A stretch of 32,018 nt of DNA from an uncultured Bacilli bacterium (GTDB lineage Bacteria; Bacillota_I; Bacilli_A; RF39; UBA660), in contig CALWAM010000003.1 in the NCBI GenBank assembly GCA_944373135.1, forward strand, positions 1 to 32,018, written 5' to 3'. This document shows, piece after piece, positions 1-32,018 of this stretch. The notes under the pieces were generated by a model that saw only the letters and a list, made by a program, of their open reading frames with translations, was not told where the DNA came from and made no database searches. Every line of letters starts with the position of its first letter. Position 1 is the stretch's first letter. The position numbers were made by a program, and so were the translations under genes.

Positions 1-671
1 TTAATATCATCATTTAAATTCATTTCATATAATATTTTACCATTTTTCAATGAAACTATCTCAACTCTATCAGTACTATCTTCGATTTTAACCATAGCAT
101 ATAAATCATCACTATATTCATTATCAGAAACAACCACATTAATATAATCAGCTGTAACACTATAAATTAGCTCTCCATCAGTGTTCATTATTCCTTCTTT
201 ATCATTTGCAAAATCAGAAAATTCAAAAAAACCGTTACCGATATAATTAAGGTCATAACCCTCTGGCGAAATCTTATTTAATTCATTATCATATAACTCA
301 CCACTAATATTCCAAATGCCCAAGTCTTCATAATATTCAGGAGCAAAAACACCAGCTTGATCCAAAACAACTTTTCCTTCAGCATCTATCATTTGATACC
401 AAAGAGAATCCGCGTCTTTCTTTACAACTGCATATTTACCATTAAAATCATACGCTATATCATACATCGGAGTAATTAACATCTTACCTTCACTAGTAAT
501 ATAGCCATATTTATCATCATCTTTAATTAAAATAGGATTATTAACAATTATATTTAAATTACTACTACTTTTCTCTTCCTTATTAAATAAAATGTACCCG
601 ACAATTAAACCAGTAACCAATACTATTCCAATTATAATAATTAGAAACAATTTATTGTTTATCTTTAGCAT
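1..671 (-). CDS. WG-repeat membrane protein, C-terminus cut by window edge
   Basis: About 223 residues are visible and the frame is open to base 1, so the C-terminus lies outside the window. Residues about 6-30 (LFLIIIIGIVLVTGLIVGYI) are one hydrophobic segment, probably a signal anchor. The rest is built of short repeats of the type D-K-Y-G-Y-I-T-S-E-G-K and M-I-D-A-E-G-K, which resemble WG repeats, found in surface or periplasmic proteins of unknown function. The ATG at 671 lies inside the end of the Asn-rich reading frame at 652-819 and has no good Shine-Dalgarno site. Translation may therefore be coupled to that frame, or the two frames may be one gene broken by a one-base shift. The function is not known. 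The reading frame is certain; the start is not. Confidence 0.7.
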   Translation of the reverse strand, partial: MLKINNKLFLIIIIGIVLVTGLIVGYILFNKEEKSSSNLNIIVNNPILIKDDDKYGYITSEGKMLITPMYDIAYDFNGKYAVVKKDADSLWYQMIDAEGKVVLDQAGVFAPEYYEDLGIWNISGELYDNELNKISPEGYDLNYIGNGFFEFSDFANDKEGIMNTDGELIYSVTADYINVVVSDNEYSDDLYAMVKIEDSTDRVEIVSLKNGKILYEMNLNDDI

Positions 672-819
672 TCAAATTAACTGCATTATTACTGTTATCC
701 ATACTTAAGTTAAGATAATTTTTATTTAAAATTTCCGATTGATTATTCATATTATTAATATTATTATTTATATCAGTATTCATATTATTTATTTGATTAT
801 CATTTAAACTATTATTCAT
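652..819 (-). CDS. Asn-rich 55-residue peptide, possibly the 5' part of the WG-repeat gene
   Basis: ATG at 819 opens a 55-codon frame ending in TAA at 652. About one third of its residues are Asn (for example INNNINNMNNQ is the style of the sequence), and it has no membrane segment or recognisable domain. It lies 12 bp after the zinc-ribbon gene and overlaps the WG-repeat frame by 20 bases in the +1 frame. The neighbouring zinc-ribbon protein carries a similar Asn/Gln-rich linker just before its membrane segments. This peptide could therefore be the linker of the WG-repeat protein, separated by an indel near 652-671. The Shine-Dalgarno site is weak. It is either a separate small protein or half of a frameshifted one. 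Confidence 0.4.
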   Translation of the reverse strand: MNNSLNDNQINNMNTDINNNINNMNNQSEILNKNYLNLSMDNSNNAVNLNAKDKQ

Positions 820-831
820 ATTCAGTCACCG

Positions 832-1725
832 TCACTTAAACAAATTTAATAAATCATCTAGATCACTTGTGGCAGAACCTAAAAACATTTCTAAGCATAT
901 ATATCCTGTTATTACTCCAATAATTGCTAAGCAGATAAAATTAAAATAATATTTTATATTTCCATCTAAAATTATTTCATTATTCATTGTTTCATATAAT
1001 AAAATTAATGTATATACTATACCTATAATTAACACTGGCAAACTTAACTTGTCCCAAATTATACCCATTAACGGAGATAAAATCAAAAAAGATAAAAACA
1101 TAGGTATCATTGCTAATGATGAAATTCCTAATAATCTAGAAAAATTACTTTGTTTTTTAAATATTAATCCTACTAAATAATATATTGCCGCAACACCAAC
1201 GATTATTCCTAAATATATAAAAAAGTTTTTAAAAATCAACTCTAAATAATTTATTTCCTTTAAATTTTCCCATGCCCATTCTGTCTCATAACCACCAGTT
1301 GACCAATTTAAGCTTTTAATTCTAACCACACTAACTATTGTTTTCACAAAGTTTAAAAGCATTCCTATTGCTGAAACAATTAAAGTAATAAGTACTGAAT
1401 TTTTAAATTCATTAAATTTTTTTAATTCTTCCTTAAATCCCGTAAATGGTTTCAGTAATACTGCTAAAATAATACTAAAATAATTTATCACAGTAATTGC
1501 GCTACTAACTTGCGTATTTACTGGTTGATTTTGACTCGTTACATTTTGATTACTTTCAATAATTTGTTGATTAATTATATTTTGATTTACATTACTACTA
1601 TCGGCATTTGCATTCATAGTAACATCATATAATACTTCTTCATTTACAATCTTAGTTCCGCATTTAACACAAAACCTCGTCCCTGGATTATTAATATTTC
1701 CACACTTTGGACAATTCATATTCAT
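832..1725 (-). CDS. Zinc-ribbon protein with Yip1-like membrane domain
   Basis: This 297-residue protein begins with a zinc ribbon, CPKCG-N9-CVKCG, within the first 25 residues; the four Cys would bind one zinc ion. An Asn/Gln-rich linker follows (about residues 35-75). The C-terminal two thirds has about five hydrophobic segments and looks like a Yip1-type integral membrane domain. An upstream in-frame GTG at 1737 is part of the ribosome-binding site (GGAGG at 1731-1735), so the ATG at 1725, five bases after GGAGG, is preferred. It is the first gene of a tight cluster with the Asn-rich peptide and the WG-repeat protein. Proteins of this design are common in Firmicutes but have no assigned function. 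The architecture is clear; the role is unknown. Confidence 0.75.
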   Translation of the reverse strand: MNMNCPKCGNINNPGTRFCVKCGTKIVNEEVLYDVTMNANADSSNVNQNIINQQIIESNQNVTSQNQPVNTQVSSAITVINYFSIILAVLLKPFTGFKEELKKFNEFKNSVLITLIVSAIGMLLNFVKTIVSVVRIKSLNWSTGGYETEWAWENLKEINYLELIFKNFFIYLGIIVGVAAIYYLVGLIFKKQSNFSRLLGISSLAMIPMFLSFLILSPLMGIIWDKLSLPVLIIGIVYTLILLYETMNNEIILDGNIKYYFNFICLAIIGVITGYICLEMFLGSATSDLDDLLNLFK

Positions 1726-2252
1726 AAATACCTCCACTTTCCTTACTTACAACTTTTAGTGCCTTAAATATTTATTTACATTTATCACTCCTTTATGTTT
1801 GATTTCTAGTTACCTTAATAACAGCACAAACTCTATAATTAACCAAATTATAACATATTAAAAAGAACTAATATATATTTCATTTTAAACTTGACACATT
1901 ATTTCTAAAAAATATTACGAAACAACCAATTTATTTACTTAATATAATATTTAGATATTATAATGTTTTAAAAATTTATGTTATATTATATAGTTTCTAA
2001 TAGAAAAAAACTTTTTACTATAATCTTTTATTATTAATAATTCTATTTTTATAACACTATTTGCAATCTTTACGAATTTATTATTACTATATTAACTTTA
2101 TAAAAACAATTTTCTATCAATTAAATTACAATTTTACCTCAAATTTCTTATATATTTATACAACTCAATAAAACATTATACTTACCTAACAACCACAAAC
2201 ACATTCTTATATCACAATCTTAAATCATTGGAAAGTTACGATTATAATATGC
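1726..2252. other. AT-rich intergenic region of about 520 bp
   Basis: No coding frame or RNA gene is recognisable. Apart from the candidate promoter at 1847-1855, the leader holds a strong Shine-Dalgarno site (AAGGAG, 1793-1788) six bases before ATG-TAA (1781-1776), a start codon followed directly by a stop. The stretch from about 1860 to 2250 is very AT-rich and shows nothing I can name. It is the longest gene-free stretch of the window. Confidence 0.5.
1847..1855 (-). promoter_or_regulatory. Extended -10 promoter for the zinc-ribbon gene cluster
   Basis: On the minus strand the sequence is TGTTATAAT, an extended -10 element (TG-N-TATAAT). No convincing -35 hexamer lies upstream. Transcription would start near 1840, giving a leader of about 115 nt before the ATG at 1725. 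Confidence 0.4.
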
Positions 2253-2290
2253 AAAAAAGAAGTTATTTTTTTAGTTCAATAACTTCTTTT
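2253..2290 (-). terminator. Intrinsic terminator of serS
   Basis: Arms at 2278-2290 and 2255-2267 form a 13-bp stem (AAAAGAAGTTATT / AATAACTTCTTTT on the transcript) with a 10-nt loop, and the 3' arm merges into the U tract. The 5' arm encodes the last residues of SerS and the stop codon lies in the hairpin. Confidence 0.8.
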
Positions 2291-3549
2291 CCACCCATAT
2301 ATGGTCTTAACACTTCAGGAATAACTACACTACCGTCACTTTGATAATTATTTTCAAGTACAGCAATCAAACCTCTCGGCGTTGCTACTACTGTATTATT
2401 TAAGGTATGTAAATAATAATTTCCTTTATCATTTTTAACTCTAATACCTAAACGTCTAGCTTGAGCATCACCTAAATTAGAGCAACTTGCTACTTCAAAA
2501 TATTTCTTTTGTCTAGGACTCCAAGCTTCAATATCACAAGACTTGACTTTTAAATCTGCCAAATCCCCACTACAACATTCAAGTTGTCTAACTGGTACAT
2601 TCCAAGATCTAAACAATTCTACCGTTAATTTCCACATCTTATTATACCAATTCATAGATTCTTCTGGCTTACATAAAACAACCATTTCTTGTTTTTCAAA
2701 TTGATGAACTCTATATAAACCTCTTTCTTCTATTCCATGACTTCCTACTTCTTTTCTAAAACAAGGTGAATAAGATGTCATATTAATTGGTAATTGTTCC
2801 TCTTTTAATATTTGATCTTTAAATTTACCAATCATAGAATGTTCACTAGTACCTATAAGATATAAATCTTCTCCTTCTATTTTATACATCATAGCATCCA
2901 TTTCTTCAAAACTCATAACTCCAGTAACAACATCACTTCTAATCATAAATGGTGGAATACAATAAGTAAAACCATGATTAATCATAAAATCTCTAGCATA
3001 AGCAAGCATTGCTTCATGAAGTCTTGCAATATCTCCCATTAAATAATAAAATCCTTCTCCACTAGTTCTTCCAGCACTTTCTTTATCTAATCCATTAAAA
3101 TTAGCAATAATATCAGCGTGATATGGTATTTCATAATCTGGCACTTTTGCTTCTCCAAATCTTTCAACTTCAACATTCTCACTATCATCTTTACCAATCG
3201 GAACACTACTATCCATAATATTAGGAATTACCATCATTCTTTTTTTTATTTCTTTTTTTAGTTCTTCTTTTCTAATTTCCAGATTATTTATTTCATCGCT
3301 CATTTTATTAATTTCTTTTTTTATTTCATCAACTTTATCTAACTCTTTATTTTTAACTAAAACACCTATTTCCCCACTTAACTTATTTTTTTTAGCTTTT
3401 AAACTATCAGATTTAGTTTGTACTTCTCTTACTTCTATATCCATATCATAAACTTCATCTACTAAATGTAATTTATGATCTTGAAACTTTTTTATAATAT
3501 TATCCTTTACTAATTCTTTATTATTTCTAATTATATTGATATCTATCAT
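2263..3549 (-). CDS. serS: Seryl-tRNA synthetase (divergent active-site type)
   Basis: This cytosolic enzyme charges tRNA-Ser with serine, and its 428 residues are the usual SerRS length. The N-terminal 110 residues form the charged coiled-coil arm that grips the long variable arm of tRNA-Ser. The class II catalytic core follows: motif 2 in CFRKEVGSHGIEERG...RVHQFEKQEM and motif 3 in TPRGLIAVLEN, ending in IPEVLRPYMGG. The core has LIGTSEHSMIGKF and GSHGIEERG, where the common B. subtilis-type enzyme has PTSEVPLTN and GSAGRDTRG. It therefore belongs to an alternative SerRS subgroup, which I recall from Clostridia, sometimes as a second copy. The ATG overlaps the stop of the GNAT gene by four bases, so both are translated from the T-box-controlled transcript. 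Identity is secure. Confidence 0.95.
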   Translation of the reverse strand: MIDINIIRNNKELVKDNIIKKFQDHKLHLVDEVYDMDIEVREVQTKSDSLKAKKNKLSGEIGVLVKNKELDKVDEIKKEINKMSDEINNLEIRKEELKKEIKKRMMVIPNIMDSSVPIGKDDSENVEVERFGEAKVPDYEIPYHADIIANFNGLDKESAGRTSGEGFYYLMGDIARLHEAMLAYARDFMINHGFTYCIPPFMIRSDVVTGVMSFEEMDAMMYKIEGEDLYLIGTSEHSMIGKFKDQILKEEQLPINMTSYSPCFRKEVGSHGIEERGLYRVHQFEKQEMVVLCKPEESMNWYNKMWKLTVELFRSWNVPVRQLECCSGDLADLKVKSCDIEAWSPRQKKYFEVASCSNLGDAQARRLGIRVKNDKGNYYLHTLNNTVVATPRGLIAVLENNYQSDGSVVIPEVLRPYMGGKEVIELKK

Positions 3550-3983
3550 AATTTTCTCTCTCCTTCTAAATCAATAACATATTGTTCTATTTCTTTAATA
3601 TGATCTCTTTGATATAACAAATGATATTCTGGTATAGAAACAGATTTATTAAAATAAGCTCCATTAGCTAAAGCAACACTTTTACTTGCTATATTATCTT
3701 CATTAATAGCTAAATATACTTTCTTAATCTTATAATGTTTTAAAACTAATAACAATAATTTTAATGCTCTTTTAGCAATGCCTCTACCTTGATATCGCTC
3801 CTTTATTTCATAGCCAACATTACCAGTATGTAAAACATCTGTTTCATATTTACGATAACTAATTCTCCCAACTATTTCATTTGTTTTTAACAATTTTATT
3901 TCAAACGATAAAAACTCAATTCCCGGTTTATGAATTAAAGCTATTTCCTCATCTCTAATAATTTCGTTATCTATAATTACCAC
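3546..3983 (-). CDS. GNAT-family N-acetyltransferase in the serine T-box operon
   Basis: A 145-residue GNAT acetyltransferase. The acetyl-CoA-binding motif A is visible as QGRGIAKRAL (about residues 65-74), and the later INEDNIASKSVALANGAYF fits the family's C-terminal part. It resembles the RimJ/RimL side of the family; the substrate is unknown. The likely start is GTG at 3983, directly after AAAAGGAT, a rather short spacing, so the exact start is uncertain. It is the first gene after the serine T-box terminator and overlaps serS by four bases, so it is expressed when charged tRNA-Ser is scarce. Some RimL relatives acetylate aminoacyl-nucleotide toxins, which would fit this context, but that is only inference. 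Confidence 0.8.
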   Translation of the reverse strand: MVIIDNEIIRDEEIALIHKPGIEFLSFEIKLLKTNEIVGRISYRKYETDVLHTGNVGYEIKERYQGRGIAKRALKLLLLVLKHYKIKKVYLAINEDNIASKSVALANGAYFNKSVSIPEYHLLYQRDHIKEIEQYVIDLEGERKL

Positions 3984-3987
3984 ATCC

Positions 3988-4191
3988 TTTTAAAAAAAGA
4001 CACCCAATATATGCTAAGGAACATATACTGCGGTGCCATCCTTATTTTACTTAATTTATATAACGGTTTTACCCGGAAATTATTAATTTCACTAAAAAGT
4101 AGATTCATAAATTATCTTTAATTCATTTCCACCATCCATGAACTCTCTATCTAAATATAATTTATTACTAATCTTTTATAATCGCTTTAAT
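3988..4191 (-). promoter_or_regulatory. Serine T-box riboswitch leader
   Basis: The T-box sequence AAGGATGGCACCGCAG is at 4043-4028. Its UGGC is complementary to the 3' end GCCA of an uncharged tRNA with discriminator G, as in tRNA-Ser. Upstream lie AGAGAG and ATGGATGGTGGAAA (about 4147-4125), typical of Stem I, and then GAATCTACT, in which the UCU at 4103-4101 is the likely specifier for serine. The leader sits between a consensus promoter and the GNAT-serS pair. Uncharged tRNA-Ser would stabilise the antiterminator and allow transcription of both genes. Confidence 0.92.
3992..4037 (-). terminator. T-box terminator hairpin
   Basis: GGCACC of the T-box (4037-4032) pairs with GGGTGTC (4005-3999), with an inner stem GTATATG / CATATAT. 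It is followed by seven U (3998-3992). Because the 5' arm is the T-box itself, the terminator and antiterminator exclude each other. Confidence 0.88.
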
Positions 4192-4197
4192 GCTTAA

Positions 4198-4226
4198 ATT
4201 ATAAGCTTTTATTTATTATCTGTCAA
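4198..4226 (-). promoter_or_regulatory. Consensus sigma-A promoter of the T-box operon
   Basis: TTGACA (4226-4221) and TATAAT (4203-4198) are separated by exactly 17 bases. Both hexamers match the consensus perfectly. Transcription would start near 4191, at the beginning of the T-box leader. Confidence 0.9.
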
Positions 4227-4310
4227 TATCATTGAATATTTTATCTTAAAGGTAATATAAAATCATGAATTATTAAATATTATATTTTAAATATAATTAG
4301 CATTTATGGC

Positions 4311-5023
4311 TTATTTTTTCATTTTTCTATTATATATAGCACTATTATTTTTACCATTTTTCTTAATGTAGTATAAGGCAACATCTGCTTCCTCAATAGT
4401 TTCATGAATAGTTTTATCTTTATTATAAATTGAAATTCCTGCTGAAAAAGATAAATTTAAACCATTACTATTTATATTAAACATTTTATTTATTCTATCC
4501 ATACGCCTTTTTACTATACTAGTATTATCAGTATCAAAAATAATCAAAAATTCTTCTCCTCCATACCTTCCGGCAAAGTCATTAGCCTCAATATTCTCAT
4601 TAATAATTTTACCAGCATACTTAATACTTGATCACCAGTTTTATGACCATAACTATCATTAACATTTTTAAAATCATCAATATCACATAAGACAAAAACA
4701 CTTGTTCTTTCTAATTTTGATAAAAATTCTTCTAAATCTTGTCTTGTTGCTAAACCCGTTAATTTATCTCTTTTTAAAACTGATATATACTTAAAATAAC
4801 TTGTAACATCTTCTAAATATTCTAACTTACTATCTACTTTTTTTATTTTTATATTTTTTTGCTTATTTTCATAATATTTATTTCTATATTTAAATATATT
4901 ATTACCAATTTTTGTTCTAGTCATCTTTAAGTAATTTTCACTTTGAATTGTTTTATCTTTATAAGTTATTTTAAATTCCCATCCCAAATTAGAAAGAACT
5001 TTTTTTACATTATTTAAAGACAA
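4311..5023 (-). pseudogene. GGDEF-domain (diguanylate cyclase-type) gene with a frameshift
   Basis: Two adjacent frames form one GGDEF protein of about 237 residues. The first part contains DKLTGLATR and CDIDDFKNVNDSYGHKTGD. The frame is lost near 4621 in TTAAG; adding one A there continues it as KYAGKIINENIE...GRYGGEEFLIIFD and on to FSAGISIYN and the stop at 4311. The signature GGEEF is intact, with no RxxD inhibitory site upstream. Such enzymes make cyclic di-GMP from GTP. The N-terminal 85 residues are a short sensor-like region without membrane segments. The start is probably TTG at 5023, six bases after GAGGTG; the GTG at 5032 lies within that site. The cause is either real gene decay or a one-base sequence error; the strong promoter favours a recent event or an error. 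Confidence 0.8.
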
Positions 5024-5042
5024 GAAAACCACCTCAACAGAA

Positions 5043-5071
5043 ATTATAATTTATATGAATAAAAATGTCAA
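5043..5071 (-). promoter_or_regulatory. Consensus promoter of the GGDEF gene
   Basis: TTGACA (5071-5066), a 17-base spacer and TATAAT (5048-5043) match the sigma-A consensus exactly. The promoter lies between the sufU terminator and the start near 5023, so the gene is transcribed independently of sufSU. Confidence 0.88.
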
Positions 5072-5076
5072 AAACC

Positions 5077-5116
5077 AAAAAAAATAAAGATTCTAACCTA
5101 ATTAAAATCTTTATTT
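5077..5116 (-). terminator. Intrinsic terminator of sufU
   Basis: On the minus strand AAATAAAGATT (5116-5106) pairs with AATCTTTATTT (5092-5082), followed by a U tract. The 5' arm lies inside the last codons of sufU and the stop codon is in the loop. Confidence 0.8.
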
Positions 5117-5511
5117 ATAATGTTTTTTATTGCCATATAAGGTAATAAAGCACAAGTCTTTCTATTATTTTGTTTATATATTTCATTAAAACAATTACTC
5201 ATACCTAAAATATTTTCATCATACTTATTTCCATTTATCATTTCATTATAATTATAAATAATACTTTTAACTTCATTTAAATCTTTACCAATTATACTTC
5301 TTAACATTACACTACTACTAGCTATACATATAGCACAAGCTTCCCCCTCAAAATAACCATTTACTACTTTATTATCTTTAATTTTTATATATATATCTAT
5401 GTTATCAATACAAGAAACATTTCTACTATTTTCTTTTATATAATCATTACTAGGAATTTCTCTATGGAAAGGATGTAAATAATTATCCATAATTATATCT
5501 CTATTACTCAT
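5098..5511 (-). CDS. sufU: SufU, zinc-dependent sulfur-transfer partner of SufS
   Basis: The 137-residue protein has the SufU layout: an N-terminal helix (IIMDNYLHPFHRE), then Cys-Ile-Asp at the position of the family's Cys-Gly-Asp, then GEACAICIASSSVM, and KTCALLPYMAIKN near the C-terminus. The three conserved Cys and the Asp that bind zinc and accept persulfide sulfur in Bacillus SufU are all present. It accepts sulfur from SufS for Fe-S cluster assembly in the cytosol. The gene overlaps the sufS stop by one base (TAATG), so the two are translationally coupled. No sufB, sufC or sufD lies in this window. Confidence is high. Confidence 0.92.
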   Translation of the reverse strand: MSNRDIIMDNYLHPFHREIPSNDYIKENSRNVSCIDNIDIYIKIKDNKVVNGYFEGEACAICIASSSVMLRSIIGKDLNEVKSIIYNYNEMINGNKYDENILGMSNCFNEIYKQNNRKTCALLPYMAIKNIINKDFN

Positions 5512-6707
5512 TAAATCATCTCTTCTACTATTTTTTCTTTATTACTTAATAATTTTACTAATCTATCAATGTCATCTTTAGTATTATAAAAATATAAACT
5601 GACTCTCACTGTATTATTGACTCCTATTTTATCTTTTAATATCTTTGCACAATGATTACCAGCTCTAACACAAACATTATATTTATTTAAATAAACAGCA
5701 ACATCTTGACTAAAAATACCATCAACATTAAATGCTACAATTCCTGAATCTCCTTCTTCATTAATAATATCTATATAATCAAGGGATTCTAATCCATCTA
5801 TTAAATATCTTCTTAATTCTTGTTCATAATTACTTATTTTATCCAAACCTATTTTATTTAAATATAAAGCTGCTTTCCCAAGACCGATAGCCCCAGCAAT
5901 ATTAGGAGTACCGGCTTCTAATCTAAATGGTAATTCTTTTAAATATACTTCATTCTCATTATCAAAAGATTCATTCATTCCTCCTCCTAAATTAGTAGGT
6001 CTTAATTCTTCTAATAATTCCTTTTTACCATACAATACCCCAATACCAGTTGGACCACACATCTTATGACCAGAAAAAGCTAAAAAATCAATATCACTAT
6101 CAATTACATCCGTTTTTTTATGACCTATACTTTGAGCTCCATCTACAACAACAAAGATATTGTTTTGGTGAGCAAAACTTGTTATTTCCTTAATAGGACG
6201 TACATCCCCAATAACATTTGTAATTTCTGCTAATGCAATAACTTTAGTTTTATCACTAACTGCTCTTTTAATATTATCTAAAGTAACATAATTATTATTA
6301 TCTAAATCAACATATTTAATAACTATTCCATTAGTATTAGCTAATCTAAACCAAGGAAGAACATTACTAGCATGTTCGCTTTTACTAATAATAACTTCAT
6401 CTCCCGGCTCTAAGAAATTTTTAAAAAAGCCATTAACAATCATATTTAAAGATTCCGTAGCACCAGAAGTAAAAACAATTTCTTCTCTTTCCCTAGCGTT
6501 AATAAAATCTTTAATAATATTCCGTGCTTTTTCATATTCTTGATCAACTAGTAATGAGATATCATAATCTCCCCGATGAGCATTTCCACTATAATTTTCA
6601 TAATAATCTACCATACTTTCAATTACTTCATAAGGTTTAAAAGTAGTAGCACCATTATCTAAATAAACAATATCTTTTTTTAACATTGGAAAATCTTCTC
6701 TATTCAT
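5511..6707 (-). CDS. sufS: Cysteine desulfurase SufS
   Basis: A PLP-dependent enzyme that removes sulfur from cysteine, yielding alanine and an enzyme persulfide. Counted from the first ATG (6710), the PLP lysine is K216 in AFSGHKMCGPTGIG and the catalytic Cys is C354 in RAGNHCAKIL, which is the SufS/CsdA (group II) signature rather than the flexible IscS loop. The N-terminal YLDNGATTFKP is also typical. The second ATG (6707) stands six bases from GGAGG and is preferred over 6710. The gene is followed without a gap by sufU and follows the thioredoxin-like gene by about 65 bp. Identity is firm. Confidence 0.94.
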   Translation of the reverse strand: MNREDFPMLKKDIVYLDNGATTFKPYEVIESMVDYYENYSGNAHRGDYDISLLVDQEYEKARNIIKDFINAREREEIVFTSGATESLNMIVNGFFKNFLEPGDEVIISKSEHASNVLPWFRLANTNGIVIKYVDLDNNNYVTLDNIKRAVSDKTKVIALAEITNVIGDVRPIKEITSFAHQNNIFVVVDGAQSIGHKKTDVIDSDIDFLAFSGHKMCGPTGIGVLYGKKELLEELRPTNLGGGMNESFDNENEVYLKELPFRLEAGTPNIAGAIGLGKAALYLNKIGLDKISNYEQELRRYLIDGLESLDYIDIINEEGDSGIVAFNVDGIFSQDVAVYLNKYNVCVRAGNHCAKILKDKIGVNNTVRVSLYFYNTKDDIDRLVKLLSNKEKIVEEMI

Positions 6708-6774
6708 CATCCACCTCCTATATTCTATAATATTTTATTCTAAATAAATACCATCACTTATATTTATACCCAAA

Positions 6775-7359
6775 TTAATTAGAACTTGTATTATCACTAG
6801 TATTATTTCTAACATAAAATAATTCAATCCATGACTTAATTATTTCTTCACTCTTATTACCTTCTATCGCCCCAGTAACACTACCATTTTTTATAACATA
6901 AGTTGTAGGAGTTCCTTCAATATAAATATAATTACCTAAATCTTTCTTTTCGTCTATACTTAAATTACTCGTATTTAAAACATATATTTTTTGTTCTAAA
7001 CTATTTAAAGCATCTTCTAAAGTAGGAAGAAAAGCCTTGCAAAAACTACAACCATCTTTAACAACAACTACCATACTTTTTTTTGTTGACTCAAATAACT
7101 TTTTAAAACCATTATAATTAATATTTGTTAAAGTATCAGTTAATGAAGGTAACTTAGTATCATCACTAACATTAACATCTGGTTCTGGTTGTTTATCTTG
7201 ATCAATTAGGGAATTACCATAATCACTTTCTTCATCAATAGTTGGATAATCTATTTGTTCTAAATTATTTCTTTGACTAAATAAATAAATACAACCTCCT
7301 AAAATCATAATTATCATTAACACCATTAACACTTTTAATATTAAATCTTTTCTTTTCAT
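6775..7359 (-). CDS. Membrane-anchored thioredoxin-like protein
   Basis: This 194-residue protein has a basic N-terminus and one hydrophobic segment (about residues 7-28), which should anchor it with the rest outside the cell. A spacer of acidic and Pro/Asp-rich sequence leads into a thioredoxin-like fold with KDGCSFCKAF, where C104 and C107 form the CxxC redox site, and a later GTPTTYVI that fits the cis-proline loop. It probably reduces or exchanges disulfides on the cell surface. Its ribosome-binding site (GGAGGAA) is made from the last codons of the upstream amidase gene, two bases away, which indicates an operon. The partner is not known. Confidence 0.8.
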   Translation of the reverse strand: MKRKDLILKVLMVLMIIMILGGCIYLFSQRNNLEQIDYPTIDEESDYGNSLIDQDKQPEPDVNVSDDTKLPSLTDTLTNINYNGFKKLFESTKKSMVVVVKDGCSFCKAFLPTLEDALNSLEQKIYVLNTSNLSIDEKKDLGNYIYIEGTPTTYVIKNGSVTGAIEGNKSEEIIKSWIELFYVRNNTSDNTSSN

Positions 7360-7361
7360 TA

Positions 7362-9068
7362 TTATTCCTCCATTTGTAAATAACTAATAATTGAATTAGC
7401 TATATTATCCCCTATTCTTTGTAAATTTGCAACTATCCATTTCGCATCATCCATTTGATCATGATAAGCAACCTCAATCATTAACCCTCTTTTAACATTT
7501 AAAGGATTTATTTCCCCTAAACTACCATCTGAAAATAATACCCCATTAGATAATGTCTTATAATTATAAGGATAAATACTATTTAAATTTTTAAATATAT
7601 TGGCTGCAGCATCATAAGCAAGTGAATTTTCATCATGAACATAAACCAGTACTCCTTGACTGGTGTGATTAGGACTACCATTAGAATGTATAGCCACATG
7701 TAAATCAGCTCCTACACTCCTTGATTCTCTCGCCCAATCTAACATTTTATTAGGAGCATCGGGATTATTCCTATAAACTATTATCCCCGCCTCTTTTAAC
7801 TTTTCATAAACAATATCTCCTAATTTATTCATCATTTCTCTTTCATTCGTATAACCACTACCACTAATTCCATAATTATCATATTGATTAGACGGACTCA
7901 AATATACTACCGGGGTTTTACTCTTAGTCTTGATTTCATAAGATCTTACTGCACTATCTAAATATCCGTTTTTCTTCGCCGCTACTTTTAAAGTCATGCC
8001 ATTACTTACTTCAAATGCCCCAGTATAGATAAAACCATTAGTTAAAGGATCACTATTATCCAAAGTATAAAAAATAGTTGCTCCTTCAGTTAAAGTATTC
8101 AAACTAATTAATGATTTATCTTTAATATTATTTTCGTAATAATTTAAATATACCGGTGCTACTTCAGCTACACCTAAAACTTTAATGTTTACCACATCTT
8201 TTTTAGCAATTTCATCATAATCCAAGTATTTAGCTACTACTTCTAAAGTATAGTCAGTATTTTCTTTAAAATATCTAACTGGTATCTTAACACTTCCATC
8301 TTCAACCCTAAATTCTTTAATAAATTTTTTATCTTGATACAAATTTAGTATCATTGATGTACTTCCTTTACCACCACTAACCTTAACTAAAATATCTTCT
8401 AAATAAAATGGTTCATTATCACTTATATTATCAAAGTAAACATCCTCTACTAAAACCGGATTATTATAAAAATTATAAATACTTATTATTCTTCCTTTAG
8501 AATTCTTTAAAATTGCCGTAAGCCTTCCTTCATAATCATTAATTATATCTTTACTAATAAATACTTGTTCACTTTCAACATTAGTCTTATAAATTATATT
8601 ATCTCGATAAATGACATTTAATTCTAATCTTTCTTTAATCCCCTCTATTAGTAATAAAAAGTCTCCATCACCAACAATATACTCATTTTCCTTAAAACTC
8701 GCCTCTTTCGACATATAATTATAAATGTTTGATTCTTTACTTTCTCTTTCATTACCAGCAACAACTTTAAAACTAATTTCTTCATTATAACTTAAATATA
8801 AATTATTTAAAGAAACTTTATTATCATCAGTTTTTTCATAAAATATAACATTATCATTTTCATCTATACCATAAACCTCATAATATGAAGCATTATCTAA
8901 CTTTTCATATTTTAAATATAAATTACTATTGTCTTCGACTAATCCAATTATTTTAAAATCATCTAACTTATACCAAAATATACCTAAATACAAAAATAAA
9001 AAACAAATAATTGTACTTAGTAATAACAATAAACTAACTAAGATAATTATTTGTTTTTTCTTCATCAT
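7362..9068 (-). CDS. Cell-surface N-acetylmuramoyl-L-alanine amidase (Amidase_3 type)
   Basis: This 568-residue protein starts with a signal anchor (residues about 5-30). A long region of beta-sandwich-like repeats follows, including a chitobiase/Fn3-associated module (ATIFYTLDNSDPLTNG...YTGAFEVSNG, about residues 330-375). The C-terminal 170 residues are an Amidase_3 domain: LSPSNQYDN, TNEREMMNKL, VAIHSNG and MIEVAYHD. The Glu, second His and final Glu expected in the zinc site are visible. The usual first motif GHGG is replaced by SPSNQ, as in a clostridial subgroup that I recall. It should cleave the bond between muramic acid and the stem peptide outside the membrane. It lies five bases after the ABC permease gene. 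A cell-wall hydrolase role is likely; the zinc ligand set is the doubtful point. Confidence 0.85.
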   Translation of the reverse strand: MMKKKQIIILVSLLLLLSTIICFLFLYLGIFWYKLDDFKIIGLVEDNSNLYLKYEKLDNASYYEVYGIDENDNVIFYEKTDDNKVSLNNLYLSYNEEISFKVVAGNERESKESNIYNYMSKEASFKENEYIVGDGDFLLLIEGIKERLELNVIYRDNIIYKTNVESEQVFISKDIINDYEGRLTAILKNSKGRIISIYNFYNNPVLVEDVYFDNISDNEPFYLEDILVKVSGGKGSTSMILNLYQDKKFIKEFRVEDGSVKIPVRYFKENTDYTLEVVAKYLDYDEIAKKDVVNIKVLGVAEVAPVYLNYYENNIKDKSLISLNTLTEGATIFYTLDNSDPLTNGFIYTGAFEVSNGMTLKVAAKKNGYLDSAVRSYEIKTKSKTPVVYLSPSNQYDNYGISGSGYTNEREMMNKLGDIVYEKLKEAGIIVYRNNPDAPNKMLDWARESRSVGADLHVAIHSNGSPNHTSQGVLVYVHDENSLAYDAAANIFKNLNSIYPYNYKTLSNGVLFSDGSLGEINPLNVKRGLMIEVAYHDQMDDAKWIVANLQRIGDNIANSIISYLQMEE

Positions 9069-9073
9069 ACTAC

Positions 9074-10396
9074 CTATCCTTCTTTTCTTTTTAATGATTT
9101 AAATACTTTTTTCCATAAATCCTTAGAAGCATAATTTAATATACCTACTCTATATACTCTTATACCATATTTAAATAACAAATAACAAGTACCAATTAAT
9201 AAAATACAACTAATAAATAAATCTATCAAAGTAGTTTGCCCTAACAAAAATAAAGTAGGTGCAATTAATAACGATAAAAACGGTATATAACTAATTATTT
9301 TAATAAACAAAGCTCCATCGAAAACACTTGCCATAATTCCCAAATAATAGCCAGCCATTAAAACTAACATTAATGGTGTTTGTAATTGTTGATAATCCTC
9401 AATACTAGTTGTCATACTAGCAAGTACTGCTGCTAATAACGCATATATTAAGAAACTAAATACAAATAATATTATAAATGCTGGTAAACCTTGCCACAAT
9501 AAATTCAAAAATCCACTACTCTTTAATAAATCTAAAAAGTCATTAATTTCTAAACCTATGCCCGTTGAAGAAAAACCTAAACCGCCATTAATTACATATC
9601 TAATTCCTAAACTAATACCACCATATAAAAGCATAAGGCCTAATTGCAATAAAGAAAATAAAGTAGTTGCTATTATCTTAGAAAACAAATGAGCTTCCGG
9701 ACTAACATTAGAAATTATTATTTCCATTCCTCTAGTTGTCTTTTCATCATTGATTTCTGCTCCAATCATTTGCACTAATATCACAATTAAGATAAAGAAT
9801 GGCACTAAAAATACCGTTATTAGACTTGCTCCTACTAAATCTTTTGCTTCACTATTTTCCGCATCTTCATTTAACACAACACTATTTAATTCTATTGGTG
9901 ATGTAATATTAATTAAATCATTTTGATTAATATTACTCATATTAAGAGCATATTCCCCTTTAACAGAAGTAAGAGCACTATTAAGTAACTGATTAACTAT
10001 CATATCTATTTGATCATAACTATACACAGTTGCAGTCATATATTTAACATCATCTTTATTAATAACCACCAAAATATTATCATTATCTTGATCAAGTGTT
10101 TCTTTAATATTTTCAATACTTTCATCAGCTAATTTTACTTCGTAATTAGCCATATCCTCTACACTACTTTTAAGCTCGTTAAAATATTTACTAAAATTAT
10201 CAAATACTCCTACTTCATCAACAACTAAGATTTCTTTTTCTTCTTTAAAATCCCCCCCAAAAGCATTAATTACCGTATCTATATTAACAATTACAATTAA
10301 TAATAAACATAATAATATATTAACTACTTTAAACCATTTAGTTTTAATCTTTTTTTCTAAACTTTGTTTAATCAAAAATTTAATCTTTGTTTTCAT
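9074..10396 (-). CDS. ABC-2 type transporter permease (NatB-like)
   Basis: A 440-residue membrane protein with the NatB/ABC-2 layout: one N-terminal membrane segment (about 25-45), a large soluble loop of about 150 residues outside the membrane, then five or six hydrophobic segments from about residue 195 on. The stretch GAEINDEKTTRGMEIIISN just after the second membrane segment is a recognised feature of this permease family. Its start overlaps the end of the ATPase gene by 17 bases. It forms an exporter with the upstream ATPase; NatAB of Bacillus exports sodium, but the substrate cannot be told from sequence. Confidence 0.85.
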   Translation of the reverse strand: MKTKIKFLIKQSLEKKIKTKWFKVVNILLCLLLIVIVNIDTVINAFGGDFKEEKEILVVDEVGVFDNFSKYFNELKSSVEDMANYEVKLADESIENIKETLDQDNDNILVVINKDDVKYMTATVYSYDQIDMIVNQLLNSALTSVKGEYALNMSNINQNDLINITSPIELNSVVLNEDAENSEAKDLVGASLITVFLVPFFILIVILVQMIGAEINDEKTTRGMEIIISNVSPEAHLFSKIIATTLFSLLQLGLMLLYGGISLGIRYVINGGLGFSSTGIGLEINDFLDLLKSSGFLNLLWQGLPAFIILFVFSFLIYALLAAVLASMTTSIEDYQQLQTPLMLVLMAGYYLGIMASVFDGALFIKIISYIPFLSLLIAPTLFLLGQTTLIDLFISCILLIGTCYLLFKYGIRVYRVGILNYASKDLWKKVFKSLKRKEG

Positions 10397-11285
10397 AAAC
10401 CGCCCCTACCTTTTCAATAAATATTTCATTTAAAGTTGGTTCTTCTACTTCATACTTAATAATATTTTTACATTTCTTGACATAATCAAAAACATTTTTG
10501 CTGTATTCTTCACTCTTAATTTTAACAATAACTTCATTAGCTTCTTCAAAAGCATCAATAACGCCCTCGATACTCTTTAGTTTTAATATATCTACATCAC
10601 CAATAATACTAATATTTTTTTTGCGATAATCTTTTTTAATTTCCTTTAAATTACCTTGTAATACACTTTTACCATTAACTAATACCACTAAATTCTCACA
10701 AAATTGTTCTACTTGTTCCATTCGATGCGAAGAAAAAATAATCATACTTCCTTTTTTTTGACACATTTTAATTGCATCCATAAATAATTGCGCATTAATA
10801 GGATCTAAACCTGAAAAAGGCTCATCCAAAATAAGTAATTCTGGATCATTAATAATTGCGGTAATAAATTGGATTTTTTGTTGATTACCTTTACTTAATT
10901 CTTTTATTTTTCTTTCTTTATATTCTGCAATATTAAAAAACTTTAACCATTCATCTAATTTTTTTAATATATCTTCTTCTTTCATCCCTTTTAATATACC
11001 ATAATATATTACTTGTTCTTTAACAGTTAACTTAGTAAGTAAACTTCTTTCTTCAGTTAAAAAACCGATTTTATCCGTAACACTATAGTCTATTTTTTTA
11101 CCATCTAATGTAATTTTACCACTACTTTTATTTAAAAGTCCAATTATCATTCTAAATGTCGTTGTTTTACCAGCTCCATTTACTCCTAATAAACCAAATA
11201 TCTCTCCTTTATCAATTTTAAAGGATAAGTTATCTACAGCTTTAAAATCACCATAGTATTTAGTTACATTCTCAACACTTAACAT
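10380..11285 (-). CDS. ABC transporter ATP-binding protein (NatA-like)
   Basis: A 301-residue ABC ATPase with all motifs in order: Walker A GVNGAGKTT (about 34-42), signature LSKGNQQKIQ (about 129-138), Walker B LLILDEPFSGLDP, and the switch His in SSHRMEQ. A C-terminal extension of about 80 residues is typical of exporters of the NatA/DrrA type. It supplies energy to the downstream ABC-2 permease, with which it overlaps by 17 bases. The start has AGGTGATT as ribosome-binding site. It is the first gene of a run that reaches sufU. Confidence 0.92.
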   Translation of the reverse strand: MLSVENVTKYYGDFKAVDNLSFKIDKGEIFGLLGVNGAGKTTTFRMIIGLLNKSSGKITLDGKKIDYSVTDKIGFLTEERSLLTKLTVKEQVIYYGILKGMKEEDILKKLDEWLKFFNIAEYKERKIKELSKGNQQKIQFITAIINDPELLILDEPFSGLDPINAQLFMDAIKMCQKKGSMIIFSSHRMEQVEQFCENLVVLVNGKSVLQGNLKEIKKDYRKKNISIIGDVDILKLKSIEGVIDAFEEANEVIVKIKSEEYSKNVFDYVKKCKNIIKYEVEEPTLNEIFIEKVGAVYENKD

Positions 11286-11301
11286 ATAATCACCTAATTA
11301 C

Positions 11302-11310
11302 ATTTTATCA
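11302..11310 (-). promoter_or_regulatory. Extended -10 promoter of the ABC transporter operon
   Basis: TGATAAAAT on the minus strand forms an extended -10 element. A TTGTTT lies 19 bases upstream, longer than ideal. The leader before the ATG at 11285 would be only about ten bases. Confidence 0.4.
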
Positions 11311-11528
11311 TAAAAACACATAAAAAAAACAATAATTTAATAATTATTACTTAGTTTATAATTATAGAGTATCCTTAAATTCTTTATGGTTGCTACTCAA
11401 TGTTTTTGGATATGTCTTCTTATAACATCCTTTAGAAAAAATTTCTAATTTTAACGATTATACAATCAACTATGTTTATTACTTAGTATATTGACTAATT
11501 AATCTTATCACATATTTATTAAAAACTA

Positions 11529-11557
11529 TTGTCTCAATTAAATTTTTATGATAATAT
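11529..11557 (+). promoter_or_regulatory. Promoter of tRNA-Glu
   Basis: TTGTCT (11529-11534), a 17-base spacer and TAATAT (11552-11557). The tRNA begins 15 bases after the -10 element. Confidence 0.65.
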
Positions 11558-11571
11558 TAACCTGTACTTTT

Positions 11572-11648
11572 GGTCTGTTGGTGAAGTGGCTTAACACACC
11601 ACCCTCTCAAGGTGGCATTCACGAGTTCGAACCTCGTACAGACTACCA
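11572..11648 (+). tRNA. tRNA-Glu, anticodon CTC
   Basis: A full cloverleaf can be drawn. The acceptor GGTCTGT pairs with ACAGACT, the D stem is GTG/CAC with GG in the loop, the anticodon stem CCACC/GGTGG encloses the loop CTCTCAA (anticodon CTC after U33), and the T arm ACGAG/CTCGT encloses TTCGAAC. The CCA end is encoded. The anticodon reads GAG, the rarer Glu codon in such an AT-rich genome, where a UUC tRNA alone would suffice. It is the only RNA gene seen in the window and has its own promoter and terminator. Confidence 0.92.
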
Positions 11649-11658
11649 AATAAAAATT

Positions 11659-11686
11659 AAGAGACTTTACTAGTCTCTTTTTATTT
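11659..11686. terminator. Bidirectional terminator between tRNA-Glu and ylbE
   Basis: AAGAGACT (11659-11666) pairs with AGTCTCTT (11672-11679) around a five-base loop. T-rich tracts follow on both strands, so it can end the plus-strand tRNA transcript and the minus-strand ylbD-ylbE transcript. Confidence 0.82.
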
Positions 11687-11902
11687 TATTGCATTAAATA
11701 AATTTGATATTAAATCAATATTATCAATAACATCATTTATCTTATCAGTCTTTCTTAACCGATATTTTTCTTTCATAACAGCTACGAATTCCTCATACTT
11801 TCTTGGATCTCTGTTTAAATATTTAATCCACTCACTATTTTCTTTTAAAAGTTCTAACATTTTAGGATCTTGATATAACTTTTCTAAAATATATTTTTGC
11901 AT
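11681..11902 (-). CDS. ylbE: YlbE-like protein
   Basis: This 73-residue protein fits the YlbE family of Bacillus by length and pattern: an N-terminal helix, then LKENSEWIKYLNRDPRKYEEF (family pattern P-x-W-Y-x-x-L-s-R-n-P), then a C-terminal helix ending in a hydrophobic run. No catalytic motif or membrane segment is visible, and the family has no established function. The start follows the ylbD stop directly (TAA-ATG), with GGAGAT in the last codons of ylbD as ribosome-binding site. In B. subtilis, ylbD and ylbE are also neighbours in this order, which strengthens the assignment. Confidence 0.75.
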   Translation of the reverse strand: MQKYILEKLYQDPKMLELLKENSEWIKYLNRDPRKYEEFVAVMKEKYRLRKTDKINDVIDNIDLISNLFNAIK

Positions 11903-12262
11903 TTAATCTCCATAAAATTTATTTATAGGTCTAGGTGTAGTTGGACCTTTAACAACATCGACACTAGAAGTATTACTTTTACTAGTTATATCGCCTAAAA
12001 AATTTAGAGCCTTTTGAGCCGTTGACAAATGCTTTTGAATTTTACTTGAATCAATATTTTTAACTATGTTTGATATTTCATTGATATTTAAATGATTATT
12101 ATCTTCTTTTTTATTTAAATATGGCTTCCAAACATTTTCATCATCTTTATAAATATCATATAACTCATAAAACTTTTGCAATGTCATACTATTATCTTTA
12201 ATACTATTAATTAATTCAGGATGAAGCTTAGCAAATTCTTTAAATTCTTCTAACTTAGTCAT
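11903..12262 (-). CDS. ylbD: YlbD-family putative spore coat protein
   Basis: A 119-residue protein matching the YlbD family. It starts with LEEFKEFAKLHPELINSI, where the Bacillus protein has a similar F-K-x-F-V-x-x-H-P-x-L-I. It continues with a Tyr-rich helix, a middle region with NIVKNIDSSKIQKHLSTAQ, and a disordered Pro/Thr-rich tail. The family is annotated as a putative spore coat component. The gene lies just after parC. Its Shine-Dalgarno site (AGGTGAT) is buried in the 3' arm of the hairpin that follows parC, and the U tract of that hairpin ends one base before the ATG. Expression may therefore depend on read-through and hairpin opening. Confidence 0.75.
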   Translation of the reverse strand: MTKLEEFKEFAKLHPELINSIKDNSMTLQKFYELYDIYKDDENVWKPYLNKKEDNNHLNINEISNIVKNIDSSKIQKHLSTAQKALNFLGDITSKSNTSSVDVVKGPTTPRPINKFYGD

Positions 12263-12263
12263 T

Positions 12264-12306
12264 AAAAATCACCTATTACATTATATGCATGCAATAAGTG
12301 ATTTTT
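12264..12306 (-). terminator. Terminator-like hairpin carrying the ylbD ribosome-binding site
   Basis: On the minus strand the arms 12306-12289 and 12281-12264 form an 18-bp stem with two G-U pairs and a seven-base loop, followed by U residues. It stands right after the parC stop. The 3' arm includes AGGTGAT, the ylbD Shine-Dalgarno site, so the structure is both a terminator and a possible translation block. Confidence 0.75.
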
Positions 12307-12308
12307 TC

Positions 12309-14813
12309 TTATAATCTAAAATCATTAATAAAGTCATCAATAGTTAATTCTTGAATATTATCTTCTTTATTAACATCACTATCAATAACCTCTAAATTAT
12401 TTTCCTTCTTTTTATTTAAATAAGAAACTAATTGAACTTTTATACCAACTTCACTAAATTTGCTATTTATACTTGATCCAGTAGATAAACTATCCATAAT
12501 ATTAATATCCGTATCTTTTATCACTTCTAAATCAGCATCATTTTTTAAAACAAACTCTTCTTTATTATTAACAACAAAACTACTTATTACCCTATATGGA
12601 CTAGATTTAACTTTTTTAATTATTAAATCTCCTAATCTAGTTCTCGTATGAATATTAAGTTCACTTAACTTCACTCTTTTAGCTGTATTTTTATTAGTAA
12701 ATATTGTCATATAAATATTACTACTATTATAAACATTTCCACTTACAACAAAGTCATCCTTTAATTTAATCCCTTTTACCCCACTAGTTCTTAATCCAAC
12801 CAAAGGAACTTCATCACATTTAATATTTAAATAATAGCCATTATTAGTAACAAATATACAATTATCCGAAGTAATTTCCACACTAACTACTTCATCATCT
12901 TCTTTTAATTTAATACAATTCATAACTTTAGAATATCTACTAACAATAAATTCTTCCAATTTAGTTCTCTTCGTTAATCCATTTCTCGTAAAGAAAATTA
13001 CTTCTTTATTTTTATCATCAAGTACTATAGTTTTAATAATTTTTTCTTCTGGAGACATTGTGACTAAATTACTAACATGTTTACCTAAATCTTTCCACTT
13101 AGCTTCAAATATAGTATGAACTGGAACATATAAATAATTTCCTTGATTTGTAAACATTAATATCGTATCTAAATTATTTAATTCATAAAGACCAATTAAA
13201 TAATCACCAGGTTTTAATCCTGTTTCTTCATCTTTTAAAGAATTATAAGACTTTTGTGATACTTTTTTAATATAACCTTCATTACTAATAGCAACAATTA
13301 CATTCTCTTTAGATATTAAACTATTAGTATCAATCTTAATTTCTGTTATATTATCTCTTATTTCTGTTTTTCTTTCTGTTGCATATTCTTTTTTAATTAA
13401 TTTTAACTCGGTTTTCATTACATGTTTCAAAGCTTCTTCATTATTTAGTATTTGTTCCCATATTTTCATTTTATTAGCTAAATCAGCCATTGTATTTTGC
13501 ACTTCTAAAATATCAGTATTAGTTAAACGATATAATTGTAACATAACAATTGCTTCTGCTTGCTCTATTGTGAATGTAAATTCTTTTACTAAATTATCTT
13601 TAGCATCACTTTTATTCTTACTAGCTCTAATAACACTTATTACTTTATCCATAATACTAATAGCTTTAATAAGTCCTTCTAAAATATGATATTGTTTCTT
13701 AGCATGTTCCAAATCAAATTTAGTCCTATTAGTAATAACTTCTTTTTGAAATTTAATATAAGCATCCAATATTGGAATAAGACCTAAAGTCATTGGTCTT
13801 TGATTAACTATAGCAACCATATTATAATTATAAGAAATTTGTAAATCCGTATTTTTATATAAATAATTAATAATTAAATCACTATCTACATCTTTTTTTA
13901 ATTCAATAACTATTCTTAATCCATCGCGATCCGTTTCATCTCTAACTTCTGCTATACCATCAATTTTTTTATCGATTCTTATACTCTCCATCTTCGTTAC
14001 TAAAGCTTGTTTATTAACCTCAAATGGTATTTCATCAATAATTATTAAATTTTTTCCTTTTTCTTTTTGTAAATGGTATTTAGCTCTAACAACTACTTTT
14101 CCTCTCCCAGTTGTAAACGCATCAACAATTCCCGCTTTGCCTTCTACTATTCCTCCAGTTGGAAAATCTGGTCCTTTAATTATGTTAAGTAATGTATCTA
14201 AATTACAATTAGGAGATTCAATTCTCTTAATTGTTGCATCAATTACTTCTCCTAAATTATGAGGTGGAATATTAGTAGCATAACCAGCACTAATACCACT
14301 ACCACCATTTACCAATAAATTAGGGAACTTAGCGGGTAGTACCGTCGGCTCTAAAAAACGATCATCAAAATTTGGCGCCCAAGTAACGGTATTTTTATCT
14401 AAATCTTTCGTAAGTTCACTACTTATTTTAGCAAGTCTCGCTTCTGTATAACGATAAGCAGCTGCCGGATCTCCATCCATTGATCCATTATTACCATGAA
14501 TTTCAATTAAAATATTAGATTGTTTCCACCACTGACTCATTCTTACCATTGCATCATATACTGATGAATCCCCATGAGGATGGAACTTACCCAAAACTCC
14601 ACCAACTGTATAAGCACATTTAATATAAGATTTATCATAAGTATTTTTTTCATCATACATATAATAAAGAATTCTTCTTTGCACTGGTTTTAAACCATCT
14701 CTAACATCAGGAATAGCTCTTTCTTGTATAATTGATTTAGCATAATTACTAAATCTATCTCCCATTATATCTTCTAAAGAATAATCCTCTATTCTTTTAA
14801 TAATACTTTCCAT
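12309..14813 (-). CDS. parC: DNA topoisomerase IV subunit A
   Basis: The 834-residue protein has the breakage-reunion domain of type IIA topoisomerases, with AAYRYTEARL holding the catalytic Tyr (Y122). RAIPDVRDGLKPVQRRIL and HPHGDSSVYDAMVRMSQ mark the DNA gate. The Ser and Asp of the latter are the positions linked to quinolone resistance in ParC, and both are in the susceptible form. The C-terminal 340 residues form the beta-pinwheel; no GyrA box was found, which favours ParC over GyrA. With ParE it unlinks sister chromosomes after replication. The gene begins nine bases after the parE stop, and AGGTGA gives a good ribosome-binding site. Confidence 0.94.
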   Translation of the reverse strand: MESIIKRIEDYSLEDIMGDRFSNYAKSIIQERAIPDVRDGLKPVQRRILYYMYDEKNTYDKSYIKCAYTVGGVLGKFHPHGDSSVYDAMVRMSQWWKQSNILIEIHGNNGSMDGDPAAAYRYTEARLAKISSELTKDLDKNTVTWAPNFDDRFLEPTVLPAKFPNLLVNGGSGISAGYATNIPPHNLGEVIDATIKRIESPNCNLDTLLNIIKGPDFPTGGIVEGKAGIVDAFTTGRGKVVVRAKYHLQKEKGKNLIIIDEIPFEVNKQALVTKMESIRIDKKIDGIAEVRDETDRDGLRIVIELKKDVDSDLIINYLYKNTDLQISYNYNMVAIVNQRPMTLGLIPILDAYIKFQKEVITNRTKFDLEHAKKQYHILEGLIKAISIMDKVISVIRASKNKSDAKDNLVKEFTFTIEQAEAIVMLQLYRLTNTDILEVQNTMADLANKMKIWEQILNNEEALKHVMKTELKLIKKEYATERKTEIRDNITEIKIDTNSLISKENVIVAISNEGYIKKVSQKSYNSLKDEETGLKPGDYLIGLYELNNLDTILMFTNQGNYLYVPVHTIFEAKWKDLGKHVSNLVTMSPEEKIIKTIVLDDKNKEVIFFTRNGLTKRTKLEEFIVSRYSKVMNCIKLKEDDEVVSVEITSDNCIFVTNNGYYLNIKCDEVPLVGLRTSGVKGIKLKDDFVVSGNVYNSSNIYMTIFTNKNTAKRVKLSELNIHTRTRLGDLIIKKVKSSPYRVISSFVVNNKEEFVLKNDADLEVIKDTDINIMDSLSTGSSINSKFSEVGIKVQLVSYLNKKKENNLEVIDSDVNKEDNIQELTIDDFINDFRL

Positions 14814-14822
14814 CTACTTCAC

Positions 14823-16733
14823 CTACTTTTGTATTTGATAATTGTCTTCTAAAGTGAATATTACATTCTCTTCTATCCATTCTTTTCTCGGTTCAGCTTT
14901 ATCACCCATTAAAATATTTACTCTCTTTTCAGCTAGTGAAGCATCTACAATATTAACTCTAATTAAGCTTCTTGTTTCAGGATTCATAGTTGTTTCCCAC
15001 AATTGATCAGGATTCATTTCACCAAGTCCTTTATATCTTTGAATAACAGCTTTACCACTATTATTTTTCTTAATTTCTTCTAATTCTTCATCACTCCATG
15101 CATAAAAGTGATTTTTACTATAGGTAATCTTATATAAAGGAGGTTTCGCTATATATAATTTACCAGCTTCAATTAAAGGCTTCATAAATCTATAAAAGAA
15201 AGTCAATAATAATATTTGAATATGAGCACCATCAACATCAGCATCTGTCATAATAATAACTTTATCATAATTACTATCTTCTACTACAAAATTAGATCCT
15301 ACACCAGCACCAATAGTATGAATCATCGTATTAATTTCTTCATTTTTTAATATATCATCCATACTAGCTTTTTCACTATTAAGGACCTTTCCTCTAAGAG
15401 GTAATATAGCTTGAAATTTTCTGTCTCTACCACCTTTAGCAGAACCACCAGCTGAATCTCCTTCAACTAAGAAAAGTTCATTAATTTTAGGATTTTTAGA
15501 ACTAGCTGGCGCTAATTTACTAGACAAATTCTTTTCTAACTTATTTTTATTTTTACCATTCCGTGCTTCTTCTCTTGCTTTTCTTGCTGCTTCTCTTGCT
15601 ACCTTACTCTTTAAGGCTTTATTTACAATATTTGTTGCTATTTCTTTATTTTCTTCTAAAAAGAATTTTAATTTTTCATAAACAACACTCTCCACCACAC
15701 TTCTGGCTTCAGGCGTCCCTAATTTTCCTTTTGTTTGTCCTTCAAATTGCAATAATTCTTCTGGTATTTTTAAATTAATAATCGCAGTTAATCCTTCTCT
15801 AACATCACTACCATCAAAATTACTATCTTTACTCTTTAATAAGTTATTTGATTTAGCATAATCATTGAAAGCTTTAGTTAGTCCAGTCTTAAAACCAACC
15901 TCATGAGTACCACCATCTATTGTTTTAACGTTATTAACAAATGATAAAATAGTTTCTTGATAAGTATCAGTATATTGCATTGCAATTTCAACTTCAATTT
16001 TTTGTTTAACACTATTATAATTAATTACTTTATGTAAAACATTTTTATTTTCATTAATATAATCTACAAAACTAGATAACCCATTCTCATAATGAAAAGT
16101 TGCTTCTTTATCATCAGCTTCATCTTTTACAATAACAGTCAAGCCACTAAGCAAAAAAGCACTTTCTTGCATTCTTTCACAAATAGTTGTGAAAGAAAAA
16201 TGACAATTTTTAAATATGTCAAAATCAGGCCAGAATGTAACCATAGTTCCAGTTTTATTAGTTTTACCAATCGCTTTTAAAGGACTATCTACTTTACCAC
16301 CATTTTTAAAACTAATCGTACTAATTTTACCATCACGATATATTGTTACTTCCATCTTTTTACTTAAAGCATTAACAACACTTGCACCTACGCCATGTAA
16401 ACCACCTGATACTTTATATCCAGCAGTTTCAAATTTTCCACCAGCATGCAAGACAGTATAAATAACTTCCGGAGTTGATTTACCAATTTTGTGCATTCCA
16501 ATAGGAACGCCACGACCAGAATCCTCTACAGTTATACTTTCATCTTTATTAATTGTTACTTTAATTAAATTTCCATAACCATTGATAACTTCATCAATTG
16601 AGTTATCTACAATTTCCCAAACAAGGTGATGCAGACCTCTTTTATCAGTTGAACCAATATACATACCAGGTCTTTTTCTTACTGCTTCTAATCCTTCTAA
16701 TACGGTTATTGAACTTTCATCATATTTTGCCAT
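14823..16733 (-). CDS. parE: DNA topoisomerase IV subunit B
   Basis: The 636-residue ATPase subunit has, in order, the GHKL ATP site (EIVDNSIDE, VEDSGRGVP, GGLHGVGASVVNALS), the transducer domain, and the TOPRIM domain (LVEGDSAGGSAKGGRDR and MTDADVDGAHI). The C-terminal part holds KGLGEMNPDQLWETTMNPE. The TOPRIM Glu and Asp residues bind magnesium. An upstream in-frame GTG at 16745 lies in the ribosome-binding site AAGGTGA, so the ATG at 16733 (MAKYDES) is chosen. It forms the tetramer with ParC, encoded directly downstream. The pairing with parC and the sequence of the QRDR region argue for ParE rather than GyrB. Confidence 0.94.
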   Translation of the reverse strand: MAKYDESSITVLEGLEAVRKRPGMYIGSTDKRGLHHLVWEIVDNSIDEVINGYGNLIKVTINKDESITVEDSGRGVPIGMHKIGKSTPEVIYTVLHAGGKFETAGYKVSGGLHGVGASVVNALSKKMEVTIYRDGKISTISFKNGGKVDSPLKAIGKTNKTGTMVTFWPDFDIFKNCHFSFTTICERMQESAFLLSGLTVIVKDEADDKEATFHYENGLSSFVDYINENKNVLHKVINYNSVKQKIEVEIAMQYTDTYQETILSFVNNVKTIDGGTHEVGFKTGLTKAFNDYAKSNNLLKSKDSNFDGSDVREGLTAIINLKIPEELLQFEGQTKGKLGTPEARSVVESVVYEKLKFFLEENKEIATNIVNKALKSKVAREAARKAREEARNGKNKNKLEKNLSSKLAPASSKNPKINELFLVEGDSAGGSAKGGRDRKFQAILPLRGKVLNSEKASMDDILKNEEINTMIHTIGAGVGSNFVVEDSNYDKVIIMTDADVDGAHIQILLLTFFYRFMKPLIEAGKLYIAKPPLYKITYSKNHFYAWSDEELEEIKKNNSGKAVIQRYKGLGEMNPDQLWETTMNPETRSLIRVNIVDASLAEKRVNILMGDKAEPRKEWIEENVIFTLEDNYQIQK

Positions 16734-16752
16734 ACTAATTTTCACCTTTTAA

Positions 16753-16781
16753 ATTGTACCAAAAAAAAAGCCCCAAAACAA
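16753..16781 (-). promoter_or_regulatory. parE-parC promoter nested in the upstream terminator
   Basis: TTGTTT (16781-16776), 17 bases, TACAAT (16758-16753), with TG one base before the -10. The -35 hexamer lies in the terminator loop and the spacer is the 3' arm and T tract. Transcription would start almost at the ribosome-binding site. Confidence 0.5.
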
Positions 16782-16789
16782 GGGACTTT
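16761..16789 (-). terminator. Terminator of the acidic membrane protein gene
   Basis: AAAGTCCC (16789-16782) pairs with GGGGCTTT (16774-16767) with one G-U pair, followed by a run of T. It stands seven bases after the stop at 16796. Confidence 0.85.
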
Positions 16790-16795
16790 ACAATT

Positions 16796-17602
16796 TTATC
16801 TTATTTTAAAAGTTTCATTTTCCATATTTTTAAAAGATGCAAACTGAATTTCTTGTGGTTCTTGCTCTTTCTTTTCTGGTAAATCATCAATACTAGGAGA
16901 TAACTCTGGCATTTCTATATCAACAACTTTTAACTTAGGTTCCTCTTCAACTTTATTTACTTTAGGCGTTACATTAACACTACTAAATTGTTCATTTTCT
17001 TTAAACATAGTGTAATTATCATTAACAGGCTTTAGCGACGCCGTAGGCGCATCACTAGCCATATCTAATAAAGAGTCAACACTAAGTTCAGAATTACTAT
17101 TTCTCGAACCATCGAAAACTGGTTCTTCATTCACAACTAAATTACTACCTTCATCATCGCTTTTTAATGAATCTTCTAATGAAGCAGCTAGAGCATTAAA
17201 ATCAATATTCATTGTTGGTTCAGAATCAACCGTTTCATGGACATCTTTAAAATTAAAGTCAGCCGTTTTAAATTCATCTTCTTTTTCATCTTCCCTAATA
17301 ATCTTTATTTCATCATCTTTGTCATCTGATTCCTTTGCAACTTCTTTATTAACCTCTAAAGCTGTATGTGGTTCAGTTTCTTTAAATGCGAAATTATCAT
17401 TATATTCATTACTCTCTAATACTTTAACACTTTCATCTTTTTCGGTAGATTTCTTAGCATCTCTTAACGCTAAAATTAATACTAATATAAATAATGAAGC
17501 TAAAATAACAATGACTGTTATTAAGCCAACACCAAAATATTCATTCATATAAAGTTTTTGTATAAATTCATTATTAACAAAGAATTCTCTAACTTGTGAC
17601 AT
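16796..17602 (-). CDS. Acidic single-pass membrane protein of unknown function
   Basis: A 268-residue protein I do not recognise. After about 20 residues there is one hydrophobic segment (about 24-46, FGVGLITVIVILASLFILVL), then a short basic stretch (RDAKK), which places the remaining 220 residues in the cytosol. That part is strongly acidic, low in hydrophobic residues and probably disordered, with short recurring pieces such as DFNALAASLEDSL and ELSVDSLLDMASD that could bind partners. TTG at 17614 is in frame, but GGTGGGG stands properly before the ATG at 17602, which I use. It has its own promoter and terminator and sits between yneF and parE. A scaffold or adaptor role at the membrane would fit, but nothing proves it. 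Confidence 0.75.
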   Translation of the reverse strand: MSQVREFFVNNEFIQKLYMNEYFGVGLITVIVILASLFILVLILALRDAKKSTEKDESVKVLESNEYNDNFAFKETEPHTALEVNKEVAKESDDKDDEIKIIREDEKEDEFKTADFNFKDVHETVDSEPTMNIDFNALAASLEDSLKSDDEGSNLVVNEEPVFDGSRNSNSELSVDSLLDMASDAPTASLKPVNDNYTMFKENEQFSSVNVTPKVNKVEEEPKLKVVDIEMPELSPSIDDLPEKKEQEPQEIQFASFKNMENETFKIR

Positions 17603-17635
17603 AAGCCCCACCAACCTTATCCTCTTTACTCTATT

Positions 17636-17664
17636 AATGTATCATAATAAATTATATAAATCAA
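17636..17664 (-). promoter_or_regulatory. Promoter of the acidic membrane protein gene
   Basis: TTGATT (17664-17659), 17 bases, TACATT (17641-17636), with TG one base upstream of the -10. Confidence 0.65.
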
Positions 17665-17689
17665 GTATATATTTATGCATTTTTATTAA

Positions 17690-17718
17690 AATAAAAAACA
17701 AGATTACATATATCTTGT
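17690..17718 (-). terminator. Terminator of the tkt-sirA-yneF unit
   Basis: ACAAGAT (17718-17712) pairs with ATCTTGT (17704-17698) around a seven-base loop, then a T-rich tract. The 5' arm encodes part of the end of YneF and the stop codon begins in the hairpin. Confidence 0.8.
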
Positions 17719-17913
17719 CATTTGATTCATAACTTGTCTAACTTGTTTTTGACTAGGTTTCCTTCCCATACTAGACATCATTACTTCAATCATCTTTTCA
17801 TTTATAGGTGGATTTTTCTTTAATTCTTTTTGCATTATATGACGAGCACCAAAAAAACCAATTACAAGCCCAATTATAATTCCACCTAATACATATAAAA
17901 TATCTATAAGCAT
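17704..17913 (-). CDS. yneF: UPF0154 membrane protein YneF
   Basis: This short protein (69 residues from the ATG at 17913) has one N-terminal membrane segment (ILYVLGGIIIGLVIGFFGAR). It then carries the family signature KKNPPINEKMIEVMMSSMGRK, with the conserved PSQKQVRQVMNQM near the end. The molecular role of the family is unknown. Two earlier in-frame ATGs (17919 and 17916 region) stand too close to AAGGAG; the third ATG has normal spacing. The order tkt-sirA-yneF is the same as in B. subtilis. Confidence 0.9.
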   Translation of the reverse strand: MLIDILYVLGGIIIGLVIGFFGARHIMQKELKKNPPINEKMIEVMMSSMGRKPSQKQVRQVMNQMTRYM

Positions 17914-17958
17914 AATCATTCTCCTTTTCTTATTTTGATTGTACTAAATATTTATTTT

Positions 17959-18372
17959 TTATGCAAGAGACGATAACCAAAAATAATCTTTATTTTTGAA
18001 ATCACAAACGAAATAATTAGTTTTCTCCGTTAAATCTTTTAAAAAAGAAGGATAACTTGTCGTTGTTTCTAACATCATATAAGCTTTATTCACAATTAAT
18101 TTTGTTTTCTCATCATTATAATAATTATAAATCATATGTAAATTATTAAACTTAGTATAAAATTGATTATTACGATATAGATTAAATAAATAAATATTAA
18201 GTTCTAATTTATCAATTGGTATAGCTACCCTTTCAAATATCGACAGTCCCAAATTAAAATCTTTTTTATCTAAATAATATAATTCTTCTAAAGTTTTATA
18301 TAAATTATATGGTAATTTTTTTGTTAAAATTGCAAATTCTTTATTAATCTTAAAAATATAAAATTTTCTCAC
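17959..18372 (-). CDS. sirA: SirA-like sporulation inhibitor of DNA replication
   Basis: A 137-residue protein with low similarity to Bacillus SirA but the right pattern: RKFYIFKINKEFA at the N-terminus (SirA has a Tyr-rich Y-x-Y-L-I-x-E-E-F-A), and a C-terminal NYFVCDFKNKDYFWLSS like SirA's F-L-A-M-D-F-x-x-x-x-Y-G-W-L. SirA binds domain I of DnaA and stops new rounds of replication at the onset of sporulation. The position between tkt and yneF is exactly that of sirA (yneE) in B. subtilis, and this supports the weak sequence match. TTG at 18384 is in frame, but GGTGATT before the GTG at 18372 makes that the likely start. Assignment rests on synteny plus pattern. Confidence 0.78.
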   Translation of the reverse strand: MRKFYIFKINKEFAILTKKLPYNLYKTLEELYYLDKKDFNLGLSIFERVAIPIDKLELNIYLFNLYRNNQFYTKFNNLHMIYNYYNDEKTKLIVNKAYMMLETTTSYPSFLKDLTEKTNYFVCDFKNKDYFWLSSLA

Positions 18373-18424
18373 TATAATCACCAATATGAGAATACTATAT
18401 CAAAAGCAAAAAAAATGTCGAAAA

Positions 18425-20398
18425 TTAAAATATTTTCAAACATTTTTCTAAAATCTTAGCTTCAGTAAATCCAAAATAATCTAAAACTTGATCTTTATGG
18501 CCACTTAACCCAAAACGATCTAAACAAATCATTTTATCTTCTGTAGTAAAATCTCCCCAAGAATAATGACTTCCTGCTTCAATCACTACCACCTTAACAT
18601 TATCTGGAATAACACTTTTTTGATATTCCAAATTTTGTTTTTTAAAAAGTTCAATAGAAACCATGCTTACTAACCTAACATTTTTTCCTCTAACTTTTAA
18701 ATCATCAATAACTTTTGCTGCTAAATTTACTTCACTACCAGTAGCAATTATTACCCCATCACATGGTTTTTCTTCTCCGATAACATAACCGCCGAATTTT
18801 ACTTTAGTCGCATCACTGCCCTTAATAATTGGCAATTCATTTTTAGAAATCACGAGTGCTACTGGGTCATTATTATTTAAGATATTCTCCCACGAACCAA
18901 TAACTTCATTTATATCAGCCGGACGATAAACAACTAAATTAGGAATTGACCTAAGCATTAATAACTGTTCAATCGGTTGATGAGTCGGCCCATCCTCTCC
19001 TACAGCAATCGAATCATGAGTAAAAATATAAATAGCTGGAACTTTCATTAATGCTGCTAATCTAATAGATGGTAACTGATAATTAGAAAAACTTAAAAAA
19101 GTACTACAATATGCTCTTAAATTTAATAAAGATAATCCATTTGTGATTGCTGCCATCGCATGTTCACGTACACCGTAATAAATATTTCTACCACCATAAT
19201 TATTTCTTGAAAAATCATCTTCTTTTACTAAATTAGTTTTACATGAAGATCCTAAATCTGCACTTCCTCCCAATATAAATGGTGTACGGCTAGCAATTAT
19301 ATTCATAATTTTAGAATTAGATTCTCGTAATTCTTCTACATAATTATCGGCAATTTTAAAATTATCACTTCTAAAATTTAAAGAAATATCTCCATTATCA
19401 AAAAAAGTAATTAATCTTTGAATTTCTGACAATTCGGTTTTTTTAACTTCACTATAATATTCATACCATAATTTATATTTTTTACTTACGCGATCATTAA
19501 TTATCTTTCTAAAATTATCAATATCTTCTTCTATAACTTCTAATCGCTTAGTATCGATCTTCATCATTCTTCTTAAATTATCTAAATCATCCTTAGATAG
19601 CGGACTACCATGGACAATATTAGTCCCTTGATTAAAACTTCCTTTACCTATTATAGTCTTAATTTCAATTATAGATGGTTTATTGGTCACTCTTTTAGCT
19701 CTTGTTATCGCTTTATTAATAGCTAAAACATCGTCCCCATCTTTAACATACTCTACATGCCAGTTACAAGCATCAAATCTTTTTAAAAGATCTTCTTTAA
19801 CACTTTTACTTTTTTTGCCATCTAAAGTAACATCATTAGAATCATATAAAACAATAAGTTTGCCTAATCCATACAAACCAGCAATTGAAGCGGCTTCATA
19901 ACTTATACCTTCCATTAAATCGCCATCGCCACACAAAACATAAGTATAATAATCAATTAACTTTTGATTTTTTATTTCTTTAGATACTAAATTAGCTAAA
20001 TATCTTTCTCCCATTGCTATACCAACTGCGGTAGCTAATCCTTGCCCAAGAGGACCTGTTGTTACATCAACTCCTGGTGTAATACCGTATTCTGGATGAC
20101 CTGGAGTTTTAGAATTAATACTTCTAAAATGTGCTATATCTTCTAAATCAATATCATAACCGGCTGCATAAAGTGTTGCATATAACAAGGCTGAGCCATG
20201 TCCTGCAGAGAGAATAAATCGATCACGATTAAACCAATTTGGATTTTGAGGATTAATATTTAAATGATTAGCAAATAAAGTATACATAATTGGAGCTGCC
20301 CCCAGCACAATTCCTGGATGCCCACTTTTGGCATTACTAATCATATCAACCCCAAGCAATTTAATAGTATTAATAATATTTTTTACGTTATCATTCAT
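18425..20398 (-). CDS. tkt: Transketolase
   Basis: The 657-residue enzyme moves two-carbon units between sugar phosphates in the non-oxidative pentose phosphate pathway, using thiamine diphosphate and magnesium. Visible motifs are SGHPGIVLGAAP, PGHPE, TGPLGQGLATAVG, the ThDP-binding CGDGDLMEG, and YGVREHAMAA with the Glu that activates the cofactor, plus THDSIAVGEDGPTHQPIEQL. Length is normal. An in-frame ATG further upstream (20434) would add 12 residues, but AAAGGGG before the ATG at 20398 and the family's usual N-terminus support the shorter form. It is followed by sirA and yneF. Confidence 0.95.
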   Translation of the reverse strand: MNDNVKNIINTIKLLGVDMISNAKSGHPGIVLGAAPIMYTLFANHLNINPQNPNWFNRDRFILSAGHGSALLYATLYAAGYDIDLEDIAHFRSINSKTPGHPEYGITPGVDVTTGPLGQGLATAVGIAMGERYLANLVSKEIKNQKLIDYYTYVLCGDGDLMEGISYEAASIAGLYGLGKLIVLYDSNDVTLDGKKSKSVKEDLLKRFDACNWHVEYVKDGDDVLAINKAITRAKRVTNKPSIIEIKTIIGKGSFNQGTNIVHGSPLSKDDLDNLRRMMKIDTKRLEVIEEDIDNFRKIINDRVSKKYKLWYEYYSEVKKTELSEIQRLITFFDNGDISLNFRSDNFKIADNYVEELRESNSKIMNIIASRTPFILGGSADLGSSCKTNLVKEDDFSRNNYGGRNIYYGVREHAMAAITNGLSLLNLRAYCSTFLSFSNYQLPSIRLAALMKVPAIYIFTHDSIAVGEDGPTHQPIEQLLMLRSIPNLVVYRPADINEVIGSWENILNNNDPVALVISKNELPIIKGSDATKVKFGGYVIGEEKPCDGVIIATGSEVNLAAKVIDDLKVRGKNVRLVSMVSIELFKKQNLEYQKSVIPDNVKVVVIEAGSHYSWGDFTTEDKMICLDRFGLSGHKDQVLDYFGFTEAKILEKCLKIF

Positions 20399-20422
20399 AA
20401 ATAAAGCCCCTTTACTATAATT

Positions 20423-20431
20423 AGTATAACA
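20423..20431 (-). promoter_or_regulatory. Extended -10 promoter of tkt
   Basis: TGTTATACT on the minus strand, about 25 bases before the tkt start, matches TG-N-TATAAT with one change. There is no clear -35. It lies just after the stop of the 49-residue membrane peptide, so tkt can be expressed without SOS induction, while read-through from the SOS promoter is also possible. Confidence 0.45.
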
Positions 20432-20454
20432 CACCTACTTTATTTTTACTACCT

Positions 20455-20604
20455 TTATTCATGAACACTTATATTATTATAAATGTAATTACCTCCTTCC
20501 ATATTATTTAAATATTTATAACGATAATTAACACATAAAATAATTATTATAATCACACTACAAAATAACAATCCTTCCATATTATTTTTAATAACTTCTT
20601 TCAT
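20455..20604 (-). CDS. 49-residue membrane peptide, LexA-controlled, at the yneA position
   Basis: The frame runs from ATG at 20604 to TAA at 20455, with GAGGTGAC five bases before the start. The peptide has a basic N-terminus (MKEVIKNN), one membrane segment (about residues 11-25, GLLFCSVIIIIILCV) and a short Tyr/Asn-rich tail; MEG(G) occurs twice. Its promoter is TTGACA-17-TAAAAT with a LexA box (CGAACAAATGTTTT) filling the spacer, so strong SOS control is expected. In B. subtilis the gene divergent from lexA and before tkt is yneA, an SOS cell-division inhibitor with one membrane segment and a LysM domain; S. aureus has SosA there. This peptide lacks LysM and is half as long. I infer a minimal SOS division inhibitor; that function is not shown by sequence similarity. 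Confidence 0.78.
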   Translation of the reverse strand: MKEVIKNNMEGLLFCSVIIIIILCVNYRYKYLNNMEGGNYIYNNISVHE

Positions 20605-20624
20605 AGTTAGTCACCTCAGTTATC

Positions 20625-20653
20625 ATTTTAATAAAAACATTTGTTCGTGTCAA
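20625..20653 (-). promoter_or_regulatory. SOS promoter of the 49-residue membrane peptide
   Basis: TTGACA (20653-20648), 17 bases, TAAAAT (20630-20625). The 17-base spacer begins with the complete LexA-type box. Start of transcription is expected near 20618. Confidence 0.88.
20634..20647. promoter_or_regulatory. LexA box 1
   Basis: CGAACAAATGTTTT on the minus strand, against the Bacillus LexA consensus CGAAC-N4-GTTCG: the first half is perfect and the second has two changes. It lies between the -35 and -10 of the membrane peptide promoter, where bound LexA would block RNA polymerase. Confidence 0.85.
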
Positions 20654-20661
20654 TTATCATT

Positions 20662-20675
20662 TGAACAAATGTTTG
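20662..20675. promoter_or_regulatory. LexA box 2
   Basis: TGAACAAATGTTTG, near-palindromic, with one change per half from the Bacillus consensus. It is centred 28 bp from box 1 and overlaps the -35 regions of both possible lexA promoters, consistent with autoregulation. Confidence 0.85.
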
Positions 20676-20701
20676 ACTTTTTTACATTTTTTTGTTAAAC
20701 T
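20673..20701 (+). promoter_or_regulatory. lexA promoter
   Basis: TTGACT (20673-20678), 17 bases, TAAACT (20696-20701). An alternative, TTGAAC (20661-20666) with TACATT (20683-20688) and a 16-base spacer, leaves a longer leader and may be the real one. LexA box 2 overlaps the -35 in either case. Confidence 0.6.
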
Positions 20702-20719
20702 TAACTTGGAGGTTAAATC

Positions 20720-21340
20720 ATGGAAGGTAAAATCACAAAACGGCAAATGGAAGTTTTAAATTACATCAAAAAATATATTGTTAAACACGGTTATCCCCCT
20801 GCTATTAGAGAAATAGGTGCAGAATTAGGTTTATCAAGTCCGGCAACAGTTCATACCCATCTACAAAAACTAGAAACTGCTGGATTAATCAGAAAAACAA
20901 ACTCTAAATTTCGGACGATTGAAGTTATCGGTCCTAATGAGTATTTAGAAACTAAAGAAAACATTGTAAAAGTACCGTTATTAGGAAAAATAACGGCGGG
21001 AAGTCCTATTGAAGCTATTGAAAATCCTGATGAATACTTTGATTTACCAGCTTCATTAATTCCCAATAAAGAAACAATATTTACCCTTAAAGTTAGTGGC
21101 GAAAGTATGATTAACGCCGGTATTTATGATGGCGATATCGTTATTGTACAAAAACAACATAATGCCCGAAATGGTGAAATAGTTGTTGCAATGAATGATA
21201 ATAACGAAGTAACCTTAAAAAGATTTTATAAAGAAAAAGATCATATTCGCTTACAACCCGAAAATGATACAATGGCTCCTATTATTCTTGCCAATTGTAC
21301 AATACTAGGAAAAGCTATTGGTTTATATCGAAAATTATAA
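20720..21340 (+). CDS. lexA: LexA, SOS-response repressor
   Basis: The 206-residue protein has an N-terminal winged helix (residues 1-65, with LGLSSPATVHTHLQKLE as recognition region) and a C-terminal S24 peptidase domain. The self-cleavage site is Ala93-Gly94 in ITAGSP; the catalytic Ser129 is in SGESM and Lys167 in EVTLKRF. RecA filaments stimulate self-cleavage after DNA damage and the regulon is released. GGAGG stands seven bases before the ATG. The gene is divergent from the 49-residue membrane peptide, and each promoter has its own LexA box. Confidence 0.96.
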   Translation: MEGKITKRQMEVLNYIKKYIVKHGYPPAIREIGAELGLSSPATVHTHLQKLETAGLIRKTNSKFRTIEVIGPNEYLETKENIVKVPLLGKITAGSPIEAIENPDEYFDLPASLIPNKETIFTLKVSGESMINAGIYDGDIVIVQKQHNARNGEIVVAMNDNNEVTLKRFYKEKDHIRLQPENDTMAPIILANCTILGKAIGLYRKL

Positions 21341-21368
21341 AAAAGTTTACATAATTGTAAACTTTTTT
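21339..21368. terminator. Shared bidirectional terminator of lexA and obg
   Basis: AAAAAAGTTTAC (21339-21350) pairs with GTAAACTTTTTT (21357-21368). Both strands end in T runs. It touches both stop codons, so the two convergent genes share one hairpin with no spare sequence. Confidence 0.88.
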
Positions 21369-22642
21369 TAATCTTTAAATACAAAAACGTAATCCAAAAT
21401 TTGAACTTCATCGCCGCGCTTAGCTCCAGCCTTTTCTAATTCATCCTCTACACCCATACCTCTTAATTTTCGGGCAAATCTCATTACTGATTCATCTTCT
21501 TCAAACCTAGTCATCATAAATAACTTTTCAATTTCTTTTCCTTTAATAACCCAAACACCATTATCATTTGTAATAGTATATGGCTTTTCCTTTTTAAATT
21601 TATAAAAAACATGATCTTCTGTGACTTCTTCGTCATATAAAGGTTCATTTTTAATTTCATCTAATACGTCAGCAATCATAAATAAAGCTTCATTAACATT
21701 CTCGTTATTTAAAGCACTAATACCAATAATAGGCAAATTAGGATATTTCTTTTTAAATTTTTTTAAATTTTCTAACGCATTTGGTAAATCCATTTTATTA
21801 GCTATAATAATTTCTTTTTTCTTAGCTAATTTTTCACTATAATTTTCAATTTCTTTTCTAATTATTTCGTAATCGTTTATTGGATTTCGTCCCTCAAAAG
21901 CTCCCATATCTATGACATGAGCAATAACTCTTGTTCGCATAGCATGTTTCAAAAACTTATGGCCAAGTCCTGCGCCTTCACTAGCATTTTCAATTAAGCC
22001 TGGTAAATCTGCCATAACAAAACTACGATGATCTTTTAATTTTACTACTCCTAAATTAGGATTTAAAGTTGTAAAATGATAAGCAGCTATTTTAGGTTTG
22101 CTAGAACTAATAAGAGCTAACAAAGTACTTTTACCAACACTAGGCATACCTACTAAACCAACATCTGCTAAAACTTTTAATTCACACTTTATAATTCTTT
22201 CTTCTCCTGGCTCCCCTTTTTCACTTATTTTAGGAGCAGGATTCTCATGAGTAGCAAAAGCTTTATTACCTCTTCCCCCACGTCCTCCATGAGCCACTAC
22301 AAATTGTTCTTTATCTTTTATTAAATCAACAATAACTAAATTAGTATCTAAATCTATTAAAGTTGTTCCCTCTGGTACTTTTATAATAACGTCTGTTGCA
22401 TTTTTACCATTTCGATCGCTTCCCTTACCATTTTCTCCTTTTTCAGCCTTAACAATTTTTTGATATCTTAAATCTATTAATGTTTTAAGACCTTTATCAA
22501 CTTCAAAAATAATATCAGCGCCTTTACCACCATTACCACCATCAGGCCCCATCATTGGCCGACATTTTTCTCTTCTAAATGAAGTACATCCATCTCCACC
22601 TTTACCAGCAATTAATTTAATAGTAGTCTCATCTATAAACAT
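21368..22642 (-). CDS. obg: GTPase Obg
   Basis: The 424-residue protein shows all three Obg domains. The Gly-rich N-terminal Obg fold covers residues 1-157 (AGKGGDGCTSFRREK, GPDGGNGGKGAD). The GTPase domain has GMPSVGKSTL (G1), DLPGLIENASEGAGLG (G3 and switch II) and NKMDLP (G4). The C-terminal OCT domain covers about 345-424. Obg binds the 50S ribosome and acts in its assembly and in stress signalling; in Bacillus it is encoded with sporulation genes and is needed to start sporulation. GAGGTGAATTCTT precedes the ATG. It does not share a transcript with lexA, which is convergent. Confidence 0.95.
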   Translation of the reverse strand: MFIDETTIKLIAGKGGDGCTSFRREKCRPMMGPDGGNGGKGADIIFEVDKGLKTLIDLRYQKIVKAEKGENGKGSDRNGKNATDVIIKVPEGTTLIDLDTNLVIVDLIKDKEQFVVAHGGRGGRGNKAFATHENPAPKISEKGEPGEERIIKCELKVLADVGLVGMPSVGKSTLLALISSSKPKIAAYHFTTLNPNLGVVKLKDHRSFVMADLPGLIENASEGAGLGHKFLKHAMRTRVIAHVIDMGAFEGRNPINDYEIIRKEIENYSEKLAKKKEIIIANKMDLPNALENLKKFKKKYPNLPIIGISALNNENVNEALFMIADVLDEIKNEPLYDEEVTEDHVFYKFKKEKPYTITNDNGVWVIKGKEIEKLFMMTRFEEDESVMRFARKLRGMGVEDELEKAGAKRGDEVQILDYVFVFKD

Positions 22643-22681
22643 AAGAATTCACCTCTTTGTTATCTTATCATATAATAATCA

Positions 22682-22727
22682 AATAATAAAGGAGCAATAT
22701 TTAACTACCACAGTTACTGATTGCTCC
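22682..22727 (-). terminator. Terminator of the iscS-rhodanese unit
   Basis: GGAGCAAT (22727-22720) pairs with ATTGCTCC (22698-22691), followed by TTTATTATTT. The 5' arm encodes Gly-Ala-Ile near the rhodanese C-terminus and the stop codon lies in the loop. Confidence 0.75.
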
Positions 22728-23069
22728 TAAATCATATACATATTTATATCCCATATCTAATAACAATTCTGCTGCTTGTTTACTTCTACTACCACTACGA
22801 CAATAAACAATTATCTCACGATCATAATTAGCATAAAGTTTTATTTTGTCTTCAAGATCATCAAGCGGAATATTTATACTATCAGTTAAATTACCACTTA
22901 AATATTCTTCTTCAGTTCTTACATCTATTATAATCGCATCTTTCAAACTTTTATTAATTGCTTCATTACATGAAATAGTTTGATAAATTCCTCCATTTGT
23001 AGTTTTACCATCTTCACTACACGAAGTAACTATTAATAACATTAATAATAATACGATTATTCTTTTCAT
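22701..23069 (-). CDS. Rhodanese-domain lipoprotein
   Basis: The 122-residue protein begins with a lipoprotein signal: basic MKR, a hydrophobic run, and the lipobox VTSC with Cys17 as the lipidated residue. The remainder is one rhodanese domain with IIIDVRTEEEYLSGN and the active-site loop VYCRSGSRS, where Cys90 would carry the persulfide. It should sit on the outer face of the membrane and transfer sulfur or sense reactive sulfur. Its start overlaps the end of the cysteine desulfurase gene by four bases, so the two are made together although they should act on opposite sides of the membrane. The family is certain; the substrate is unknown. Confidence 0.88.
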   Translation of the reverse strand: MKRIIVLLLMLLIVTSCSEDGKTTNGGIYQTISCNEAINKSLKDAIIIDVRTEEEYLSGNLTDSINIPLDDLEDKIKLYANYDREIIVYCRSGSRSKQAAELLLDMGYKYVYDLGAISNCGS

Positions 23070-24202
23070 TTAAAATCACTTAACTTACTTAGTCTTTGAT
23101 ATTCCCCATGAAAATAAGTCAAAAATTTATTTATATCATCTGTTGTCGTTTGATAAGATATACTAATCCTTATCGTTGTTTTAGCTCTTTGTAAATCATT
23201 ATAAACAGCCATAACAGATGTACTTAATTCGCCACTTGCACAAGCCGTATTAGTACTTAAATAAACTTCATGGTCTTCCATAGCATGAACAAAAGTCTCC
23301 GGCTTTATATTCATTAAACTAATATTTAACATATGAGGAATAGTATACTTAGTTTTATTAATTTTTATATTCGGATAATGTCTTAAATCCTTTTCAACTT
23401 TTTCATTAAGTCCTTTAACAAAATTTTCTTTTCTAGATAAATCATTTAAAGCAATCCTCATTGCTTTTGAAAAAGCAACTATTAAAGGAAGTGGTGGTGT
23501 CCCAGGATTTAAATTATTACTTTTTCCACTACCATGTATTAAAGGAATCAAATTCACACCTTCTTTTTTATATAGTAAACCAATTCCCTTCGGCCCAAAA
23601 ATTTTGTGAGCAGAAAAAGACGCTAAATCAACATCTTTTAAATTTATTCCTACTTTTCCAAGCGCTTGCGTCATATCACTATGAAAAAAAGTATTAGGAT
23701 TTTCTTTTTTTATAATTTGTCTAAGCGTTTTTAATGGTTGTCTAATCCCCATTTCACTATTTACAGCACATATACTAACTAAAATAGTATCTTCTTTTAT
23801 CTTATTTTTTAAATCATCTATATCTATTAATCCTTCATCAGTATTATTTACATAACTTACTTTAAATCCCAATGTTTCTAGATAATCACAAATGCTATAA
23901 ATTGATGGATGTTCTAATTTAGAAACAATTATATGCTTACCTCTATTTTGATAAGCATAACATATCCCCTTAATTGCCATATTATTAGATTCTGTTGCTC
24001 CACTAGTATAAACAATTTCATCTTCTTTTATATCTAAAAGTTCACTAATTTGTTTCGTTGCACTATTAAGTAAAGCTCTCGACTTAGCCCCTAAACTATG
24101 AATTGAATTTGCATTACCTATATAATCTCTACTAGCTTTATTATAAGATTCTAAAACATCAAACAAAATAGGAGTTGTCGCCGAATAATCTAAATATATC
24201 AT
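23066..24202 (-). CDS. IscS/NifS-type cysteine desulfurase
   Basis: A PLP enzyme of 378 residues from the ATG at 24202. MIYLDYSATTP, SGATESNNMAIKG, the PLP lysine in FSAHKIFGPKGIG and the catalytic Cys in STNTACASGE are all present. The Cys lies in a longer flexible loop, which marks the IscS (group I) type, unlike SufS at 5511-6707. Such enzymes in Firmicutes often supply sulfur for tRNA thiolation (partner ThiI or MnmA), but neither gene is here. An in-frame ATG at 24214 lacks a ribosome-binding site; GGTGG stands five bases from 24202. The stop overlaps the rhodanese lipoprotein start. Confidence 0.9.
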   Translation of the reverse strand: MIYLDYSATTPILFDVLESYNKASRDYIGNANSIHSLGAKSRALLNSATKQISELLDIKEDEIVYTSGATESNNMAIKGICYAYQNRGKHIIVSKLEHPSIYSICDYLETLGFKVSYVNNTDEGLIDIDDLKNKIKEDTILVSICAVNSEMGIRQPLKTLRQIIKKENPNTFFHSDMTQALGKVGINLKDVDLASFSAHKIFGPKGIGLLYKKEGVNLIPLIHGSGKSNNLNPGTPPLPLIVAFSKAMRIALNDLSRKENFVKGLNEKVEKDLRHYPNIKINKTKYTIPHMLNISLMNIKPETFVHAMEDHEVYLSTNTACASGELSTSVMAVYNDLQRAKTTIRISISYQTTTDDINKFLTYFHGEYQRLSKLSDFK

Positions 24203-24218
24203 TAATACCACCATACCA

Positions 24219-24247
24219 ATTATACATAATAATATAAAGTTCGTCTA
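24219..24247 (-). promoter_or_regulatory. Promoter of the cysteine desulfurase gene
   Basis: TAGACG (24247-24242), 17 bases, TATAAT (24224-24219). The -35 is weak but the -10 is perfect; the leader would be about ten bases. Confidence 0.5.
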
Positions 24248-24261
24248 CACAAAATTTACAC

Positions 24262-24288
24262 AAAAATAAAAGAGCTTTAAAAGCTCTT
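24262..24288 (-). terminator. Terminator of the collagen-like gene
   Basis: AGAGCTT (24287-24281) pairs with AAGCTCT (24277-24271) across TTA, then TTTATTTTT. It begins at the stop codon. Confidence 0.82.
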
Positions 24289-25159
24289 AATTGATTCTTG
24301 TAATAGATACACTACCAGCCCATGATTCATTAGGCTCTAATTCGAAAGTAACAGTACCTGAATTAATAAACTTATATACTGAATTAGCAGTTGCTGTAAA
24401 TATTGCATTTCCCACTAACATTCCAGTTTGTTGTCTACTCAAACGATTATTTACAGAACTTCTAGCTATGACAGTATCAACAGGTAGTACTTCTTTAAAA
24501 TCAATACTTACCGGATCAACTTCATAATCTGCTGTATTAATTTGTCTTACATTAACCCACCAATTTATTAAATATTGACCTTGAGTATGTATTGTAAATT
24601 GTCCTGTATTTAAATCATAAGTAATTCCACTAGAAATATTTGGCGTTTCAAATAATATTGGTTGTTGAGGATCTACTGAGACTCTTCCAACTTGGTGAAC
24701 CATCGCAAAAGAATTGTAATTACCACCTGCTGGACCAGTTGCTCCAGTTGCACCTGTTGCTCCGGTTGGTCCCATTGGTCCTTGTGCTCCACTAGCTCCA
24801 GTTGCACCCGTTGCGCCAGTTGGTCCCATTGGTCCTTGTGCTCCACTTGCTCCAGTTGCACCTGTTGCTCCGGTTGGCCCCATTGGTCCTTGTGCTCCAC
24901 TAGCTCCAGTTGCACCCGTTGCTCCAGTTGGTCCCATTGGACCTTGACATCCTGCAGGTCCAGTTGGACCCATGGCACCATTCATACCATCTCTGCCTTG
25001 TGGACCGGTTGCTCCAGTATCTCCAGTAGGTCCGGTACATCCACAATCACCAGGATCTCCTTTAGGACCTGTTGGACCTGTTGGACCAGTTACACCACGA
25101 TTAATTAAACAATCTATTACTTCGCATAAACAATCATTATTTTCACAATTATTATTCAT
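24287..25159 (-). CDS. Collagen-like surface protein (BclA-type layout)
   Basis: The 290-residue protein has a Cys-rich N-terminus of about 22 residues ([14 protein letters not shown]), then about 120 residues of uninterrupted Gly-X-Y triplets rich in GPTG, GATG and GPMG, then a globular C-terminal domain of about 140 residues. That domain ([22 protein letters not shown] and onward) looks like the TNF/C1q-like trimerisation domain of BclA-type exosporium proteins. Such proteins form trimeric hair-like filaments on spores or cells, and the Thr residues can be glycosylated. No signal peptide is seen, as usual for spore-surface proteins assembled from inside the mother cell. The ribosome-binding site AAAGGAG lies in the hairpin at 25160-25197. 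Spore-surface location is likely but inferred. Confidence 0.85.
24741..24956 (-). repeat. Four 54-bp tandem repeats inside the collagen-like gene
   Basis: Units start at 24741, 24795, 24849 and 24903, exactly 54 bp apart. Each encodes 18 residues, six Gly-X-Y triplets of the type [18 protein letters not shown]. Copies differ by a few silent changes and by Thr/Ser changes at the unit border. Being in frame and near-identical, they can change in number by slippage or recombination without breaking the gene. Confidence 0.93.
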
Positions 25160-25197
25160 AAAAAACTCCTTTCACTATAACATATGAAAAGAGTTTT
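25160..25197 (-). terminator. Terminator-like hairpin carrying the ribosome-binding site of the collagen-like gene
   Basis: AAAACTCTTTTCA (25197-25185) pairs with TGAAAGGAGTTTT (25174-25162), one G-U pair, ten-base loop, then six U (25165-25160) directly before the ATG. The 3' arm includes AAAGGAG, six bases from the start codon. It can end rhomboid transcription and hide the ribosome-binding site of the next gene. Confidence 0.78.
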
Positions 25198-25223
25198 AAA
25201 TAATAAGTGCTATCGTCCATCAA

Positions 25224-26360
25224 TTAAAAAAACAATAAATACGCCATAAAAATAAAATATATTAATAATGTAATAATACCATTTAAAATATCTCTCTTAG
25301 TAGATTTACCTTTTACCCCTACAGCCATCATTCCTAAATATCCGGTTAATAAACCACCAATATGAGCTGCGTTATCTATATTAGGAACCATAAATCCAAA
25401 TAAAATATTTATAATAATTAATGGAATAATTTGACTCATCATTACGCTGCCTAAGTACAAACGGTAATGATAGCCAAAATAAAGCATAGCCCCTAACAAT
25501 CCAAATATTGCTCCACTCGCTCCTACAGAGAAAGAATTATTTAAAACAGCCGATAATAAATTACCACCTATTGCACTAACTAAATAAACAAATAAGAATC
25601 TTTTTTTACCAATAAAAGTTTCGAGTTGAAAACCTATAACATATAAAGCATACATATTAGTTAACAAATGTAAAATATTAGCATGTAAAAATGCCGAAGT
25701 AATAAGACGATATACCTCCCCATTTTTAACTAATATACCATTATTAGCTCCTAAATAATATAAATAATTACCTAAAGGTTTAACATATAAAAAACTTAAA
25801 AAATATAATAAAACGCATATTCCTATAATCACTTTAGTTATAATTACTTTTTTAGGTTTAAAAACACTCTCATATAATTTATTGTCTTTTTCCGTTTTTT
25901 TATTTATATCCTTAGTAACATTTACAAGTAAAGAAATATCTCCTGAGTCCTTTAACATTTTATTTTTTATACTAGGAAATACCTCTAATAATAACTTATT
26001 CTTTTTAAGTTCACTTTCATCTTTAATATTGATTGATTTAATGTTTTTAAAATCTTCTATTTTTACACCATCATTTAAATCTAAAAATATATTTAAAGCA
26101 TTCATTTTAAAAGATAAAGTTTTCTTTTTAATTTGTTTCATTACATTTTTTATTTTAAATATATCAAACTTATATTGATCAATATTATGTATATAATTAG
26201 AATTAATTCTTATTATTTTATAAGGTCCCTCATTATTCTCTAACCATATTTCATTTTTAACACCATTTACAACAATCGGCGTATAATTTTGTTCTGTTAT
26301 AAAATAATGAACCAATTTCATTACTATTTCTTCTTTTTTATCCATTACTACAATGCTCAT
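25224..26360 (-). CDS. Rhomboid-family intramembrane serine protease (GluP-like)
   Basis: The 378-residue protein has a cytosolic N-terminal part of about 170 residues, then about seven membrane segments. Ser282 in GASGAIFG and His333 in NAAHIGG form the rhomboid catalytic dyad, and HANILHLLTNMYALY is the conserved first-helix pattern. The N-terminal soluble part is like that of GluP (YqgP) of B. subtilis, but no tetratricopeptide repeats follow the membrane domain. Rhomboids cut membrane proteins inside the bilayer; substrates here are unknown. GGAGGG six bases before ATG 26360 supports the start. It is divergent from the small membrane protein at 26416. Confidence 0.92.
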   Translation of the reverse strand: MSIVVMDKKEEIVMKLVHYFITEQNYTPIVVNGVKNEIWLENNEGPYKIIRINSNYIHNIDQYKFDIFKIKNVMKQIKKKTLSFKMNALNIFLDLNDGVKIEDFKNIKSINIKDESELKKNKLLLEVFPSIKNKMLKDSGDISLLVNVTKDINKKTEKDNKLYESVFKPKKVIITKVIIGICVLLYFLSFLYVKPLGNYLYYLGANNGILVKNGEVYRLITSAFLHANILHLLTNMYALYVIGFQLETFIGKKRFLFVYLVSAIGGNLLSAVLNNSFSVGASGAIFGLLGAMLYFGYHYRLYLGSVMMSQIIPLIIINILFGFMVPNIDNAAHIGGLLTGYLGMMAVGVKGKSTKRDILNGIITLLIYFIFMAYLLFF

Positions 26361-26415
26361 TTATTCCCTCCATCATACTTTATAAAATATCACATATAAT
26401 TAATCAGGTGATTTC

Positions 26416-26721
26416 ATGATTATTATCTTTATTATTACCATTATTCTTTATCATTTACCAATTATCAAGTTATATAATAATAAAAAACTTAATAATGACA
26501 TTCTTTATTTTACCATAAGTAATATAATATTATTACTAGGAATTATTTTATTTTACTATTATTTTAAAGATTTCTTCTTTTCTTTAATATTAAATATTTT
26601 ACTTATTTTAAATTCTTCATTCTATATAAAAGAACTAAATAACTATAAATATATATATTTAAGTATTCCTTATTTGTTATTTAATATTTATTTTATTTTA
26701 AAAATTATCTTCAGCTTCTAA
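26416..26721 (+). CDS. Small multi-pass membrane protein of unknown function
   Basis: A 101-residue protein made almost entirely of hydrophobic stretches rich in Ile, Leu, Phe and Tyr, with probably three or four membrane segments separated by short Asn/Lys loops. AGGTGATTTC before ATG 26416 is a good ribosome-binding site, and TATAAT at 26395-26400 could be the -10. It is divergent from the rhomboid gene and its last 24 bases overlap the convergent end of rluD. I recognise no family. The codon use is like the neighbours, and the ribosome-binding site makes it a likely real gene. Confidence 0.62.
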   Translation: MIIIFIITIILYHLPIIKLYNNKKLNNDILYFTISNIILLLGIILFYYYFKDFFFSLILNILLILNSSFYIKELNNYKYIYLSIPYLLFNIYFILKIIFSF

Positions 26722-27594
26722 TTCATCTAAATAATTTTGAAAATAATCCGGCAATTTAGAAACAAAACTTAACTCTTTTTTAGTAATAGGATGCTCAAAG
26801 CTCATTTTATAAGAATGTAAAAATTGTCCTATTCCTTTAATCACTTCTTTATTATATACAGGATCATTAAATATTGGATAACCAATATATTTAGCATGCA
26901 CTCTTATTTGATGAGTCCTTCCTGTTTCCAATCTAAATTTAACTAAAGTATAATTTTTATATCTCTTTAATACTTTCATGTGACTTACAGCTCTTTTTGA
27001 ATTTTTATCAGTCACTGTCATTTTCTTTCTATCCAACTTATCTCGTCCAATAGGGGCATCTATTGTTGCTTCATCATGTTTAAATACTCCACATAAAAGA
27101 GCAATATATTCTCTTTTAATTTCTTTATTTTTAAATTTTTCTGCTAATATTTGATGAGCCCTATTGTTTTTTGCCACTAAAAGTAAACCACTGGTATCTT
27201 TATCGATTCGATGCACTATACCCAATCTATTAACGCCATTAGTATCTGATAAATTATTAGTATAATTAATAAGTCCATTAACCAAAGTATTATCGGTATT
27301 TCCACTTCCCGGATGAACTACTAAACCAGTTGGTTTATCAATAACCATAATATCATCATCTTCATAGACGATGTTTAATTTCATATCCACTGGTTTAATA
27401 TCTAATTTCTTTTCCTCATAATTAATATCAATCACATCATTAACTTTTACTTTATAACTAGGTTTTACTATTTTCCCATTAACTAAAATATTTCCCTCTT
27501 TAATAAGTCTTTCTATCTCACTCCTACTAAGAATATTTCTATTACCTAATTCTTTATCAATCCTTATGTCACTATTTTCCATTATTAGTTTCAT
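26698..27594 (-). CDS. rluD: Ribosomal large subunit pseudouridine synthase, RluD family
   Basis: An S4 RNA-binding domain (LSRSEIERLIKEGNILVNGK) is followed by the RluA/RluD catalytic domain, with GIVHRIDKDTSGLLLVAK holding the catalytic Asp, and RLETGRTHQIRVHAKYIG. Length is normal at about 298 residues. It isomerises uridines in 23S rRNA; in B. subtilis the neighbour of lspA is the same type of gene (ylyB). Two in-frame ATGs upstream (27606, 27603) lie in the ribosome-binding site GGGTGAT; ATG 27594 has seven-base spacing and is preferred. It overlaps lspA by 23 bases, so it is translationally coupled. Confidence 0.92.
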   Translation of the reverse strand: MKLIMENSDIRIDKELGNRNILSRSEIERLIKEGNILVNGKIVKPSYKVKVNDVIDINYEEKKLDIKPVDMKLNIVYEDDDIMVIDKPTGLVVHPGSGNTDNTLVNGLINYTNNLSDTNGVNRLGIVHRIDKDTSGLLLVAKNNRAHQILAEKFKNKEIKREYIALLCGVFKHDEATIDAPIGRDKLDRKKMTVTDKNSKRAVSHMKVLKRYKNYTLVKFRLETGRTHQIRVHAKYIGYPIFNDPVYNKEVIKGIGQFLHSYKMSFEHPITKKELSFVSKLPDYFQNYLDELEAEDNF

Positions 27595-28045
27595 GTTTAT
27601 CATCACCCTTTATAATTGAAATAATAAGTAAGAATATTCCTATACATATAAATATATCAGCAAAATTAAACACAGGAAAGTCATAACTAAAGATTAATAC
27701 ATCTATAAAATCTCTAACATATCCTAAAATTATTCTATCTAATAAATTGCCAAGTATTCCCCCTAATAATAAACCAAAAGATACAATTGTTCTAATATTT
27801 TTCTTAAAACAAAACATATATCTATATAATACTATAATTGCCATAATACTAATTATTATAATAATATATCTCATATTATCAAGTAATCCCCAAGCTACTC
27901 CTGTATTATAATAAGAAGAAATATATAAGAAATTATCTATTAATTTATAACTTTCACCAACAGTGAAATATATATCAATTAAAGATTTAGATACTTGATC
28001 TATAAATAAACAGATAATTCCAATTATAAAAATTTTTTTGGTCAT
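27572..28045 (-). CDS. lspA: Lipoprotein signal peptidase II
   Basis: The 157-residue integral membrane protease cleaves the signal peptide of prolipoproteins before the lipidated Cys. Four membrane segments are visible. YYNTGVAWG, GNLLDR, YVRDFID and FPVFNFADIFI are the conserved family blocks; D112 and D130 are the catalytic aspartates. A substrate in this window is the rhodanese lipoprotein with its VTSC lipobox. The gene starts behind an extended -10 site and continues into rluD, as in B. subtilis. Confidence 0.95.
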   Translation of the reverse strand: MTKKIFIIGIICLFIDQVSKSLIDIYFTVGESYKLIDNFLYISSYYNTGVAWGLLDNMRYIIIIISIMAIIVLYRYMFCFKKNIRTIVSFGLLLGGILGNLLDRIILGYVRDFIDVLIFSYDFPVFNFADIFICIGIFLLIISIIKGDDKHETNNGK

Positions 28046-28067
28046 TATTCTTCCTCATTTCATTGGT

Positions 28068-28076
28068 ATTATATCA
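28068..28076 (-). promoter_or_regulatory. Extended -10 promoter of lspA-rluD
   Basis: TGATATAAT on the minus strand; its TG is the last two bases of the TGA stop of the ylmC gene. No good -35 was found. The leader is about 15-20 bases. Confidence 0.55.
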
Positions 28077-28298
28077 TAATTCTACTAATATTACATCACT
28101 TCCTATTTTTTTAATATTTAAAAAATTTATAGATACTTCTCCCCCACTACCTAAAAATGATCTTAATTTCATTTTTTCTTCTACTATTAATCTCTTTATA
28201 TTCCCTTGTTCATCTATCTCAGCATCAATTATTCTACCTACTTTCTTACCATCTAAAATATTAACTACATCCTTTTGTTGTAATTCTGATAAACGCAT
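28074..28298 (-). CDS. ylmC: PRC-barrel protein of the YlmC/YmxH sporulation family
   Basis: A 74-residue protein. MRLSELQQKDVVNILDGKKVG matches the family start (R-L-S-E-L-x-x-K-E-V-I-n-v-x-d-G), and GRIIDAEIDEQGNIKRLIV is the PRC-barrel pattern. The C-terminal INFLNIKKIGSDVILV completes the barrel. Members are linked to sporulation but have no known biochemical role. TTG at 28301 is in frame, but AAGGTGG-TTTG-ATG supports 28298. In B. subtilis, ylmC lies downstream of sigG and upstream of lspA. That order is kept here, with two plus-strand genes in between. Confidence 0.85.
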   Translation of the reverse strand: MRLSELQQKDVVNILDGKKVGRIIDAEIDEQGNIKRLIVEEKMKLRSFLGSGGEVSINFLNIKKIGSDVILVEL

Positions 28299-28327
28299 CA
28301 AACCACCTTAATAAAATATATTATTTA

Positions 28328-28356
28328 TTTACAAAAAATAGTAACTTTGATAATAT
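28328..28356 (+). promoter_or_regulatory. Promoter of the 132-residue membrane protein gene
   Basis: TTTACA (28328-28333), 17 bases, TAATAT (28351-28356), with TG one base before the -10. The start site is about 20 bases before the ATG at 28381. Confidence 0.7.
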
Positions 28357-28380
28357 AATAATATGAAAGGAGTCGTTTAT

Positions 28381-28779
28381 ATGGGATTAGGTTATGGAAA
28401 TAATTCAATAGTTACTACAAATTCAACTGTAGGAGTATGGGCAATCATTAGTGTAATAATTGCTATTTGTGCATCAATTGTTATTTATTTCACTTTCTTA
28501 AATAAAGATAATGAAAAAAAATATACTGGATTCTTAAAAACTTTATATGATTTTCTATCTTTTAAAACCCTAACATTAGAAGCCATTTTAAAAATTTTCT
28601 ATATGTTTATTGCAATTTATATTACTCTTGCCTCATTCGAACTTATTAAAGTAAGCATAATTGCCTTCGTTCTAATGTTAATAATAGGCAATGTTGTTGC
28701 TCGTATTGTCTTTGAATCAGCCCTATTATTATTAATGATTTATCGTCAATTAGTTAAAATATCTGATTCTAAAAAATAA
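28381..28779 (+). CDS. Membrane protein, conserved but of unknown function
   Basis: From the ATG at 28381 (MGLGYGNN) the protein has 132 residues. An upstream ATG at 28363 is in frame, but GAAAGGAG then lies inside the reading frame, and it is well placed for 28381. Membrane segments are seen at about 20-42 (VWAIISVIIAICASIVIYFTF) and twice in the second half, around a middle KTLYDFLSFKTLTLEAILKI that I recall from related Firmicutes proteins without function. Own promoter and terminator. It is one of two plus-strand genes between ylmC and sigG. Confidence 0.75.
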   Translation: MGLGYGNNSIVTTNSTVGVWAIISVIIAICASIVIYFTFLNKDNEKKYTGFLKTLYDFLSFKTLTLEAILKIFYMFIAIYITLASFELIKVSIIAFVLMLIIGNVVARIVFESALLLLMIYRQLVKISDSKK

Positions 28780-28786
28780 TAATCTT

Positions 28787-28810
28787 AAGACTACTAAGTA
28801 GTCTTTTTTT
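28787..28810 (+). terminator. Terminator of the 132-residue membrane protein gene
   Basis: AAGACTA (28787-28793) pairs with TAGTCTT (28799-28805) around CTAAG; the last two T of the stem run into a tract of T up to 28810. It stands eight bases after the stop. Confidence 0.85.
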
Positions 28811-28811
28811 A

Positions 28812-28820
28812 TGCTATAAT
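28812..28820 (+). promoter_or_regulatory. Extended -10 promoter of the transglutaminase-like gene
   Basis: TGCTATAAT directly behind the T tract of the upstream terminator. No clear -35. The ATG at 28837 is 17 bases further on, so the leader is short. Confidence 0.5.
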
Positions 28821-28836
28821 CACAACAGGTGATAAC

Positions 28837-30642
28837 ATGGAAAACAAAAGAATAATAAATATTAATGCTTGGGAAAGAAACATAGATGGAATTTACTATA
28901 GTAGTGATCCAAAAATATTTGAAAGTCCCCATCAATGCCTAGAAATCCTTCTAGATAATAAAATGATTTATGAAACTGATACGGATCGAAAAGAAATATT
29001 ATTTAATGATTCTAACCATCCTTATTCTTTTTTAACTAAACTTAGATTAGGTTCAATCAGTTTATTTATTAATCCGGAAGCTTATTCACAAAATCCCCAA
29101 GTTTTTGAATCAATTATTATCCAAGCAATTAGTAATTTTAAATCCCTTACCTTAAGTATTGATGAAAATCTTAAACTTACCCCCACCATATTAGAGGCCA
29201 TCATTAATAATTCCCATATTAATTCTATTCATTTAAATAATCGTCTTCTTGATATAAATTTATATCAACAATTAAGAAGGAAAAAGGATATCGTTATATA
29301 TGGAAATAACGTATCTAAAGAATTATTAAATATTTATGATGGAAGTATAAATCTAAACATGACTAAGCCTTTAGTTTATACCTACACTTACAAAATATTA
29401 CAAAAGATATCTGATTTAATAATAAACGAACCTTTAACCCCAAATGAAATATATAATCTAAAAGAATATGCGCCTAACTTAGAAAGCTTAACATTTCAAA
29501 AAGATGGATTATTATCTTTTAGAACCATTATAGAACACTTTAAAGATTCACCAATAAAAATAATATTTAAACTAGAAAAAGACAAGATTTATAACTTAAA
29601 TGAATTAAAAGAAATTGTAAAAGAATATCCAAATATTATGGTTGAATATGAATATCAAGAATATCCTCTTCAAGATTATATAAAGATGGAAGAACATATT
29701 CTTAAATTAATTGAACCAATTAATAATTTAAATTTAACTCCCTTAGAAAAATTTATTTATGTTTTTAATGTTACGAAAAGATTTCGTGAATATAAGGAAA
29801 ATGATATAGATCCGATGAGAGCCCGCAACTTAATAAGTTTATTTGAAAATGATAACGATACTATTGTTTGCGTTGGATATAGTGCCCTTTTAGAAGAATT
29901 ATGTCTTCATTTAAATATTCCTAATGTAAAAATATCCGCTGATATTGGATTCATTAATGAAAGTAATGAAGTAAATTACGGTGGACATGCCCGTAATCTT
30001 GTTTATTTAAAAGATGATAAATATCATATTGATGGATTTTATATCTCAGATGCTACTTGGAGTAATAATTATGAATATGATTCTCTAGTAACAGCATTAT
30101 TAACTCCTAATGAAACAACCAATTTATACCGGATTATAAAAAATGGCGAAATTTCCATTATATCTAGTCAATCTTATCAAGAGTTCTTAAGTTTAATTTA
30201 TCAAGATTTTAAAACAAACAGTTGTTATTTATTCAATCGTTTAATAATAAGTATTACCAAATTATATCCAAGTTTCATTTCAATTTTATCATCTAATAAA
30301 GCTTATCAAGAATTTAATTCTAAATCATTACCTAAAACTAATGATTATTATAATCTATTTATTGATGAAGAATTTATGAAAATTTTATATAATTTTATAA
30401 AAACTAAAATGAACAATATTATTTCAGGAGAAACATTAATTAATGCTAGTGTAAATTTACAAAGAAAATTACATCCTGAGATGACCGAAGAAGAACTTTT
30501 AAATTATCGTAATAAATTAAATGCCGATAATCAATTTGATTATGAAGATCAAGCACCTCCTATCGTTGCTGAACACTATGATAATAAAGAAATAATTGCT
30601 AATGAAACTAATAAATTTGGTCAAGGGCCTCGAAAAATTTAA
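28837..30642 (+). CDS. Transglutaminase-like protein with N-terminal repeat region
   Basis: A 601-residue soluble protein without signal peptide or membrane segment. Residues about 300-410 carry a transglutaminase-like core: TPLEKFIYVFNVTKRFREY, then C345 in VCVGYSALLEELC, H384 in GGHARNLVYL and D405 in ISDATW. This is the order and spacing of the Cys-His-Asp triad. The first 290 residues have irregular Leu/Ile-rich pieces (SLTLSIDENLKLTPTILEAI and NLESLTFQK) that look like degenerate leucine-rich repeats. The last 70 residues are polar and probably disordered. AGGTGATAAC before the ATG is a good ribosome-binding site. It may be a cytosolic protease or crosslinking enzyme, perhaps for spore-coat crosslinking, but this is inference. 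It is not the small Bacillus coat transglutaminase Tgl. Confidence 0.72.
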   Translation: MENKRIININAWERNIDGIYYSSDPKIFESPHQCLEILLDNKMIYETDTDRKEILFNDSNHPYSFLTKLRLGSISLFINPEAYSQNPQVFESIIIQAISNFKSLTLSIDENLKLTPTILEAIINNSHINSIHLNNRLLDINLYQQLRRKKDIVIYGNNVSKELLNIYDGSINLNMTKPLVYTYTYKILQKISDLIINEPLTPNEIYNLKEYAPNLESLTFQKDGLLSFRTIIEHFKDSPIKIIFKLEKDKIYNLNELKEIVKEYPNIMVEYEYQEYPLQDYIKMEEHILKLIEPINNLNLTPLEKFIYVFNVTKRFREYKENDIDPMRARNLISLFENDNDTIVCVGYSALLEELCLHLNIPNVKISADIGFINESNEVNYGGHARNLVYLKDDKYHIDGFYISDATWSNNYEYDSLVTALLTPNETTNLYRIIKNGEISIISSQSYQEFLSLIYQDFKTNSCYLFNRLIISITKLYPSFISILSSNKAYQEFNSKSLPKTNDYYNLFIDEEFMKILYNFIKTKMNNIISGETLINASVNLQRKLHPEMTEEELLNYRNKLNADNQFDYEDQAPPIVAEHYDNKEIIANETNKFGQGPRKI

Positions 30643-30653
30643 AAATGCTTTAG

Positions 30654-31430
30654 TTATTTAATCAGTTTTCTGACATTAACTATCGCATTTTTTTCTAATC
30701 TTGATACCTGGGCTTGAGATATACCTAAACTTTCCGCAATTTCCATTTGCGTTTTTCCGATTATAAAACGATCTAGTAATATTTCTCTTTCTCTTTCTTT
30801 AATCTTACCTAAAGCTCTTCGCAAAGAAATTAACATATCCCTATCCATTTCTTTTTCTTTTTTATCAGCAATTTGATCTTCCAAATAAATTGTATCTCCC
30901 CCATCATTAAATATTGGTTCAAAAATACTAACCGGATTTCTTAAACTTTCTAAGGCTTCATTTATCTCATATTCGCTTTTATTTAAATAATCAGCAATAA
31001 CTTGTGAATTAGGTTCAATACCATGGTCATTATAATAACTTTCTTTAAAATTTAATATTTGATAAGCTAAATCTTTAATACTTCTACTAATTCTTAAAGA
31101 TGTATTATCTCTTATATATCTTTTTACTTCTCCAAGTATTAAAGGAACAGCATATGTAGAAAACATAACTCCTACTGATAAATCAAAATTATCTACAGCT
31201 TTAATTAAACCAACACAACCTATTTGGAATAAATCATCCATATTATATTTATCATTATTAAATCTTTTTAAAATACTTAATACTAATTTTAAATTACCAT
31301 TTACTAATTCCTCTTTAGCACTCATATCCCCATTTTTATATCTTTTAAATAATTCTATCATTTCTTTATTACTTAATACTTTAATATCATTAGTATTTAA
31401 ATTAGTTATATCTACTTTATATCTAGCCAT
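30654..31430 (-). CDS. sigG: RNA polymerase sigma-G factor (forespore)
   Basis: The 258-residue sigma-70 family protein fits SigG: an N-terminal MARYKVDITNLNTNDIKVLS, as in Bacillus SigG (M-S-R-N-K-V-E-I...). Region 2 is LVNGNLKLVLSILKRFNN...DDLFQIGCVGLIKAVDNFDL and FSTYAVPLILGEVKRYIRD. Region 3 holds SRSIKDLAYQIL, and region 4 IAESLGISQAQVSRLEK provides the -35 helix. SigF is close in sequence; the N-terminus, and the position near ylmC as in B. subtilis, favour SigG. It drives late forespore genes after engulfment. A sequence like a forespore promoter stands upstream at 31450-31479. Confidence 0.88.
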   Translation of the reverse strand: MARYKVDITNLNTNDIKVLSNKEMIELFKRYKNGDMSAKEELVNGNLKLVLSILKRFNNDKYNMDDLFQIGCVGLIKAVDNFDLSVGVMFSTYAVPLILGEVKRYIRDNTSLRISRSIKDLAYQILNFKESYYNDHGIEPNSQVIADYLNKSEYEINEALESLRNPVSIFEPIFNDGGDTIYLEDQIADKKEKEMDRDMLISLRRALGKIKEREREILLDRFIIGKTQMEIAESLGISQAQVSRLEKNAIVNVRKLIK

Positions 31431-31449
31431 ATCTTTATCCTTTCATCAT

Positions 31450-31479
31450 CATTATGGCTAAATATAAACTTATTTATGC
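31450..31479 (-). promoter_or_regulatory. Candidate forespore (sigma-F/sigma-G) promoter of sigG
   Basis: GCATA (31479-31475), 18 bases, CATAATG (31456-31450), compared with the sigma-G consensus G-M-A-T-R, 18, C-A-T-N-M-T-A. It deviates only in the last base. Sigma-F sites are close relatives. It is the only promoter-like sequence between the upstream terminator and sigG. Confidence 0.55.
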
Positions 31480-31514
31480 AAAAAGAGCTATTTCTTCTTA
31501 GAAATAACTCTTTT
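31479..31514 (-). terminator. Terminator of the VanZ-like gene
   Basis: AAAAGAGTTATTTCT (31514-31500) pairs with AGAAATAGCTCTTTT (31495-31481) with one G-U pair, then a T run. The 5' arm encodes the last residues of the protein, and the stop codon lies in the 3' arm. Confidence 0.85.
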
Positions 31515-31991
31515 TCTATTTACTAATTTATAAATTATACTATAAATAATAATACCTACACTACTACCACTAGTATCTATTAAAACATCACTAAATTTTC
31601 CCGTTCTACCCCCAATAAACAATTGATAAAACTCATCACAACTAGCTACTAACATACATAATAATATGGCACTTATTATAACTTTATAATTAAGCTTATA
31701 ATATTTTCTTAATAAATTAATTAATATTAACCCTAATATTAAATATTCGGTAAAATGAGCACTTTTCCTAATTATAAATCGCATATTATCTTGTATATTT
31801 TCTATTTCTTTATCACTAAATTCTTTATTAGTAATGTTTTCTACTAATTTAATACCTATATCAGTTACACTATTACTCGTTATAGTGGAATCAGCTCCAG
31901 ACTGACTAGAAAAACTAAATATAATTATAATCCACAATAAGAAAATTAAGATATTAACTTGATGCCCTTTTTCAACCATCTTAATATTCAT
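31488..31991 (-). CDS. VanZ-like membrane protein
   Basis: The 167-residue protein has the VanZ pattern: a first membrane segment followed by SFSSQSGADSTITSNS outside, then RFIIRKSAHFTEYLILGL, and the C-terminal SCDEFYQLFIGGRTGKFSDV and DTSGSSVGI. Four membrane segments are visible. VanZ in enterococci gives low-level teicoplanin resistance, but most relatives in Firmicutes have no known role. ATG 31991 is preceded by TATAAT only about seven bases upstream, so the transcript may begin almost at the start codon; ATG 31979 is the alternative start. Downstream lies sigG on the same strand, separated by a strong terminator. Confidence 0.85.
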   Translation of the reverse strand: MNIKMVEKGHQVNILIFLLWIIIIFSFSSQSGADSTITSNSVTDIGIKLVENITNKEFSDKEIENIQDNMRFIIRKSAHFTEYLILGLILINLLRKYYKLNYKVIISAILLCMLVASCDEFYQLFIGGRTGKFSDVLIDTSGSSVGIIIYSIIYKLVNRKRVISKKK

Positions 31992-32018
31992 TATTTTAAT
32001 TATAATACCTAATATAAA

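Follow-up and report, generated by a model that had tools for sequence, protein, structure and literature searches.

The window, a 32,018-nt stretch of an uncultured Bacilli genome, contains a short reading frame that is divergent from lexA and is followed by the transketolase gene tkt (Table 1). A frame with a ribosome-binding site, one membrane segment, a perfect promoter and a LexA box in the promoter spacer had been described here in a sequence-only reading, and all of these elements are present in the sequence. The same reading had placed the gene at the position of yneA and sosA, between lexA and tkt, which agrees with the arrangement in the window. The strict pattern GAACAWWTGTTY occurs three times in the whole 892-kb genome: twice as the lexA/peptide boxes and once within a gyrA-like frame. 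In a search of its own genome, the window peptide was matched by the family HMM with an E-value of 1.8e-14.

Table 1. Features of the lexA/peptide locus (window positions) and homologues of the peptide in phage-like sequences (positions within each locus)
Feature	Position	Strand	Basis or remark
49-aa single-helix membrane peptide MKEVIKNNMEGLLFCSVIIIIILCVNYRYKYLNNMEGGNYIYNNISVHE	20455..20604	-	ORF list; HMM; AF2; start codon ATG at 20604
Ribosome-binding region of the peptide gene TAACTGAGGTGACTAACT	20605..20622	-	read in sequence
Peptide promoter TTGACA-17-TAAAAT	20625..20653	-	perfect; read in sequence; TTGACA 20653-20648, 17-nt spacer, TAAAAT 20630-20625
LexA-like box 1 CGAACAAATGTTTT	20634..20647	-	entirely within the peptide-promoter spacer
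LexA-like box 2 TGAACAAATGTTTG	20662..20675	+	overlaps lexA -35
lexA promoter TTGACT-17-TAAACT	20673..20701	+	read in sequence
lexA, 206 aa	20720..21340	+	ITAGSP cleavage-site context, SGESM serine and TLKRF lysine motifs, by eye
tkt (transketolase)	18425..20434	-	same strand as the peptide gene and 3' of it
Phage-region homologue	L312:573-725	-	HMM match
Phage-region homologue	L310 ~505-675	-	HMM match
Phage-region homologue	L309:389-574	+	HMM match
Phage-contig homologue	L317:282-449	+	IMG/VR
Phage-contig homologue	L319:2983-3138	+	IMG/VR

Conservation and regulation of the peptide gene

The family sampled consisted of RF39-like gut Bacilli (which we take to be the GTDB order RF39) and was represented by 386 genomes from 150 genera, mostly of 0.6-1.9 Mb; the named relatives were MAGs labelled uncultured Bacilli, Mycoplasmatota, Erysipelotrichaceae, or Candidatus Ventrenecus. 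Relatives of lexA were found in 350 of these 386 genomes. A single rule, based on an ATG, a ribosome-binding sequence, a length of 24-75 aa and a hydrophobic 15-mer on the upstream side of lexA, called a divergent membrane peptide at 181 of the 195 unique lexA loci (about 150 genera); as controls, the same rule gave calls in 0.8% of dinucleotide shuffles and at none of the 195 loci on the opposite strand. By inspection, the candidate at L190 (27 aa, no box) was judged a probable false positive of the ORF finder. At L240, a peptide that is present although the rule missed the locus was added by eye. In the less biased set of genomes G000-G058, in which most genera are represented by a single genome, the peptide was tallied in 41 of the 51 assessable genomes. 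Peptide lengths were mostly 42-52 aa, with a median of 47. The genes located 3' of the peptide differed between loci (tkt, polA, miaB, a GT28-like gene, and others), tkt being found downstream at no fewer than 51 of the 195 loci.

The frame is not broken in these relatives and is under purifying selection, with a median dN/dS of 0.34 (209 pairs) and a conserved membrane segment; a lack of conservation and a frame broken in relatives were among the refuting conditions that the sequence-only reading had named, and both results support that reading. In close pairs, substitutions at codon positions 1, 2, and 3 were distributed as 66:26:143, and the same-genus pair G001/G002 exhibited a dN of 0.08 and a dS of 0.28. 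The window frame is thus a real, conserved gene. That it might be an accidental or artefactual frame in AT-rich intergenic DNA, as its shortness and AT-richness could suggest, is ruled out by the conservation, the shuffles, the codon-position pattern, and the relocated and phage copies described below, and we give this explanation practically no weight. The peptide family has so far been unannotated, and its size would conceal such genes from gene callers.

A LexA-like box was found 20-70 nt 5' of the ATG at 179 of the 181 loci, versus 73 of 1543 background windows. At loci without the peptide, usually just the lexA-proximal box was left. In G039, the peptide gene has moved from lexA to a site among other genes and retains TTGACAAGAACAATGGTTCG; in this copy, TTGACA is followed by AGAACAATGGTTCG. 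Moreover, of 12 family genomes inspected at recA (L325-L336), 11 have the same box upstream of that gene, which independently supports its identity as a LexA box. On these computational grounds, the peptide gene can be regarded as established to be under LexA-box control.

In the recA upstream regions (11 of the 12 loci), the box, CGAACAAATGTTTG, was well conserved and mostly located about 80 nt 5' of the start. RecA (PF00154) was identified in 54 of the 58 family genomes, and it was not found in the window genome (G000, 91% complete) or in the same-genus genome G002 (64% complete). Its absence from these two genomes could reflect assembly gaps or a real loss, the latter of which would leave LexA without its activator.

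Peptide anatomy and natural short forms

For the window peptide, AlphaFold2 predicted one helix (residues 9-36) and a disordered tail, with a mean pLDDT of 73.6. The peptide stops about 23 residues beyond the helix. Across the family, the N-terminal flank carried a charge of about +3.1 and the C-terminal flank a charge of -0.6, the former being the more positive in 155 of the 162 members, which indicates that the N-terminus should be inside; for the window peptide taken alone, the charge rule is ambiguous. The predicted topology is thus a single membrane helix with the N-terminus inside. LysM is absent from the window peptide, as had been read from the sequence: Pfam gave no match, the YneA model NF010723 found none in the window's own genome or by hmmscan, and no family in Pfam, NCBIfam, or PHROGs fits the peptide.

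The conserved unit consists of a basic N-terminal tail, one helix, and a juxtamembrane motif, Y-x12-R-x3-L, followed by a variable outer tail. The R-x3-L-[N/D/E] part of the motif is conserved in the family, in which there is no 40-residue outer segment. In subfamily A, aligned as 75 gapless windows anchored on [NSC]-x-R...[LIMV], the most conserved positions were a tyrosine in the helix (71 out of 75) and then N/S, R, L/I, and N just past the helix, the invariance of R arising by construction since the windows were anchored on that residue. In subfamily C, which was aligned separately with no anchor, Y15, R28, and L32 were invariant and had the same spacing as in A. Profile comparison showed that subfamilies A and C are related (95.8%, E-value 7e-9) and, less surely, subfamilies A and B (86%). 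Evidence that conservation follows a helical periodicity in the membrane segment was suggestive only (p = 0.08). Many members end in a hydrophobic C-terminus (e.g., VVALGD, IAMNK), which could, by analogy with SosA, serve as a protease tag; the last 10 residues of SosA play a role in turnover (PMC6851548).

A helix of this kind could also belong to an SOS-induced membrane-depolarising toxin, which would slow growth and favor persistence with no specific divisome partner; the length of about 45 aa, the single helix, and the LexA control are indeed shared with TisB and DinQ of Escherichia coli. These are type I toxins with antisense RNAs, which act on membrane energetics and are not lexA-divergent. 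The peptide described here, in contrast, has an uncharged helix, conserves specific Y, N, R, and L residues in or near that helix rather than amphipathicity, and keeps a fixed place beside lexA, and we consider a toxin of the TisB/DinQ kind unlikely.

Several short forms were observed. In three genomes of one genus (g86; L202, L213, and L308), a 34-residue form ends in [RK]-x-KYL-[NS]-A and stops directly past the juxtamembrane motif; these genes have LexA-like boxes and dN/dS values of 0.1-0.4. A 30-residue form was found in two related genomes, and forms of 25, 28, and 35 residues at single loci. Because the 34- and 30-residue forms are under selection, some lineages can do without the outer tail, and the core usually consists of the helix and the juxtamembrane motif; the forms of 25-30 residues could be genes on their way to loss. 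The earlier suggestion that the membrane segment alone carries the function therefore holds as regards the outer tail in those lineages and is otherwise too strong: the juxtamembrane motif is conserved as strongly as the helix, and the membrane segment of B. subtilis YneA, without LysM, localises and does not block division (PMC13396833).

Losses and phage copies

An HMM search across the class (395 genomes) yielded no credible match beyond the peptide's own family; three marginal matches, located within frames of 386-666 aa, were discarded. In another family of the class (L158-L160; genomes of 2.7-3.0 Mb), different short LysM-less membrane peptides (57 aa in L160) were observed upstream of lexA, where yneA would lie, with a ynzC-like gene adjoining. 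The peptides of L159 and L160 were rejected as family members, as they gave no score with the family HMM.

Within the family, about 20% of genera (10 out of 51, by tally) lack the peptide next to lexA, which indicates that the peptide is dispensable. No gene explaining the loss was found for the peptide-less lexA loci (L009, L070, L071, L096, L098, L151, L154, L155, L181, L215, L243, L277, L287, and L297). G010, G045, and G058 hinted that peptide loss might track the loss of a SpoVE/FtsW-like SEDS gene. This link was rejected once the lexA loci of the other sampled genomes had been inspected, on account of genomes with the gene and no lexA-adjacent peptide (G012, G016, G017, G020, G021, G027, and G037) and of others with the peptide and the gene seemingly missing (G007, G008, G034, G035, G040, G042, G047, and G048). 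In G010, a SEDS (FtsW/SpoVE-like) gene appears to be divided into two parts separated by about 3.7 kb (L267; G010:C14:16200-21300), with a serine recombinase-like gene between them, as if an integrative element had interrupted it.

Homologues of the peptide are also present in phage early regions, which is a new observation. Starting from HMM matches lying away from lexA, we reached three phage-like MAG regions with a homologue, in G037, G024, and G164, the last being the weakest of these cases. The G037 homologue is located between phage-repressor-like and primosomal-like genes, and this genome has no lexA-adjacent copy. Two further distinct phage contigs were found in IMG/VR, L317 and L318/L319, the latter pair being one phage seen twice, in which the peptide is followed by an Erf/Rad52-like annealing protein, an exonuclease, and an SSB. 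HMM E-values of the phage homologues ranged from 1.6e-15 to 1.4e-5, versus 0.11 for the best shuffled decoy, and the core G-V-I-[IV]-L-N-A-R-F-E-Y-L-N is retained in L317, L319, and G037. A tighter viral search recovered the same viral loci, and the INPHARED phages contained no match to the peptide. L320 was rejected as a phage homologue, its match sitting among unrelated frames. For the three MAG phage-region copies, the 200 nt upstream contained no LexA-like box, which suggests that early phage promoters probably drive the phage copies.

Carriage by prophages would be explained if the peptide were an SOS-induced exclusion peptide that blocks DNA entry of superinfecting phages. The phage and prophage copies do lie in early regions, and one prophage copy weakly matches a "superinfection exclusion Sie-like" PHROG (E-value 0.001); however, out of the 177 residues of that profile, just a membrane segment is matched, no such match was seen for the other phage copies, and the LexA control of the host copies points to DNA damage rather than to phage entry. 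Overall, we regard phage exclusion as highly unlikely.

Proposed function and comparison with known systems

We consider it probable that the peptide is induced in the SOS response and inhibits late division in the manner of YneA and SosA; its helix and motif would dock on the late divisome, most likely on FtsW. In this model, LexA would repress the gene for a minimal bitopic membrane peptide with its N-terminus inside. After DNA damage, RecA would prompt LexA self-cleavage, the divergent lexA and peptide promoters would open, and the peptide would build up in the membrane. Its helix and the Y-x12-R-x3-L motif would then dock on a late-division membrane protein, with the septal synthase FtsW as the likeliest candidate, and septum closure would be stalled until the peptide is diluted or degraded. 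Docking on FtsW with inhibition by the helix and the motif is proposed because the peptide has both the targeting part and the juxtamembrane motif. Each of the 58 sampled genomes carries SEDS (FtsW/RodA-type) genes and thus possesses the proposed target, and a peptidoglycan wall has been predicted in most RF39 species (PMC10868615). The homologues in phage early regions also fit a division blocker, since a division block is a known early function of phages: Kil of phage lambda, likewise an early small phage protein, blocks host division (PMC3961180), although it targets FtsZ/ZipA, whereas the phage copies described here are homologous to an SOS peptide of the host.

Several points count against the inhibitor reading. 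The YneA helix without LysM fails to inhibit, and SosA needs its outer residues, of which the window peptide has only about 20 and the natural short forms almost none. The weak helical periodicity, the lack of the peptide beside lexA in 10 of 51 genera, the missing NCBIfam match, and the failure to find recA in the window genome and its same-genus neighbour also weigh against it. A stronger version of the proposal, in which the helix and one motif suffice to silence a septal synthase (LysM-free, in 30-34 residues) and phages of these bacteria took the host peptide up into their early operons to arrest host division during infection, is possible and, in our view, somewhat less likely than not.

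The peptide might instead be a small SOS regulator of another membrane protein, such as a protease adaptor, a transporter, or a stress sensor, with no part in division. Small one-helix proteins are generally known often to modulate larger membrane proteins, and the target is not readable from sequence. This reading is nevertheless improbable given the position between lexA and tkt, where the division inhibitors yneA and sosA lie; to our knowledge, the characterised genes at this position in Bacilli inhibit division.

One-helix SOS division inhibitors are known from a small number of model species, and in YneA the role of the helix is confined to targeting, inhibition being due to LysM. For the question of how a membrane helix blocks FtsW, a family of about 150 genera in which the outer part has been repeatedly trimmed, in one genus as far as the juxtamembrane motif, represents a natural deletion series, and the peptide is a genetically encodable candidate FtsW ligand. 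In addition, a reduced, uncultured gut lineage gains a candidate DNA-damage checkpoint, and phages are shown to carry a homologue of a host SOS peptide.

Among the known systems, SidA of Caulobacter crescentus, an SOS-induced one-helix late-division inhibitor of about 29 aa, belongs to an unrelated lineage and occupies another genomic position. Binding to FtsW TM7 has been modelled for SosA, ChiZ, and SidA, the latter on the opposite side of TM7 (PMC13396833). YneA of Bacillus subtilis (NCBIfam NF010723/PRK14125) resembles the peptide in being lexA-divergent, in its LexA-box promoter with tkt nearby, and in having one N-in membrane helix, which is predicted for the peptide here. YneA binds TM7 of FtsW via its helix and blocks septal synthesis, LysM being required for inhibition (PMC13396833). 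The peptide is about half the length of YneA and, by the LysM criterion, is not a YneA.

As far as it can be read, the peptide would act like YneA and SosA. SosA of Staphylococcus aureus is also lexA-divergent and LexA-controlled, with one helix and no LysM (PMC6851548); the lack of LysM is therefore not new in itself. SosA has a conserved stretch just outside the membrane, with required residues (Y40/E41 and D44/H45) (PMC6851548), to which the juxtamembrane motif found here may be comparable. However, SosA is 77 aa long with about 40 outer residues, and removal of 30 of these abolishes its activity (PMC6851548), whereas the peptide described here exists in 34- and 30-residue forms that are under selection and have almost no outer part.
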